Positions 1-64,000 of a DNA stretch of 64,000 nucleotides are shown piece after piece. Each line of letters starts with the position of its first letter. The first letter of the stretch is position 1. The stretch is from NCBI GenBank assembly GCA_019358975.1, contig JAHHIL010000001.1:496001-560000 (forward strand), read 5' to 3'. The notes beneath the pieces are model-generated. The model did no database searches. It was not told the DNA's origin and saw nothing but the letters and a program-made list of their open reading frames with translations. This DNA comes from Trichocoleus desertorum ATA4-8-CV12. Its GTDB lineage: Bacteria; Cyanobacteriota; Cyanobacteriia; FACHB-46. Made by a program: the position numbers and the translations under genes.

Positions 1-1
1 C

Positions 2-2329
2 CCTACTGCTCCTATCCAGACGGCTGATAATTACTGGCAGATGAACGGTACGGGTTTAGGTGTAACTGGACCCTATGGCCCTGGAATGTGCGGAGATAAT
101 TGCAATAGTTGGCCCCAACCCCTAGGGCAGGGTAGAAATTTACCCACGCTTTCTACCACCGAACAACCGCTGCCAGTTCCAACTCCATTGCCTACGGTTC
201 GCTCAGAAGCATCCAGCAGTAATTTTTCTCCTCAGCAATTGCCCTGGATGTCTGGAGTGCCTGTACCCGCGCCAGGGTGGGGAGTTGCCAATGGTAATGC
301 TTATGGTAATGCTTACCCCTATCCCTATGCAGTTGGGCAGTTGCCTCCTGTTCAGCCATCACCTATGCCACCACCTGGAGGATGGAATCCTTATGGGAGT
401 CCTTATGGTTGGAATCCCAATGGTGGTTTCTACCCGATGGGGCAGTCACTTCCTGCGCCGATGCCCGCTCCAATGGCTCCCGGTAGCGGTTCTAACCCTT
501 CTAATAGCTCGAATAATGTCTATTTCTACAATCGATTTGCTCCATCCCCCTCTCCTAATTCAGCGCCTGTAGCTACGCCCTCAATGCCTAATTTGAGTGC
601 GCCACCTGTAGAGCAAAATTTTTATCAAGGAGCGCCTAGCTATCCCAGTAATTTTTATCAAGGAGCGCCGAATTACCCAAACAATTTCTCGAATGGAGCC
701 CCTAACTATCCGACTAATTTCTATAACCAAAATCCAGGTTATCCGACTAATTTCTCTAGCCCTATCCCACCTGGTTATCCAGGTAACATTTATAACCAAA
801 ATCCAGGTTATCCCAGTAATTTTCCTGGGCCTATGGTAGGTTATCCCGGTACTGCTTATCCCAATAATTCCTATACGCCAGTTCCTGGTTATCCGAGCAA
901 TTTTTATCCCAACAATCCTGGCTACCCCGTTAATTTTCCTGGGCCTACGGTAGGGTATCCTGCTATTCCTTACCCTGCTAGTGCCTACCCACCCGCTCCG
1001 GGTTATCCCAGCAATTTTGCAGCCCCGCCTCCAACCTATCCTGGTAACTTTTACAACGCTGCGCCCAATTATTCTGGAAACCCTGCTCCCAGCAGCCCTT
1101 ATCCCAGTGCACCCTACGTCCCCTCCGGTGCTCCGAGTCCCTATGGTGCTCCAAGTCCCTATGGTGCTCCAAGTCCCTATGGCAGTGGTTATCCAGCGGG
1201 GCAGCCGACAGCTTTTCCACCATTCCAAAACACACCAACCCCGACAGCGCCTCAAAGCACCACGATGCCTCCGAGTAACTTAGCGCCCGCTGCTGCTTTG
1301 GAAACTCAGCCAGAAACCTCTAGACCACTTTTGCGAAGTACGGCTTTAAGCCAACCCGCTGTGCAACTGCAAGGCGTATATCTGTATCAAGGAGATGACT
1401 CATCTGCTAGGGCTCGCTTATCAGCAGCTTACCCCTTGACACCGAATATTCTGTTTGGTGGAACGTTGGATTTGACCACGGGCCAAGGGTTGGCAGATTC
1501 TCAGCAAGAAGGTCTGAGCTTGAATGAGCTGTTTGTTGCTACCTCTCCCCGGGACTTGCCAAACTTGCGGTTTGTGGTGGGGCAATTGGACTTAACGTCC
1601 TATTTCGATCGCAACAGTTTTGCCAAGGATGGAGCCAGCCACTTCTTTAACCCCGTGTTTCAGACCAACTCCGCTTTAACGGCCACAGGAATCGGCTCTC
1701 GGCCTGGAGCGCTGGTTAATTGGTCTTTGACTGACAACATCGAAGCGAGATTTGCGGCCTTTTCTTCCGCCCGGAGTATCGGAGATTTCAGCTTGGATGG
1801 CTTTGCGGGTGAACTGGGACTGCGCTACGGCAACGCCATTATTCGGGCTACCTACACTACGGGTCGAGAAACTGGTGCAGGCGATGGCTTCCGAGAAATC
1901 TTTCAGGTGAATCGAGGTGATGGGATAACTGGGCCTCAACGGGGCGATCGCGAGGAAGGCTTTGGCATTAACGCAGAAGTCTTTATCCCTAGCCTCAATA
2001 TGGGTTTGTTTGGTCGCTACGGTGAGTACAACAACCGAGGCATCGGCGAGCAGGGTAATACTTACAACGTGGGAGTTACCGCTTTAGATGTGTTTGCTCC
2101 TGACGATCGCTTGGGTCTAGCTTATGGTCGTCAACTGTCTAATGCGGCTTTGCGTCGTGAGCAGGGCGATCGCAACCCAGATGTTCTAGAGCTGTACTAC
2201 GATTTTCGCTTTTTGCCCAACTTGCGGCTAGGTTTTACCTTGCAGGAGTTGAATGGTTTCTCGGAGACGATTGCGGGATTCCGCCTCAAAACTGAATTTG
2301 ATGTCACACCGAAGGGTAGGCTGCAATGA
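2..2329 (+). CDS. Outer-membrane beta-barrel (OprB-like porin) protein with Pro/Tyr/Asn-rich N-terminal half, 5' partial
   Basis: The reading frame is open to the left edge of the window, so the true start lies upstream; the first in-window ATG (41) has no ribosome binding site. The N-terminal half (about 440 residues) is low complexity, rich in Pro, Tyr, Asn and Gly, with about a dozen copies of a YPxNF-type motif. The C-terminal 320 residues alternate short beta strands and turns (LRFVVGQLDLTSYFD, NIEARFAAFSS, LGLRYG, LRLGFTLQELNG) as in OprB-like cyanobacterial porins. The stop overlaps the start of the TPR gene by 4 bp (ATGA), so the two are probably translationally coupled. In proteobacterial cellulose systems BcsC joins TPRs and a barrel in one chain; here the barrel is separate. 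A role as the cellulose exit channel is inferred from context. Confidence 0.75.
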   Translation, partial: PTAPIQTADNYWQMNGTGLGVTGPYGPGMCGDNCNSWPQPLGQGRNLPTLSTTEQPLPVPTPLPTVRSEASSSNFSPQQLPWMSGVPVPAPGWGVANGNAYGNAYPYPYAVGQLPPVQPSPMPPPGGWNPYGSPYGWNPNGGFYPMGQSLPAPMPAPMAPGSGSNPSNSSNNVYFYNRFAPSPSPNSAPVATPSMPNLSAPPVEQNFYQGAPSYPSNFYQGAPNYPNNFSNGAPNYPTNFYNQNPGYPTNFSSPIPPGYPGNIYNQNPGYPSNFPGPMVGYPGTAYPNNSYTPVPGYPSNFYPNNPGYPVNFPGPTVGYPAIPYPASAYPPAPGYPSNFAAPPPTYPGNFYNAAPNYSGNPAPSSPYPSAPYVPSGAPSPYGAPSPYGAPSPYGSGYPAGQPTAFPPFQNTPTPTAPQSTTMPPSNLAPAAALETQPETSRPLLRSTALSQPAVQLQGVYLYQGDDSSARARLSAAYPLTPNILFGGTLDLTTGQGLADSQQEGLSLNELFVATSPRDLPNLRFVVGQLDLTSYFDRNSFAKDGASHFFNPVFQTNSALTATGIGSRPGALVNWSLTDNIEARFAAFSSARSIGDFSLDGFAGELGLRYGNAIIRATYTTGRETGAGDGFREIFQVNRGDGITGPQRGDREEGFGINAEVFIPSLNMGLFGRYGEYNNRGIGEQGNTYNVGVTALDVFAPDDRLGLAYGRQLSNAALRREQGDRNPDVLELYYDFRFLPNLRLGFTLQELNGFSETIAGFRLKTEFDVTPKGRLQ
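1127..1180 (+). repeat. Three tandem 18-bp repeats coding GAPSPY
   Basis: Three head-to-tail 18-bp units (1127-1144, 1145-1162, 1163-1180), differing only at one base in the first unit, encode GAPSPY three times in the low-complexity half of the barrel protein. Near-identical tandem units of this kind can gain or lose copies by slippage. Confidence 0.85.
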
Positions 2330-4665
2330 ACCAACGGCATGACACCTGTAAAAATGCCTGCAAAGGAGTGAGGCTGAAGCGCTTAGGATGCTCTTGCTTG
2401 CTGGCTTTGGGGTTGAGTGGTGGCTTGATGATAGACCTCTGGCAGTGGGAAATTCCCACTGTTCAAGCGCAGACGGTGCCTGCTGCGGTGCGACAAGCTT
2501 ATACTTTGCTCAATCGTGGCTTGGTCGATGATGCGATCGCGGCTTTTCAGCGAGCCATTCGCAGTTCTCCCCAATCGATCGAAGCCAAGTTGGGTTTGGC
2601 GATCGCCTATCGACGAGCGGGACGAGATGCTGATGCCTTTCAAGCGTATGAGCGCGTGGTGGAGCAAGACCCCAACAACCGTTTGGCGCTGAAAACGCTG
2701 GGTTTGCTGGGAGCTTACCGCGCTGAGTGGCAAGAACGAGGCATTATCGCCTTAACCACCTTTCTAACTTTGGATCCGAACGATTTGGAGGCGCGGGCAC
2801 AGCGGGCGCTTTTGCTAGGCTACCGAGGCCGCTTTGCCGAATCCTTGGCTGACTACCAAGTTGTCCTCCAGAACAATCCCCCCCCGGATGCGATTCTGGG
2901 AGCAGCGCAAATCTATACTTACACCGGAAATGCTCAACAAGGGCTAGCCCTTTTCAACCGTTACCGTGCTTTAGGCAGATCGATTACAGGAAATGCCGCG
3001 ATCGCCTATGCCCGTGCCCTGCGAGAAACGGGCAATCCAACGCAAGCGATCGCCATCCTGCAAACGCAACTGCAAGCCTCTCGCCAGCTAGACGACACCG
3101 CAATTCAGGCCCGCTCGGAACTGTCTCAAGCTTATTTGGCCAACCAGCAATCTGCCGAAGCGCTAGCAGCGTTAGATCCGCTCCGAGGCCGTCCTGAAGC
3201 GGTATTGCCTTTGGCGCGGGCACTTAACGAGTTAGGCCGTAAAGCTAATGCTCCGACCCTAACCCAAGAAGCAGCAGCACTTTACCGTCAAGAACTCCAA
3301 CGCCAAACTAATCCCACTCCTACCTTGGTGCAAGAAGTGGCCGATGTGCTCAGCGGTATTCCTGCCGAGCGTCCTTATGCGCTGCAACTGTATCGGCAAC
3401 TGACGCAGCAGCAACCCAATAGTCAAATTTTGGCGCTGAAGCAATTAGCCTTGGAGAGTCAGTTAGGGGTGATTTCCCAAGCTGAAGTGCGGCAACGACT
3501 GAGAACTGTTTTGCAACCGCTCCCCACCAATCCGGTTGAGCTACAGCAACTGGCCCAAGCGCTATCGGCTATAGATGCTGACCCCGAACTATTTCCGGTT
3601 TACCAAACACTGCTGCAAGCAGGAGTGAGTGTTCCTTTCCTTAACTTCCGCATTGCTCAAATCTTCATTCAGCAAAATAATTTGCCAGCGGCCAGAAGTG
3701 CCTTGGCTGCCTATGCGAATACTCCGGCGGGGACTCAAGACCGAGCCACAGAACTGCTGCTAGCTGAAATTGAACGGCGTGAAGGTAATTTGGACGCGAG
3801 TGCACAACGCTATCAAGCGATTTTGGCCAGTAACCCCAGCGATCGCGACATTATCAATAATGCCTTGCAAGGCTTAGCTAGTGTCCGCCAAACTCAGGGA
3901 CGCACAGATGAGGCGATCGCGATTTATAACCAGTTAGTGGCTCTAAATCCGCAAGATTTACAAATTCAGCTGGGTCGAGCCGCTTTGGCTTATCAGGCTC
4001 AACGGATTTCTTTGGCAGAGGCGGAAGCGGTTTTGAATACTTGGCTGCAAACCCGCCCCCCCAGCGATACGCCTCCGGAATTGGTGACTTTGGTGGGAGT
4101 CTTACCCCCTGATCCCCGCCGCGAACCGCTTTACAACGCGCTGCTGCAAGTTGATCCGAACAATTCTGTTTTGCAGTTGCGCTCGATCCAAGTGATTGCG
4201 GCTCGGAGCCCTGCCCAAGCCAGAGCGATCGCCGCCCAACTGGTCGCTCGTAACCCCAACAATCCGAGTGCTTACCAACTGCAAGGCCAGGTAGCCCAAG
4301 CATTAGGAGATTTGGATCAAGCCAGCGATGCTTACCAGCGGCTTTTACAGCTACAACCGAATAATGCTGAAGCGCTGTCTGCTTTGGGCGGGGTGCGGTT
4401 CCAACAACGTCGCTTTGGAGCGGCAGAAGAGTTGTATTCACAAGTGCTGGCGTTCAATCCGACTGATGTGGGGGCGCAGCGATCGCTGGCTGAGCTGATG
4501 GCGGCTCAAGGGATGCCTCTGACCGCTTTACAGCAACTTGAGCAACTTCAGGTACAGCAAGCGACCACCGGAACCCCGGATAGTAGTTTGTCTCGCAGGG
4601 TGCAGCAGATTAAGGAAGATCTATTAAGACAGCGAGGGTTTCAACCTCCGTGGGAACGTTACTAA
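2326..4665 (+). CDS. TPR-repeat periplasmic protein, BcsC-like scaffold of cellulose export
   Basis: 779 residues: a basic N-terminus and hydrophobic segment (about residues 18-36) ending in a likely AQA signal peptidase site near residue 49, then almost continuous tetratricopeptide repeats to the end (for example A-x-LGLAIAYRRAGR, QLQGQVAQALGDLDQASDAYQRLLQLQPNN, ALGGVRFQQRRFGAAEELY). There is no beta-barrel at the C-terminus. In proteobacterial BcsC the N-terminal TPR superhelix spans the periplasm and the C-terminal domain is the outer-membrane pore; this protein matches only the TPR part, and the upstream gene supplies a barrel. The start overlaps the upstream stop as ATGA, and bcsZ follows. 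The export role is inferred from gene order; the TPR assignment is direct. Confidence 0.85.
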   Translation: MNQRHDTCKNACKGVRLKRLGCSCLLALGLSGGLMIDLWQWEIPTVQAQTVPAAVRQAYTLLNRGLVDDAIAAFQRAIRSSPQSIEAKLGLAIAYRRAGRDADAFQAYERVVEQDPNNRLALKTLGLLGAYRAEWQERGIIALTTFLTLDPNDLEARAQRALLLGYRGRFAESLADYQVVLQNNPPPDAILGAAQIYTYTGNAQQGLALFNRYRALGRSITGNAAIAYARALRETGNPTQAIAILQTQLQASRQLDDTAIQARSELSQAYLANQQSAEALAALDPLRGRPEAVLPLARALNELGRKANAPTLTQEAAALYRQELQRQTNPTPTLVQEVADVLSGIPAERPYALQLYRQLTQQQPNSQILALKQLALESQLGVISQAEVRQRLRTVLQPLPTNPVELQQLAQALSAIDADPELFPVYQTLLQAGVSVPFLNFRIAQIFIQQNNLPAARSALAAYANTPAGTQDRATELLLAEIERREGNLDASAQRYQAILASNPSDRDIINNALQGLASVRQTQGRTDEAIAIYNQLVALNPQDLQIQLGRAALAYQAQRISLAEAEAVLNTWLQTRPPSDTPPELVTLVGVLPPDPRREPLYNALLQVDPNNSVLQLRSIQVIAARSPAQARAIAAQLVARNPNNPSAYQLQGQVAQALGDLDQASDAYQRLLQLQPNNAEALSALGGVRFQQRRFGAAEELYSQVLAFNPTDVGAQRSLAELMAAQGMPLTALQQLEQLQVQQATTGTPDSSLSRRVQQIKEDLLRQRGFQPPWERY

Positions 4666-4744
4666 CTGCCAAAGGGATGGTGTTGTCGCCATGCGGTTCA
4701 ATTTTGTGCCTCTAGCTTTACTACCTTGTGCAGGGCCAATTGAG

Positions 4745-6052
4745 ATGTTACGGTACCCCGAAACTAAACGAAAAAAGTACTCGTGGTCCTGGTGGAGTCG
4801 GGTAGCAGCATCGGTTAGTCTGAGCGGTGCGATGGGTTTGGTCGGATGCTCTAATTTTTCGAGTGACGCGAGGCAATCTCCGCCAGCCACCCCTCCAGCC
4901 ACAACGGCACCTGCTACCCATTCCTCCCCGACCACAAGTTCAACCACGGCAGCAATTCCCACTGAGCAGCTTTTAGAACAAAGTTGGGCTGCCTATCGAC
5001 AACGCTTTATCCAAGCCGATGGGCGGGTGATTGACCGGGAAGCGGGCGATCGCTCCACCTCAGAAGGGCAAGCCTATGCCATGCTACGAGCCGTACTAAT
5101 TGATGATCCCACCACCTTCGCCAAAACCTTGGAGTGGTCAGAAAACAATCTGCAACGTCAAGCCAACGGCAAGCGGACTGACCAGCTCTGGGTGTGGAAG
5201 TGGGGCCGTCTCGAACAAAGCCCTAACCAGCCAGCAAAATGGGGTGCGATCGACCCCAACTTTGCCAGTGACGCCGATGTAGATGCCATTACGGCTCTGA
5301 TCTGGGCCTCCCGGCGTTGGCAGAAACCAGAATACCTGAAGTTAGCGCAAGTCAAGCTGCAGGACTTGTGGCGATTTTCCACCGTAGCCGCGGGTGGGCA
5401 GCGCTATTTACTGCCAGGGCCAGCCGCAGCCTTTCAGCAGCAGAGCGTAATTCAACTGAATCCGTCCTACTTCGCGCCTTATTCGTTTCGTCTTTTCGCT
5501 CAAGTAGACCCCAACCACGATTGGCTGAGCTTGGTAGATAGTAGTTATCAAGTGTTGGAAAATTCAGCCAAGCTTTCGGCTGTTGGCTTGCCGAGTGATT
5601 GGGTGGCGCTGGATACGACTACAGGGGAGTTTCAACCATTACCGCTCTCTGGGCCACTGCAAAGTCGGTACAGTTTTGATGCTTACCGGGTTTGGTGGCG
5701 GGTGGCGTGGGACGCTGAGTTATTTGACTCTGCACCTGCTAAAGCGTATCTGCAAAAGCATTTAGGATTTTTACAAAAACAATGGCGATCGCAACAAAAA
5801 ATTCCCGCCATTTTCGATCTTTCAGGGGCACCCACCGTGAGCTATGAAGCTACCGCTCAATATGCCATGTTGTATCCTGCTTGGCGACTGCACGAACCTG
5901 CGATCGCTGAGCAAATTTGGCAGCAGAAGTTGCAGTTCCGATACCGTGGTGGTTTTTGGGATAACAACTCCGCTTATTATGTGCAAAACCTGGCTTGGTT
6001 AGGCTTGCTGCCGCCCGACACCATTTCTTCTCAACTGTTGCAATCTCGTTAA
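4745..6052 (+). CDS. bcsZ: Glycoside hydrolase family 8 endoglucanase (BcsZ-type), lipoprotein
   Basis: Endo-beta-1,4-glucanase of family GH8, the cellulase that accompanies bacterial cellulose synthases. The core motifs are visible: SEGQAYAMLRAV holds the general acid Glu (about residue 107 from this start), LWVWKWG follows, and NFASDADVDAITALIWAS holds the catalytic Asp region (about 176-180). The N-terminus has a Lys/Arg stretch (KRKK), a hydrophobic segment and a lipobox GLVGC followed by a Ser/Thr/Pro linker, suggesting a lipid-anchored enzyme. An in-frame ATG at 4691 adds 18 residues before the signal peptide; the start at 4745 gives a better signal-peptide length, though neither has a strong ribosome site. 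It lies between the TPR gene and bcsB. The family call is secure; the anchoring is inferred. Confidence 0.9.
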   Translation: MLRYPETKRKKYSWSWWSRVAASVSLSGAMGLVGCSNFSSDARQSPPATPPATTAPATHSSPTTSSTTAAIPTEQLLEQSWAAYRQRFIQADGRVIDREAGDRSTSEGQAYAMLRAVLIDDPTTFAKTLEWSENNLQRQANGKRTDQLWVWKWGRLEQSPNQPAKWGAIDPNFASDADVDAITALIWASRRWQKPEYLKLAQVKLQDLWRFSTVAAGGQRYLLPGPAAAFQQQSVIQLNPSYFAPYSFRLFAQVDPNHDWLSLVDSSYQVLENSAKLSAVGLPSDWVALDTTTGEFQPLPLSGPLQSRYSFDAYRVWWRVAWDAELFDSAPAKAYLQKHLGFLQKQWRSQQKIPAIFDLSGAPTVSYEATAQYAMLYPAWRLHEPAIAEQIWQQKLQFRYRGGFWDNNSAYYVQNLAWLGLLPPDTISSQLLQSR

Positions 6053-6079
6053 AGCCCCACCCGCTAAACCTACTCATCC

Positions 6080-8635
6080 ATGCCACGCATCTTCCGTCCC
6101 TTTCTTCCATCTTCCCGCCGCCAGTCCCGCCCAGGGAGCCGCCAACAGCGCCCTATGATCTGGCTTTTATTGCTCAGCTTTGCGGGCACAGCCATTGGGG
6201 TGACGGCAAGCTTAGCCGTAGCCCAACAGAGCGATCGCGATATTAAAGAAGCAGAAAATCAGATCATTGAGGAGTTCACGCTGCCAGAGCCGCCCCCGCA
6301 AGCTCCGGTATACCAACCCGCGCCCGCCCCAGCCCCTGATCCTGGCCCAGTAGAAGCTCCAGCTCCTAGAGAACCTGCCCCCTATCAGCCTGCCCCAGAG
6401 CCTGATCCTGAGCCTGCTCCCGCTCCAGCGGCCCCAGAACCTACTAGTTCTACCCCGTCAGAGCCAACTACGGCTCCAAGCGCCAGCCCCCCACCCGATA
6501 CACCTGTTAGCGCAGGCCCAACCATTCCTTATGTAATGGAATTCAATCGCAGCCCTGTGGTAGGGAATCGGTTACGACTACAAGGTGTATTTTCTGATGC
6601 TCGCTTAGGTTTTACGCGGCCCCGGAACTGGAACCTGCGCTCCGCTAAAGTATTGGTACGATTTCAGCACTCGCCCGCCCTCTTAGCGAATCGTTCTAAC
6701 CTAACCGTTCGAGTCAATGGCACCAGTATCGGCAGTGTGCCACTGAACCGCAAGCAGTCTGAAATTGGTCAAGTTCTGCTCAATGTACCGCCTAACTTAA
6801 TTCAAGACTTTAATGAAGTGTCATTGGTGGCTCAGCAGAATAATTCAGCGACTTGTACTGATCCCGCTGACCCAACTTTGTGGACAGAAATCTTACCTGA
6901 TTCCAAGCTGCTGTTTAATTACCAACCCAAACCCGTCAAGTTGGACTTTGCTCGGTATCCCTATCCTTTCTTTGACAATCTCAGCCTTGACCCTAACCGA
7001 GTGACGTATCTGTTACCTAACCAGGTAGACAGTAACTGGTTGACCTCTGCGGCTCGTTTCCAAGCCTCGCTAGGACGCTTAGCAGAGTTTCGACCCCTAG
7101 AAACTCGACTGGTTAAAAATATTAATCAGGCGAGAGCTGATGAGCGCTTGGTCATGATCGGGACTCCCGAAGCACAACCTGGGCTGAAGGCACTCAAACT
7201 GCCGCTGGCGATCGCAGGCAATCAAGTCTTAGACGGCAATCGCAACCCATTGCCTCCAGATGCAGGCATTTTGATGCTAGCCACTACTCGGAGTAATGGG
7301 GTGCCCGTGTTGATTGCCACAGGTAACGGGCCTGAAGGTGTCAACAAAGCTGTGCAGTTTTTAGTACAGCCGCAAGACCGTCAGATTAGCACTGGCTACT
7401 ATGTCGTGGTCAATGACATTACGCCTGTACCCACGCCATCTCCTAGACAATGGCCCGGTTATCTCCCAGATAAGAATTCCTTCCAGCTCAGTGACCTGAA
7501 AACTGCGGACGATCAGCCATTTCAGGATGTGACCGTTCGAGGTGCCTATGCCCCACCGGTGGAAGTGAACTTCCGAGCTTTGCCAGACGATCAGTTTACG
7601 CGCGGTAGCTCGATGAACTTGGTGTATAGCCATGGCCCGCAGGTTAATCCTCGACTCTCTACGGTAGAAGTGCGTCTGGATGGTGCGCCGATTGGCGGTA
7701 AGCGGTTGACCGCAGAGCAAGGAGCTACCCGAGAGACCTTAAACGTCAACCTCCCGGCTGATTTGATTAAACCGGACTCCAAAATTCAGGTGGTGTTTAA
7801 TCTCAGCCCCCGCGAACCTGCTAACTGTGGTCGGGTCAATGACCAGCAGTTGTGGGGGAAAGTCCATGCCGATACCCGGTTTAACCTCAAGCGGCAGAAC
7901 GTCGTCCAAATTCCTGACTTGAAGTTGCTGTCTACGGGATATCCCTTTACGGCCCCTCAAGACCTCTCGACCACCGCGATCGTTCTACCTACTACCCCAT
8001 CGATCACCGCCTTGAGTACCTTCCTGGAGTTTAGTGAGCGCCTAGGCCGATTGAGCCAAGCGGATACGGTGAAGGTGGCAGCCTACACGGTCGATACTCT
8101 ACCTGAAGATGTAAGGGAACAGCAAAACCTAGTGGCAATTGGAGAGCGATCGCAATTCCCTTTCCCAGAAGCCTTCCAAGCAAGCGGCTTTGTCCTTAAA
8201 GATCTGTTCTCTCGCAAGTGGAATCAAAGCCAAATTCAAGCTTTGCCGGATGCTGAAGGGGTGATTAAAGAAGTGATTTCTCCTTGGAACCCCAATCGCG
8301 TCCTGCTGGCTTTGAGTGCTCAAACGGAGACAGGCTTGCAACAAGTCCAGAATGTGCTCAACCAAGATCCATTGTTCTTCCAGCTCAATGGTGATACAGC
8401 GCTGGTCAGTGCGAACCAAGCAGGGGCTTCTGGCTATGATCCGGATGCTTACAATTTAGAGTTTCTCCAGCAAAGCTCCCCGCGGCGGTTGGATAACAGC
8501 AATCCTTTTAGTAAAGTTTCTCGCTTTCTCCAAGACAATTGGTTCGTGTTGCCTACTGGAATCGTCGTGTTCGCTCTGGGTCTCTACGGTGTGACTCAGC
8601 TTTATCTAAAGCGTGTAGCAAAGCAGGATAAATAA
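6080..8635 (+). CDS. bcsB: Cellulose synthase regulatory/periplasmic subunit BcsB
   Basis: 851 residues. A basic N-terminus and hydrophobic segment (MIWLLLLSFAGTAIGVTASLAVA, about residues 25-47) act as signal peptide or anchor, followed by a roughly 80-residue Pro/Ala/Glu-rich linker. The rest is the BcsB fold in two related halves, with carbohydrate-binding-like stretches (LTVRVNGTSIGSVPLNR and STVEVRLDGAPIGGKRL). A C-terminal transmembrane helix (FVLPTGIVVFALGLYGVTQLYL) precedes a short basic tail, as expected for the BcsB anchor that packs against BcsA. The stop is immediately followed by the bcsA ATG. The known role is to guide nascent glucan through the periplasm and support BcsA activity. 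The long Pro-rich linker is the unusual part. Confidence 0.9.
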   Translation: MPRIFRPFLPSSRRQSRPGSRQQRPMIWLLLLSFAGTAIGVTASLAVAQQSDRDIKEAENQIIEEFTLPEPPPQAPVYQPAPAPAPDPGPVEAPAPREPAPYQPAPEPDPEPAPAPAAPEPTSSTPSEPTTAPSASPPPDTPVSAGPTIPYVMEFNRSPVVGNRLRLQGVFSDARLGFTRPRNWNLRSAKVLVRFQHSPALLANRSNLTVRVNGTSIGSVPLNRKQSEIGQVLLNVPPNLIQDFNEVSLVAQQNNSATCTDPADPTLWTEILPDSKLLFNYQPKPVKLDFARYPYPFFDNLSLDPNRVTYLLPNQVDSNWLTSAARFQASLGRLAEFRPLETRLVKNINQARADERLVMIGTPEAQPGLKALKLPLAIAGNQVLDGNRNPLPPDAGILMLATTRSNGVPVLIATGNGPEGVNKAVQFLVQPQDRQISTGYYVVVNDITPVPTPSPRQWPGYLPDKNSFQLSDLKTADDQPFQDVTVRGAYAPPVEVNFRALPDDQFTRGSSMNLVYSHGPQVNPRLSTVEVRLDGAPIGGKRLTAEQGATRETLNVNLPADLIKPDSKIQVVFNLSPREPANCGRVNDQQLWGKVHADTRFNLKRQNVVQIPDLKLLSTGYPFTAPQDLSTTAIVLPTTPSITALSTFLEFSERLGRLSQADTVKVAAYTVDTLPEDVREQQNLVAIGERSQFPFPEAFQASGFVLKDLFSRKWNQSQIQALPDAEGVIKEVISPWNPNRVLLALSAQTETGLQQVQNVLNQDPLFFQLNGDTALVSANQAGASGYDPDAYNLEFLQQSSPRRLDNSNPFSKVSRFLQDNWFVLPTGIVVFALGLYGVTQLYLKRVAKQDK

Positions 8636-11224
8636 ATGGCCAATCCCTCTCCCCCGTTACGGCCAGATCCAGAGTCCTTAGCGACTGTAGCAAGGCGGCG
8701 ATCGCCCCTGGATAAACTGACCGATTGGTTAGTCGATCGAGTTCCCAGTTGGTTTGATCGGGTTTTAGACTCCCTCAACCGCCGTCAGCTTTGGTTGCTG
8801 GCTTTACTCCTGTTCGGGTTGTCCTTGCCCTTAATCACTACACCGCTGAAGATTTGGCAACAAGGCGTAGTTGCTGTGTTGTTGATGCTGATTGGTTGGT
8901 TGGTTGTACGCATTGAGCAACAGCGCAACGACGCGCAGACCAGCGAGTATTTGCATCTGTTTTTAGTGTGGTTAAGTTCGGTGACGACGGCTCGTTACCT
9001 GTACTATCGCACTGCCTATACCTTTAACTTTGACGGTTGGCTCAACGGTTTTTTTTCGGTGGTGCTGTATGGGGCAGAGCTATACGCGATCATCACCCTG
9101 TTTCTGGCCTACTTTCAAACCCTCAAAATCAAAGAGCGCCAACCGATTGACCTGTCTACCATTCCTAGCGATCGCCTGTTTAAGGTAGATGTCTACATTC
9201 CTACCTACAACGAGGATGTGGAAATTGTTCGCAAAACGGTATTGGGAGCTTTGGCAATCGATTATCCTGCGGACAAAAAGCGGGTTTATATTTTGGATGA
9301 CGGTCGGGCTGAGAAGTATAAAGACCGACGGGAGTCTCTGCGCAAGATGTGCGAGGAACTTGGCTGCACCTTGCTGACTCGCGACAATAACGACCATGCC
9401 AAAGCGGGCAACATTAACACAGCCTTTAACCGCACTGATGGCGACTTGGTCTTGATTCTAGACTGTGACCACATTCCAGCCCGACCGATTTTGCAAACCA
9501 CGGTGGGCTTTTTTCTGGACCCAAAGGTGGCATTTGTACAGACACCTCACTGGTTCTATAACCCAGACCCATTCGAGCGTAACTTGCTCACTCGTGGCAA
9601 AGTGCCTGTAGGCAACGAACTTTTCTATAAGGTATTGCAAAAAGGCAATGACTTTTGGAATGCGGCCTTTTTCTGCGGTTCTGCGGCGGTAATCCGCAAA
9701 GACTATGCCCTACAAATTGGCGGCATTGCTACAGAAACGGTTACAGAAGATTGCCACACTGCTTTCCGGCTACACTCCTTGGGTTACAAGTCGGTATATT
9801 ACGACCAGATTATGGTAGCGGGGTTAGCCCCAGAGAAATTCTCTTCCTACATTGGTCAGCAGGTGCGCTGGGCTAGAGGCATGGCCCAAATTCTGCGCCT
9901 AGAAAACCCGCTCCTCAACCGCAAGCTCAACCTGACGATCCCGCAACGAATTTGCTATTTTTCGGCCACTTCGCACTTTTTCTTTGGCTTTCCGCGTTTA
10001 ATGTACGCGATCGCCCCGACTCTGTTTCTGCTGTTTAGCATTAACCCGATTCGAGGATTGGGATTAGAAACTCTAGCCTACGCTCTGCCCCACATTCTCT
10101 TGTCGATGTACGCCAACTTCATCACGTACAAGAATGTGCGCTTTTCATTCTGGAACGAAATCTATGAATTTGCCATGTCGTTCTATGCAGGTGCAGTGAC
10201 GTTCATGGCCTTGATCAACCCTAAAATGGGGTCTTTCAACGTCACCGATAAAGGGTTGTCGGTCACTAAGCGAGACTTTGACTGGGAATCAGCTCGTCCA
10301 TTGGTAGCGGTAGCAGTTCTCGTGGCGCTGTCGTTGTTAGCGGTGCCATTTTGGTTGATTTTGCGGCCAGAAGACACCGAAGCTGTCCTCGTAAACATGC
10401 TATGGGGCATTTTTAACTTGGTGCTAATTGTGGCCGCAATTCTGGTGGCCTTTGAGCAGCCGCAATTGCGACGAACTCACCGCCTCAACCGCAAGCTAAC
10501 CGCCGTTATTTATGGTCCAGACCAAACCTGGAGAGGCAAAACTGAGGATGTCAGTGAATCTGGGGCGCGAATTGTTCTAGATTCCTGGCCCAATTTACCG
10601 GACGAGATCGAACTGGAGCTGGTGGGTGACTACGGAGCCAGAGCGTTTCTTAAAGCCCGGATCGTGCGAGGGGTACCACTGAATGATGCTCAAACCATTT
10701 TAGTGGTTGACTTTATTAACCCCAGCCAATCCGAGCTAGATGCTCTCGCGATCGTGCTTTACTCCGATGTGCGAGAGTGGTATTCGCAAAATCGCCAAGA
10801 ACTAGATGACCCCTTGGATTCTCTACGCTTTATTGCGACTACCTTGACCCGGTCTTTCCAAGAGGCAACGCCCATGCAAGGCCAGAAGGTGCGCAAACGA
10901 ATTCAAGCCCCTGCTCAGTTGTATTGGGAAGGTCATTTCTATACAGCCACTGCAACTGAAATGGGAGTCCGCAGCCTGCGGTTAGAATTTAACGAACCGA
11001 TTCATGCTTTGGAATCGCTGCAACGCGATCAACCCGTCGTCGGTGTGTTGCTAGAAGATGGGCATCCCTTACCGAAACGCCTACTAGCAGTGGTGCGAAC
11101 TATAGAACCGTTAGCTGCTCCAGGCAGTGAAGGAGCTGCTAGTGCTGTGGTCGAATTGAGCTTTCCTGAACAACTACAAGAACGCCAAGAAGGTCGCATC
11201 AAGCAACTTTTGGCAACACTCTAG
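8636..11224 (+). CDS. bcsA: Cellulose synthase catalytic subunit BcsA (UDP-forming) with PilZ domain
   Basis: 862-residue processive GT2 glycosyltransferase that polymerises glucose from UDP-glucose. Visible motifs in order: N-terminal transmembrane helices; VYIPTYNE; LDDGR (Asp near 221); DCD (276-278); TED (370-372, the catalytic Asp is 372); QQVRW (408-412, the QxxRW acceptor motif); then further membrane helices. A C-terminal PilZ domain has RxxxR (612-616) and DxSxxG (638-643), the signature of cyclic di-GMP binding. The length agrees with Bcs-type enzymes. It abuts bcsB with no gap. Cyclic di-GMP activation is established for this architecture and inferred here from intact motifs. Confidence 0.95.
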   Translation: MANPSPPLRPDPESLATVARRRSPLDKLTDWLVDRVPSWFDRVLDSLNRRQLWLLALLLFGLSLPLITTPLKIWQQGVVAVLLMLIGWLVVRIEQQRNDAQTSEYLHLFLVWLSSVTTARYLYYRTAYTFNFDGWLNGFFSVVLYGAELYAIITLFLAYFQTLKIKERQPIDLSTIPSDRLFKVDVYIPTYNEDVEIVRKTVLGALAIDYPADKKRVYILDDGRAEKYKDRRESLRKMCEELGCTLLTRDNNDHAKAGNINTAFNRTDGDLVLILDCDHIPARPILQTTVGFFLDPKVAFVQTPHWFYNPDPFERNLLTRGKVPVGNELFYKVLQKGNDFWNAAFFCGSAAVIRKDYALQIGGIATETVTEDCHTAFRLHSLGYKSVYYDQIMVAGLAPEKFSSYIGQQVRWARGMAQILRLENPLLNRKLNLTIPQRICYFSATSHFFFGFPRLMYAIAPTLFLLFSINPIRGLGLETLAYALPHILLSMYANFITYKNVRFSFWNEIYEFAMSFYAGAVTFMALINPKMGSFNVTDKGLSVTKRDFDWESARPLVAVAVLVALSLLAVPFWLILRPEDTEAVLVNMLWGIFNLVLIVAAILVAFEQPQLRRTHRLNRKLTAVIYGPDQTWRGKTEDVSESGARIVLDSWPNLPDEIELELVGDYGARAFLKARIVRGVPLNDAQTILVVDFINPSQSELDALAIVLYSDVREWYSQNRQELDDPLDSLRFIATTLTRSFQEATPMQGQKVRKRIQAPAQLYWEGHFYTATATEMGVRSLRLEFNEPIHALESLQRDQPVVGVLLEDGHPLPKRLLAVVRTIEPLAAPGSEGAASAVVELSFPEQLQERQEGRIKQLLATL

Positions 11225-11262
11225 TTCGGACTAGTTCAGAGATTCTGCCAACCCTATCAATG

Positions 11263-11314
11263 AATGCCACAAAAGCCTTTTATTCCATCTTTGGAAAAGG
11301 GATTTTGTGGCATT
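11263..11314 (+). terminator. Hairpin downstream of bcsA, likely transcription terminator
   Basis: A long inverted repeat: the left arm AATGCCACAAAA plus CCTTTT pairs with AAAAGG plus TTTTGTGGCATT, about 18 base pairs with one or two mismatches around a short loop. It lies 39 bp after the bcsA stop. The tail (TGTCTT) is a weak T-run, so it could instead be a processing or stabilising hairpin. Confidence 0.55.
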
Positions 11315-11436
11315 TGTCTTAAGCGCCAATTGTTCTTTTGGCAGGCATGTCAAGGGGCGATCGCGGGTAGTAAGATGCTTCCTAGGCTTGGTTTGATGGC
11401 AAGCTTTGTTTGATGTACCAGAGGAGAAGTAAGGAG

Positions 11437-11913
11437 ATGTGGTTCAGCCAAAAAAACGCTCAGCATGGTTGGAACTCAGTAGCATTACTCAAACAAGCAA
11501 AAGTGTGGAGTGTCGCGATCGCCCTCAGCTTGGCCATTTTTTTAGGAGGATGTGACGATTTAACGGCGGCTAATCCTCTCGCCTTGCCTGAAACGATCGC
11601 CTTCGAGCAAAGCTTAGCTCAACACCTGCAACAGACAGGAGCCAAGATGTATGGTGCTTACTGGTGCCCTCATTGTGCTGATCAAAAAGCCTTGTTTGAG
11701 TCTGCGGTGACTGCGGTGCCTTATGTAGAATGCGACCCGAAGGGAGAAAAACCGCAGCCAGATTTGTGCCAAGCCAAACAAATTGAAGGGTATCCCACTT
11801 GGGAGATTGAAGGTTATTTTTATCCAGGGACGCGATCGCTTTTAGAATTGGCGGCTCTGTCAGGTTACAAACCATCCTCTGTCAACAATCCAAGTGTAGA
11901 AGCGAACCCCTAA
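11437..11913 (+). CDS. Thioredoxin-fold lipoprotein, similar to the redox domain fused to cyanobacterial VKOR
   Basis: 158 residues from this ATG, which has GAGGAG and AAGGAG just upstream; earlier in-frame TTG/ATG codons (11410, 11413) have no ribosome site. A hydrophobic segment ends in a lipobox-like FLGGC (Cys39). The mature part has a thioredoxin-like active site WCPHC (Cys77 and Cys80), then CDP..., a second Cys in DLCQAKQ, and EGYPTWEI with the conserved cis-Pro type YPT. The pattern matches the thioredoxin-like domain fused to vitamin K epoxide reductase homologues in cyanobacteria, where it helps disulfide formation in the lumen or periplasm. Here the domain stands alone, with no VKOR gene beside it. 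The fold is confident; partner and direction of electron flow are not known. Confidence 0.8.
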   Translation: MWFSQKNAQHGWNSVALLKQAKVWSVAIALSLAIFLGGCDDLTAANPLALPETIAFEQSLAQHLQQTGAKMYGAYWCPHCADQKALFESAVTAVPYVECDPKGEKPQPDLCQAKQIEGYPTWEIEGYFYPGTRSLLELAALSGYKPSSVNNPSVEANP

Positions 11914-11979
11914 CCAGACCCTTAGAAGATCCACCCTAAGCTAGAATGAAACATACCTCTGCTGTCCTTGTTGAGCACA

Positions 11980-12375
11980 ATGACTAAATCTGAGCCCCAT
12001 CCTAATGAAATGCTGTCCTCACCAGGGACAAACAACCTGATCTTTAAGGATGTAGCTCATGGCGATCACTCCCATGATGCAAACGGCTTAGCAGATCATC
12101 CCCATGTACATAGTGAAGAGTCGTTGCGTCGCATCGTCAATCGCCTCTCCCGTATTGAAGGCCATGTACGTGGTGTTAAAGTCATGGTTCAAGAAAGCCG
12201 CCCATGCCCAGATGTATTGGTACAGCTGGCCGCAGTTCGAGGAGCTGTGGATCGAGTGGCCCGGATGATTTTAGATGAGCATTTGACACAATGTGTGGCT
12301 CGTGCTGCCTTAGAAGGCAACATTGAAGTTGAAATTGAAGAACTAAAAGCTGCTCTGGATCGCTTCTTGCCCTAG
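11980..12375 (+). CDS. CsoR/RcnR-family metal-sensing repressor, InrS-like (nickel)
   Basis: 131 residues; the ATG at 11980 is preferred over upstream in-frame TTG codons. The core LRRIVNRLSRIEGHVRGVKVMV is the conserved DUF156 helix. Metal-ligand spacing is Cys76, His101, Cys105, the same +25/+4 spacing as CsoR (36/61/65) and InrS (53/78/82). The His-rich N-terminus (HGDHSH...HPHVH) puts a His at position 44, the equivalent of InrS His21. All four InrS nickel ligands are therefore present. InrS is a nickel-responsive repressor of nickel export in Synechocystis; no exporter gene is adjacent, so its targets lie elsewhere. The last 33 bp overlap the convergent lysozyme-like gene. Confidence 0.85.
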   Translation: MTKSEPHPNEMLSSPGTNNLIFKDVAHGDHSHDANGLADHPHVHSEESLRRIVNRLSRIEGHVRGVKVMVQESRPCPDVLVQLAAVRGAVDRVARMILDEHLTQCVARAALEGNIEVEIEELKAALDRFLP

Positions 12376-13170
12376 GGACTGACTGATCGAGTTCCAAACA
12401 GACCAATGCAGTACGGGCCTAGCTTGGCTATAACGCGAGAGGCTGATGGCTTGTAGTTCTTCTTGGAGCATTTCTTGATAAATCTCTGGCAAGACTTCTG
12501 TCATGACATTGTCTTCGATGCCATGACCGAGACTCGTCCAAGTGCCCGATAAAAGTTGCAGCACCTGATTCAACTCACCTGCTCGTAACAAGGTTGGGAT
12601 ATCTACCCCCCAAGCTTGAGCGTCATACAGCCAACCATAAACAACCTCATCCTGATACTGCGGCTCAAAGCTATAAGCCTCCCAAAGCAGAAATCGTGTT
12701 GGTTGGGGATGATACAGGTGAGACTTTTCGGCCCAAGTGGTAGTCAGGAACTGATAGCGACCTGCTGCTGTCGTGCAGTTACCTTTGTTAGGGCCGTTGA
12801 CGATTTTAATACAGAGGTCTGGATGCTTACTCAGGTCGGAAATGTGCCGACCGCCATAAAGCAACGAATAAGGAGAGTCATCATTCGACTCGCTAGCAGA
12901 GATGGTTCGCATCAAAGCTCGAATGTAAGGATCTCCCCCCTGCATGGCTAAAGGTGGCAAGTTGCTCAGAACTTGGGGCTGTTGTGGCAGTGGCGATCGC
13001 GTGGGCCAATGCGAGAGAGCCAATAGCAGCCCCACCAGAGCCAGACAGGTAGCTAGAAACCTTTGTATAGCCTTAACTCTCCGGTTTTGGCGTTTTCTCT
13101 GCTGAACAACTACTGAAGCTAGGCGACGAGTGCGACGTGGCGATCGCCGGATAGTATTGCTTTCGTTCAA
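12343..13170 (-). CDS. Membrane-anchored lambda-lysozyme-like (GH104-type) muramidase
   Basis: 275 residues starting at TTG directly after the stop of the upstream SDR gene; no ATG exists before the membrane segment, so the TTG is favoured although no clear ribosome site is seen. The N-terminus is very basic (RRSPRRTRR...RQNRR), then one transmembrane helix (FLATCLALVGLLLALS). The catalytic part has ISASESNDDSPYSLLYGG, DLSKHPD and TTAAGRYQFLTTTW, which match the endolysin R family (ASE with the catalytic Glu, HP motif, TAAGRYQ). Known members cleave peptidoglycan as transglycosylases. It is not in a prophage, so a cell-wall remodelling role is likely. The 3' end overlaps the InrS-like gene by 33 bp. 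Confidence 0.75.
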   Translation of the reverse strand: MNESNTIRRSPRRTRRLASVVVQQRKRQNRRVKAIQRFLATCLALVGLLLALSHWPTRSPLPQQPQVLSNLPPLAMQGGDPYIRALMRTISASESNDDSPYSLLYGGRHISDLSKHPDLCIKIVNGPNKGNCTTAAGRYQFLTTTWAEKSHLYHPQPTRFLLWEAYSFEPQYQDEVVYGWLYDAQAWGVDIPTLLRAGELNQVLQLLSGTWTSLGHGIEDNVMTEVLPEIYQEMLQEELQAISLSRYSQARPVLHWSVWNSISQSLGQEAIQSSF

Positions 13171-13830
13171 TTAGGCCACACTGGTAAACAGTTCCTCAAC
13201 CGCTTTTGCTGGTGCGGCTGCCTCAGCAATCACTTCCACAATCTGGTTGCGAGCGCTGGGTTGAAACAACGCTTCAACACAAACCTGAGCAACCTGACGG
13301 CGGGGAATGCTGCCATCAAACAAAGTGTCTGCTGGCTTCATCACCACGGCATTAGAATCTTCTGCTTCCGTTAGCCCCCCTGGTCGCACAATTGTGTAAG
13401 TGAGACCACTTTGTTGCAAATACTGCTCTGCCTTTTGCTTCCAAACCAAAATCAGACCAAACAAATTTAGAGGGTGGAAGAATTTCGAGACACCCAGAGA
13501 GGAGACAAAGACAAAGTGCTCGATTCTCTGGGCTTTAGCAGCTTCTACTAAATTGCGAGTACCTTCGTAGTCCACTTTATAGGGGCCTGTCAAGTCGAAG
13601 CTGGGTCTGGCACCTGTGGCACATAAGATCACCGTGCTGTCTCCTAAAGCAGTGGATAAGGTATCAGGCTTCAATACGTCCCCCACCACTAACTCGACTT
13701 CAGATGAAAAACTGTCACGAGCTGCGGCAACATCGCGAACTAATGCCCGGACGGGAATGTTGCGCTTGAGTAGTTCTTCTACAATCCTGCGACCTGTTTT
13801 GCCTGTGGCTCCAGCTACAAACGCTTTCAT
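13171..13830 (-). CDS. Atypical short-chain dehydrogenase/NAD(P)-binding protein
   Basis: 219 residues with a Rossmann start AGATGKTGRRIVEELL (GxxGxxG), an acidic VVGDVLKPDTL, the VILCATGA strand and FVFVSSLGV, followed by a Y-x-R-P region (TYTIVRPGGLTE). This is the NmrA/Ycf39-like atypical SDR family (SDR_a5), in which the usual YxxxK catalytic pair is degenerate. Members act as redox-sensing or assembly factors (Ycf39 in photosystem II, Tic62 in plastids). The substrate is unknown. The stop abuts the TTG start of the lysozyme-like gene, so the two are probably co-transcribed. Confidence 0.85.
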   Translation of the reverse strand: MKAFVAGATGKTGRRIVEELLKRNIPVRALVRDVAAARDSFSSEVELVVGDVLKPDTLSTALGDSTVILCATGARPSFDLTGPYKVDYEGTRNLVEAAKAQRIEHFVFVSSLGVSKFFHPLNLFGLILVWKQKAEQYLQQSGLTYTIVRPGGLTEAEDSNAVVMKPADTLFDGSIPRRQVAQVCVEALFQPSARNQIVEVIAEAAAPAKAVEELFTSVA

Positions 13831-14386
13831 TGCTGTTTCTACTTTCCTTGTTAGTTACGTAGACTTTTCAGCGTCAGGCTGTCTATAAAGGCGCGATCGC
13901 TTGAGACAGACTGATGACAAACCTACACGATTATAGTGGAACTTCTGTAGTTCCTTACCCTTCTGTGGAATGAATTGATCCCCGGTGTATAATTAAGGGT
14001 TTTCTATTCAATGCAAGCTGTGGAGTAGCCAGATAGCTCAAGGTAGATTTTTGGCCCAGGTTGATCTTGATCTCATCCCAGATGTGATCGGCGGCTTCGT
14101 TAACTAGAAGTAAAGCAACTAAACTGGAAAATACCTAAATTTAGGAGTGATTCAGCGCACAAGTCCAAATTTTAATCCGTAGCATTAGGCATGTTGAGCC
14201 AGAATAGTGGGCGTTATGCTGAGGGGACAATCATGCTGAAACTCACACATCTACCTCCCACGCCAAGATTCAATCTTCGATAAAGTAAGGTTGGTTTTTA
14301 CGAGTTCTCCATAGAATGGGAAAGACCAATAACTTTTTGCGAGTCTTAGAGTTGAGCGATGGGCAACTAGTGCAGGAACGCTTGCT
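13831..14386. other. 556-bp intergenic region between divergent SDR and DUF1997 genes
   Basis: No ORF with coding character and no tRNA-like sequence was found. A perfect TATAAT (13988-13993) preceded by TG is present but lacks a matching -35 at 16-18 bp. A HIP1 site lies near 13891. The stretch must hold the two divergent promoters, and its length leaves room for a small RNA or long leader, which cannot be shown by eye. Confidence 0.5.
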
Positions 14387-15115
14387 ATGCAGTCAAATTT
14401 TGTTGAACATCCACCTGCTGATCCCGCTGAGGCTATTTTGCATCCAATGACAGGGTTTATAGAGCCGACTTATTTGAATTCAGAAGATACCGCTCAGGGC
14501 CAGACGGAAACGACTCAATTTCAGAGTCGGTTTATCGACTGCATGGAAATGTTGGCTGACCAAGCCACCGTTGCTAACTATCTAGATACTCATCACGGTT
14601 GGTTTCGCCGCTGTGCTCATCCGATTAAAGTTGAAGCTTTAGGTGAAAACGGCTACGCCTTAATCTTGGGACCCTATGGCTCGTTTGGCTATCAAGTAGA
14701 GCCAAGAGTGGGTCTAGATTTGCTACCTCAAGACCAAGGGGTTTACCGCATCAAAACCATTCCTGTCCCTGACTATGTACCCCAGGGCTACGACGTAGAT
14801 TTCCAAGCTGAGTTGGAGTTGGTAGAAGTGCCAACCGATCAAGTCGTTGAGACAATGAAAATCAAACGATCGCTGCTCTCTAATCTACCCCCAGTCATGA
14901 CGCGAGTAGAGTGGCAACTCGATCTAGTAGTATCGCTACAGTTTCCTAAGTTTGTTCAAACGCTACCGCAACATATTATTCAGAGCACAGGCGATCGCTT
15001 GCTTTATCAAGTGGTCAAGCAAATTTCTCGTCGCCTTACTTATAAAGTGCAAGAAGATTTTCATAATGAGATTGGCGTTCCGTTTCCAAAACACTTCAAG
15101 CGGAAATCGGTTTAA
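14387..15115 (+). CDS. DUF1997 family protein
   Basis: 242 residues. The body (FQSRFIDCMEMLADQATVANYLDTHHGWFRRCAHPIKVEALGENGYALILGPYGSFGYQVEPRVGLDL) matches the DUF1997 family found in cyanobacteria and plastid-bearing eukaryotes. It has no signal peptide, membrane helix or recognised catalytic motif. The fold is reminiscent of START/Bet-v1-like lipid or hydrophobic ligand binders, which is inference only. It converges on the DUF4079 gene, with a strong shared terminator between them. Confidence 0.8.
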   Translation: MQSNFVEHPPADPAEAILHPMTGFIEPTYLNSEDTAQGQTETTQFQSRFIDCMEMLADQATVANYLDTHHGWFRRCAHPIKVEALGENGYALILGPYGSFGYQVEPRVGLDLLPQDQGVYRIKTIPVPDYVPQGYDVDFQAELELVEVPTDQVVETMKIKRSLLSNLPPVMTRVEWQLDLVVSLQFPKFVQTLPQHIIQSTGDRLLYQVVKQISRRLTYKVQEDFHNEIGVPFPKHFKRKSV

Positions 15116-15140
15116 GTTAATTGGGCAAACAGGCATGAAA

Positions 15141-15169
15141 AAGGGGTGCAACTTGCGCCCCTTCTTTTT
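15141..15169 (+). terminator. Rho-independent terminator between convergent DUF1997 and DUF4079 genes
   Basis: A nine-base-pair stem AAGGGGTGC / GCGCCCCTT (one G-T pair), five-base loop AACTT, followed by CTTTTT. The A-rich left side (GAAAAAGG) would give a U-run on the opposite strand too, so it can serve both genes. Confidence 0.88.
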
Positions 15170-15206
15170 GGTTATTTTTTGAGATCAGGTTTGACTAAGT
15201 CTTTGA

Positions 15207-15683
15207 CTAAGTTTCAGCAGGGTTCAAGATGCGTTGAACAATTTGCATGCCAGTAATTGCTTGCCAGCTGAACAGTCCTAGGAGCACGATGTTAATAGCA
15301 ATATGAGTATAACGAGCAAGATCATTGCCTTTCTGCATCAGCGGGGTGAGAGCCGCAGAGACCGCAATCATTCCTGTCATACCTAAACCTGCTAGAAGGT
15401 GAGGTCCGACGAATAGTTTGCCATTGTTAATATAGGTGACACCCATACCGCCGAGCATTCCAACCACCATAACAGCCAGCAACAGCGCACCGAACTGGTG
15501 GTGACGAGTGTTGAACCGACCTTTGAGTAATTCTTTTTTCTCGTCCCCTTCGGCTTTACGCGCCCGCCGCCACTGGAAGCCTAAATAGGTTGCGTAAAAG
15601 GCGATCGCTAACAGAACCCACATCATGACGGGATGTAGAAAGTTGAGCCAGAATTTTGTCGATGCAGGAATCTCAAAGCTCAT
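15207..15683 (-). CDS. DUF4079 family integral membrane protein
   Basis: 158 residues with about four hydrophobic helices (FLHPVMMWVLLAIAFYATYLGF, FGALLLAVMVVGMLGGMGVTY, LLAGLGMTGMIAVSAALTPLM, IAINIVLLGLFSWQAITGM) and conserved His residues near helix ends (FLHPVMM, TRHHQFG, PHLLAG, RYTHIAIN). This pattern matches DUF4079, a cytochrome b561-like family common in cyanobacteria. The His positions suggest heme or electron-transfer function, but that is inference. Confidence 0.8.
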   Translation of the reverse strand: MSFEIPASTKFWLNFLHPVMMWVLLAIAFYATYLGFQWRRARKAEGDEKKELLKGRFNTRHHQFGALLLAVMVVGMLGGMGVTYINNGKLFVGPHLLAGLGMTGMIAVSAALTPLMQKGNDLARYTHIAINIVLLGLFSWQAITGMQIVQRILNPAET

Positions 15684-15793
15684 AGTGTGCTCAGGGGAAT
15701 CTAAGGATTGGCTAGGGACTTCATAAAAGTTAGCATAATAGTCAACTCTCTACTGATAGAAAATTTACGTTTTGAACGGGGTAATGCCAAAAA

Positions 15794-17272
15794 ATGACCG
15801 CTGCTAACAATCTTGCATTTCTTCAGGCGGTTAGACGGGGGGATGTCCATCAAGTCCAAGCTTTGCTAGTGGATGGCGTGACTGCTGATGCCAAAGATAA
15901 AGATGGCACGACAGCTTTAATGTTTGCGGCTCAAAGTGGCTACACAGAAATTGTGAAGCTCTTACTAGAAGCAGGAGCCAACGCCAGTGCTGCACGGAAA
16001 GTCTTTGGAATTACGGCTTTGATGTTGGCAGCGGCAAACAATCAAAGAGACGTGGTGCAAGCGTTGTTGGCTTATGGTGCGAATGTGAATGCCCGTAATG
16101 ATGATGGCAGTACAGCACTAATGGCAGCAGCGCTGAAGGGGCATATCAATGTTGTGCAACTTCTGCTGGAAGCGGGAGCCGAGGTTGATGTCCAGGATCA
16201 AGATGAGGACACTGCACTCAATTTAGCAGTTGTCCAGGGACACACGGCAGTTGTCCGAGCGTTGTTAGCTGCTGGCGCTGGTACCAACCAAACGAGTTAC
16301 GGTGAGACCGCTCTGACTTTGGCTGCCAGTGAAGCCCAGGGAGAGATTGTGAGAGTTTTGGTGGAGCAGGGAGCGGCGATAGACGGCCAAACTCAAGACG
16401 GTAGAACTGCCCTGATGCAAGCAGCGGAATTAGGTTTTGTAGATGTGGTGCAAGTGCTGCTAGCCCAAGGTGCCAATGTCAATGCTCAAGATCGAGAGGG
16501 AGAAACAGCTCTGACCTTGGCGGCTGATCAAGGACATTTGCCAGTGGTTCAAGCCCTGCTAGCTCAGGGTACAGAGGTGAATGCTAAGAATCGCGATGGT
16601 AGTACCGCTTTAATGGCTGTAGCTGCTGGTGGAGAAACCGCGATCGCCACGGCTTTACTCAACTTTGGAGCTGACATCAACGCCAAAGATCAAGAGTCCG
16701 AGACAGCTTTGAATCTAGCAGTGGTTGAGGGGCATACCGACATGGTGAAGTTGCTGCTAACTCGGGGTGCAGACTGCCAAACCCGTAATCGTTTAGGCGA
16801 TACGCCGTTGATGGTGGCGGCGATTCACGGTTACCGCGAGATTGCGATCGTTCTACTGCGTCATGGAGCGGATGCGGCAGCAAGAAACTTCGGGGAAACG
16901 GCTTTGAGCATTGCTACTATGCGAGGCCATACGCTTGTTGTGCAAGTCTTGCTGGCTCATGGTGCTGATGCCAATACCCAAGGTGATGATGGCAAAACCC
17001 CATTGATGAAGGCTTGCGATCGCGATTATGTAGACATTATGCAGGAACTTTTGCAAGCGGGAGCTGATGCCAATCTTCAGGATCAGGTAGGAGCCACTGC
17101 TTTAATGTGGGCAGCTCATCGAGGGCGAGTTGAAGCAGTGCAGACATTACTTAAGGCTGGAACAGAGGTTAACCTCAGGAATCGAGGTGGCTACACAGCG
17201 CTGATGATTGCTGAATTTAATGGGTTTGATCAGGTGGTGCAGCTTCTGAAGCAAGCAGGGGCAAAAGAATGA
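15794..17272 (+). CDS. Ankyrin-repeat protein with about 15 repeats
   Basis: 492 residues made almost entirely of 33-residue ankyrin repeats: an N-cap repeat (LAFLQAVRRGDVHQVQALLVDG) and about 14 further units beginning with variants of G-x-TALMxAA and ending in V-x-LLLxAGAxxNxxD. There is no signal peptide, membrane helix or other domain. The protein should form an elongated solenoid for protein binding, with an unknown partner. The repeats are diverged at DNA level, so recent expansion is not obvious. It is transcribed divergently from the DUF4079 gene. Confidence 0.92.
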   Translation: MTAANNLAFLQAVRRGDVHQVQALLVDGVTADAKDKDGTTALMFAAQSGYTEIVKLLLEAGANASAARKVFGITALMLAAANNQRDVVQALLAYGANVNARNDDGSTALMAAALKGHINVVQLLLEAGAEVDVQDQDEDTALNLAVVQGHTAVVRALLAAGAGTNQTSYGETALTLAASEAQGEIVRVLVEQGAAIDGQTQDGRTALMQAAELGFVDVVQVLLAQGANVNAQDREGETALTLAADQGHLPVVQALLAQGTEVNAKNRDGSTALMAVAAGGETAIATALLNFGADINAKDQESETALNLAVVEGHTDMVKLLLTRGADCQTRNRLGDTPLMVAAIHGYREIAIVLLRHGADAAARNFGETALSIATMRGHTLVVQVLLAHGADANTQGDDGKTPLMKACDRDYVDIMQELLQAGADANLQDQVGATALMWAAHRGRVEAVQTLLKAGTEVNLRNRGGYTALMIAEFNGFDQVVQLLKQAGAKE

Positions 17273-17278
17273 GAAACC

Positions 17279-17354
17279 TAACCCCCAACCCCTTCCCTGC
17301 CAGGGAAGGGGAGCCAGATTCAAAGGATGTGCGGATATGCACGAGGCCAGGGGA
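17279..17354. repeat. Palindromic dispersed-type repeat (C-rich/G-rich hairpin)
   Basis: Contains the palindrome CCCCTTCCCT-GCC-AGGGAAGGGG preceded by CCTAACCCCCAA and followed about 30 bp later by CCAGGGGAGGGG. This C-rich/G-rich hairpin style resembles dispersed intergenic repeats of cyanobacterial genomes. It sits between the convergent ankyrin gene and purH, where it may also help end transcription. Confidence 0.7.
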
Positions 17355-17387
17355 GGGGAAGTAGAGGTAAGTGCTAGAAGTTGGTGC

Positions 17388-18950
17388 TTAGTGGAGGAAG
17401 TGGCGCACGCCTGTTAGTACCATGATGATGCCTAGTTCGTTAGCTGCTTGAATAGAATCCTGATCCCGCATACTGCCGCCTGGTTGAGCGATCGCCACAA
17501 TGCCAGCAGCGGCAGCGGTTCGCACGGAGTCATCGAAGGGGAAGAAGCCATCACTGGCTAGGGTCGCTCCTTGAACTTTTTCGCCTGCTTGCTCTAGGGC
17601 AATCTTGACGGAACCCACTCGGTTCATTTGGCCTGCCCCAACTCCTAATGTGGCGCGATCGCGTGTCACCACAATGGCGTTGGATTTGACGTGCTTACAG
17701 ACTTTCCAAGCAAATAGGAGTTCTTCTAACTGTTCATCGGTGGGTTTGCGTTCTGTCACCACTTGCCACTGAGCAGGATCTTCCACCGCATCATCTGACG
17801 CTTGGACTAAGAAGCCTCCAGCGATCGCTTTGACGTTATCTTTGGCACCGCTCCGCAAATCAGGCAGGGTTAGAACCCGAACTTTCGATTTAGCGCCCAG
17901 AATTTCCTGAGCTTCCACATCGCAACCTGGCGCAACTACGCATTCCAAGAAAGTTTTGGTTAGCTCGGTAGCAGTCGCCGCATCAATGGGTCGGTTCAGG
18001 GCCACAATGCCACCAAACGCAGAAGTGGAATCAGCATTGAAGGCTTTTTGATAGGCTTCCACCAGGCTGTTACCCAACGCAGTCCCACAAGGATTGTTGT
18101 GCTTAATAATGGTGGCAGCAGCAGGACTTTGAGCGTCGGCAAATTCGGCAATAATCCGCCGCGCCGCTTCTAGATCAACTAAGTTGTTGTAGCTCAGCTC
18201 TTTGCCTTGGAGTTTAGTTGCTGCGGCCCATCCGGTTGCAGTGGCTCCAGTTTGGTACCAAGCTGCGGGTTGGTGGGGGTTTTCTCCATAACGTAGCGGC
18301 TGCAACTGCTGGCCAGAGAGGGAGAATTGCTGGGGCAGATCCGCTGACTCACCCTGAACCGAACCCGATTGACTCAAATAAGTAGCGATCGCTTGGTCAT
18401 AAGCGGCGGTATGTCGGAAGGTCTGCAAAGCGCAAGCCCGACGGAATTCGAGAGACGCTTCGCCGTTGTTTTGGCGTAGCTCTTGTAGATAAGTATTGTA
18501 TTGAGCAGGAGCGCAGAGTACGGTCAGGTGCGCGTGGTTCTTAGCGGAGGCTCGCAACATGGCAGGCCCGCCAATATCAATCTGCTCGATCGCTTCGGCT
18601 AAAGTCACCCCTGGTTTCGCGATCGTTTGCTCGAACGCATAGAGATTCACCACCACCAGATCAATGGGGCGAATCTGGTGCGCCTCCAAGTCAGCTAAAT
18701 CTTGGGGCACATCTCGCCGTGCCAAAATGCCCCCATGAATTCTAGGTTGCAGTGTTTTTACCCGCCCACCCAAAATCTCCGGAAACCCGGTGTAATCTGA
18801 CACTTTAGTGACAGGTAGCCCAGCGTCTTTCAGTGCTTGAGCGGTACCCCCACTGCTGATTAGGTCAAACCCAAATTCTTCTACTAAGCTGCGAGCTAGG
18901 TCAATCAGACCTGTTTTATCCGATGTACTCAGCAGTGCTAGACGCGCCAT
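17388..18950 (-). CDS. purH: Bifunctional AICAR transformylase/IMP cyclohydrolase
   Basis: Catalyses the last two steps of IMP synthesis. The N-terminal MGS-like cyclohydrolase domain begins MARLALLSTSDKTGLIDLARSL and includes ISSGGTAQAL and GGRVKTLQPRIHGG; the C-terminal transformylase domain has the signature IIKHNNPCGTA and SDGFFPFDD. The ATG at 18950 has AGGGGAG about 11 bp upstream and gives the usual 520 residues; an upstream TTG would add nine. It is transcribed divergently from the esterase gene. Confidence 0.96.
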   Translation of the reverse strand: MARLALLSTSDKTGLIDLARSLVEEFGFDLISSGGTAQALKDAGLPVTKVSDYTGFPEILGGRVKTLQPRIHGGILARRDVPQDLADLEAHQIRPIDLVVVNLYAFEQTIAKPGVTLAEAIEQIDIGGPAMLRASAKNHAHLTVLCAPAQYNTYLQELRQNNGEASLEFRRACALQTFRHTAAYDQAIATYLSQSGSVQGESADLPQQFSLSGQQLQPLRYGENPHQPAAWYQTGATATGWAAATKLQGKELSYNNLVDLEAARRIIAEFADAQSPAAATIIKHNNPCGTALGNSLVEAYQKAFNADSTSAFGGIVALNRPIDAATATELTKTFLECVVAPGCDVEAQEILGAKSKVRVLTLPDLRSGAKDNVKAIAGGFLVQASDDAVEDPAQWQVVTERKPTDEQLEELLFAWKVCKHVKSNAIVVTRDRATLGVGAGQMNRVGSVKIALEQAGEKVQGATLASDGFFPFDDSVRTAAAAGIVAIAQPGGSMRDQDSIQAANELGIIMVLTGVRHFLH

Positions 18951-19085
18951 GACGCCGAAATCTCCCCTAGTGCACAAATAGTCAGAAAACTTGCCTTACT
19001 CAGGATAAAGGGAATTTGCACCGATGCGTAATTATGATGGTCAAGGCAGCGATCGCAATTTATCGCAATCTTAGAAGGAGCCGCT

Positions 19086-19751
19086 TTGAGTCTACAGGCC
19101 ATCTCGATTCCACCCACAACAGGTCAAGCTCCCGAAGGACTAGTTGTGGTGTTACACGGCTGGGGGGCAAATGCTCAAGATGTAGCATCTTTACTGCCTC
19201 TGCTGAACTTGCCCAATTATCAATTTCTCTGTCCGGATGGGCCGTTGCTTCATCCCTATAACCCATCTTCTGGGCGTATGTGGTATAGCTTTGGTCAAAC
19301 GCCAACCTTTCCAGTTGGGGCAGGGACTGGTCTGGAAGAAAGCCGCAAACTGCTCACCGATTGGCTCCAGTCTCTAGAAGCGAAGACAGGAGTCCCCCTA
19401 TCACGAACTGTTCTCGGTGGTTTCTCTCAAGGTGGGGCGATGACGTTGGATGTGGGGCTTAACTTGCCGCTGGCAGGTTTGGTTTCTCTGAGTGGTTATT
19501 GGCATCAATCGGCCCAACCCAAAAATGATCCCTTTCCACCTGTGTTTATGGCACATGGTTTAGAAGATACCGTAGTCCCTCTCAGTGCTGCACGAGATGC
19601 CAGAGATCGGCTATTGGCGCTGGGAGTCTCAGTGCAATACCAAGAATTCCAGATGGGGCATGATATTCGACCAGAAGTGTTGCAGCTCATGCGGACATTT
19701 GTGCTTCAAGTCCTGTCACAAAATCAGGCAAAAACTTCTTATAAAGTTTGA
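19086..19751 (+). CDS. Alpha/beta hydrolase, phospholipase/carboxylesterase family
   Basis: 221 residues. The nucleophile elbow is GFSQGG (Ser114); the Asp is in HGLEDTVV and the His in MGHDI, completing a Ser-Asp-His triad. LHGWGANAQDVASLL is the oxyanion strand. The family includes YpfH and acyl-protein thioesterase-like enzymes. The start is TTG, well supported by AGAAGGAG six bases upstream and by family length. The natural substrate is unknown. It shares a roughly 135-bp divergent promoter region with purH. Confidence 0.88.
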   Translation: MSLQAISIPPTTGQAPEGLVVVLHGWGANAQDVASLLPLLNLPNYQFLCPDGPLLHPYNPSSGRMWYSFGQTPTFPVGAGTGLEESRKLLTDWLQSLEAKTGVPLSRTVLGGFSQGGAMTLDVGLNLPLAGLVSLSGYWHQSAQPKNDPFPPVFMAHGLEDTVVPLSAARDARDRLLALGVSVQYQEFQMGHDIRPEVLQLMRTFVLQVLSQNQAKTSYKV

Positions 19752-19842
19752 CAGGGAAACTACTTGAACTCAGTAGTATAGAGGGGTAGTTGGATCAAGC
19801 CAATCGACTACATGTTGGTGCTGCTGATGGGAGGGGCGAGCT

Positions 19843-20055
19843 ATGACCACATTGAGTATTTCGAGCCAACAAATTGAAGCGTTGACTGAGTCTGATGTTG
19901 CAGATTTGGCAACACGTCTAGAGCAGGACAACTACACTAACCCGTTCGATGGGTTGAATGATTGGCATCTCCTCCGGGCGATCGCTTTTCAACGTCCTGA
20001 ATTAGTTGAACCTTACATGCACCTACTAGACCTAGAAGCTTACGACGAAGCCTAG
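19843..20055 (+). CDS. DUF2555 family small protein
   Basis: 70 residues; the core ALTESDVADLATRLEQD and the ending DWHLLRAIAFQRPELVEPYMHLLDLEAYDEA match DUF2555, a short cyanobacterial and plastid family. It is acidic and helical with no membrane segment; function is not known. It lies 91 bp after the esterase gene on the same strand and may or may not share its transcript. Confidence 0.8.
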   Translation: MTTLSISSQQIEALTESDVADLATRLEQDNYTNPFDGLNDWHLLRAIAFQRPELVEPYMHLLDLEAYDEA

Positions 20056-20085
20056 AATTGTGATTTAACTCAAATCCAAACCTCA

Positions 20086-20137
20086 CCCCGCCTATGGCAC
20101 CCCTCTCCTGCTAAGAGAGGGGATGGGGGAGAGGTCC
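20086..20137. repeat. Nested palindromic dispersed-type repeat
   Basis: An inner hairpin CCCCTCTC-CTGCTAA-GAGAGGGG lies inside an outer C-rich/G-rich pair (ACCTCACCCC with GGGGGAGAGGT). The style is the same as the repeat near 17.3 kb. It ends just before coaBC and overlaps an upstream in-frame ATG at 20123. Confidence 0.72.
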
Positions 20138-20155
20138 GCTCAAGTCAATCGCTTC

Positions 20156-21373
20156 ATGCTTCAAGGTAAACGAGTTTTAATCGGTATTAGTGGGGGCATT
20201 GCTGCTTACAAAATTTGTGAGGTGGTTTCTAGCCTCGCTAAAGCAGGTGCAGAAGTCAGGGTAATTGTGACGCAGTCGGCGCAGGCATTCGTTAGTCCCC
20301 TGACATTTGCCACGTTATCTCGTCATCCTGCCTATAATGATCAAGATTTTTGGCAACCAGTCCACGGTCGCCCCCTTCATATTGAGTTGGGGGAATGGGC
20401 TGAAGTGCTGCTATTGGCTCCCCTCACCGCCAACACTTTAGCTAAGTTGGTTTATGGGTTAGCAGACAATCTACTCACCAATACGGTTCTGGCTTCTACC
20501 TGCCCAGTCCTGCTAGCTCCAGCGATGAACACAGATATGTGGGAACAGCAGGCAGTTCAGCGAAATTGGCAGCAAGTTCAAGCTGACTCCCGCTATCACA
20601 CAGTTGGGCCAGGAGCAGGGCTGTTAGCTTGCGATCGCGTTGGGGCAGGCCGCATGGCAGAACCAGGGGAAATTTTGCCGCACTTGCTCTCCTTGTTGCA
20701 TACGCAAGGCCAACGAGATTTAGCTGGTAAGCAGATATTAATTAGCGCGGGTGGTACTCGTGAGCATCTTGATCCCGTTCGTTTTATTGGCAATCCTTCC
20801 ACTGGCAAAATGGGCTTGGCTTTAGCCCAGGCGGCACTCCATCGAGGTGCTCAGGTTACACTGGTGCATGCCCCTTTGCTTGGGGTTGGGGGAGGTTTTG
20901 CGGGAGTGCGATCGTTCCCAGTTGTTAGTGCTGAGGAAATGCGCCAAGCTTTGCTGGAATGCCTACCAGATGCAGATTGGATTGTGATGTCAGCCGCAGT
21001 AGCCGATGTCAAACCTGCTGAATATCACGCGGAAAAACTGCCAAAGCGATCGCTCCCGTCTACTCTACTGTTAGCTTCAGTTCCGGACATTGCCGCTGAA
21101 ATTGGCACCCTCAAACAACCGCACCAGCGTCTGATCGGTTTTGCAGCCCAAACCGGAGATATTATCACCCCTGCTTTAGATAAATTGCGGCGCAAGAAAC
21201 TAGATGCGATCGCGGCCAACCCGGTTGATCAACCGGATAGCGGTTTTGGCACAGATACCAATCAAGCAGTGTTGCTGGATGTCAACGGTCGTCGAGTTCC
21301 CGTTCCCCAGTGCAGCAAGTTGGAAATGGCTCACCGTCTATTCGACTTCGTACAAACAATGCCGTCTGCCTAA
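20156..21373 (+). CDS. coaBC: Bifunctional phosphopantothenoylcysteine decarboxylase/phosphopantothenate-cysteine ligase
   Basis: Two steps of coenzyme A synthesis. The N-terminal CoaC flavoprotein half has [16 protein letters not shown], the active-site His region [11 protein letters not shown], and APAMNTDMW (PxMNxxMW motif). The C-terminal CoaB half has [24 protein letters not shown] and [11 protein letters not shown]. The in-frame ATG at 20123 would add 11 residues encoded by the palindromic repeat; the start at 20156 matches the family N-terminus and is preferred, though its ribosome site is weak. Confidence 0.93.
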
Positions 21374-21477
21374 AACTACTCTCCACTAAAAACTACATCC
21401 GCAACAGTCAGCTTGGTTGTGGATTCAGATTATTATCTTCTCTGGTCTGGTGTGATTTAGAAAAGATGGAAGCTCGT

Positions 21478-22395
21478 ATGAAAACTGGTTTGGTTGGTTT
21501 ATGCCTTTTGTTACTGCCCCTAGTGGCTTGCTCACCCCAGACCAACTCGACAACATCCACACCGAATGCGACTAGTAAGGTGCAGCCGTTAATAGCAGGG
21601 GCCATCCCAGATCAAGATCCAGAGAAGTTACAACGGCTGTATGGCAAGCTAGCAGATTACTTAACTAAAGAGCTAAGTGTCCCCGTCCAATACAAGCCTG
21701 TGACCGATTACACCGCAGCCGTAACCGCTTTTAAGGTGGGTGATTTAGACCTGGTTTGGTTTGGGGGGCTGACAGGGGTCCAAGCTCGCTTACAAGTGCC
21801 AGGGGCGGAAGCGATCGCCCAACGCGACATTGACGAAAAGTTTCACAGCATCTTTATTGCCAATAAATCCAGCGGTCTAACTCCCATTCAAGACGAAAAG
21901 GGCTTAACAGCGTTGAAGGGGCACACGTTCACCTTTGGTAGTGAATCTTCCACGTCGGGGCGATTGATGCCGCAATATTTCCTCCAGCAAGCTGGCATCA
22001 CTCTAAATGACTTCCAAGGCCAACCAGGGTTTTCTAGCTCTCACGATGCCACGATCAAATTGGTAGAGGCGGGAACTTACGACGCTGGCGTGTTGAATGA
22101 GCAAGTCTGGCGCGATCGCGTTAAGGCGGGAGAAGTCAATCTAGATAAGGTTGTGGTGTTGTGGCAAACCCCTACTTACTACGACTATCACTGGGTGGTG
22201 AATCCCCAGGTCAAGCAGCGTTATGGCGAGGACTTTCCGCAGAAGGTGCAAGCAGCTTTGTTGAAGCTAGATTCCAAGGTGCCAGAGCAAAAGGAAATTT
22301 TGGATTTGTTCGGGGCGCAGAAGTTTATTGCCACTCAAAACGGTAACTACGCCAAAATTGAAGCCGTGGGTCGTGAGATTGGCAAGATTAGATGA
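21478..22395 (+). CDS. PhnD-type ABC transporter binding lipoprotein, phosphonate or putative selenate
   Basis: From the ATG at 21478 (GGAAG five bases upstream) the signal MKTGLVGLCLLLLPLVAC is a lipoprotein signal with lipobox LVAC. The mature protein has IPDQDPEKLQRLYGKLADYL, PVTDYTAAVTAFKVGDLDLVWFGG, FTFGSESSTSGRLMPQYF and SSSHDATIKLVEAG. These match the PhnD superfamily, closest in my recollection to the branch annotated as putative selenate binding proteins. The stop overlaps the ATPase start as ATGA. The substrate is unproven; neither C-P lyase nor selenium genes are nearby. Confidence 0.8.
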   Translation: MKTGLVGLCLLLLPLVACSPQTNSTTSTPNATSKVQPLIAGAIPDQDPEKLQRLYGKLADYLTKELSVPVQYKPVTDYTAAVTAFKVGDLDLVWFGGLTGVQARLQVPGAEAIAQRDIDEKFHSIFIANKSSGLTPIQDEKGLTALKGHTFTFGSESSTSGRLMPQYFLQQAGITLNDFQGQPGFSSSHDATIKLVEAGTYDAGVLNEQVWRDRVKAGEVNLDKVVVLWQTPTYYDYHWVVNPQVKQRYGEDFPQKVQAALLKLDSKVPEQKEILDLFGAQKFIATQNGNYAKIEAVGREIGKIR

Positions 22396-23153
22396 GTGTG
22401 GCTGTCCCGATTTTGGAGTTGAAACAAGTTAGCCAATGGTTTGGTGCGTTTCCTGCCTTGGCTGACATCAACTTGCAAATTCAAACGGGAGAGCGGGTGG
22501 CTCTGGTTGGCCCTAGTGGGGCGGGCAAAAGTACCTTAATCAGCTTGCTCAATGGCACCCTGTTTCCTAGCCAAGGGGAAGTTTGGGCGATTGGTCGCAA
22601 TTTAGCTACACTTCCCCCTCGTACTTTGCGCCGAGTGCAGCAACAGATTGGCACTGTCTATCAACAGTTTCATCTGGTTGATAATCTGCGAGTGGTACAT
22701 AACGTCAACGCAGGACATTTAGGCCACTGGTCTTGGTTGAAGGCAGCAATTTCTCTCCTCTGGCCTCTGGAAGTGAAAGGTGCTGCGAAAGCTTTAACTC
22801 AAGTTGGCATTCCCGAAAAGCTTTACGATCGCACCGACCAACTTTCTGGCGGGCAACAACAACGTGTCGCTTTAGCCCGTGTCTTGGTGCAAGATCCAGC
22901 GGTGATTTTGGCGGATGAGCCGATCGCTAGCCTCGACCCAGAGCGCAGTCGAGAAATCATGGATTTGTTGCGCCATCTCAGCCAAAGCACAGGCAAAACC
23001 CTAGTGATGAGCTTGCACTCGATTGAGCTGGCTCAGAGCCACTGCGATCGCATCATTGGCTTGAGACAAGGCCGCATGATTTTTGATGCCCCTGCAACCA
23101 CTATCTCCCCTGCCATGATTGCGGCGTTATACCGAATTGAGCCATTAAATTAA
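22392..23153 (+). CDS. ABC transporter ATP-binding protein, PhnC type
   Basis: 253 residues with Walker A GPSGAGKST, Q-loop region IGTVYQQFHLV, signature LSGGQQQRVALARVL, Walker B VILADEP and H-loop MSLHSIELA. The sequence follows PhnC-type ATPases, including the insertion VNAGHLGHWSWLKA typical of that group. It overlaps the binding-protein gene by 4 bp and precedes the permease by 7 bp, so the three form an importer operon. Confidence 0.88.
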   Translation: MSVAVPILELKQVSQWFGAFPALADINLQIQTGERVALVGPSGAGKSTLISLLNGTLFPSQGEVWAIGRNLATLPPRTLRRVQQQIGTVYQQFHLVDNLRVVHNVNAGHLGHWSWLKAAISLLWPLEVKGAAKALTQVGIPEKLYDRTDQLSGGQQQRVALARVLVQDPAVILADEPIASLDPERSREIMDLLRHLSQSTGKTLVMSLHSIELAQSHCDRIIGLRQGRMIFDAPATTISPAMIAALYRIEPLN

Positions 23154-23160
23154 GCTTGCT

Positions 23161-24939
23161 GTGCTGCCTAGTCGCGATCGCTCCTCTAAAGCCTCTACAA
23201 ACTTACCTCCTCGCCCCTCGCTTCTAAATCAACAAACACTGTGGGGGGTGATCTGTCTTGCCGCGATCGCTTGGTCTGTGCAGCAAACTGGCATTTTTAG
23301 TCGCAGTCTGTTTAATCCAGATGGTTGGGCTTTGGTAAAGCGTTTTCTCGCAGCCAGCCTACACCCGGATCTCAGTCCAGAATTTCTTTGGCTCACCTGG
23401 CGCTCGACACTGACAACCCTGGCTTATGCAGTTTGTGGGACAAGCCTCAGTGTGGTGGTTGGTGTAATAGGAGGTGTCCTGGCTTCTGAGGTTTGGTGGC
23501 AATCCGTTTTTCCCTCTAAGCGTCAGACAGTTCAATTCCAGTTCTGGCGCAAAAAATTGCACCGAGTATCATTCCCCCAGGGCGATCGCTGGCCTTGGCT
23601 CAGTATTAGAGCCGCTTTATCAGTGCCACGGGCGATTCATGAAATTATTTGGGGACTGTTTTTCGTCAACATTTTCGGTTTAGACCCGCTCACAGCCGTT
23701 CTCGCGATCGCCATTCCCTTTGGGGCAATTACCGCCAAAGTCTTCTCCGAAATTCTGGATGAAACGCCGCGTCAACCCCTGTTAGCGCTTCTGAACAGTG
23801 GAGTTGCACCGCTGTCAGCATTGACTTATGGCTTGATTCCTCAAGCGTTTCCCAATCTACTCTCCTATACGTTTTACCGCTTTGAATGCTCGATTCGTTC
23901 TGCGGCTGTGCTAGGAATTATTGGCGCTGGCGGTCTAGGCTACCAAATCCTACTGAGTCTGCAATCGCTGCGCTACGAGCAATTGTGGACATTATTCTTC
24001 GCTCTGTTTCTGCTCAATGGCTCGATTGACTTTTGGAGTGCTCTCCTGCGCCACCGCTTAGGTTTAGCGAATCGGCTTGATCTCAATACTCTTAATTTGG
24101 CTCAACGCCCTTCTCTCCACCAGCATGCTCCAGTAGTAGTCGGTTCTTGGTTGGGCGTAGCGCTGTTGCTACCGTTTTCGTTTTGGTATGTCCAAGCCGA
24201 TGTGAGTAAGCTGTGGCAACCTCGGACTCTGCAACTTCTGAGTGACGTGTCTCGGACTGCTTGGCCACCTCACTTAACTGGCATTTCTGTCACTCAGCTC
24301 TGGGAACTAGCAACGCAAACTTTAGCCATGTCGATCTTGGCAATGGCGATCGCTGGAGTTGGTGGTATCTTACTTTCCTTCCCAGCCGCTCATAACTTCT
24401 TTTTGCCCGGTGGCTTGCTCAATCCCAGCAAAACCAGTCAAGCCGCCAAATTCTGGAGTACCGCTGGTTTATTACTCACTCGCTTCTGCTTGCTCGTTAG
24501 TCGAGCCATTCCAGCTCCCATTTGGGCTTTGATGTGGCTGTTTATCTTGTTTCCTGGCATTCTTCCAGGTGCGATCGCTCTCGGCCTACACAATCTGGGT
24601 ATCTTGGGCCGATTGATGGCTGAGGTGACAGAAAATTTGGATGAGCGTCCCTTAAAAGCGCTCAAAGCTCAAGGTGCCGCAGCCACTCCAATCTTTTTAT
24701 ATGGGGTTTTGCCGCCCACCCTGCCTCGCTTTGTCGCTTATATCCTGTATCGCTGGGAAGTCTGTATCCGAGAAACTGTGATTGTGGGCTTGGTGGGCGC
24801 AGGCGGCCTCGGTCGATTACTAACAGAACAACTCAGCAGCTTCGATTATCCAGGATTACTAGTTACGTTGAGTTGCTTTATTGGCCTAACCTTCCTGGTT
24901 GATTTAATTAGCGCCACCCTCCGCAAAGCTCTGCGTTAG
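23161..24939 (+). CDS. Fused double permease of PhnE-type ABC importer
   Basis: 592 residues, about twice the usual PhnE length. Two permease domains are joined in one chain: each has an EAA-like cytoplasmic loop ending in a shared motif (first YTFYRFECSIRSAAVLGIIGAGGLGYQI, about 240-265; second YILYRWEVCIRETVIVGLVGAGGLGRLL, about 525-555). The start is GTG, 7 bp after the ATPase stop. A single fused chain would replace the homodimer of the usual importer. Confidence 0.85.
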   Translation: MLPSRDRSSKASTNLPPRPSLLNQQTLWGVICLAAIAWSVQQTGIFSRSLFNPDGWALVKRFLAASLHPDLSPEFLWLTWRSTLTTLAYAVCGTSLSVVVGVIGGVLASEVWWQSVFPSKRQTVQFQFWRKKLHRVSFPQGDRWPWLSIRAALSVPRAIHEIIWGLFFVNIFGLDPLTAVLAIAIPFGAITAKVFSEILDETPRQPLLALLNSGVAPLSALTYGLIPQAFPNLLSYTFYRFECSIRSAAVLGIIGAGGLGYQILLSLQSLRYEQLWTLFFALFLLNGSIDFWSALLRHRLGLANRLDLNTLNLAQRPSLHQHAPVVVGSWLGVALLLPFSFWYVQADVSKLWQPRTLQLLSDVSRTAWPPHLTGISVTQLWELATQTLAMSILAMAIAGVGGILLSFPAAHNFFLPGGLLNPSKTSQAAKFWSTAGLLLTRFCLLVSRAIPAPIWALMWLFILFPGILPGAIALGLHNLGILGRLMAEVTENLDERPLKALKAQGAAATPIFLYGVLPPTLPRFVAYILYRWEVCIRETVIVGLVGAGGLGRLLTEQLSSFDYPGLLVTLSCFIGLTFLVDLISATLRKALR

Positions 24940-25476
24940 GCTCTGTGACAGGTTGGTTGGGGCTAAAGAATAGTAAATTGAATCTTAGATTAATTAATTT
25001 TAGAAATTGACTAGACAAGTCCAAACAAATTGTCTAAGATGTTTTATTGTCGCCAAAAAACCGGGCTAACAAATTCTCCCCAGAATTCTAGATAAAGCGA
25101 AAGCTTTGCTGTCTTTGCCTTAGAGTTGATAACTCAAGCGAAGAAACGTGGTTTCTGGGTCGGTTAATCGAGAGTTGAGGTTAAGCTGACATTGGCTGAA
25201 GCAAAGCGTGTTAACATGAGCTTCGGGCAATAGCTTGATTTGTGCCCTATGGATACTGAGCTATTTTGCTTAAGTCCCGGCGAAAGTAGGCAGCGTCGAA
25301 CCATCATCGGTTTGGCATTGAACAAAGCTAGCCTCAAGTATTGCAGGACTTCCAAGAGAAAGATTCTGTTCATTCAGGTTCAACTCTTGGCTGGTCTCTG
25401 ACTAAGGTTCATCGGAGTTATGAATCATTTTTGATTCAGCTCCTTTGTAGTGTGTACAAAAGGGAGACCAGTTGCT
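24940..25476. other. 537-bp region between the ABC importer and rplC, holding the ribosomal operon leader
   Basis: No coding ORF with family character was seen. It holds an inverted repeat TAGACAA/TTGTCTA, a small hairpin AGAAAC-GTG-GTTTCT and, near the end, the rplC leader structure listed separately. The start of the ribosomal transcript must lie here, but no hexamer pair of good quality was found by eye. Confidence 0.5.
25391..25471 (+). promoter_or_regulatory. Candidate rplC leader structure that hides the Shine-Dalgarno sequence
   Basis: CTGGTCTC (25391-25398) is perfectly complementary to GAGACCAG (25464-25471), which overlaps the AGGGAGA ribosome site of rplC (25461-25467). Inside this outer pair is a second hairpin (25414-25443): GGAG/CTCC plus TGAATCA-TTTT-TGATTCA. 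Opening the outer stem would free the ribosome site. Autoregulation of the E. coli S10 operon by L4 through its leader is established; use of this fold for the same purpose is inference. Confidence 0.5.
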
Positions 25477-26118
25477 GTGTCTGTGGGTATTCTCGGCACC
25501 AAACTTGGCATGACTCAAATTTTCGACGAAACAGGTAAAGCAATTCCTGTGACTGTCGTTCAAGCGGGTCCATGCTCTATTACGCAGATTAAAACAGCCT
25601 CAACCGATGGCTACTCTGCTATTCAGGTCGGCTTTGGCGAAGTGAGCCAAAAAGCGCTAAATAGACCTGAACTAGGCCACTTGGCTAAATCAAATGCTGC
25701 GCCGCTACGCCATCTACAGGAGTATCGGTTAGACAGCACCAGTGAATTTGAGCTGGGTCAGCAAATCAATGCTGATATTTTCTCGGCTGGTCAAATTGTT
25801 GATGTGATTGGCACCAGCATTGGCCGTGGCTTCGCTGGCTATCAAAAGCGTCACAACTTTGCTCGTGGTCCTATGGCCCACGGTTCTAAAAACCACCGCG
25901 CACCGGGTTCTACCGGAGCTGGTACTACGCCAGGACGCGTTTATCCAGGAAAGCGGATGGCTGGGCGTTTGGGTGGCTCGCAAGTCACGATTCGTAAATT
26001 GACAGTGGTTCGCGTAGATGCTGAGCGCAATCTACTGCTGATCCAAGGGGCGGTTCCTGGTAAGCCGGGTGCGTTGCTGAGCATCGTTCCTGCTAAGCAA
26101 GTAGGTCGTTCAAAGTAA
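25477..26118 (+). CDS. rplC: 50S ribosomal protein L3
   Basis: 213 residues from GTG at 25477: [30 protein letters not shown] is the L3 N-terminus, and [50 protein letters not shown] is the conserved core loop reaching toward the peptidyl transferase centre. An upstream in-frame GTG (25450) lies before the ribosome site AGGGAGA and is rejected. This is the first gene of the ribosomal cluster. Confidence 0.97.
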
Positions 26119-26201
26119 AAGCTCTGTAGGCGTTATGCTGGCTGACTTTGCTCGCAGGCCATCGCAGACAAGAGGCTACAGGACAGGGATTAAAGAGAGA
26201 T

Positions 26202-26834
26202 ATGGTTAACTGTGTAGTTCGAGACTGGGAAGGAAAGGAAGTCGGAGAGGCTCCCCTAGAGCTCCGCGTTGCAAAAGAAGGGACAGCCTCTCACGTAGTT
26301 CACCGAGCCTTGGTTCGTCAACTGGCGAATGCTCGTCAAGGAACTGCGAGTACCAAAACCCGTGCAGAGGTGAGTGGAGGGGGTCGTAAGCCCTGGCGCC
26401 AAAAAGGTACAGGTCGTGCTCGTGCTGGTTCGAACCGTTCCCCCCTATGGCGGGGTGGCGGTGTAATCTTTGGTCCGAAGCCAAGAGATTACTCGATCAA
26501 GATGAATCGGAAAGAGCGTCGTTTGGCTTTGAGAACTGCTCTACAAAGTCGGTTCGAAGATTTGGTGATTGTGCAAGATTTTGCTGATCAACTGCCTCGG
26601 CCAAAAACTAAGGAATTGGTATCCGCGATCGCTCGTTGGGGAGTTGATCCAGCCGCTAAAGTTCTGCTGATCTTGCCTGAGCGTGCCGAAACTATTTATC
26701 TCTCAGCTCGCAACATCCCTAACCTGAGACTCATCTCTGCATCCAACTTGAATGTCTTCGACATCCTTGCTGCGGACCAGATTGTGACCACAGCATCTGC
26801 TCTTACGAAAATCCAGGAGGTCTACGGTGACTAA
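26202..26834 (+). CDS. rplD: 50S ribosomal protein L4
   Basis: 210 residues starting [19 protein letters not shown], with the extended-loop motif [40 protein letters not shown] that lines the exit tunnel. An upstream in-frame codon at 26148 would add 18 residues outside the family. The ATG at 26202 has AAAGAGAGA upstream. It overlaps rplW by 8 bp. In E. coli L4 represses its own operon; here it is encoded second. Confidence 0.97.
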
Positions 26835-27129
26835 GGCTAATCCTCGCTCCCTAGCAGACTTGATTCGCCGTCCTCTGGTAACTGAGAAGGCAACCCGACT
26901 GCTAGAGGACAACAAATACACCTTTGAAGTTGCTCCTCAAGCTACTAAGCCACAAATCAAAGCGGCGATCCAAGAACTATTTGAAGTCCGCGTCATTGGT
27001 GTCAACACCCAAAGACCTCCTTTAAAGCAGCGTCGAGTTGGCAAGTTTATGGGTCATCGCCCCCAGTACAAGCGGGCGATCGTAACTCTAGCAGCAGGGG
27101 ATTCTATTACTCTGTTCCCTGAAGTTTAG
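26827..27129 (+). CDS. rplW: 50S ribosomal protein L23
   Basis: 100 residues from GTG, with a strong AGGAGGT site inside the end of rplD and an 8-bp overlap. [41 protein letters not shown] is typical. L23 sits at the tunnel exit and docks trigger factor and SRP. Confidence 0.97.
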
Positions 27130-27224
27130 AGTTCTTCCTTGTACTGTCGGTAGGGGCGTATTTTGATATAGCCCGTACTAGCGACATTGTTGAATGGTCT
27201 ACTAGTCAACCAAGAGTTTGAGTT

Positions 27225-28088
27225 ATGGGCATCCGTTCTTATCGGCCATATACCCCTGGAACTCGTCAGCGTACCGTCTCAGACTTCGATGAGATTACAC
27301 GTAGCGAGCCAGAAAAATCTTTAACAGTTTCAGTTCACCGCGCTAAAGGTCGGAACAACCGGGGTGTAATTACCACTCGCCATCGGGGTGGTGGTCACAA
27401 ACGCCTCTACCGTATTATTGACTTTCGTCGTGACAAGCGCAGCATTCAGGCGCGGGTTGTATCGATCGAATACGATCCCAATCGCAATGCTCGCATCGCC
27501 CTTCTCCATTATCGCGATGGCGAAAAGCGTTACATTCTTCATCCCCTAGGTCTTAAAGTTGACACTGTAATAGTTGCTGGCCCTGATTCCCCGATTGAAG
27601 TTGGTAATGCGCTGCCCCTGAGCAACATCCCCTTAGGTACTGCCGTACATAACGTTGAGTTGGCACCAGGGAAAGGCGGACAAATTGTCCGGGCTGCCGG
27701 AGCTAGTGCTCAGGTTGTCGCTAAAGAAGGGGCTTTTGTCACCCTGAAGCTGCCTTCTGGTGAAGTTCGCTTGATTCGCCGAGAGTGCTACGCCACGATT
27801 GGTCAGGTGGGCAATGCCGAAGCTAGAAATATCAGCTTGGGTAAAGCAGGCCGTAAGCGCCACCTAGGACGTAGACCGGAAGTGCGAGGCAGCGTCATGA
27901 ACCCAGTGGATCACCCTCACGGTGGTGGTGAAGGTCGCGCTCCCATTGGTAGAAGCGGGCCTGTTACTCCTTGGGGTAAGCCAACTCTGGGATACAAGAC
28001 TCGCAAGAAGCGGAAACTAAGCGATGCCTTGATTGTCCGTCGCCGTCGTAAGTCTTCCAAGCGGGGTCGTGGCGGTCGGGAGTCCTAA
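27225..28088 (+). CDS. rplB: 50S ribosomal protein L2
   Basis: 287 residues, full length. [31 protein letters not shown] and the C-terminal [29 protein letters not shown], with the conserved His near the peptidyl transferase centre, are present. A 95-bp spacer separates it from rplW. Confidence 0.98.
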
Positions 28089-28178
28089 ATCTCTTGGCTT
28101 CTGATGTAGGCTCTCAAGCTGGGTCTGCATCGACTCTTGATTAGAACGATTTGTAATCACCGATAGGTTGACTGAGCT

Positions 28179-28457
28179 ATGTCTCGTTCCTTAAAAAAAG
28201 GCCCTTTTGTTGCTGACCACTTAATGAGCAAGATTGAAGCATTGAATGCTAGGGGCGAAAAGCAAGTTATCAAAACTTGGTCTAGAGCCTCCACCATTCT
28301 GCCGCAAATGATTGGTCATACCGTGGCGGTTCACAATGGTCGTCAACATGTTCCTGTATATTTGACCGAGCAAATGGTGGGTCACAAACTAGGAGAGTTT
28401 GCTCCGACTCGCACATTTCGCGGTCACTCTAAGAGTGACAAGAAGGCTCGTCGGTAA
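28179..28457 (+). CDS. rpsS: 30S ribosomal protein S19
   Basis: 92 residues: [48 protein letters not shown] and [18 protein letters not shown] are S19 hallmarks. S19 binds 16S rRNA in the small-subunit head with S13. The gene has a standard ATG and the usual place after rplB. Confidence 0.98.
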
Positions 28458-28554
28458 AAAGATGTGAGGGTTTAGCCGTTTGCTTCAGCCTGTGAGTTGG
28501 AGATTGGAAACCTATTTTGCAGGCTGCTAGCCAGAGGGATAGAAGGGTAAATTT

Positions 28555-28911
28555 ATGGCTGTTGATACAACTGAAGTAAAAGCGATCGCACGCTACATCC
28601 GCATGTCCCCCCACAAGGTTCGGCGGGTTCTAGATCAAATCCGGGGTCGGTCTTATCGAGAAGCGCTGATTATTCTGGAATTTATGCCCTATCGGGCTTG
28701 TGAGCCTGTACTTAAAGTTTTACGCTCTGCTGTTGCTAATGCTGAGCACAATGCTGGACTCGACCCAGCTACCTTGGTGGTTAGCCAAGCCTTTGCTGAC
28801 CAAGGTTCTACCTTAAAGCGCTTCAGACCTCGGGCTCAGGGTCGCGCCTATCAAATTCGTAAACCTACCTGCCACATTACTGTAGCGGTTGCGCCTCAAG
28901 GGGATGCATAG
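28555..28911 (+). CDS. rplV: 50S ribosomal protein L22
   Basis: 118 residues; [27 protein letters not shown] and the beta-hairpin [20 protein letters not shown] that lines the exit tunnel are present. The ATG is preceded by AGAAGGGT. It lies between rpsS and rpsC as in other bacteria. Confidence 0.98.
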
Positions 28912-28983
28912 ATAGGACGCTTCTTCGTATCTCTATCCCCTTAACTTAGCTAGCCCTTTACTGCTTTTATTGAGGACGTATTC

Positions 28984-29715
28984 GTGGGACAGAAAATTCA
29001 TCCAGTTGGTTTTCGTTTGGGTACAACCCAAGAACACCGCTCCCGTTGGTTCGCTGAACCTAACCGTTACCCAGAGCTTTTGCAGGAAGATTACAAAATT
29101 CGTCAGTTTGTCCAGAAAAATCTGAACAATGCTGGCATCTCTGAAATTCGAGTCGAGCGCAAAGCCGATCAAATTGACCTAGAAATTCGTACTGCTCGTC
29201 CTGGCGTCGTTGTAGGACGTGGTGGTACTGGGATCGAATCTCTGCGCGCTGGGCTACAAGCAGCACTGGGCAGCAGCGATCGCCAAATCCGCATCAACGT
29301 TGTAGAAGTTGCTCGTGTAGATGCCGACGCAGCTCTGATCGCTGAATATATTGCTCAACAGCTAGAGCGTCGGGTCTCTTTCCGACGAGTAGTGCGTCAA
29401 GCAATCCAAAGAGCGCAACGAGCTGGGATTGAAGGGATCAGAATTCAAGTGAGCGGTCGCTTGAATGGAGCAGAAATTGCTCGTCCTGAGTGGACTCGTG
29501 AAGGTAGAGTTCCCCTTCATACCCTACGTGCCGATATTGATTATTCCTATCGCACCGCTCAAACCATCTATGGAGTGTTAGGGATCAAAGTTTGGGTGTT
29601 CAAGGGTGAAATCATCCCTGGGCAAGAAGAACCCGCTCCCGCAGGAAACACTCAGCCTCGTCGTCGTCAGCAACGCCGCCGTCAGCAATTTGAAGACCGC
29701 TCTAATGAAGGTTGA
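28984..29715 (+). CDS. rpsC: 30S ribosomal protein S3
   Basis: 243 residues from [27 protein letters not shown], then a KH domain with [16 protein letters not shown], and the conserved [34 protein letters not shown]. The C-terminal tail is rich in Arg and Gln ([13 protein letters not shown]), a common lineage-specific extension. S3 forms part of the mRNA entry site. Confidence 0.97.
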
Positions 29716-29791
29716 TTGCGAAGTCTGAGCATAGACATAGGATTGCTAAACATCAGCTTTAAGTTGATCGCCTACAGATTGGAATCGAATC

Positions 29792-30235
29792 ATGTTAAGT
29801 CCCAGAAGAACTAAATTTAGAAAGCAACAGCGCGGTCGAATGCGCGGTATGGCGACTAAAGGGAATACGCTCAACTTCGGTGATTTCGGGTTGCAAGCGT
29901 TGGAACCCTCTTGGATTACCTCCCGCCAAATTGAGGCTAGTCGTCGAGCCATGACTCGCTACATTCGCCGGGGCGGTAAAATCTGGATTCGGATTTTCCC
30001 TGATAAGCCTGTAACGATGCGTCCTGCTGAAACCCGGATGGGTTCTGGTAAAGGTAACCCTGAATTTTGGGTGGCTGTTGTGAAGCCAGGTCGAATCTTA
30101 TTTGAGATTGGTGGGGTGCCAGAAGCAACCGCTCGTGAGGCGATGCGCTTGGCTTCCTTCAAGCTACCTATTAAGACTAAAGTAATTGTTCGTGAAGTAG
30201 CGGCAGAAGCAGAAGCGCCCGCTCAGGAGTCCTAG
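29792..30235 (+). CDS. rplP: 50S ribosomal protein L16
   Basis: 147 residues: [25 protein letters not shown] and the conserved [25 protein letters not shown] identify L16, which sits beside the A-site tRNA. rpmC follows after 3 bp with its AGGAG site inside the rplP end. Confidence 0.98.
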
Positions 30236-30238
30236 GCT

Positions 30239-30475
30239 ATGTCTCTTCCTAAGATTGATGAGGTAAGAAACCTCAGTGATGAAGAACTCAATGACAGAAT
30301 TCTGGCTGTAAAGCGTCAGTTGTTTGAATTGCGCATGCAAAAAGCAACTCGACAGTTGGATAAGTCACATCAGTTTAAGCATGCTCGGCACCAGCTGGCT
30401 CAACTTATGACAGTGGAAAGAGCGCGCCAGATAGCTGCATCCTCAACCACGCAGTCAGCCACAGAACAGGAGTAG
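30239..30475 (+). CDS. rpmC: 50S ribosomal protein L29
   Basis: 78 residues: [52 protein letters not shown] is the two-helix L29 fold next to L23 at the tunnel exit. The gene starts 3 bp after rplP and is followed by rpsQ after 7 bp. Confidence 0.96.
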
Positions 30476-30482
30476 GCAATCA

Positions 30483-30734
30483 ATGGCAGTTAAAGAAAGA
30501 GTTGGCTTGGTTGTCAGCGACAAAATGGACAAGACAGTAGTCGTGGCGGTAGAGAATAGAGCACCTCACTCCAAATACGGCAAGATCATGGTACGCACCA
30601 AGCGTTACAAAGCCCATGATGAAGAGAACAAATGTCATGTGGGCGATCGCGTCCGCATTCGTGAAACTCGACCTCTCAGCCGCACCAAGCGCTGGATTGT
30701 CAGTGACATCCTTAATAGTGCTTCACAAGTCTAG
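30483..30734 (+). CDS. rpsQ: 30S ribosomal protein S17
   Basis: 83 residues: [26 protein letters not shown] and [32 protein letters not shown] are diagnostic of this OB-fold primary binder of 16S rRNA. AGGAG lies about 10 bp before the ATG, in the end of rpmC. Confidence 0.97.
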
Positions 30735-30751
30735 AACCAGGGAGACCAGAC

Positions 30752-31117
30752 GTGATTCAACAAGAGTCTTACCTTAATGTGGCTGACAATAGCGGTGCGC
30801 GCAAACTGATGTGTATCCGCGTTTTAGGGGGTAACCGCCGTTACGGTGGTGTTGGCGATGTCATTATCGCTGTCGTTAAGGATGCAATTCCTAACATGGG
30901 AGTCAAAAAGTCCGATGTAGTTCGAGCTGTGATTGTTCGAACCAAGAAAGGACTGAGACGCGATAGCGGCATGAGCATTCGCTTTGATGATAATGCAGCT
31001 GTCATTATTAACGCTGACGGCAACCCCAGGGGAACTCGCGTATTTGGCCCCGTAGCCCGTGAACTACGCGACAAAAACTTTACCAAAATTGTTTCTCTGG
31101 CTCCGGAGGTGCTGTAA
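30752..31117 (+). CDS. rplN: 50S ribosomal protein L14
   Basis: 121 residues from GTG, with GGGAGA upstream: [56 protein letters not shown] is the L14 signature. L14 contacts 16S rRNA in the intersubunit bridge. Its TAA overlaps the rplX ATG by one base. Confidence 0.98.
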
Positions 31118-31470
31118 TGGCAAGCAAAAATCAAGTAACCACGCCAGTTCGTCACAGAATGCATGTGAAGAAAGGCGACACAGTTCAAATTATCGCTGGC
31201 AAAGAGAAAGGAACGATTGGTGAAGTCTTAAAGACCTATCCCAAGCTCAGCAAGGTGGTGGTTCAAGGGGTCAACGTCAAGACCAAGCACGTTAAGCCTC
31301 AGCAAGAAGGTGAATCAGGCCGAATTGTGACGACTGAAGCCCCCATCCATAGCTCTAACGTCATGCTCTATTCGACCAAGCAAAAAGTTGCTAGCCGCAT
31401 CTGCTATACCTTTGACGACAGCGGTCGTAAAGTACGGATGCTCAAGAAAACTGGCGAGATTATTGACTAG
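31117..31470 (+). CDS. rplX: 50S ribosomal protein L24
   Basis: 117 residues: [44 protein letters not shown] is the KOW domain of L24, an early assembly protein. The ATG overlaps the rplN stop (TAATG) and has GGAGGT upstream, so translation is coupled. Confidence 0.97.
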
Positions 31471-31547
31471 ATAGAGTCAAGTTTTAACTCCAGGTAAATC
31501 ACTAGGCTTCATTTCCCTGACAAAGCCCAGGGGCAAAGGACGAAATC

Positions 31548-32090
31548 ATGGCGGGAAAGCTAAAAACCACTTATCAAGAACAAATCGTACCGAAGTTGAT
31601 GGATCAGTTTGGTTATACAAACATCCATCAAGTGCCGAAACTAGTGAAAGTCACTATTAACCGCGGTCTGGGAGAAGCTTCTCAAAATGCGAAAGCACTT
31701 GAGGCTTCTGTCAATGAAGTCGCAGTCATTACAGGTCAAAAGCCAGTTGTGACGAGAGCCAAGAAGGCGATCGCTGGTTTCAAAATTCGCGAAGGAATGC
31801 CTGTCGGTGTCATGGTTACCCTACGGGGCGATCGCATGTATTCCTTCCTAGAACGGCTTATTAATCTGTCACTGCCCCGAATTCGTGACTTTCGTGGCAT
31901 TAGTCCCAAGAGTTTTGATGGTCGTGGTAACTACACTCTGGGCGTGCGCGAGCAACTCATCTTCCCAGAGATTAGCTATGACAGCATCGATCAGATTCGT
32001 GGGATGGATATTTCAATCATTACAACTGCAAACAATGATGAGGAGGGCCGCGCCTTACTGAAAGAAATGGGAATGCCCTTTCGGGAGTAA
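31548..32090 (+). CDS. rplE: 50S ribosomal protein L5
   Basis: 180 residues: [49 protein letters not shown] and [29 protein letters not shown] define L5, part of the 5S rRNA complex. No rpsN follows between rplE and rpsH, as is normal in cyanobacteria. Confidence 0.98.
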
Positions 32091-32121
32091 TTAAGGCAGA
32101 CGGTTTCATAAAGAGGGAACT

Positions 32122-32523
32122 ATGGCGGCTAACGACACAATTGCAGACATGCTGACGCGTATTCGGAATGCAAATCTAGCGCGGCATCAGACTACAGAGG
32201 TTCCGGCAACTAGAATGACTCAAAATATTGCCAAAGTCCTCAAAAGTGAAGGTTTCATCTCTGACTTCGAAGAAGTTGGTGACGGGGTTCAGCGACATTT
32301 AGTCATTGCCCTGAAATATAAAGGAAAAAATCGTCGACCGATTATTACAGGCTTAAGACGGGTTAGCAAGCCAGGTTTGCGTGTCTACTCCAATCGTAGA
32401 GAACTACCGCGAGTGCTAGGCGGCATTGGCATTGCGATCATTTCTACTTCAAGCGGCATTATGACGGATCGTGAGGCACGTCGTAGTGGTGTTGGCGGCG
32501 AAGTGCTTTGCTATGTTTGGTAA
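32122..32523 (+). CDS. rpsH: 30S ribosomal protein S8
   Basis: 133 residues: [19 protein letters not shown] and the C-terminal [26 protein letters not shown] are S8 hallmarks. S8 binds the central domain of 16S rRNA and in E. coli represses the spc operon. AGAGGG precedes the ATG. Confidence 0.98.
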
Positions 32524-32606
32524 GCCAATCTACCAAGCAGAATCTTGTCGAGATGTACGGGAAACCCTAGATCCTGTTCATCTACATCAACCAGGAGTAT
32601 TCAGTC

Positions 32607-33146
32607 ATGTCTCGCATTGGTAAGCGTCCCATTAGTATTCCTCAGAAAGTGACTGTCACAATTGAGGGGCAACAAGTTGCCGTTCAAGGCCCAAAAGGTG
32701 AACTTTCTAGGACTCTACCGAATGAAGTGATTGTAGAGCAGGAAGGTGAAACCCTGCTAGTGAAGCGTCGTGATGAATCCCGTGCGGCTCGTCAGCGTCA
32801 TGGCTTATCCCGCACCCTAGTATCCAACATGGTAGAGGGTGTTTCTCAAGGGTTCCAGCGTCGTCTCGAAATTCAAGGGGTTGGATACCGCGCTCAAGTT
32901 CAAGGCCGAAACTTGATTCTGAGCGTTGGCTATAGCCATCCCGTTCAAATTGAGCCTCCCGATGGGGTTCAAATGGCCGTAGAAAACAACACTAACGTGA
33001 TTGTGAGCGGTATCGATAAAGAGATCGTTGGTAACATTGCAGCACGCATCCGTGCTGTTCGTCCGCCGGAGCCTTACAAGGGTAAGGGTATTCGCTACGC
33101 AGGTGAGTTCGTCAGACGCAAGGCTGGCAAGGCAGGGAAGAAATAG
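32607..33146 (+). CDS. rplF: 50S ribosomal protein L6
   Basis: 179 residues: [33 protein letters not shown], the two repeated L6 domains and the ending [28 protein letters not shown] are clear. L6 lies near the sarcin-ricin loop. AGGAG precedes the ATG and rplR follows after 2 bp. Confidence 0.98.
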
Positions 33147-33148
33147 AT

Positions 33149-33511
33149 ATGAAGCTTAATCGTAAAGAGTCAACACGTCGTCGGCATCGTCGAATCCGGC
33201 GAGATGTAGTAGGTACAGCAGAGCGCCCTCGGCTGTCAATTTTCCGCTCCCATCAACATATCTATGCCCAAGTTATTGATGATAGTAAGCAACGTACCCT
33301 AGCATCTGCTTCAACTTTGGAACCAGACCTGAAGACGAAGTTGTCGTCTAGCTCTACTTGTGATGCTTCTATTGAAGTCGGTAGACTAATTGCTCAGCGA
33401 TCGCTAGAGCAAGGCATTAAGCAAGTAGTTTTTGATCGGGGTGGGAATCTGTACCACGGTCGCGTGAAGTCGTTAGCAGATGCAGCTCGCGAAGGTGGTC
33501 TGGACTTCTAA
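33149..33511 (+). CDS. rplR: 50S ribosomal protein L18
   Basis: 120 residues: [40 protein letters not shown] and [26 protein letters not shown] identify L18, which binds 5S rRNA with L5. Starts 2 bp after rplF. Confidence 0.98.
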
Positions 33512-33621
33512 AGATCCTGTCATTGCTGTTAGAGCTGAAGGCCAACAATAGTCTGCTAGGTTACAAGTAGAAAGCTCAAAATTAGATATCGCTTCAGGTT
33601 ATCAAAACTCAGGACAGAAAC

Positions 33622-34143
33622 ATGGCGAATCGTCGTAAAAGCAACCGCACTCGTGAAAAAGAGGCCGACTGGCAAGAGCGAGTTGTGCAAATCCGCCGCG
33701 TGACTAAAGTAGTCAAAGGTGGTAAAAAACTCAGTTTTCGTGCGATCGTCGTTGTTGGTAACGAACGAGGCCAAGTGGGTGTTGGTGTCGGTAAGGCCAG
33801 CGACGTGATCGGCGCAGTCAAGAAGGGTGTCGCTGATGGGAAGAAGCACATTGTTGAGGTACCTCTCACCAAGGCCAACTCTATTCCTCACCCCGCAACT
33901 GGCGAGGGTGGTGGAGCTAAGGTCATGATGCGTCCTGCTGCACCTGGTACTGGGGTAATTGCTGGGGGTGCTGTACGGACAGTACTAGAGCTGGCAGGCG
34001 TTCGTAATATCCTGGCGAAACAGCTAGGATCTGGTAACCCACTCAGCAATGCTAGAGCTGCTGTTGAAGCTTTGGGTACTCTACGAACCTTCTCAGAAGT
34101 GGCCGAAGAGCGGGGCATTCCCATCGAAAATCTCTACGCTTAA
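33622..34143 (+). CDS. rpsE: 30S ribosomal protein S5
   Basis: 173 residues: [47 protein letters not shown] is the double-stranded RNA-binding domain, and [34 protein letters not shown] the C-terminal domain. S5 supports decoding fidelity and mRNA entry. No rpmD (L30) follows, as usual in cyanobacteria. Confidence 0.98.
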
Positions 34144-34224
34144 GCCGGACTTTAACGAACGGTTTAGCTGCTGTAGGCACGCGGCGCGATCGCGTTTATA
34201 CAACTTGTTAACGGGTTTAAAATC

Positions 34225-34677
34225 ATGAGACTAGAAGATGCTCATCCCCAGCAGGGCTCTAAGAAGCGCCGTCGTCGTATCGGGCGAGGGATTGCTGCTG
34301 GACAGGGTGCAAGCGGTGGATTTGGCATGCGCGGTCAAAAGTCCAGATCAGGAAGCAGTACGCGCCCTGGTTTTGAAGGGGGGCAAATGCCTCTCTATCG
34401 CCGCTTGCCTAAGTTGAAGCACTTTACTGTAATCAATCGTAAGCAATATACCACCATCAATGTTAGCAAGCTGGCATCTTTGCCAGCAAACACAGAAGTT
34501 AGTTTGTCTTCTTTGCTGGAAGTAGGTTTGCTAACATCCGATGATGGTCCTCTGAAGGTATTAGGGGATGGCGAACTGAATGTTTCCCTGAGAGTTCAGG
34601 CTGCAGCCTTTACACAATCTGCGAAAGCAAAGATTGAAGCTGCAGGTGGCAGCTGCGAGGCATTAGAGGCAGAATAA
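34225..34677 (+). CDS. rplO: 50S ribosomal protein L15
   Basis: 150 residues: [53 protein letters not shown] is the Gly/Arg-rich L15 N-terminus that threads into 23S rRNA. The C-terminal domain ends [16 protein letters not shown]. secY follows after 80 bp. Confidence 0.98.
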
Positions 34678-34757
34678 GGTTTAGCATGAGTGCAGAAGTA
34701 ATTCGAGCCAGAGTTGCTTCTGCCGCATTGCATTTAGCTTTGTAGAGGGAGCCCTTC

Positions 34758-36062
34758 ATGGTTGTTAGTCGGGACAAAACTCCAAGCGCCCAAGAAACTT
34801 TTGCCCAAATGGCTCAAGCTGCTGGCCTGAGAAGTCGGCTGCTTTTAACTATTGGCTTGTTAATCTTAGTTCGCTTGGGCATCTTTCTTCCAATACCAGG
34901 AATCGATCGAGTCGCATTTGCTCAAAATATTCAGAATAACCAAGCGCTAGGATTTCTAGACTTGTTCGCCGGGGGCGGACTGATGGCGCTTGGTATCTTT
35001 GCGTTAGGTATTCTACCTTTCATTAATGCTTCTATCATTTTGCAATTGCTGACGGCAGCAATTCCTGCTTTAGAAGATTTACAGAAAAACGAAGGCGAAG
35101 CTGGGCGACGCAAAATCTCTCAGATTACTCGCTACGTGGCTTTAGGTTGGGCCATTATTCAAAGTGTTGGCATCACAGTTGGTCTGATTCGACCTTATGC
35201 AGAAAACTGGGGTCCCCTGTTTGTGGTTCAAACAGTCCTAGCTTTGACCGCAGGATCGATGTTTGTGATGTGGGCGGGTGAGGTGATTACAGAGCGGGGC
35301 ATTGGTAACGGCGCCTCTCTCTTGATCTTCCTTAATATTGTCTCTGGCTTACCTAGATCTTTAGGGCAGACGATTGAGCTAGCTCAAGGTGGCGATCGCA
35401 ACATTGTCGGCGGTGTCATTATCTTGCTCCTGGTCTTCCTGGCGATGATTGTGGGAATTGTGTTCGTGCAAGAAGGAACACGCCGAATTCCAATCATCTC
35501 AGCTCGTCGCCAAGTAGGCCGCCGGATGTACTTAGAGAAGAGTAGCTATTTGCCGCTGCGTCTCAATCAGGGCGGTGTTATGCCAATTATTTTTGCATCC
35601 GCCGTTTTGACTCTACCTGCTTTCTTGACTCAGGTTATAAAGAACCAGGCTTTTAGTCAGTTTATTACCACCTATCTCAGTCCCACCTCTTGGTTGCATG
35701 TAGTTCTGTATCTGGTGCTCATTGTTTTCTTTAGCTATTTCTACTCTTCCTTGATCGTCAACCCTGTTGACATGGCTCAGAACCTAAAGAAGATGGGCGC
35801 TAGCATTCCAGGTATTCGTCCTGGCAGGGCTACTAGTGAGTATGTGGAACGAGTTATTAACCGTTTAACTTTCCTAGGAGCAATCTTCTTAGGTTTGGTA
35901 GCGACTATTCCTACTGCGGTTGAAAGCGCAACTCGAGTTCCTACCTTTCGAGGGTTAGGAGCAACTTCTCTGCTGATCTTAGTAGGCGTGGCGATCGACA
36001 CGGCGAAACAAATTCAAACTTACGTCATCTCTCAGCGATACGAAGGAATGGTGAAGCAATAG
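34758..36062 (+). CDS. secY: Preprotein translocase subunit SecY
   Basis: 434 residues and about ten transmembrane helices. [14 protein letters not shown] (helix 1), [27 protein letters not shown] (plug region and helix 2), [20 protein letters not shown] and [12 protein letters not shown]-like [26 protein letters not shown], the conserved cytoplasmic loop for SecA and ribosome contact, are present. In cyanobacteria one SecY serves plasma and thylakoid membranes. AGAGGGAG precedes the ATG; its stop overlaps the adk start. Confidence 0.98.
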
Positions 36063-36616
36063 TGACGCGATTGATCTTCCTGGGTCCACCAGGAGCTGGT
36101 AAGGGGACTCAAGCTCAAGTCTTGGCCAATCTTCTGCAAATTCCTCATATCTCTACAGGCGATATTTTGCGAGATAATGTGACTCGGCAGACCGATCTCG
36201 GTCAAAAAGCCCAGTCATACATGGACCAAGGAGAGTTAGTTCCCGATCAACTAATTCTTGACATGATCCAGGCAAGATTAAGTCAAGAGGATGCGTCATC
36301 AGGTTGGATCTTAGATGGTTTTCCTCGCAACGTAGCACAGGCCGTATTTCTAGACGAACTACTCACAAAGATCGGTTTGTCCTACGATCGGGTAATAAGT
36401 CTAGAAGTTCCAGATGAAGTTTTAGTCGAGCGTTTGCTAAAGCGGCTCCGTAAGGACGATACAGAAGCTGTGATTCGGCATCGTCTGGCTGTTTACCACG
36501 AGCAAACAGCTCCTCTAATCAGCTTCTATCGCGATCGCCAGCAACTGGTTTCAGTGGATGGCAATCAATCAATGGAAGCAGTTACTAACGCTTTGCAGGC
36601 AGCTGTGAAGCCATGA
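36062..36616 (+). CDS. adk: Adenylate kinase
   Basis: 184 residues from GTG, overlapping the secY stop by one base (TAGTG). It converts AMP and ATP to two ADP. The P-loop is [26 protein letters not shown] and the short lid [18 protein letters not shown] are visible. This is the short-lid form lacking the zinc-binding insertion. The secY-adk order is widely conserved. Confidence 0.97.
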
Positions 36617-36722
36617 TCTTATCGCTGTTACCGCAATTACTAGGGTGATCGCCGATTAGGTATAGCGCAGCATGGTAGGTAGAGTTGGTAGGACTGCAAC
36701 TTCCAACAGCTCTGTTCTAGAT

Positions 36723-36752
36723 TTGATAGCCTGGGAATGAAAGGTTAATTAT
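36723..36752 (+). promoter_or_regulatory. Weak promoter-like pair upstream of infA
   Basis: TTGATA, an 18-base spacer, then AATTAT (four of six matches to TATAAT). It lies in the 228-bp gap between adk and infA. Support is by hexamer resemblance only. Confidence 0.3.
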
Positions 36753-36844
36753 CTATGCTCAGGATGTTTCCTTTCTGGGGTAGGCAATTAACCTATCTTT
36801 GTGTCTGTGGATCTAAAACAATCCAAGTTTTTAGGAGAAGTGAA

Positions 36845-37072
36845 TTGTCTAAACAAGATCTGATCGAAATGGAAGGAACTGTTACAGAATCCTTGCCTAA
36901 TGCTATGTTTCGCGTTGACTTAGACAATGGATTCAACGTCCTAGCCCATATCTCTGGGAAGATTCGTCGCAACTACATCAAAATTTTGCCAGGCGATCGC
37001 GTCAAAGTTGAACTGACCCCTTATGACCTCACTAAAGGTCGAATTACTTATCGTCTGCGTAACAAGAAGTAA
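36845..37072 (+). CDS. infA: Translation initiation factor IF-1
   Basis: 75 residues from TTG at 36845, with AGGAGA six bases upstream: [74 protein letters not shown] is full-length IF1, an OB-fold protein that blocks the A site during initiation. An upstream in-frame ATG (36755) would add 30 residues unlike the family and precedes the ribosome site, so it is rejected. Confidence 0.97.
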
Positions 37073-37118
37073 GTAATCATAACTTCCCTAGAAGTTAGCG
37101 GTTGCTAAGATAATTTGT

Positions 37119-37148
37119 TTGACGCAAATTATAGAAATTTGATATAAT
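37119..37148 (+). promoter_or_regulatory. Near-consensus sigma70-type promoter upstream of rpmJ
   Basis: TTGACG (37119-37124), an 18-base spacer, then a perfect TATAAT (37143-37148), eleven of twelve consensus bases. It lies 31 bp before the rpmJ ATG, inside the long cluster, so it could give the rpmJ-rpsM-rpsK-rpoA-rplQ segment its own transcription. Confidence 0.7.
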
Positions 37149-37179
37149 ATCACTTTTGTAGTGCTGCCGAGACTAAGGC

Positions 37180-37293
37180 ATGAAAGTTCGAGCATCTGTC
37201 CGGAAAATTTGTGAGAAGTGCCGCGTGATTCGCCGTCGCGGTCGAGTGATGGTGATCTGCTCCAATCCAAAACACAAGCAGCGCCAAGGCTAA
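37180..37293 (+). CDS. rpmJ: 50S ribosomal protein L36
   Basis: 37-residue zinc-ribbon protein: [17 protein letters not shown] followed by [20 protein letters not shown]. The CxxC and C-x4-H ligands are intact, so this is the zinc-binding form. It lies between infA and rpsM as expected in bacterial and plastid genomes. Confidence 0.97.
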
Positions 37294-37380
37294 TTGATTC
37301 ATCTTATACAGTACAGATGCCAACCAGCATCTTTGTTGTTGAAGATCACAGCAGGAAAGCAAAATTAGGGAGTAGAAGAC

Positions 37381-37764
37381 GTGGCACGGATTGCCGGGGT
37401 AGACCTTCCTCGCGACAAACGCGTTGAGATTGGTCTGACTTACATTTATGGGATTGGGTTAACGCGCTCAAAGGAAGTCTTAGCTGCGACAGGTGTAAAC
37501 CCTGATACGCGAGTCAAGGATTTGAGCGACGCTGATGTTGCTGCCCTTAGAGAAAACGTAGAAACCAACTACGAAATTGAGGGAGACCTGAGACGGCTCG
37601 AAGCAATGTCGATCAAGCGCTTGATGGACATTGGCACCTATAGAGGACGTCGTCATCGTATGGGCTTGCCAGTACGCGGTCAAAGAACTCGTACTAATGC
37701 TCGTACTCGTCGGGGTGGCCGTCGCACTGTTGCAGGTAAGAAGAAGGCACCTAGCAAGAAATAG
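37381..37764 (+). CDS. rpsM: 30S ribosomal protein S13
   Basis: 127 residues from GTG with GGGAG upstream: [25 protein letters not shown], the helix-two-turn-helix region, and the tail [40 protein letters not shown] that contacts P-site tRNA. Followed by rpsK after 84 bp. Confidence 0.98.
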
Positions 37765-37848
37765 TGACCCTATGAAGTGCGTCGCGACGCACTTCTCCCC
37801 ATGTCGTAATTCATTCAGCAAGTCAACACTTCAATCCAAGAAACTCAT

Positions 37849-38244
37849 ATGGCGCGACAACCGACCAAAAAAACTGGGCCTCGTAAACAAAAGCGCAATG
37901 TGCCCAGTGGTATGGCTCATATCCAATCAACGTTCAATAACACCATTGTTACCATTACAGACACAGTGGGTGAGGTGATCTCTTGGGCATCTTCTGGCTC
38001 AAGCGGCTTCAAAGGAGCTAAAAAAGGCACTCCATTTGCAGCTCAAACTGCAGCTGAAAGTGCAGCTCGTCGTGCTACCGACCAAGGAATGCGCCAAATT
38101 GAGGTGATGGTCAGTGGCCCTGGAGCTGGACGCGAAACCGCGATTCGTGCTCTCCAAGCTGCTGGGCTGGAAATTACTCTCATTCGAGATGTAACTCCAA
38201 TTCCTCATAACGGTTGCCGTCCGCCCAAGCGTCGCCGAGTCTAA
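37849..38244 (+). CDS. rpsK: 30S ribosomal protein S11
   Basis: 131 residues: [47 protein letters not shown] and the C-terminal [18 protein letters not shown] are S11 signatures. S11 lies in the platform and helps shape the E site. Confidence 0.98.
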
Positions 38245-38385
38245 TTTCGAGTTGAGTCGTTAAGGAACTTCAGCTCTCAGTTCAGCTGAAATGTTTTGAC
38301 TCCGTACTGATGACTGAGAATTCGTGCAGGGTTTTGGATTGGGAAGGTTATGCCTTCCGGGGATATGGAGAAGGGAGGTCGCTCC

Positions 38386-39333
38386 GTGGCGCAGTTTCAG
38401 GTTGAATGTGTAGAGTCTAATACTGAAAACGATCAGAGTCAGTACAGCAGGTTTGTTCTGGAGCCACTAGATCGTGGTCAAGGAACTACCGTTGGGAACG
38501 CCCTTAGACGAGTTTTGCTATCTAACTTGGAAGGGTCAGCAGTCACAGCTGTTCGTATTGCTGGTGTGAACCACGAATTTGCCACCATTCCAGGTGTACG
38601 AGAAGATGTGCTAGATATTCTGCTCAATATGAAGCAGATTGTTCTGAAAAGCTATTCTTCTCAACCCCAGCTGGGCAGGTTACTAGTGCATGGTCCTGCG
38701 ACAGTTACAGCTGCTCAATTTGATCTACCCTCTGAATTAGAGTTGGTGAATCCTGATCAGTATGTTGCCACGCTGTCTGCAGGAGCAACTCTAGAAATGG
38801 AGTTTAGAGCTGAGCGTGGTAAAGGTTACCGGGCTGTTGATCGTGGGCGTGATGAAGCGGCTGCGCTAGATTTTCTCCACATTGATGCAGTTTTTATGCC
38901 TGTTCGCAAGGTGAACTACAGTATCGAAGATGCTCGTGTAGGTGGTTCACTAGAGAAAGACCGACTAATCATGGAGGTCTGGACGGATGGCAGTTTAACG
39001 CCCCAAGAGGCGCTGAGCCAAGCTGCAAATATTTTGGTGGATCTGTTTAATCCTCTGAAGGACATCACCTTCGAGCCCATGGACAAGGATGAGTTTCCAG
39101 ATGAGGATCCCATTAGTCAGATTCCTATTGAAGAACTACAGCTTTCAGTACGGGCTTACAACTGTCTGAAGCGGGCTCAAATTAACTCTGTTGCGGACTT
39201 GCTCGATTACAGCCAAGAAGATTTGCTGGAGATCAAAAACTTCGGCCAAAAATCTGCTGAGGAGGTGATTGAAGCCCTGCAGCAACGTTTGGGGATTACT
39301 CTGCCCCAAGAAAAGTCTGCAAAGACTAGTTAA
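38386..39333 (+). CDS. rpoA: DNA-directed RNA polymerase alpha subunit
   Basis: 315 residues from GTG at 38386, with a strong AGGGAGG site 7-8 bases upstream; an in-frame ATG at 38350 precedes that site and is rejected. The N-terminal dimerisation domain has LEPLDRGQGTTVGNALRRVLLSNLEG; the C-terminal domain has LSVRAYNCLKRAQINSVADLLDYSQEDLLEIKNFGQKSAEEVIEAL, which binds UP elements and activators. Usual place between rpsK and rplQ. Confidence 0.98.
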   Translation: MAQFQVECVESNTENDQSQYSRFVLEPLDRGQGTTVGNALRRVLLSNLEGSAVTAVRIAGVNHEFATIPGVREDVLDILLNMKQIVLKSYSSQPQLGRLLVHGPATVTAAQFDLPSELELVNPDQYVATLSAGATLEMEFRAERGKGYRAVDRGRDEAAALDFLHIDAVFMPVRKVNYSIEDARVGGSLEKDRLIMEVWTDGSLTPQEALSQAANILVDLFNPLKDITFEPMDKDEFPDEDPISQIPIEELQLSVRAYNCLKRAQINSVADLLDYSQEDLLEIKNFGQKSAEEVIEALQQRLGITLPQEKSAKTS

Positions 39334-39443
39334 GAGGCCGCCACTGTCTTCCAGTGTCTGGTTGACCTCATTTGCAATCAGGCTCTGGAAGCTAAAAGCT
39401 GAGGTCTGAAATTAGTTAGGCTGTTTACTTTTTACAGAATGTC

Positions 39444-39794
39444 ATGCGTCACCGTTGTCGTGTTCATCAACTTGGCAAACCTGCCGATCAACGTCGAGCT
39501 TTATTGAGAGCGCTCGCGACTGAAGTCATCCGGAATGGTCGGATTACAACTACTAAAACTCGGGCTAAAGCTGTCCGCTCTGAGGTGGAACACATGATCA
39601 CCTTGGCTAAGGATGGATCCTTAGCAGCTCGACGTCAAGCTATGGGCTATCTGTATGACAAGCAGTTAGTTCATGCGTTATTTGAACAGGCGAGTACTCG
39701 GTACGGCGATCGCCAGGGTGGTTACACTCGGATTTTGCGTACTGTGTCTCGTCGGGGAGATAACGCCGATATGGCAATCATTGAGCTGACTTGA
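39444..39794 (+). CDS. rplQ: 50S ribosomal protein L17
   Basis: 116 residues: [58 protein letters not shown] and [21 protein letters not shown] are diagnostic. truA begins 19 bp later. Confidence 0.98.
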
Positions 39795-39813
39795 TCGGAC
39801 TAACCTACTTCTG

Positions 39814-40710
39814 ATGTCCTCTGTACTGCCTCTGCCATCTGATGCGCTTGATTCAGTTGTTGAACTCAAGTCAAGCTCATCTCAGCGAGTCGCCCTGGTA
39901 ATTCAATACTTGGGCACTCATTTTCATGGTTGGCAGCGACAGGCCCATCATCGAACCGTGCAGGAAGAGATAGAAAAGGCACTGGAATCAGTACTAGGTT
40001 ACCCTGTCGCTCTTTCGGGAGCAGGTAGGACCGATGCAGGAGTGCATGCGGCTGCTCAAGTCGCGCACTTTGATGCTCCAGGCTCATCGATTCCTGCTTA
40101 CCGTTGGGCTACTATTCTCAATTCACGTTTGCCCAAAGATGTTTTGATTCGTGCCTCAACGGCAGTGGGTGTTGATTGGCATGCTCGATTTTCAGCGGCC
40201 TGGCGGCGCTATCGCTATACCCTGTACACCGATGCAGTTCCCAACCTGTTTGTGCAGCCATTAGCTTGGCACTACTACTACGCTCCCTTGGATGATGTAC
40301 TGATGCAGTCGGCTCTCGATCCGCTGCTCGGAAGACATCATTTAGCTGCTTTTCACCGAGCTGGATCTAAGCGGGCTCACTCCTGGGTTGAGGTTCAGGA
40401 TGTTATTTGCCAGCGCCAAGGACCATTTGTCCATATGGAGATTCAAGCGAGTGGTTTCTTGTATGGCATGGTGCGCTTACTGATGGGCTTGTTGGTGCAA
40501 GTAGGTACGGGAATGCGATCGCCAGAAGAATTCACCGAACTCTGGCAATCTGAGCGTCGAGACCAAGTGAAGTATGCTGCACCCCCTCAAGGGCTCTGCC
40601 TGTTGAGAGTGGGATATCCAGATCATCCCTTTCCACCGGATATTTGGTTCGACACTCAACCTAAGCTGGTTTTGCCAGCTATGGCTGTTTCAGAACCCTG
40701 CTCACTTTGA
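39814..40710 (+). CDS. truA: tRNA pseudouridine synthase A
   Basis: 298 residues; it makes pseudouridine at tRNA positions 38-40. The catalytic motif GRTDAGVHA puts the nucleophile Asp at residue 74, preceded by VIQYLGTHFHGWQRQ. The first 25 residues are a short extension beyond the E. coli protein. Its place between rplQ and rplM is common in cyanobacteria. Confidence 0.96.
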   Translation: MSSVLPLPSDALDSVVELKSSSSQRVALVIQYLGTHFHGWQRQAHHRTVQEEIEKALESVLGYPVALSGAGRTDAGVHAAAQVAHFDAPGSSIPAYRWATILNSRLPKDVLIRASTAVGVDWHARFSAAWRRYRYTLYTDAVPNLFVQPLAWHYYYAPLDDVLMQSALDPLLGRHHLAAFHRAGSKRAHSWVEVQDVICQRQGPFVHMEIQASGFLYGMVRLLMGLLVQVGTGMRSPEEFTELWQSERRDQVKYAAPPQGLCLLRVGYPDHPFPPDIWFDTQPKLVLPAMAVSEPCSL

Positions 40711-40744
40711 GCTAAATTGCTGCACAACCGCTGTAGACTCAACC

Positions 40745-40763
40745 CTTTGTCAAGGATACAAAG
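40745..40763 (+). promoter_or_regulatory. Small hairpin with ribosome-site-like loop before rplM
   Basis: CTTTGT and ACAAAG form a perfect six-base-pair stem around the loop CAAGGAT; the ATG of rplM is seven bases further on. The AAGGA in the loop is the only ribosome-site-like sequence seen. It may present or block ribosome binding. Only complementarity supports this. Confidence 0.4.
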
Positions 40764-40769
40764 ACCGTT

Positions 40770-41225
40770 ATGAACAAAACTTATCTTCCTCCTCAGGATG
40801 ACTTGGATCGCAAGTGGTATGTCGTAGATGCTACTGACAAGCGATTAGGCCGACTAGCCACTGAAGTGGCGATGGTGTTGCGCGGTAAGAATAAACCGAC
40901 CTACACCCCTTCTATGGATACTGGCGATTTCGTCATCATTGTCAACGCTGAAAAAATTGCTGTTACTGGCAAGAAGCGGACCCAAAAGCTGTATCGTCGT
41001 CACTCCGGTCGCCCAGGCGGTATGAAAACGGAAACCTTTGCCAAGTTGCAAGCCCGTTTGCCGGAAAGAATTCTGGAGCAGGCAGTGAAAGGTATGTTGC
41101 CAAAGAATACTTTGGGTCGTCAGCTGTTCACAAAGCTTAAAGTATACGCAGGGCCAGATCATCCCCATGCCGCCCAGCAGCCCCAAGTACTAGAAATTCA
41201 AACTATTCCCGGAGGACAGAAGTAA
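40770..41225 (+). CDS. rplM: 50S ribosomal protein L13
   Basis: 151 residues: [55 protein letters not shown] and [34 protein letters not shown] identify L13. The stop overlaps the rpsI ATG by one base. In E. coli L13 autoregulates rplM-rpsI; any such control here is inferred. Confidence 0.98.
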
Positions 41226-41638
41226 TGCAAGCAACTGACCAAAGCGATCGCGTTGTCTATTGGGGTACAGGCCGCCGCAAGTCTGCTATTGCCCGTGTGC
41301 GTCTGGTTCCAGGCAATGGCAAGTTGACGATCAACGGCAAACCTGGCGACTTGTATCTGCAATTTAATGCAGCCTATTTGTCAGCTGCCAAGGCTCCCTT
41401 GGAGACTTTGGGTTTGGAGAACGAATATGACATTCTCGTCAACGCCGAAGGTGGCGGTTTGACAGGTCAAGCTGACTCTATTCGCTTGGGTGTAGCCCGT
41501 GCCCTGTGCCAGCTCGATCCAGAAAACCGGAAGCCTTTGAAAATCGAAGGCTATATGACCCGCGATCCCCGCGCTAAAGAGCGGAAGAAGTATGGTTTGC
41601 GCAAAGCTCGGAAAGCTCCTCAGTTCTCCAAGCGTTAA
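41225..41638 (+). CDS. rpsI: 30S ribosomal protein S9
   Basis: 137 residues: [28 protein letters not shown] and the C-terminal tail [29 protein letters not shown] that reaches the P-site tRNA anticodon. TAATG overlap with rplM; GGAGG just upstream. Confidence 0.98.
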
Positions 41639-41776
41639 TCACCTCAGTCTTTTAGCCAAGAGACTGTTAGAGAAAGAAGTGTAGTTAATTCCTAGCTTTA
41701 GTTTTTACTGGCCAAAGCTGTAGAACTAAAAGCTAAAATTTGTAGAGAGATAGCCAAGTTTCAGAGAGAAAGAGTC

Positions 41777-42025
41777 ATGCCTAAGTCGGAGATTCATCCT
41801 GAGTGGTACCCAGAAGCCAAAGTGTACTGCAACGGGGAAGTGGTGATGACAGTGGGTTCTACCAAGCCAGAGTTGCACGTCGATGTTTGGTCTGGTAACC
41901 ACCCGTTTTACACCGGAACCCAAAAAATTATTGATACCGAGGGTCGCGTTGAGCGCTTCCTACGGAAGTACGGCATGATGGACGGCCAACCAGAAGATGC
42001 AGCTCAGACGAAAAAGAAGAAGTAG
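41777..42025 (+). CDS. rpmE: 50S ribosomal protein L31
   Basis: 82 residues: MPKSEIHPEWYPEAKVYCNGEVVMTVGSTKPELHVDVWSGNHPFYTGTQKIIDTEGRVERFLRKYG. Only one Cys remains (KVYCNG); the CxxC pairs of zinc-binding L31 are missing, so this is a zinc-independent form. A terminator follows, so this is probably the end of the main ribosomal transcript. Confidence 0.97.
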   Translation: MPKSEIHPEWYPEAKVYCNGEVVMTVGSTKPELHVDVWSGNHPFYTGTQKIIDTEGRVERFLRKYGMMDGQPEDAAQTKKKK

Positions 42026-42044
42026 ATAGGTGGTTGGCTGGTAT

Positions 42045-42080
42045 CGCCCTGGATGAGCTGCTAGGGCGTTTAACTTTTTT
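42045..42080 (+). terminator. Rho-independent terminator after rpmE
   Basis: CGCCCT (42045-42050) pairs with AGGGCG (42063-42068) and is followed by TTTAACTTTTTT. It lies 20 bp after the rpmE stop and before prfA. Confidence 0.75.
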
Positions 42081-42104
42081 CTCAACACCTCTACTTTTGA
42101 GTAA

Positions 42105-43223
<1,119 letters not shown>

Positions 43224-43259
43224 GTGGGCTAAGTCGTCAAAGGTACGAGTGGCGCATCT

Positions 43260-43306
43260 ACGCCTGTACTGTTAGTAAGGAAACGGTGCAGGCGTTTAGT
43301 TTTTTG
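43260..43306 (+). terminator. Rho-independent terminator after prfA
   Basis: ACGCCTGTAC pairs with GTGCAGGCGT (one G-T wobble) across a loop of about 16 bases and is followed by TTAGTTTTTT. It lies 37 bp after the prfA stop. Confidence 0.8.
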
Positions 43307-43375
43307 ATTTGCTAACAAAAGTGTCGCGCAGGCGGTGACTGTCAACGTCTGATGATTGAGTCTTAGAGGGATCAA

Positions 43376-43800
43376 ACTTACAGATGTTTGACACTCCCCG
43401 GCGTGAACGCACGGGGATTCTTGGATCTTCGACAAACCTTAAAGCAAACCATCCTTGCGGCAATCCTTAAACCAACCAACCGTGAGTACACGAATTGACG
43501 AGCTTAACTTGGTCCACCCCAGAGGGGCCTGTCTCCCCAAGCGTCCTAGGATACGAGCCTAGCGTTAAGGCGTGCCCCGCCTTACGTTTCTGGGCAACTA
43601 AGTATTTGGTTTTCTCTGTCGTGGGAAGACGTGGCTTTCCCTGCCTGTTTAACGAGTTTTCGACGCTCGGTGCCCCTACTTTATGCCTAAAAGTGTGTCT
43701 TAACCGTTTCACGATGGCAAAGGAGTTTCACCTTGGCAGCTAGCACAATTCTATCAAAAGCCGTCCTAGAAGGACGGGGTTTTAGACCCAAGGTTCTGAT
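43376..43800 (-). mobile_element. Degenerate TnpB-type (IS200/IS605-like) element or solo omega-RNA remnant
   Basis: The right-end hairpin 43396-43416 (CCCCG, GCG-TGAA-CGC, CGGGG), read on the minus strand as AGAATCCCCGTGCGTTCACG..., is in my recollection a frequent end of cyanobacterial TnpB elements. The other side has a hairpin CCGTCCT-AGA-AGGACGG (43761-43777) followed by GGGTTTT. Between them only an 81-codon minus-strand ORF (43467-43712) remains, with no recognisable TnpB domain. I infer a shrunken element that lost its nuclease gene, oriented on the minus strand. Exact ends were not resolved. Confidence 0.5.
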
Positions 43801-43924
43801 AAGGATCGTTGACCGCCAACTATAATTAAATTTTGTTGCAGATTCAGCGCTTGGCGATCGCTAGAAAAACTGCATTCCTGCCTTGTGCCAACTCTCCCCA
43901 CCCTACCTGCCTCGGAGGCTCTGA

Positions 43925-45643
43925 ATGCTACGGTTAGAGCGTATTAGCAAAATTTACCCCACTGGCGAAGTTCTAAAAGATGTCAGCTGGGAAGTCAAAC
44001 CAGGCGATCGCATTGGTTTAGTCGGGGTAAACGGGGCAGGGAAATCGACCCAGCTAAAGATTATTGTGGGAGAGATCGAGCCAACGGCGGGCGAGGTGAT
44101 TCGACCTGCGAGCTTGCGGATCGCCCATTTAACTCAGGAGTTTGATGTAGATCCAACTCGGACTGTCCGAGAAGAGATGTGGCAAGCCTTTGAAGAGGCG
44201 AACCAAGCGCATATCGCCTTGTCAGAAATCCATCGGCAAATGGAAACTGCTACTCCCGCAGAATTAGACGTTCTCATCCGCAAGATGGATCGCTTCCAGC
44301 GGCAGTTTGAGGCTTTAGATGGGTATGGATTAGAAGCGCAGATTGAAAAGATCTTGCCAGAAATTGGTTTTGAACCTGAAGATAGCGATCGCTTAGTCAG
44401 CGCCTTTAGTGGGGGTTGGCAGATGCGGATGAGTTTGGGCAAAATTTTGCTCCAGTCCCCTGATCTTCTGTTGCTCGACGAGCCGACGAACCACCTAGAT
44501 CTAGAAACGATCGAGTGGCTGGAAACCTATCTCAAAGGATTGACCACCCCTCTGGTGATTGTCTCCCATGACCGAGAATTTTTAGATCGCCTTTGCACCC
44601 AAATTGTAGAGACCGAGCGTGGAGTTTCGACCACCTACCTAGGCAACTACTCAGCCTATCTGCAACAGAAGTCTGAGCTGCGCGATGCCCAACTTAGTGC
44701 CTACGAACGGCAGCAAAAAGAACTCGATAAGCAACAAGCTTTTGTAGATCGTTTCCGCGCTAGCGCAACTCGCAGTACCCAGGCTAAGAGCCGTGAAAAG
44801 CAGCTAGAAAAAGTTGAGCGAATTGAAGCTCCTATCGGGGATGTCCGCACCCTACACTTCCGCTTTCCCCCTGCCCCCCGGAGTGGTCGGGAAGTGGTGA
44901 TGATCGAAAATTTGGTTCATACCTACGACGAGAAGATTCTGTTTTTAGGGGCAGAGCTTTTAATTGAGCGTGGCGATCGCGTGGCTTTTCTAGGTCCGAA
45001 TGGAGCTGGCAAATCGACTGTTCTCCGCTTAATTATGGGCATGGAGCAAGCGACCGAGGGCAGCGTTAAGTTAGGGGATCATAACGTCATTCCTAGCTAC
45101 TTCGAGCAAAATCAAGCCGAAGCTTTGGATCTCAATAAGACCGTCATGGAGACAATTCATGATGAGGTGCCTGACTGGAAAAATGAGGAAGTCCGGACAT
45201 TATTAGGACGATTTTTGTTTAGCGGCGATACCGTTTATAAGCGTGTAGAAGCACTGAGTGGGGGCGAGAAAGCCCGTCTAGCTCTAGCTAAAATGCTGCT
45301 CCAGCCCGCTAACCTCTTGATTCTGGATGAGCCTACCAACCATTTGGATATTCCAGCCAAAGAAATGCTGGAAGAAGCGCTCCAAAATTATGATGGAACA
45401 GCAATTATCGTCTCCCATGATCGCTATTTTATTTCTCAGGTCGCTAATAAAATTGTGGAAATTCGAGATGGAGAATTCCGAGTTTATTTGGGAGATTATC
45501 ATTACTATTTAGAGAAGGTTGCTGAAGAAAAAGAAAAAGCTAAGCTGGCTGCTATAGAAGCTGAGAAGGCGGCTAAAGTAGCGGCGAAACGCGAAAAACA
45601 ACGCGAAAAAGAGAAATCTAAAAAGACCCAAGCGCAAGCTTAA
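43925..45643 (+). CDS. ABC-F family ATPase
   Basis: 572 residues with two ATP-binding cassettes and no membrane helices. Cassette 1: GVNGAGKST, FSGGWQMRMSLGKILL, LLLLDEPTNHLDL. Cassette 2: GPNGAGKST, LSGGEKARLALAKMLL, LILDEPTNHLDI. A coiled linker (about 240-295) and a Lys/Glu/Ala-rich C-terminal coiled tail are typical of translation-associated ABC-F factors. Members act on the ribosomal E site or resolve stalled ribosomes; which subfamily this is cannot be fixed by eye. Confidence 0.92.
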   Translation: MLRLERISKIYPTGEVLKDVSWEVKPGDRIGLVGVNGAGKSTQLKIIVGEIEPTAGEVIRPASLRIAHLTQEFDVDPTRTVREEMWQAFEEANQAHIALSEIHRQMETATPAELDVLIRKMDRFQRQFEALDGYGLEAQIEKILPEIGFEPEDSDRLVSAFSGGWQMRMSLGKILLQSPDLLLLDEPTNHLDLETIEWLETYLKGLTTPLVIVSHDREFLDRLCTQIVETERGVSTTYLGNYSAYLQQKSELRDAQLSAYERQQKELDKQQAFVDRFRASATRSTQAKSREKQLEKVERIEAPIGDVRTLHFRFPPAPRSGREVVMIENLVHTYDEKILFLGAELLIERGDRVAFLGPNGAGKSTVLRLIMGMEQATEGSVKLGDHNVIPSYFEQNQAEALDLNKTVMETIHDEVPDWKNEEVRTLLGRFLFSGDTVYKRVEALSGGEKARLALAKMLLQPANLLILDEPTNHLDIPAKEMLEEALQNYDGTAIIVSHDRYFISQVANKIVEIRDGEFRVYLGDYHYYLEKVAEEKEKAKLAAIEAEKAAKVAAKREKQREKEKSKKTQAQA

Positions 45644-45723
45644 TCCAGCCTTACTTAAGATTCTCGTAATATCAGCAATTTTAGATTTAGAACTCGATGG
45701 TATGATTGCGGAGAAATCACTGA

Positions 45724-47340
45724 ATGAAAGGGCAACTTAGTATGGCGCAAGCACCTGTTTCTCCGGTGGTGCTAGTCATCTTAGATGGTTGGGGATACCG
45801 GGAAGAAACTGATGGCAATGCCATTGCCGCCGCCAAAACACCCGTGATGAATAGCCTTTGGGCCGTTTATCCTAAAACTTTGATTCGGACCTCGGGCAAG
45901 GATGTGGGTTTGCCTGAAGGTCAGATGGGAAACTCTGAAGTCGGCCATCTCAACATTGGAGCGGGGCGAATTGTGCCGCAAGAGTTGGTGCGAATTTCCG
46001 ATGCAGTAGAAGACGGTACCCTGCTCAGCAATCCCGCTCTAGTTAAGGTTTGTCAAGAGGTGAAGCAGCGAGGTACTAAGCTGCACTTGGTCGGACTTTG
46101 CTCCGAAGGTGGAGTTCACTCTCATCTCAGCCATCTGTTTGGGCTACTGGACTTAGCTAAGCACCAAGCGATCGCGGATGTCTGTATCCATGCCATCACC
46201 GATGGTCGGGACACCCAACCGAACGATGGTAAGGAGACCCTTCTTAGCCTCCAAGCCTACATCGATCACATTGGTGTGGGTCGTATTGCCACTCTTTGTG
46301 GTCGCTATTACAGTATGGACCGCGATCACCGTTGGGATCGGGTACAACGGGTCTATGACGTAATGACAACGGATGGCTCTGGAGATGGTCGCTCGGCTCT
46401 GGAAGTGCTGCTGGCTGCTTACACAGAAGGCACAACGGATGAGTTTCTACTCCCTACTCGGATTGCGCCAGGCGCGATCGCACCGGGAGATGGCGTGATC
46501 TTCTTCAACTTCCGTCCCGATCGGGCTCGTCAACTTACTCAAGCTTTTGTCGATCCCAACTTTAAGGGGTTTGAGCGAGAGCAAGTTCAACCGTTAACCT
46601 TTGCTACCTTCACGCAATACGACTCAAATCTGCCCGTCTTAGTAGCGTTTGAGCCGCAGAACCTTAGCAATATCTTAGGCGAAGTTATTGCAAGTCATGG
46701 CTTAAACCAGTTCCGCACCGCTGAAACGGAAAAGTACGCTCACGTCACCTACTTCTTCAACGGCGGGATTGAAGAACCATTTGCTGGGGAAGACCGAGAG
46801 CTTGTTCCCAGTCCGATGGTGGCTACTTACGATCGCGCCCCTGCCATGTCAGCCGAAGCAGTGACAAATGTGGCGATCGCCGCAATTGAAAAGCAGATTT
46901 ACTCACTGATTGTGATCAACTATGCCAACCCCGACATGGTGGGGCATACGGGACAGATTGAAGCGACAGTGCAGGCGCTGCAAACAGTGGACCGATGTTT
47001 GGGCCGCTTGTTAGAGAGTATTGGCAAAGCTGGCGGCACCGCCTTGATTACGGCTGACCACGGCAACGCCGAGTATATGCGGGATGAGCGGGGTAGCGCT
47101 TGGACAGCCCACACGACTAATCCAGTTCCTTTTATTCTGGTAGAAGGGGAAGGGCTGAAAATTCCGGGTCATGGAACCGATGTTTCCCTGCGCTCGGATG
47201 GTTGTTTGGCAGACATTGCCCCAACAATTTTGGATATTCTGAAACTACCGCAGCCACCGGAAATGACAGGTCGTTCCATGATTCAGCCAGCTACTCTTGA
47301 TGTGCGGGCGAATCGAACCCCTGTCCGGGTGTCTCTGTAG
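45724..47340 (+). CDS. gpmI: 2,3-bisphosphoglycerate-independent phosphoglycerate mutase
   Basis: 538 residues; interconverts 3- and 2-phosphoglycerate using two Mn ions. The metal strand is VVLVILDGWGYREETDGNAIAAAKTP; the phosphoserine motif is GNSEVGHLN; ITADHGNAEYMRD carries metal ligands. GGAGAA lies 8 bp before the ATG at 45724; an in-frame ATG at 45742 would remove six residues. secG follows. Confidence 0.96.
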   Translation: MKGQLSMAQAPVSPVVLVILDGWGYREETDGNAIAAAKTPVMNSLWAVYPKTLIRTSGKDVGLPEGQMGNSEVGHLNIGAGRIVPQELVRISDAVEDGTLLSNPALVKVCQEVKQRGTKLHLVGLCSEGGVHSHLSHLFGLLDLAKHQAIADVCIHAITDGRDTQPNDGKETLLSLQAYIDHIGVGRIATLCGRYYSMDRDHRWDRVQRVYDVMTTDGSGDGRSALEVLLAAYTEGTTDEFLLPTRIAPGAIAPGDGVIFFNFRPDRARQLTQAFVDPNFKGFEREQVQPLTFATFTQYDSNLPVLVAFEPQNLSNILGEVIASHGLNQFRTAETEKYAHVTYFFNGGIEEPFAGEDRELVPSPMVATYDRAPAMSAEAVTNVAIAAIEKQIYSLIVINYANPDMVGHTGQIEATVQALQTVDRCLGRLLESIGKAGGTALITADHGNAEYMRDERGSAWTAHTTNPVPFILVEGEGLKIPGHGTDVSLRSDGCLADIAPTILDILKLPQPPEMTGRSMIQPATLDVRANRTPVRVSL

Positions 47341-47382
47341 AATTTCTATTTCGTTAAACCTACTGCAATTGAGCTGGCTGCA

Positions 47383-47616
47383 ATGACACTGACTACGATC
47401 ATTCAAGTAATATGGGCCTTGTCAGCGCTGGGCCTGATTGTCCTAGTTCTGCTACACAGTCCTAAGGGAGATGGCCTTGGTGGTATTGGTGGGCAAGCCC
47501 AACTCTTCACGAGCACCAAGAGTGCTGAAACCACATTGAACCGAGTCACCTGGACTTTGGTGGTGGTCTTTATGTCCTTAACGGTGGGTCTTAGTGCTGG
47601 ATGGTTTAATCGATAG
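47383..47616 (+). CDS. secG: Preprotein translocase subunit SecG
   Basis: 77 residues with two transmembrane helices (IIQVIWALSALGLIVLVLLHSPKG and VTWTLVVVFMSLTVGLSAGWF) around the conserved loop GDGLGGIGGQAQLFTSTKSAETTLNR. SecG assists the SecYE channel. It lies 42 bp after gpmI, a pairing common in bacteria. Confidence 0.94.
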   Translation: MTLTTIIQVIWALSALGLIVLVLLHSPKGDGLGGIGGQAQLFTSTKSAETTLNRVTWTLVVVFMSLTVGLSAGWFNR

Positions 47617-47642
47617 AATTGTCTGGCATTTTGTTGAAGGTC

Positions 47643-48518
47643 ATGCATTGGTTACAGAGGCGATCGCTGCTACTGCTGGGTAGAAACCGATCGCCTTTTT
47701 CGTATACAAAAAATGGTCAGAGGTCGTGCGATCGCCAACTGAAGCAGCTTCGCAGTTTAGGGTTGGTTTTAGGCACCATTGGGATGGTTGTGACTATTGC
47801 GCTTTGGGTCAGCGCCGCTCCGTCTAGCCCCTCATCTAGCCTAGAGTTACCGCCTCTCCAAGTTCACCCTTTGCCGAGGGCACTGGCCGACTGGCGCGAT
47901 CGCTCAAATCAGGGTGGCTACTTTGATCAAATGCAACCGCTGCCCGTAGGGGGCTTAATTTGGTCCCAGTTTCCTGTCAAGGTTTATGTTGAGTCACCGA
48001 TTGCTACAGCATCGACGCTAGGAGTAGCAAAACTAAATGCTCAAGCTCAGGTTTGGACGCAGGCAGTGAAACAAGCAGTGGTGGAATGGCAAGCTTACCT
48101 ACCCTTGCAATTAGTTGAACACTCGGAGCAAGCAGATATTACGATTTGGCGATCGCCGCCTCCTTTAACCAAAGGGGGATCGAAACCTGGCGATCGCAAT
48201 TACCGAGTCCGCTCCGCCGAAACCCGCTACGAACTTTACACCAAGCAAGCGGGTAATGCGTTACCTGTTCTACTTCACTACTGCACAATTTGGTTGCGTC
48301 CTAGCCAAACTCCTCAATACATCCAGGCCGCAGCTCGCCACGAACTAGGTCACGCCTTGGGTCTTTGGGGCCATAGCCCTCTGCAAACTGACGCCCTTTA
48401 TTTTTCGCAAGTGCGCAATCCAGCCGCTATTTCTCCGAGAGATGTCAACACCTTGAAGCGAGTTTATCAGCAGCCCACCCGTCTAGGTTGGCCTCTACCT
48501 TCTGCGGCAATACCCTGA
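47643..48518 (+). CDS. Matrixin-like zinc metalloprotease, membrane-anchored or secreted
   Basis: 291 residues from ATG at 47643; an in-frame TTG at 47619 would add eight. The N-terminus is basic with one hydrophobic segment (LVLGTIGMVVTIALWVSAAP). The zinc motif HELGHALGLWGHS fits HExxHxxGxxH, with the third ligand His and catalytic Glu. This is the metzincin type; a substrate is not known. The MITE starts 26 bp after its stop. Confidence 0.85.
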   Translation: MHWLQRRSLLLLGRNRSPFSYTKNGQRSCDRQLKQLRSLGLVLGTIGMVVTIALWVSAAPSSPSSSLELPPLQVHPLPRALADWRDRSNQGGYFDQMQPLPVGGLIWSQFPVKVYVESPIATASTLGVAKLNAQAQVWTQAVKQAVVEWQAYLPLQLVEHSEQADITIWRSPPPLTKGGSKPGDRNYRVRSAETRYELYTKQAGNALPVLLHYCTIWLRPSQTPQYIQAAARHELGHALGLWGHSPLQTDALYFSQVRNPAAISPRDVNTLKRVYQQPTRLGWPLPSAAIP

Positions 48519-48532
48519 GCTGAGAACCAACC

Positions 48533-48717
48533 CCCTCTAATAGCAGGGCTGTTTCATGTTACAAGAGGAAAATTGAAATGTGGTTCAACTCCCTGCACTG
48601 CCCCCTAAATCCCCCAATTCTGTGGGACTTTGAGTCTTGTTCCCCCCAAATTTGGGGGGCTAGGGGGGCCTGGTTCGGAACGCTTTCGTTGTATGAAACA
48701 GCCCTGCCCTCTAATAG
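48533..48717. mobile_element. MITE-like element, 163 bp, with 14-bp perfect terminal inverted repeats and 11-bp direct repeats
   Basis: CAGGGCTGTTTCAT (48544-48557) and its exact reverse complement ATGAAACAGCCCTG (48693-48706) bound a 163-bp element. Both outer sides carry CCCTCTAATAG (48533-48543 and 48707-48717), an 11-bp target-site-type duplication. Inside are the palindrome CCCCCCAAATTTGGGGGG (48642-48659) and flanking GCCCCCTA/TAGGGGGGC arms. There is no transposase gene. The right copy of the duplication includes the stop codon of the glycosyltransferase, so the insertion hit the very end of that gene without changing the protein. Confidence 0.88.
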
Positions 48718-49883
48718 GCTGATTCAACTCGGCTACCAACTTGAACCCGCCCTCGTTGTAATACCTGGGCGTAAAGCTCTTCTATCTGTGTGATGTTGCC
48801 ATTCAGGGTGTAGCGTTCTAGAACTCGTTGGCGGGCCTTTTGGCCTAACAAAGCCGCCAGTTCCGGTAAGTTACGGAACATGGGCAAAATGTGGCGTAAT
48901 TGACCATGCACGCCTTGGGGCTTCAAAATGACGCCCGCATCCCCACTGACTCCACTTCCCGCTAAAACTTCCCCGTCTGCCCCAGCGTCGGTCGCGATAC
49001 AAGCAACGCCACAGGCCATTGCCTCTAACAGAGACAACGATAACCCCTCTACAAAAGAAGGCAAGATAAATACATCTGAACCGCACAAAATCTCGATGCG
49101 GCGCTGCTCGTTGGCTTCAAACCCTAACCATAGAATGCCTGCATCTGAGCCATAAAACGGTTCTAGTGAGGGTCTCAGGGGGCCGTCTCCCACAATGACT
49201 AGCTTGCAGTCCGGTCCCATATTCGCCTGTTTCCAGCCACGTAGTAAAGACTCAACGTTTTTCTCTAAAGCAATGCGGCCTTGATAAACATAGACTTGTT
49301 GGGCATCTAACTCCGCTTTGAGACGGGAAGAACCTGGAGAATATTTTTGAACATCAACTCCGTTCGGAATCACCGCCACTCTGTCCGGAGAAACGCCTAA
49401 GCGTACCAACAAATCTCGTTGAATATCAGAAAAGACAATGACACTATCGTAGTTGGCGAGAAAAGGTGCGTAGAGCTGGTACGTCAAGTGCTGAGTACTC
49501 GAAGTTAGCCTACGCCTGCGATCGAAAGCAGGATGAAAGGTAGCCACCAAGGGCAAATCTAGCTCAGCACAAATCTCTGGCAGTAAAAAGTCGAGGGGCG
49601 ATAGCGTTAAGGAAGCGTGGACAATATCAGGCTTGAGTTCCCGGAGCGCCTGCGCCAGAACTTTGCTGGATTTGAGGGTGGGAATGGTGTAAACCTGAGA
49701 TTTGTAAAGAAAGGGAATGGAGACTTCCTGATAGTCTGACCAGGCTGCTGCGGTGTCTTCTTCCTGGGCAAAGTGGAGAAAGCTAACCTGGTATCCCCGA
49801 TCTAGCAGATTGTTGGTAACTTCCCGGCTATAAGTAACGTTGCCGCAAAAGGGCGATTTTTTTCCAAGCCAAGCAATGTGCAT
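48711..49883 (-). CDS. Glycosyltransferase family 4 protein
   Basis: 390 residues with two Rossmann-like domains. The N-terminal MHIAWLGKKSPFCGNVTYSREVTNNL and the C-terminal nucleotide-sugar motif FVEGLSLSLLEAMACGVACIATDAGADGEVL (E-x7-E style) are typical of GT4. IPNGVDVQKYSP and YQGRIALEKNVESLLRG are conserved. Donor and acceptor are unknown. The TAG stop lies in the right-hand MITE flank. It follows the MFS gene by 16 bp on the same strand. Confidence 0.9.
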   Translation of the reverse strand: MHIAWLGKKSPFCGNVTYSREVTNNLLDRGYQVSFLHFAQEEDTAAAWSDYQEVSIPFLYKSQVYTIPTLKSSKVLAQALRELKPDIVHASLTLSPLDFLLPEICAELDLPLVATFHPAFDRRRRLTSSTQHLTYQLYAPFLANYDSVIVFSDIQRDLLVRLGVSPDRVAVIPNGVDVQKYSPGSSRLKAELDAQQVYVYQGRIALEKNVESLLRGWKQANMGPDCKLVIVGDGPLRPSLEPFYGSDAGILWLGFEANEQRRIEILCGSDVFILPSFVEGLSLSLLEAMACGVACIATDAGADGEVLAGSGVSGDAGVILKPQGVHGQLRHILPMFRNLPELAALLGQKARQRVLERYTLNGNITQIEELYAQVLQRGRVQVGSRVESAY

Positions 49884-49899
49884 TCAGATGAGTGTCAAC

Positions 49900-51621
49900 T
49901 TATGATTTGTCAGTGTTGGCTAACGGATTTGATCCTGTACGGGAAATATACCAGGTCAGGAGCCCTCCTGCGATCGCCAACAGTGCCAAGCTGACAAATA
50001 CAGCCCGCAAACCCAGAAATGTCTCAGCCACACCCGCTAAAGCCAAGGGCAAACTCAAAGCAATATTAATGGCATTATTTTGCAAACCAAAGATCTTCCC
50101 TCGCATTTCTTCCGGGGTTTCTTCTTGGATCGTGGTTTGCATGGGCACCCCAATAATGGCGGCAAAGCCACCTAGGGCGGTAAGTAGTAGCAATACAGGC
50201 CAAAGCTGATGGGTAAACACCGCGAGTCCGAGTAGAGAACCTGTCATGCCAATCGAGCCAATCAGGCTCAGCTGATTGTGAGAAAAACGTTGACCGAATT
50301 GCCCTAAAACAGCCGCTCCACCCGCCATGCCGACACCACCAGCAGCCAGTAGGAAGCCAAACTGCGAAGATTTTATCCCTGGAATGACTTCTGCCAAACG
50401 AACTGCCAACACTGCTAGAGCGGCAAAAATTGAGAATAGAATTACCAGTTGTATCAGAGCGCTGCGGACCCGGGTATGCTGCCTCAAGTAGTCCAGTCCC
50501 TCACGCACGTCTTGCCAGATGTGGGGAGATTCTTCTTGAGTGACGGTTACTTTTTCATTAGTTTTCAGCAATAGCAAAATTAAACCCGCGATCGCATAGC
50601 CACCGCCTACCACAAGCTCTTTGCCAATACTGAGACCGCCACTGATTTGCGTCATGATGTGGTCAGCGATCGCTAGTAGCGGCTCCCCCACGGCAAAGCC
50701 AATAATTACAGAAGCCATCATGGTGGTTGTATAGAGGGAATTGGCTGACAACAAATGCCGTCGCTCTACCATCAAGGGAATGGCAGATTGTTCCGCTGGG
50801 GCAAAAAACTGAGTCAAGGTTGAGACTAGAAAAGTCACGCCTAGTAAGAGGCCAAAGCCGATGGGGAAGCCTCCGAGCGGTGCCCAACCTTGAGAAATCC
50901 AGAGCAGTGGGGGCAAGGTTAAGACCAAACCACCCCGCAACAAATTTGTAATGACCAGCACAGGCTTCTTCGGCCAGCGATCGACTAGCGCTCCGGCGAC
51001 AGAGCCAAACAAAACGGCTGGAATCGTAAAGGCAATCATGATCGAAGAGACCCAGCCGCTAATCGTTTGGTCTTCCGCTTGGAAGCGAGTCGCGATCAGC
51101 GCGATCATTAGCACTAAGTAAACTTTGTCGGCCAATTGCGAAAAAACTTGGCCGCTCCACAAGGCTAGAAAATTACGATTTTTGAGAACTGGCAGAAACC
51201 CCTGCTCAAAGTCTGGCTCTACATCGGGAGGTTCGCTGTGGAGAGTAGTGCCATTGCCATTGCTAGGCGTTAAATGGCTGTTTCCAGGGGCAGGGGCTAA
51301 ACCTGCTAAGGTGCTAGGGCCACTATTGCTAGGGCCATTATGATGATCGACGGTTGGCGATCGCTCATCTTCTGTCGCAGAAAATTGAGAAGTTTCGTCT
51401 GCCACTTCCTTGTGCTGCTCTGCTTTAACGACCTCAGCTAAATCTTCTTGAGAAAGGCGACTAGTGGCTGGATTAAATCTAGCTTGATCTTCTCCCGCAA
51501 AGGCGTCGCGATCGCCGTTGGAGTGGGAATGATAGCGGTTACCAACTTCCATCCCAGAGTTGGCATGGTTGAGGGATGGCAAAGCCAGCAGTTGCAAATC
51601 AGAATCCGACAATCGCATCAT
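49900..51621 (-). CDS. MFS transporter with long hydrophilic N-terminal extension
   Basis: 573 residues; about twelve helices begin after residue 150 (NFLALWSGQVFSQLADKVYLVLMIALIATRF), with the MFS loop motif GALVDRWPKKPVLV. The first 150 residues are polar, rich in Asp, Ser, Asn and Gly, with no membrane segment. It belongs to the MFS_3/EntS-like exporter group; the substrate is unknown. The gene begins with two ATG codons and lies 11 bp after recO. Confidence 0.88.
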   Translation of the reverse strand: MMRLSDSDLQLLALPSLNHANSGMEVGNRYHSHSNGDRDAFAGEDQARFNPATSRLSQEDLAEVVKAEQHKEVADETSQFSATEDERSPTVDHHNGPSNSGPSTLAGLAPAPGNSHLTPSNGNGTTLHSEPPDVEPDFEQGFLPVLKNRNFLALWSGQVFSQLADKVYLVLMIALIATRFQAEDQTISGWVSSIMIAFTIPAVLFGSVAGALVDRWPKKPVLVITNLLRGGLVLTLPPLLWISQGWAPLGGFPIGFGLLLGVTFLVSTLTQFFAPAEQSAIPLMVERRHLLSANSLYTTTMMASVIIGFAVGEPLLAIADHIMTQISGGLSIGKELVVGGGYAIAGLILLLLKTNEKVTVTQEESPHIWQDVREGLDYLRQHTRVRSALIQLVILFSIFAALAVLAVRLAEVIPGIKSSQFGFLLAAGGVGMAGGAAVLGQFGQRFSHNQLSLIGSIGMTGSLLGLAVFTHQLWPVLLLLTALGGFAAIIGVPMQTTIQEETPEEMRGKIFGLQNNAINIALSLPLALAGVAETFLGLRAVFVSLALLAIAGGLLTWYISRTGSNPLANTDKS

Positions 51622-51632
51622 AGTTGAGGCAG

Positions 51633-52679
51633 TTAGGGAGCAGTTGGCACAGACAGGAAACAGGTATCAATCAAGGCAGCGGAGCGAATCGGACGCTCGA
51701 AATGATATTGGGCACACTGGCGTAGAATCCGCTCGACCTTGAGCCATGCAGCTTGGTAAGCCAAGGTATTAAACGCATTTTGCTCAAATTCTACAGAAAA
51801 CGCATCTAACTGAAGGAGTTCAGGTTGAGCAAGTTGTTGCAAAAGAGATAGTTCAACTGCGTTGAGTTGGAGACTGGCAACAGCAGGTTTTTGCTGATGG
51901 TTCACGATGTGATAGTTGGCAGCAGCAGCGATCGCCTGACCTGTAGATGGAGCAATAGCAGTCACAGTAGAGGAGTGGCGATCGCGCAGGATCGGTTTTG
52001 CAGGGCTGTCCTGCGTGCCTCTAGCAGAATAAAATCCAGCATTTTTATCGCGAGACGGTGATCCAGTTCGTTCTCCTAAGCGCTCTAGTTCTGCCAAATC
52101 GATCGCACCCCCTGCTGCTATATTGAAGCCAATCCGCCAGTTGTCATCGTTCAAGGCTGGAGTGAGAGGACGTTGAGTGATGCAGCAGATTTGTACCTGG
52201 GGTGCGACCCCTGCCAAAGCGAGTAGGTGGAAGATCGCTTGAGTTAAACGGGCCAAAACACCAAACGATGCTAAACCCTTACCCGCACTGCTACTAGATA
52301 AGCTCTCCAAGCGACACAAGTGTTCATTGAATAGGCAAAATAACTCTTCTTGGGGTTGATCGCTCAGCGCCTGACAGAGAACCAACTCTGCTAAGTACTG
52401 GCTGGCAGTTAACTTAGCTAAGTCTTGGCTTAACCCTGGGTAAGATTCCAAGGTTTCTGCTTGGCTAATTTTATCGAGCGATCGCCCCTTTGAAATCAGT
52501 AGTTCATTGACGACAAACAGGCCGCTCCGCCCCCCCAGTTTGGAGTGGTGCTTGCGTGCCCCTGGTGCCACAACCCGAATCAATCCATGTTCCCGCGTCA
52601 AGATGGTGAGCAAGCGATCGGACTCGCCGAGAGGGGCACCCTTGAGATTAATTCCAGTGGCTTTATAAGTTCGACTCAT
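51633..52679 (-). CDS. recO: DNA repair protein RecO
   Basis: 348 residues, longer than the roughly 240 of E. coli RecO. The OB-fold start [43 protein letters not shown] is clear. A Ser/Ala/Lys-rich segment of about 60 residues (about 205-270) interrupts the C-terminal helical region. RecO loads RecA on SSB-coated DNA with RecR. It follows deoC after 56 bp on the same strand. Confidence 0.94.
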
Positions 52680-52735
52680 ACAGAAGTCAAGGCAAGGGTT
52701 ACAGGCAAGAGAGCAGCAACAAAAAGTTGGGGTCG

Positions 52736-53440
52736 CTACCCATCAGCTTCTTGCCCCGTACCTCTCACCCTTTCTAGGGTATCGCGTTGACGTAGGAGAT
52801 CGACGCTGTGGGACGTACCCAAGCGAGTTGCCCCTGCCACAATTAAATCTAGGGCTTGATCAGCAGTACGAATGCCCCCCGATGCCTTGATCCCTACTCG
52901 GTCCCGCGTTATTTCTTTTAATAGGCGGACATCGTCAACCGTTGCTCCCCCATGCCATCCGGTGCTCGTTTTGAGAAATGCCGCTCCAGCGTCCATGCAA
53001 ATCTCCGCCGCTAACTGCTTTTCGGCAGGGGTGAGGAGGGTGGTTTCTAAGATGACCTTGATTGTTTGATCAGTCGCTTCTCGGATGGCGGCAATTTCCT
53101 GAAACAGCTCATTGGTTTTTCCAGTTTTGAGCCAGTTTAGATTCAGCACCACATCCAATTCAGTGGCTCCATTTTCTGCGGCCTCTTGAGCTTCGTAGAG
53201 CTTGACAGCAGAGGTGGTAGCGCCTGTGGGAAAGCCAATGACGGTGCAAACTTTGGGTCGCTGGTTGTGGAGAAGATGGGTCGCTTGACGCACGAAAATG
53301 GGAGAGACGCAAACCGCCGCAAACTTAAAGCGTATGGCCTCATCGCACCACTGCTCAACCTTCTCTGGGCTGGCGATGGGGCTGAGAAGGGTGTGGTCAA
53401 TAAACGGCGCAAGGTCAATATCTATATCAGATGCAGCCAT
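52736..53440 (-). CDS. deoC: Deoxyribose-phosphate aldolase
   Basis: 234 residues; a TIM-barrel class I aldolase cleaving 2-deoxyribose-5-phosphate. FIDHTLLSP, the strand [12 protein letters not shown], the Schiff-base Lys in AFLKTSTGW and the second active-site Lys in [16 protein letters not shown] are intact. Upstream of recO, an order seen in many cyanobacteria. Confidence 0.95.
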
Positions 53441-53668
53441 TATTGGTTCTTCACTAGCAGCTTATCCTCCACTTGTATCAGAAAGTTAAGCCATTCGCTC
53501 AGGTTTAGGACTTGAGTGGAGAAAGTTTCGCGATCGGTAGGTGAGTTTATGCAAACTTCATCAATATTCGCTCTAATTGAGTCTCAGTATTGTTGCCCAA
53601 TTCTTTGAGCTTAGCTATGTTGAAATGGTGTGAAGATTTGTAAATAAAACTGTATTTTAGGTGCTTCT

Positions 53669-54229
53669 ATGACAGGCCGTGCATCCCAAAACTCGCAAAC
53701 TTGGACTGAGTTAGGCAATCGACGGCATTTTCTGAAGTACTTGGCTGGCAGTGCGATCGCCTCAGTCACTTTGGGTTACTTGCGTCCTCCCTTGGCGCAG
53801 GGGCATGAAGGGCATCAGCATGATCTAACCACTGCTATGACTCCAGCTTGTTCCAGTACCTCGCCTAGTCAAGTCGCATTGGATCGCAAAGGGCAACCCC
53901 TTCAAGTGAAATCGCTACTAAGTAGTGCCAAGCCAGGTAGCCGCATTCCGGTCAAAGGATTGCCTAAGCAAGCCACAGCCTATCTAGTGATCAATGAGCA
54001 AGCTCAAATCGCAGCCTATGCGATTAAGCCTGTTTGTCCTCACCGAGGTTGTGTAGTCGATTGGCAACCTCAACAAAATCGTTTTTTCTGCCCTTGCCAT
54101 GATTCCGAGTTTGACGCGAAGGGGCGCGTACTTAAAGGGCCTGCAAAGGCGGCTCTACCTCTTGTCACCGTGGCTATTACTGGCAACCAAGTACGCCTTG
54201 CAGATTGCCAACCTGCAAGTTCACGTTAG
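53669..54229 (+). CDS. Tat-type Rieske [2Fe-2S] protein
   Basis: 186 residues. The N-terminus has the twin-arginine motif NRRHFLKYLAGSA followed by a hydrophobic stretch and a His-rich segment (QGHEGHQHD). Cluster ligands fit the Rieske pattern: CPHRGC (Cys123, His125) and CPCHDS (Cys141, His144), with Cys128 and Cys143 for the disulfide. It is shorter and more divergent than the main cytochrome b6f PetC, so a separate electron-transfer role is likely. It is upstream of, and convergent with, mntC. Confidence 0.88.
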   Translation: MTGRASQNSQTWTELGNRRHFLKYLAGSAIASVTLGYLRPPLAQGHEGHQHDLTTAMTPACSSTSPSQVALDRKGQPLQVKSLLSSAKPGSRIPVKGLPKQATAYLVINEQAQIAAYAIKPVCPHRGCVVDWQPQQNRFFCPCHDSEFDAKGRVLKGPAKAALPLVTVAITGNQVRLADCQPASSR

Positions 54230-54298
54230 GGCAAAGCTAGCTAGTGGAACCGCTGATCTAAAACATTTGAAGAGTGGACAGGATGCCTGCTCTACGTT

Positions 54299-55342
54299 CT
54301 ACTTTTGCGGGGTGCTTTGAGATGGGCGACTTGGCTGAAACGGTGTTACCTTGCCACCTAACGCTTCGACAATAGTGCGGGTATTGATCACCATCATGTT
54401 GATGTAGGAGTCACCGTCACTTCCAGGAGCACCAATCGAGTCTGAGTAGAGCGATCGCGGGGCAAGCTGGACGCCTGCTTCTTGAGCCACGGTTTTGATC
54501 AGAGCTGAATTAATTGTGGTTTCGGCAAAAATAGCAGGCACTTGAGCGGACTTCACCGCCTCGACTAGCCGCTGCACAGTCTGAGCGCTGGGCTGTTCTT
54601 CGGTGCTGATGCCGATTAGGGTACCAATAATGTCGAGGTCGTAAGTGCGGGCATAGTACTGGAAGGCATCGTGAGTGGTGACTAAGCGCCGTTTCTCTGG
54701 TGGAATGGTTTGGATTTGTTGAGCAATCCAGGCATCTAATTCTTGGAGCTGGGTGGTAAGTTGAGTGGCATTTTGGGTAAAGCGATCGCGATCGTCGGGG
54801 GAGAGTTCAATTAAGGCATCTCGAATCGCTGCGACCATTTGAATCACATTTTTGACACTGCCCCAAACATGCGGATCGGGGACTGTTTCTCGTTCTCCTT
54901 TTTGGAGCTGTAGCGGTTTCACAACTTCGCCCACTGCCACTTTCCGCGCACCTCCCCCAGCAGCATTCATCAGCTTAATCAGGCTAGGCTCCAGGTTGTA
55001 GCCGTTGTAGAGAATCAGGTCGGCTTTTTCTAATTCTCGGCTGTCGGCTGGCACAGGTTCATAAACGTGAGGATCGGCTCCAGGCTCGAGAATGCCAGTT
55101 AGCTGGATTTCGTCTTCAGCAATTTGAGCGGTTAAGTCTGTGAGGATAGTGCTGGTAGAAACCACGCTAGGCTTAGCCGTGCTATTGGCAGTAGAGCGAT
55201 TCGGGGTAGACGGGGACTCTAGAGCACAGCCACCTAAAAGAAAACTAAGCAAGAAGCCAGCGATCGCCTGTCGATATCGATAACCCTGTTTATCAAGACC
55301 TGAGGCGGGGGATGAAGTGGAGGCTATAGCAAGAATTGACAT
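54299..55342 (-). CDS. mntC: Manganese (or zinc) ABC transporter substrate-binding lipoprotein, MntC-like
   Basis: 347 residues; a lipoprotein signal ends in FLLGGC. Conserved metal-site motifs are GADPHVYEP (His), DPHVWGSVKN (His), FAETTINSAL (Glu) and YSDSIG (Asp). The Glu in place of a third His, and no long His-rich loop, favour manganese over zinc. It is transcribed away from mntA and mntB across an 83-bp gap holding phased TTTCA repeats. Confidence 0.88.
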   Translation of the reverse strand: MSILAIASTSSPASGLDKQGYRYRQAIAGFLLSFLLGGCALESPSTPNRSTANSTAKPSVVSTSTILTDLTAQIAEDEIQLTGILEPGADPHVYEPVPADSRELEKADLILYNGYNLEPSLIKLMNAAGGGARKVAVGEVVKPLQLQKGERETVPDPHVWGSVKNVIQMVAAIRDALIELSPDDRDRFTQNATQLTTQLQELDAWIAQQIQTIPPEKRRLVTTHDAFQYYARTYDLDIIGTLIGISTEEQPSAQTVQRLVEAVKSAQVPAIFAETTINSALIKTVAQEAGVQLAPRSLYSDSIGAPGSDGDSYINMMVINTRTIVEALGGKVTPFQPSRPSQSTPQK

Positions 55343-55346
55343 ATGT

Positions 55347-55402
55347 TTTCATATTTCTTTCACTTTTTAAGTTACCCTAATTTCATATTCCTTTCATTTT
55401 TG
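55347..55402. promoter_or_regulatory. Phased TTTCA direct repeats between mntC and mntA, candidate response-regulator box
   Basis: TTTCA starts at 55347, 55358, 55381 and 55392: two pairs with 11-bp spacing, 34 bp apart. Two 22-bp blocks (55347-55368, 55381-55402) match at about 19 of 22 positions. Direct repeats at 11 bp on one DNA face are typical of OmpR/PhoB-type regulators. In Synechocystis mntCAB is repressed by the ManS/ManR two-component system; use of this site by ManR is inference. Confidence 0.55.
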
Positions 55403-55425
55403 CTCAGGCCATTGGAGATCTTGCC

Positions 55426-56235
55426 ATGAAGACGCAACCCCCGCCTTTTGATATAGGTTCAACCCAGAGATCAGATGCGCAAATAGTCTATATGAATGGC
55501 AATGACACAATTTCGGTGCGTCAGTTGGCGGTGCAGTACCGAGCGGTGCAGGCACTCAGAAATATCAACTTCATGATTAAGCCTGGGCGGTTAGTCGGGA
55601 TTATTGGTCCGAACGGCGCAGGTAAAAGCACGCTGCTGCAAGCGATGTTGGGCTTGCTTCCTAGCAACCACGGTACGGTTTTATTAGGCAATCAGCCGCT
55701 AGCCGATCAATTGGCACGAGTCGCTTATGTGCCCCAGCGATCGCAGATTGACGGGACTTACCCTGCCACTGTCTGGGATGTGGTGATGATGGGCCGTGTG
55801 CGTAAAACAGGCTGGTTCCGCCGCTTTTCGGCCACGAGTCGTCATTTAGCAGCAGCAGCTCTAGAGCGGGTGGGGATGAGCGCTTATCGGCATCGTCCGA
55901 TTGGTCAGCTTTCCGGGGGGCAGCAACAGCGAGTCTTTTTGGCGCGATCGCTAGCCCAGGAAGCAGACATTTATTGCTTCGATGAGCCCTTCGTGGGTAT
56001 TGACCAAAAAACGCAGGATGTAATTTTCCAGATTTTTCATGAGCTAGCCCATGCAGGCAAAATGGTGGTGGTGATTAATCACGACTTGGGCGAATCGATT
56101 ACCCATTTCGATGACTTGATTTTGCTCAACACAGAATTAATTGCCAGTGGTCCTCGCGAACAAGTGCTCAGCAGCGAAAACCTTTACCGAGCTTATGGTG
56201 GCAAAGTTGTATTCCATGCTGGAGCAGCCGCCTAA
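55426..56235 (+). CDS. mntA: Manganese ABC transporter ATP-binding protein, MntA-like
   Basis: 269 residues: Walker A GPNGAGKST, signature LSGGQQQRVFLARSL, Walker B IYCFDEPFVGID, H-loop VVINHDLGESITH. The N-terminal 25 residues are an extension. GGAGA precedes the ATG. It overlaps the permease by one base (TAATG), so translation is coupled. Confidence 0.9.
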   Translation: MKTQPPPFDIGSTQRSDAQIVYMNGNDTISVRQLAVQYRAVQALRNINFMIKPGRLVGIIGPNGAGKSTLLQAMLGLLPSNHGTVLLGNQPLADQLARVAYVPQRSQIDGTYPATVWDVVMMGRVRKTGWFRRFSATSRHLAAAALERVGMSAYRHRPIGQLSGGQQQRVFLARSLAQEADIYCFDEPFVGIDQKTQDVIFQIFHELAHAGKMVVVINHDLGESITHFDDLILLNTELIASGPREQVLSSENLYRAYGGKVVFHAGAAA

Positions 56236-57125
56236 TGTTGCAAGCACTGCTAGAGCCTTTGCAGTACGAGTTTATGCAGCGATCGCTGGTGATTGCGATT
56301 TTGGTCGGGCTGATCTGCGCGGTCGTGGGCAGCTACTTGATGGTGCAACGCTTGGCCCTGCTAGGAGACGCGATTAGTCATTCGGTGCTGCCTGGTTTGG
56401 CGATCGCGTTTATAGTGGGAGCCAATATTTTTGTCGGAGCGTTTATTGCGGGTGTCTCAAGTACGATGGCGATCGCTTGGATTCGAGCGCGATCGCCGAT
56501 TAAAGAAGATGCAGCGATGGGGATTGTGTTCTCGGCCTTTTTTGCCCTCGGAGTCACGCTGATTACGCTGATTCAGAAAGATAACAAGATTGACCTGAAT
56601 CACTTTCTGTTTGGCAATATTTTGGGCGTAACCCGACAGGAAGTATTAGACACAGCTTTGATCTCAGCTTTTGTTTTACTAGTCGTCGTCCTACTTTACA
56701 AAGAATTACTGTTTTACACTTTCGACCCCTTAGGAGCGCAAGCCGCAGGCTTACCTGTCAATCTCCTCAACTTTGGGCTGATGGTGCTAATTGCCCTGAC
56801 GATTGTCGCCAGCATGAAAACAGTGGGTGTCATTCTAGTCTTGGCGCTCTTGATTACGCCGGGAGCTACAGCTTATCTGCTAGTGCAGCGGCTACACCAC
56901 GTCATGTTATTGGGGGCGGGCATTGGCATTACGGCCAGTGTCAGTGGCATGTATCTCAGCTATTTCTACAATGTGCCTTCTGGGCCTGCGATTGTTTTGG
57001 TGGTGTCGGGGCTGTTTTTGTTGGCTCTACTGTTTAGTCCCACGCAAGGGGTGTTCACGTATCCCGCTGCCAAACAAGGAGAACCGCTGTTATGGCGGGA
57101 GTTGAAGGGCTTATTGCGCGGATAG
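56235..57125 (+). CDS. mntB: Manganese ABC transporter permease, MntB-like
   Basis: 296 residues and about eight helices; GDAISHSVLPGLAIAFIVG and MKTVGVILVLALLITPGATAYLL are ABC-3 permease (metal type) motifs. It ends with the prxQ gene about 100 bp further on. The metal is assigned through the MntC partner. Confidence 0.9.
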   Translation: MLQALLEPLQYEFMQRSLVIAILVGLICAVVGSYLMVQRLALLGDAISHSVLPGLAIAFIVGANIFVGAFIAGVSSTMAIAWIRARSPIKEDAAMGIVFSAFFALGVTLITLIQKDNKIDLNHFLFGNILGVTRQEVLDTALISAFVLLVVVLLYKELLFYTFDPLGAQAAGLPVNLLNFGLMVLIALTIVASMKTVGVILVLALLITPGATAYLLVQRLHHVMLLGAGIGITASVSGMYLSYFYNVPSGPAIVLVVSGLFLLALLFSPTQGVFTYPAAKQGEPLLWRELKGLLRG

Positions 57126-57166
57126 TGTCAGCTGTCGATGACCTGGGTCGCGATAGGATAACAAAA

Positions 57167-57190
57167 GTGTCTTGCAAATTGTGAAGACAC
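57167..57190. repeat. Inverted repeat between mntB and the peroxiredoxin gene
   Basis: GTGTCTT (57167-57173) and AAGACAC (57184-57190) form a perfect seven-base stem with a ten-base loop. There is no T-run after it, so a terminator is doubtful; an operator is possible. Confidence 0.4.
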
Positions 57191-57225
57191 GTGAATAAAG
57201 TTATCGCGATCGCCCCTTTAAAGTG

Positions 57226-57711
57226 ATGCAAACCAAAGGCAAAGTTGAAGTAGGTAGTGTCGCTCCCGATTTTACGCTACCTGACCAAACCGGAGCACCC
57301 GTCAACCTCAAAGACTTGATCGGCCAGAAGAACATTGTGCTGTACTTCTACCCCAAAGACGACACTCCTGGCTGTACCAAAGAATCCTGCGCGTTTCGGG
57401 ATAGCTACACTGTGTTTCAAGACGCAGGCGCAGAGGTGATCGGTATTAGCGCTGATTCTCCCGAATCTCATCAACAATTTGCAGCGAAGTACCAACTGCC
57501 TTTTACCTTGCTGAGTGACAGTGGCTCTCAGGCTAGAAAGCTCTACGGTGTGCCTGCTACGTTGGGTTTACTGCCTGGTCGTGTGACTTATGTAATCGAT
57601 CGCCAAGGCATTGTGCGCCATATTTTTAACTCTCAACTCAACTTCCAGGCTCATGTTGAGGAGTCTCTAAAAGCCTTGCGACAACTGCCCACAGACAGCC
57701 AAAAAGCCTAA
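57226..57711 (+). CDS. Peroxiredoxin, BCP/PrxQ type
   Basis: 161 residues. PDFTLPDQTGAPVNLKDLIGQKNIVLYFYPKDDTPGCTKESCAFRD has peroxidatic Cys and resolving Cys five residues apart (CTKESC), the atypical 2-Cys PrxQ pattern. It reduces peroxides using thioredoxin. An upstream GTG abuts the ATG at 57226. It converges with hpf across a terminator. Confidence 0.93.
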   Translation: MQTKGKVEVGSVAPDFTLPDQTGAPVNLKDLIGQKNIVLYFYPKDDTPGCTKESCAFRDSYTVFQDAGAEVIGISADSPESHQQFAAKYQLPFTLLSDSGSQARKLYGVPATLGLLPGRVTYVIDRQGIVRHIFNSQLNFQAHVEESLKALRQLPTDSQKA

Positions 57712-57770
57712 TCAGCCGTATTTGTGGGGCACAAAACCTTAACCAGAACAACCAACATAGGGGAATAGCA

Positions 57771-57813
57771 AAAAGGAGGAAAGATGGTGACTTCATCCTC
57801 CCTCCTGGTTTTG
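57771..57813 (+). terminator. Terminator between peroxiredoxin and hpf (convergent genes)
   Basis: AGGAGG with CCTCCT and GATG with CATC form a two-part stem with a small bulge, followed by GGTTTT. The A-run on the left (CAAAAAGG) gives T on the other strand, so it can serve both convergent genes. Confidence 0.65.
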
Positions 57814-57844
57814 GTATGGGAACTAGTTAGCTAGTAGAGGCAGG

Positions 57845-58504
57845 TTATAGCTTCACAGAATTCAGCTTTTCTACCGCAGCATGATCACTATGGGCAGTCT
57901 TACCATTTTTGCCATTCGTAGCGGTCTGGCCGTTAGGGTTGCGAGGCTGAATCACCCCGTAGCCACCGTGATTCCGTTCGTAAACCACGTTGATTTCACC
58001 CGTCTCAGCATTCCGGAACATATAGAAGTCATGATCGACTAACTCTAACTGCTCCCGTGCTTCGTGAATGGTCATCGGTGGCATGGCGAAATACTTGGTT
58101 CGCACTACGTCTTCTGGGAGTTCTGGCGTGCGATCGCCAATCAAAGTCTCCACAGGTCGCTGCTCTACTACAACGCCTGTACGGATTTGGACTTGATTCT
58201 TGTCTTGCCGCTTTTCTTTGAACTTGCGGAGTTGGCGGGCGATTTTGTCAGCAACTAGGTCAATGCTTGCGTAGAGGTTTTCGCTGCTCTCCTCAGCCCG
58301 AATCACAGTCCCGTTGGCGTAAATTGTGACTTCTGCGGTTTGTTTGGTAGGGTTTATCCGAGGGTTGCGGGCCACAGACAGATGCACGTCAACTTCGGTC
58401 GTTAAATTCTGAAAGTGGTTAACCGCCTTTTCAATCTTCTGATGCACATACTCATGAATCGCATCGGTGATTTCAATGTTTTTGCCCTGGATAACAAGCT
58501 TCAT
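57845..58504 (-). CDS. hpf: Ribosome hibernation-promoting factor, long form (LrtA-type)
   Basis: 219 residues. The N-terminal S30AE domain starts [31 protein letters not shown]; the C-terminal dimerisation domain has [48 protein letters not shown] polar 25-residue tail follows. Long-form HPF dimerises and stores 100S ribosomes; in cyanobacteria the homologue LrtA is light-repressed. It diverges from lipB. Confidence 0.95.
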
Positions 58505-58663
58505 AAAGCTTCCTTCCCTTGGAATTTGGGTGTTAGTTTCACCCTAGCACTTTGTATTCTGGAGAACAGGGGCCTTTAAAATCTTTTGCATCTATTGATA
58601 ATTCTTGATTTCGCTACGTCACATAAATCCTGAAATTGCGTTAAATTTCGCTTGATTTTGTTA

Positions 58664-59404
58664 ATGGAATTGAGTACACCCCCATTCAAGGTCTCCGTAC
58701 CAGATCTGACCCCTGCTGACTGTCGGCTCTACACACCGGGGTTGGTACCTTACGAGGTGGCTTGGGGTTGGCAGCGATCGCTCGTCGCTCAACGGCGCGA
58801 AAACCCAGAACTCAGCGACGTGTTGCTGCTGTTAGAACACCCCCCCGTTTATACCCTCGGCCAAGGTGCTAGTTTAGATTTTCTCAAGTTTAATCCTGCC
58901 CAAAGCGATTTCCAATTGTGTCGAGTGGAGCGGGGCGGAGAAGTCACTTATCACTGCCCAGGACAGGTGGTGGGCTATCCCATTTTGAACCTGAACCGCT
59001 ATCGCAAAGACTTGCATTGGTATCTACGGCAGCTAGAAGAAGTGTTGCTGCAAGTGCTGGCAGCGTATGGATTGCAGGGAGAGCGCTATGCTGGGTTGAC
59101 AGGAGTTTGGGTGGAAGGCCGCAAACTGGCAGCGATTGGGATTAAAGTCAGCCGTTGGATTACGATGCATGGCTTTGCCTTCAACGTTTGTCCTGACTTA
59201 TCTGGTTTTCAACACATTGTGCCCTGTGGCATCGTTGACAAACCTGTGGGCAGTTTGGCTGAGTTTGTGCCTGACGTGAAGCTAGAGCAAGTGCAACAAC
59301 AGGTCGCGATCGCATTTGCTCAGGTGTTTGGGGTGACGCTAGTCCAATCTGCTGCCGATGACCGCACTCATTTGGATTTGGCAACGGGTGCGACCCTAGA
59401 CTAG
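58664..59404 (+). CDS. lipB: Octanoyl-[ACP]:protein N-octanoyltransferase
   Basis: 246 residues from ATG at 58664 (an upstream TTG would add four). It moves octanoate from ACP to lipoyl domains. [19 protein letters not shown], the Lys in [22 protein letters not shown] and the acyl-accepting Cys in HIVPCGI are intact. Confidence 0.94.
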
Positions 59405-59446
59405 GCTAAAGAACGCAATTTGATTCCATAGAGCAGTTAGAAGCCA

Positions 59447-60352
59447 TTGTTTCCCGATTTAAACCCTTTTCTTTACCGTCCCTCAGGCGATCGCCTAAAT
59501 GCTACCCATCGCTTTGATGGTTGGTCTTTAGCAGCACGCGATCCACAAGTTCTTCAAGCTTGGATGCCGATTTGGGGTTGGCTATACCATCACTATTTCC
59601 AAGTTCAAACAGACGGTTGGCAGCACGTGCCTCAGCAAGGCCCAATGCTCATTGTGGGCTCTCATAATGGCGGGTTGGTTGCCCCGGATATGTTTATGCT
59701 TTTGTATGACTGGGTGCAACGCTTTGGCCCAGAGCGCTTAGCCTATGGCCTGATGCATCCCAGTGTTTGGCAAGCACCTCTTCCCTGGGTGGCTCAAGCT
59801 GCGGCTCAGATTGGGGCTGTGATTGCCCACCCGCAAATGGCGATCGCTGCTTTACGTCGGGAGGCTGCGGTGCTGGTTTATCCTGGCGGACCGCAAGATG
59901 TCTTTCGGCCTCATAGCCAACGCCACCAAATCCAGTTTGCTGGACGACGAGGCTTTATAAAATTAGCCCTGCGCGAAGGTGTACCCATGGTTCCGGTGAT
60001 TTCGGAAGGGGCACATGATACCTTCTTCGTCCTCGGCGATTTTTACGAGCAGGCTCAGCAATTACACGAGTGGGGGATGCCCTGGTTACTAGGGATTGAT
60101 CCGGTGGTGTTTCCCCTGTACTTAGGATTGCCTTGGGGATTAGGAATTGGGCCTTTGCCCCACATTCCGCTCCCCATACAAATTCACACTCGTATTTGTG
60201 CGCCCATTGTGTTTGAGCGCTCTGGTCGAGCCGCTGCTAGCGATCGCGCTTACGTAGAAGTTTGTTACCAGCAAGTTTGTCATCAGATGCAGACGGAGCT
60301 AGACCACTTGGTGGCAGAAGTCGCAGCAGCTAAGCGATCGCCTCAGAAGTAG
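59447..60352 (+). CDS. Lysophospholipid/glycerolipid acyltransferase family protein
   Basis: 301 residues from TTG; no earlier ATG, and the first internal ATG is too late for the conserved N-terminus. The HxxxxD-type motif appears as SHNGGLVAPD, and LVYPGGPQDVFRPHSQRHQIQFAGRRGFIKLAL is the second conserved block of the PlsC/DGAT-like family. It probably acylates a glycerolipid at the membrane; acceptor unknown. Confidence 0.82.
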   Translation: MFPDLNPFLYRPSGDRLNATHRFDGWSLAARDPQVLQAWMPIWGWLYHHYFQVQTDGWQHVPQQGPMLIVGSHNGGLVAPDMFMLLYDWVQRFGPERLAYGLMHPSVWQAPLPWVAQAAAQIGAVIAHPQMAIAALRREAAVLVYPGGPQDVFRPHSQRHQIQFAGRRGFIKLALREGVPMVPVISEGAHDTFFVLGDFYEQAQQLHEWGMPWLLGIDPVVFPLYLGLPWGLGIGPLPHIPLPIQIHTRICAPIVFERSGRAAASDRAYVEVCYQQVCHQMQTELDHLVAEVAAAKRSPQK

Positions 60353-60786
60353 CTCTACTTTAGACAGAGTTCACTGCTCTGGGTTCTCAATTAAGCTTGA
60401 ATCTAATGCTTTTGCCGCAGCCCTAGCCAGTTTACCTAGTAGGACTACTACAATGCCTGGTAACAGCCTTGTCAACCAGAACGCGTGAAAAAACGTAAAT
60501 TTTGGTTGATTACACCCCAGTAAGGGGATGTAAGGTTGAGAACAGGGTAAGTACGAAATCAATCAAGCCATCACAGCGCTAAACCTGCACAACTGACTTA
60601 AACAAAATTTGGGTGTGAGCTTAGTCAAGACGCTGTAACAGTAATTAGGGTTGTGCATCTACTGAAAAAACGCAACATGGCTGCACCTGGTTAACCTCTA
60701 GTGCCTAGACCTGTAAGCCATGCTTCAGTGAATTTCTCCTCCGCTCGACGGTGCGACTGCATTCAGGCGGCTATTTGGTGCACTCC
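60353..60786. other. 434-bp gap between the acyltransferase and a hypothetical gene
   Basis: No recognised gene. A minus-strand TTGACA-N17-TGTAGT hexamer pair (about 60.47-60.44 kb) and a 63-codon ORF without known family lie here. HIP1 sites are absent. Confidence 0.45.
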
Positions 60787-61221
60787 ATGTTTAATCCTTC
60801 ACCCACGGACGATGCGACTTCGTTTCCGGCAGAGTTAAATCTCTTACGTGCTCAAGCGGCTCGTTCTAGCCCCGCTCGACGACTGAACGCTGTTAAATCA
60901 AGATTTGGAGATAGCCAGTCCACCTCATCCGTTGCTTCAGAGCGATTGGGGCCGTTAGGGCTTGTGCCTGCCCAAACCTCAGAAGCAAGAAATCGGCGAT
61001 CGCCTGAGTCCGAGGCAGGATACGGTTTTTCTAGCCTGATCGATAGCTACGCGGCTCCTTTAGCGCCCATGCGAGAACGAGATTTAACGGCTCTTGGGGG
61101 TCTATTTGAGCGAGACGATATTCACGACGTTGAGACAGATATCATCCGCAATCTGCTCACCCGTTGGCCAGAACCCTGCTGGGATGATGACCCCTTTGAG
61201 TTTCTGCAAGAGTTCCTCTGA
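60787..61221 (+). CDS. Hypothetical protein
   Basis: 144 residues from ATG at 60787; an in-frame GTG at 60751 could add 12. No family was recognised. It is hydrophilic, with a Ser/Ala/Arg-rich first half and a more ordered, acidic end (ERDLTALGGLFERDDIHDVETDIIRNLLTRWPEPCWDDDPFEFLQEFL). There is no membrane helix. The defined C-terminal block suggests a small binding domain, but no function can be given. Confidence 0.55.
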   Translation: MFNPSPTDDATSFPAELNLLRAQAARSSPARRLNAVKSRFGDSQSTSSVASERLGPLGLVPAQTSEARNRRSPESEAGYGFSSLIDSYAAPLAPMRERDLTALGGLFERDDIHDVETDIIRNLLTRWPEPCWDDDPFEFLQEFL

Positions 61222-61319
61222 GGAAACAAAATAGACAAAGCAAAATAAGCACCAGAAATACAACTGATGCTCTGAACAGAACTGTTTGATGGTTCTAGGG
61301 TTGATGGTTCTAGGGGTTG

Positions 61320-61838
61320 CTAGAACGGAATGTCATCGTAGTCTGGTTCTACCGCTGGAGGAGCTGGAGGCTTAGAGCGGGTCGCGGCAGGAGTAGCAGG
61401 CGTACGGGCAGCGTCAGCTGTGCTCATGGCAGGCGCAGTTTGGGTCGCAGGAGTAGCAGGCGTACGGGCAGCAGCGGGAGCAGAGGCTACTCTAGCGGCT
61501 GTGGCTGCGGCAGGAACAGCAGCGCTACTAGAAGTGCCATCTAGGCTGTGGATGCGCTGTACCGTTAGTTCAGCACGTTTTTCCTTAAAGCCTTCGGGCC
61601 GCTCAATTGTATTCATATTCAAACGACCTTCAATCACCACGCGATCGCCTTGGTGATAACGCTCTTGAATTTCCTGAGCGAGATTACCCCACCCCACAAC
61701 TTTAAGGGTGGCTGGGGGGTCATCTGGCCGCAACCCAGAAAACTGCACTATCATTTCCGTGATCGGAGTTTGAGTATCAGATGTGTAGCGCAGCTGAGGG
61801 TCTTGGATAATTTCTGCCATCAAGATACAGCTATTCAT
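61320..61838 (-). CDS. ssb: Single-stranded DNA-binding protein
   Basis: 172 residues: an OB-fold start (MNSCILMAEIIQDPQLRYTSDTQTPITEMIVQFSG), VVGWGNLAQEIQERYHQGDRVVIEGRL, an Ala/Pro/Thr-rich linker of about 55 residues, and the acidic tip DYDDIPF used to recruit RecO, RecQ and other partners. GGAGA lies before the ATG. The linker has two identical 26-bp repeats. Confidence 0.93.
   Translation of the reverse strand: MNSCILMAEIIQDPQLRYTSDTQTPITEMIVQFSGLRPDDPPATLKVVGWGNLAQEIQERYHQGDRVVIEGRLNMNTIERPEGFKEKRAELTVQRIHSLDGTSSSAAVPAAATAARVASAPAAARTPATPATQTAPAMSTADAARTPATPAATRSKPPAPPAVEPDYDDIPF
61387..61472 (-). repeat. Two identical 26-bp direct repeats in the ssb linker
   Basis: The 26-bp unit at 61387-61412 recurs at 61447-61472, coding for the ARTPATPA segment of the linker. 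The linker is disordered, so copy change would be tolerated. Confidence 0.8.
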
Positions 61839-62037
61839 AAATCAAAATTCTCCTAATCCCAGGGAGTAAGTTTAGGGCGACAGGAACTGTGATATCAATC
61901 GTGACTCATGCTTTACCCTAGTAGATCTACATCCTAAGAGTTAAGTGATGGTTTGGGGCTTAGACACAGCTTCTTCTCAATCTCAGCTACCAGTTCTCTA
62001 ATCTTAATTTTAGTACATTCGTACTTGGATTGGGGTT

Positions 62038-64000
62038 CTACATTTGCAAGAGGCTGTAAGATTCGGCTTTAGAATCCTCCATTCCTTCCTCGCGATCGAC
62101 AAAGTCTTGAACTCGCCCACGGTACTCGCGCAGAATTTCGTCTACCCAACCCCGGTCATCGCTGTTGGCAAAAATATGGACTAATGGTTCCCCAGCGTCT
62201 GGCAAAATCAGAACCCAGCTTTCGTGCTGATTGTTAAAGATTTTGACACCATCTACCAGCTCTAAGTTTTCGGCTGAATGGGTTTCTACCAAGTGCCGCA
62301 TCAGTGCTCCTTTGGCCGTCCAGGGGCAACGAACGGTATAAGTGCGATGACAAACCCGGGGCAAGTCGGCCCGAATTTGACTAATGGAGCGCTCCTGTAA
62401 AGTCAATAGCTCAATCATTTTAGCAATGCAGAACATGGCATCAAAGCCAGGATGCAGTTGCGGGAAGATAAAGCCCATCTCGCCACTCCCACCCAGGATG
62501 ACATGAGAGTTGGTATGGCAGGCTTCCATGAGAGCGGTCGGGTTAGCCTTGGTGCGGATGACCTTGCCATCGTGACGACGCGCAATTTGCTCAACGGCGC
62601 TGGAGGCATGAACTGGCACGACTACTGTGCCGCGTGGATTGCTGGTCAGCATCATGTCTACCATCAAGGCCGTGAGCATTTCTCCTCGAATTGGAATGCC
62701 TGCTTCATCCACCAAAATCATCTGCTCGCCATTGGCCGAAACTTGGACACCAAAGGTAGCCCGTAATGCTTCTACTACATGACCTAACTGGTTTAACAAG
62801 CCCTCGCGATCGGCTGTAGTTGGTGAATTCTGACTGAGGCTGGCATTCAGCACCACCGCATCGCAGCCAAACTTGCCCAACAACTGTGGTAAAACTGCGC
62901 CAGATACGGCATACACGTAGTCGATTACGACTTTGGAACTGCTGTGCCGCACCGCTTCAATGTTGATGTGCTTCTCAAAGGCAGTGCTGTAGATGTCGAT
63001 AATTTGGCTGGGGTAGACGACATTCCCAATTTCGTGAATTAAGGCACGCCGAAAATCTTCTTTGAAATAAGCGCCTTCAATTTTCTTCTCTTGCGCCTTA
63101 GAAATGTTGATGCCTTTTTGATCAAAGAACTCAATCAAGATGTGGTCTGCCCGCTCTGGATGCACGCGCACATGAATGCCACCCCGCACCGATAAGGTAG
63201 GAACCGCTGTCCGAGCCACTGGAATGGCAGTTGCTTCTAGGTTTTGGACATTGACGCCGACAGACATCAAGCCAGCAATCAGCGATCGCGACACCATCCG
63301 AGAAATGCTGCGCTGGTCGCGAGAAACCGTGACTTGTGCGCCTGATTTCAAGGTAGAACCATAGGCTGCACCCAGTTTCACCGCAAACTCTGGCGTAATA
63401 TCGACATTGGCTAAACCAGAAACACCCCGTTGCCCAAATAAATTGCGCTGAGCCGCATGCCCCCAAATTAAGTTGATGTTGAGAGTCGCTCCGGACTCAA
63501 CCTTCTTGCTGGGCCAAATGCGGACGTTAGGGCTGACCTGAGCTTCTTCCCCAATGATGGAGAGCGAACCAATCACCGCTCCTTCCAGCACATGAGCGCG
63601 ACGATCCACCCTAGTGCCACGGCCAATACAGCAAGCCCGCAGATGAGCTTCTTCTCCAACGATCGCCCCATTCCAGATAATAGGCCGCTTCAGGTCAGCG
63701 TCGGCTCCCACTGTGACATTGTCGCCAATCACCGTGCCAGCGCTAATCTGAACTCTAGACCCAATCCGGCAGTTATGCCCAATTAGAACAGGCGCTTCAA
63801 TTTTGGTAGTGGAGTCAATGTGAGTATTTTGACCAATCCAGACACCAGGCGATCGCTCTTCATAGGCATAATCAAGCTTGACCCGTTGCTGCAAACCATC
63901 ATATTGCGCGTCTCGATAAGCTTCCAAGTGACCGACATCGCACCAATATCCCTCAGCGATATAGCCATACATCGGCTCGTCTTTTTCGAGTAAGAGGGGA
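62038..64000 (-). CDS. Mannose-1-phosphate guanylyltransferase with degenerate phosphomannomutase domain, 5' partial
   Basis: The gene continues past the right edge; the frame is open before the ATG at 63972, so the N-terminal nucleotidyltransferase domain is outside the window. Visible are the end of that domain (PMYGYIAEGYWCDVGHLEAYRDAQYDGL), a left-handed hexapeptide-repeat helix (VLIGHNCRIGSRVQISAGTVIGDNVTVG) and a phosphomannomutase-like domain. In that domain the usual Ser-loop TASHNP is replaced by HVRVHPERAD and the metal loop DGDAD by SANGEQ, so it is probably inactive. The protein should make GDP-mannose or a related sugar for glycans. Confidence 0.85.
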   Translation of the reverse strand, partial: PLLLEKDEPMYGYIAEGYWCDVGHLEAYRDAQYDGLQQRVKLDYAYEERSPGVWIGQNTHIDSTTKIEAPVLIGHNCRIGSRVQISAGTVIGDNVTVGADADLKRPIIWNGAIVGEEAHLRACCIGRGTRVDRRAHVLEGAVIGSLSIIGEEAQVSPNVRIWPSKKVESGATLNINLIWGHAAQRNLFGQRGVSGLANVDITPEFAVKLGAAYGSTLKSGAQVTVSRDQRSISRMVSRSLIAGLMSVGVNVQNLEATAIPVARTAVPTLSVRGGIHVRVHPERADHILIEFFDQKGINISKAQEKKIEGAYFKEDFRRALIHEIGNVVYPSQIIDIYSTAFEKHINIEAVRHSSSKVVIDYVYAVSGAVLPQLLGKFGCDAVVLNASLSQNSPTTADREGLLNQLGHVVEALRATFGVQVSANGEQMILVDEAGIPIRGEMLTALMVDMMLTSNPRGTVVVPVHASSAVEQIARRHDGKVIRTKANPTALMEACHTNSHVILGGSGEMGFIFPQLHPGFDAMFCIAKMIELLTLQERSISQIRADLPRVCHRTYTVRCPWTAKGALMRHLVETHSAENLELVDGVKIFNNQHESWVLILPDAGEPLVHIFANSDDRGWVDEILREYRGRVQDFVDREEGMEDSKAESYSLLQM

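Follow-up and report, generated by a model that had tools for sequence, protein, structure and literature searches.

Results

A 411-bp mobile element separates prfA (42120-43223) from an ABC-F ATPase gene (43925-45643), the two genes being named from a reading of their translations. The window in which it was found, that is, the whole stretch of DNA analyzed, comprises 64,000 nucleotides from contig JAHHIL010000001.1 of the cyanobacterium Trichocoleus desertorum ATA4-8-CV12. The features of this locus are as follows, with the basis of each in parentheses.

43388-43798, minus strand: complete non-autonomous IS200/IS605-type element, 411 bp (empty-site comparison and second genomic copy)
43799-43802, minus strand: target site, or C_L tetranucleotide, TTAT, also the expected TAM (sequence; kept in the empty site of G001)
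43780-43783, minus strand: left-end guide tetranucleotide G_L, AAAA (sequence; fourth base complementary to that of C_L in 27 of 28 parsed members, not all independent)
43761-43777, minus strand: left-end hairpin CCGTCC-TTCTA-GGACGG (sequence, fold and likeness to a TnpB element of the same genome)
43748-43753, minus strand: -10 promoter-like box TAGAAT (at least 5/6 match to TATAAT in 26 of 41 relatives)
43609-43739, minus strand: predicted 5′ structured RNA domain, 131 nt, with a three-way junction and two hairpins and no Rfam match
43388-43585, minus strand: putative TnpB omegaRNA (reRNA) scaffold, 198 nt (model R2 finds tnpB 3′ ends; pair counts)
43417-43420, minus strand: right-end guide tetranucleotide G_R, GAAT (sequence; GAAT precedes the right-end hairpin in the family alignment)
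43396-43416, minus strand: right-end hairpin CCCCGTGCG...CGGGG, the predicted 3′ hairpin of the omegaRNA (sequence, fold and family alignment)
43388-43391, minus strand: right-end cleavage tetranucleotide C_R, TCAA (sequence; TCAA terminates all family members cut for the alignment, this string itself having been used to cut them)
43368-43387, minus strand: expected 20-nt guide from the flank, ACATCTGTAAGTTTGATCCC (position by analogy with the ISDra2 reRNA, as given in the available part of PMC8612924)

A mobile element with intact ends

The first-pass annotation had described positions 43376-43800 as a remnant of a TnpB element that keeps both end hairpins but no nuclease. The element is real, within limits now refined to exactly 43388-43798 on the minus strand. 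Both hairpins are present (43761-43777 and 43396-43416), the left one being shared with a TnpB element of the same genome (97% identity over 35 nt), and no TnpB gene lies between them. A protein-coding interior was rejected: neither of the two internal ORFs (81 and 82 aa) has a Pfam match, and ORF lengths by frame show no conservation over 40 relatives.

A second copy in the same genome is 97% identical over 416 nt. The comparison with relatives proposed in the first-pass annotation finds the sites of both copies precisely empty, without duplication, in congener G001. There, the two flanks in the prfA/ABC-F interval meet directly where the element sits in the source genome, a difference of exactly 411 bp, and the sequence adjoining TTAT in this empty allele is that of the expected guide (43368-43387); the site of the second copy is likewise empty by exactly 411 bp after TTAT. 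The prfA/ABC-F site is also empty in congener G002. Because of the near-identical second copy and the precisely empty congener sites, the element is not a chance occurrence: it is mobile, and its ends are defined. Insertion 3′ of TTAT without target duplication, sub-terminal hairpins related to those of IS605-type elements, and lack of a transposase gene are all traits by which PATEs are recognized.

IS608-type TnpA selects its target by matching of target and guide tetranucleotides. Among 41 members, 28 left ends could be parsed, which are not all independent because some members represent one insertion inherited by related strains (L049, L118, and L131, for example, have a common guide), and the fourth bases of C_L and G_L are complementary in 27 of these (23 T/A and 4 C/G), L044 being the single exception.

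The right half resembles a TnpB omegaRNA

Homology and position identify the right half of the element as a putative TnpB omegaRNA scaffold, in keeping with the earlier suggestion that this may be a guide-RNA-like locus. The covariance model R2, built from 11 TnpB-less elements only, finds tnpB 3′ ends, overlapping the stop codon, at 12 loci with E values of about 1e-17 to 1e-26 (L003, L028, L055, L058, L061, L063, L066, L076, L079, L203, L204, and L210; at L079, the tnpB-end match is the second R2 match at the locus). L086 and L088 have weaker R2 matches at tnpB 3′ ends, and L077 was left out of the TnpB-linked count as a family-B element (see below) beside a separate TnpB gene. In an alignment of 40 distinct sequences of both kinds, fitted to the model and so favoring structure, 93.8% of cells pair and 46 of the 63 pairs show two-sided changes; none of 500 shuffles reaches the observed value on any of five measures, and pairing falls to about 45% when partner columns are slid by one. 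The scaffold thus has homology to a tnpB 3′ end and right end, a conserved secondary structure common to TnpB-linked RNAs (in this model-fitted alignment) and, as judged by position and sequence, a flank guide adjoining a TAM equal to the insertion motif, as expected of an omegaRNA. An extra arm of ~55 nt (about 43452-43510 in the window) is kept in the TnpB-less family A, to which the element belongs, and is absent from TnpB-linked omegaRNAs.

The left half is predicted to be a second structured RNA

A single-sequence fold of the 411-bp element is no more stable than folds of shuffles (z -0.57), and neither strand outperforms its shuffles, so covariation was needed to show structure. Covariance modeling points to a second structured RNA with conserved folding in the left half; a prediction from 11 sequences arranges its helices as a three-way junction with two further hairpins. 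Pairing holds for 95.0% of cells in a fitted alignment of 43 distinct sequences, where both sides change in 16 of the 23 pairs. The same helices were recovered by a MAFFT alignment and de novo fold of 20 sequences outside R1, the model of this domain; these were found with R1 and are independent of its construction, not of its search, and in them 8 of 23 pairs change on both sides, the covariation term being small (-1.45 kcal/mol). The 5′ domain is linked to the omegaRNA across family loci, R2 following it directly in 38 of 42 (all except L105, L109, L110, and L112). At E ≤ 1, R1 detected no 5′ domain in the five TnpB loci scanned (L003, L055, L058, L061, and L063). Because the interior thus reads as a conserved two-domain RNA—a putative omegaRNA domain of ~198 nt and a predicted structured 5′ domain of 131 nt—the term "remnant" is unsupported; the element is intact and keeps far more than its end hairpins.

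A match of at least 5/6 to TATAAT occurs 7-18 nt upstream of the 5′ domain in 26 of 41 elements, compared with a mean of 6.1 and at most 14 such elements in base-shuffled sequences (1000 trials). In 38 elements the best hexamer has at least 4/6 matches, and in 33 of these its first base is exactly at -10; in the source element it starts at -14. The 5′ domain begins about 10 nt after the conserved -10 box. Given this box, the RNA would start near the first helix of the 5′ domain.

Searches against Rfam gave no match in the element, either at gathering scores over the 64-kb window or at E ≤ 1 over 43200-43930. Over 13 relatives at E ≤ 1, the only matches were to two nearby tRNAs and one weak match to a miRNA, and a search of L042 and a family-B element relaxed to E ≤ 10 gave weak unrelated matches only. 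The Rfam covariance model of HEARO RNA was unmatched, and no Rfam intron match indicated a group I intron core. Finally, no insertion far inside a long joined ORF was seen among 28 flank-joined elements: where each side of the element has at least 30 codons, the largest ORF spanning it is 106 aa (L109). In this joining, right ends were set by motif, and L098, L099, L109, and L112 are of atypical length with possibly wrong right flanks.

Distribution of the family

When 388 genomes of the class were searched at the DNA level, 110 had matches at E ≤ 0.001, mostly to the ends only, while the interior was matched in 15 of the 388, including the source, in seven families (DNA matches, counted by hand). 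Full relatives are ~370-460 bp long. In a scan of 41 family loci, TnpB ORFs were absent from the interior of every element; at four loci, one lies outside it. R1 matches were found in 12 of 386 genomes of the phylum; in the order-level search, the order of the source organism comprised three genomes only. A pattern of the 5′ domain, run over the GTDB species collection (84,980 genomes), identified 25 loci, 19 of which are cyanobacterial (Microcoleus, Tychonema, Nostoc, Leptolyngbyaceae, Oscillatoriales, and other cyanobacteria). The other six were rejected as chance, with no credible R1 match (best 16 bits, E 0.18). The pattern matched no IMG/VR contig, so a viral link was set aside. R2 matches are present in all 20 genomes searched and R1 matches in 16, a set made up of 18 genomes picked for family-A DNA or R1 matches (source included) and two congeners. 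Insertion sites and guides mostly differ among family copies. A third TnpB-less variant (C) is represented by L075 and L083, nearly identical at two places of one genome; its 5′ domain has a family-A-like layout (a hairpin with a GCGAANAAC-like loop), and its sequence is not close.

Potential partners in the same genome

R2 finds 13 places in the source genome: two family-A copies, two intact TnpB genes (C21 and C3), six places without a TnpB ORF, and three weak matches. Of the six, at least C4, C10, and C58 have the 5′ domain of another family, B, and the others are truncated where their contigs end; TnpB-less copies of families A and B outnumber TnpB genes among these matches. Contigs end inside family-B-like omegaRNA copies on G000 C31, C32, C58, and C87, a pattern that would arise had repeats interrupted the assembly, and copy numbers are therefore minimum values. 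Related full-length TnpB elements, on whose existence the first-pass annotation had made its reading depend, are present with homologous ends and omegaRNAs; together with the putative omegaRNA at the right end of the 411-bp element, they agree with its description as a non-autonomous TnpB-type element. Both TnpB proteins have PF01385 and PF07282 domains, and that of C21 matches ISDra2 TnpB (PDB 8bf8, E 1.4e-36). The C21 element has TTAT at its left end, the same motif as the 411-bp element, and the C3 element has TTAC, not TTAT.

Y1 genes are present in the source genome, but a search for one whose left end is intact and matches that of the 411-bp element found none. Among related elements with both tnpA and tnpB, the nearest is L008 (G000 C29:55250-58564), with a related right end and a truncated left end adjoining what reads as another transposase fragment. 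It might supply both TnpA and TnpB in trans.

Family B, the second TnpB-less family of this genome (L193, G000 C4:157400-160400; L194, C10:44900-47900), differs from family A in its left end and 5′ RNA domain (GGTAATCAACC...) but shares its right end and type of omegaRNA. L194 also has a divergent ORF of 42 aa with a weak ribbon-helix-helix match (RHH_1, 18.8 bits, below the cut-off of 20.5), and L193 was given the same reading by eye.

Discussion

The explanation that we favor, and consider reasonably probable, is that this locus holds an intact, conserved protein-less element whose product is an RNA of the omegaRNA type. It would be a guide-RNA satellite, a small parasite that relies in trans on the TnpA of other elements for movement and on their TnpB for upkeep. 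Its sole product would be an RNA with roughly 355 nt of its own, to which a guide from the flank is added: transcription would begin at the 5′ structured domain from a promoter just inside the left end, and would continue through the omegaRNA scaffold and past the right end into neighboring DNA, which would provide the guide. A TnpA (Y1) encoded elsewhere would carry out single-strand excision and insertion 3′ of TTAT, and a TnpB encoded elsewhere in the genome would load the omegaRNA and cut the empty donor site (TTAT plus guide), upon which repair from the sister copy would restore the element. We infer both the transcription of the element and the loading of TnpB in trans. Use of the RNA by TnpB in trans is plausible. 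In the available portion of PMC8612924, TnpB is shown to work with a right-end RNA whose guide comes from the flank and to accept this RNA from a separate plasmid, and cutting of the donor joint is proposed to let repair restore the element, while the accessible part of a preprint (PMC11870625) describes a drive effect in plasmids. The 411-bp element keeps all that would be needed to profit from such a TnpB in trans, namely the scaffold, the guide position, and a target equal to the TAM.

What, then, might the 5′ domain contribute? TnpB guide RNAs are by-products of the tnpB mRNA. Most likely, the 5′ domain replaces the role of this mRNA, either as a stable 5′ end for the omegaRNA or in TnpB capture; an own promoter-like box and an added 5′ domain would answer the needs of a satellite without tnpB mRNA. 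Several points speak against the favored explanation: the single-sequence fold that does no better than shuffles, the TTAC of the C3 partner, the exception of L044, and the lack, among the elements found in the source genome, of an intact TnpA element with the same ends. Moreover, because TnpB-linked omegaRNAs are without the ~55-nt arm, the actual partner could be a TnpB particular to this family, or a different protein. A more far-reaching version, which we put forward tentatively and as distinctly less probable, is that such guide-RNA satellites make up a class of transposons that have shed their proteins and whose specially evolved 5′ domain takes over the TnpB complexes of others (or another effector, or acts as a catalytic maker of the omegaRNA end). 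If true, such satellites would compete with TnpB elements for these elements' own nuclease.

It is unlikely that the element is a plain PATE or MITE, that is, a passive internal-deletion derivative whose ends are recognized and whose interior is filler or a decaying TnpB fossil. Near-terminal IS605-like palindromes, absence of duplications, and a length too short for a transposase are shared with the PATEs in the part of PMC3119063 available, and BLAST similarity to TnpB elements is confined to the ends. However, DNA matches show a conserved interior in 15 genomes of the 388, belonging to seven families, two-sided pair changes occur throughout it, and because the 5′ domain is in none of the five TnpB loci scanned with R1, the element is not a simple deletion product. 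Quite improbable is a small regulatory RNA adapted to the host and located in a transposon by coincidence, which would account for the promoter-like box and the conserved fold. Insertion sites and guides mostly differ between copies, and a congener lacks the element at both sites, which leaves no fixed host role for it at this locus. IStrons combine IS605 ends with a structured 5′ RNA, and we give a still smaller chance to the 5′ domain being part of a self-splicing intron that removes this IS605-ended transposon from transcripts: group I introns are longer than the 131 nt of this domain, no Rfam intron match was obtained, and none of the 28 flank-joined elements lies well inside a long ORF. 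A guide-RNA locus of IscB/HEARO type, suggested by a large RNA with IS605-like mobility, can be dismissed almost entirely, since the HEARO family is included in Rfam and went unmatched even at permissive thresholds and the scaffold is homologous to tnpB 3′ ends instead.

Should the favored explanation of a protein-less element served in trans be correct, a widespread family carrying a scaffold with its own promoter and an RNA domain would show guide RNAs as selfish elements that use nucleases in trans. The satellite idea parallels the separation of guide RNA from nuclease gene on the way to Cas12. Trans-loading, competition, and retention become directly testable in a cyanobacterium, and the family offers a scaffold variant for TnpB as well as an RNA domain outside the Rfam release searched. 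Titles and abstract openings of mostly non-subscription literature on non-autonomous or standalone guide RNAs of TnpB/IS605, cyanobacterial MITEs, and IS605 mobility mention no omegaRNA-only IS605 elements with an added RNA domain, and the passages of PMC12558985 and PMC10969869 retrieved by a term search hold nothing on omegaRNA-only IS605 elements.

Comparison with known systems highlights similarities and differences. Haloquadratum PATEs are alike in being protein-less, with IS605-like sub-terminal palindromes and no target duplication; they differ in that the available part of their description (PMC3119063) mentions no guide RNA or conserved internal RNA, whereas the 411-bp element has a putative full omegaRNA and a predicted structured 5′ domain. 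The omegaRNA of IscB, or HEARO RNA, is also a guide RNA of a mobile element, unlike which the present RNA has no Rfam match and a scaffold homologous to that of TnpB. Standalone omegaRNAs have reportedly been seen for IscB. In IStrons, too, IS605 ends are combined with a structured RNA on the left side, but the 411-bp family has no intron match and no insertion well inside long ORFs. The comparison also extends to IS200/IS605 TnpB elements such as ISDra2, in which, as far as the available portion of PMC8612924 describes them, the scaffold likewise ends at the right end, the guide comes from the flank, and the TAM is the insertion motif. The 411-bp element differs from these in having no tnpB, in the extra scaffold arm of ~55 nt, and in a transcript that, judging from its promoter-like box, appears to have a promoter of its own and to begin with an additional RNA domain.
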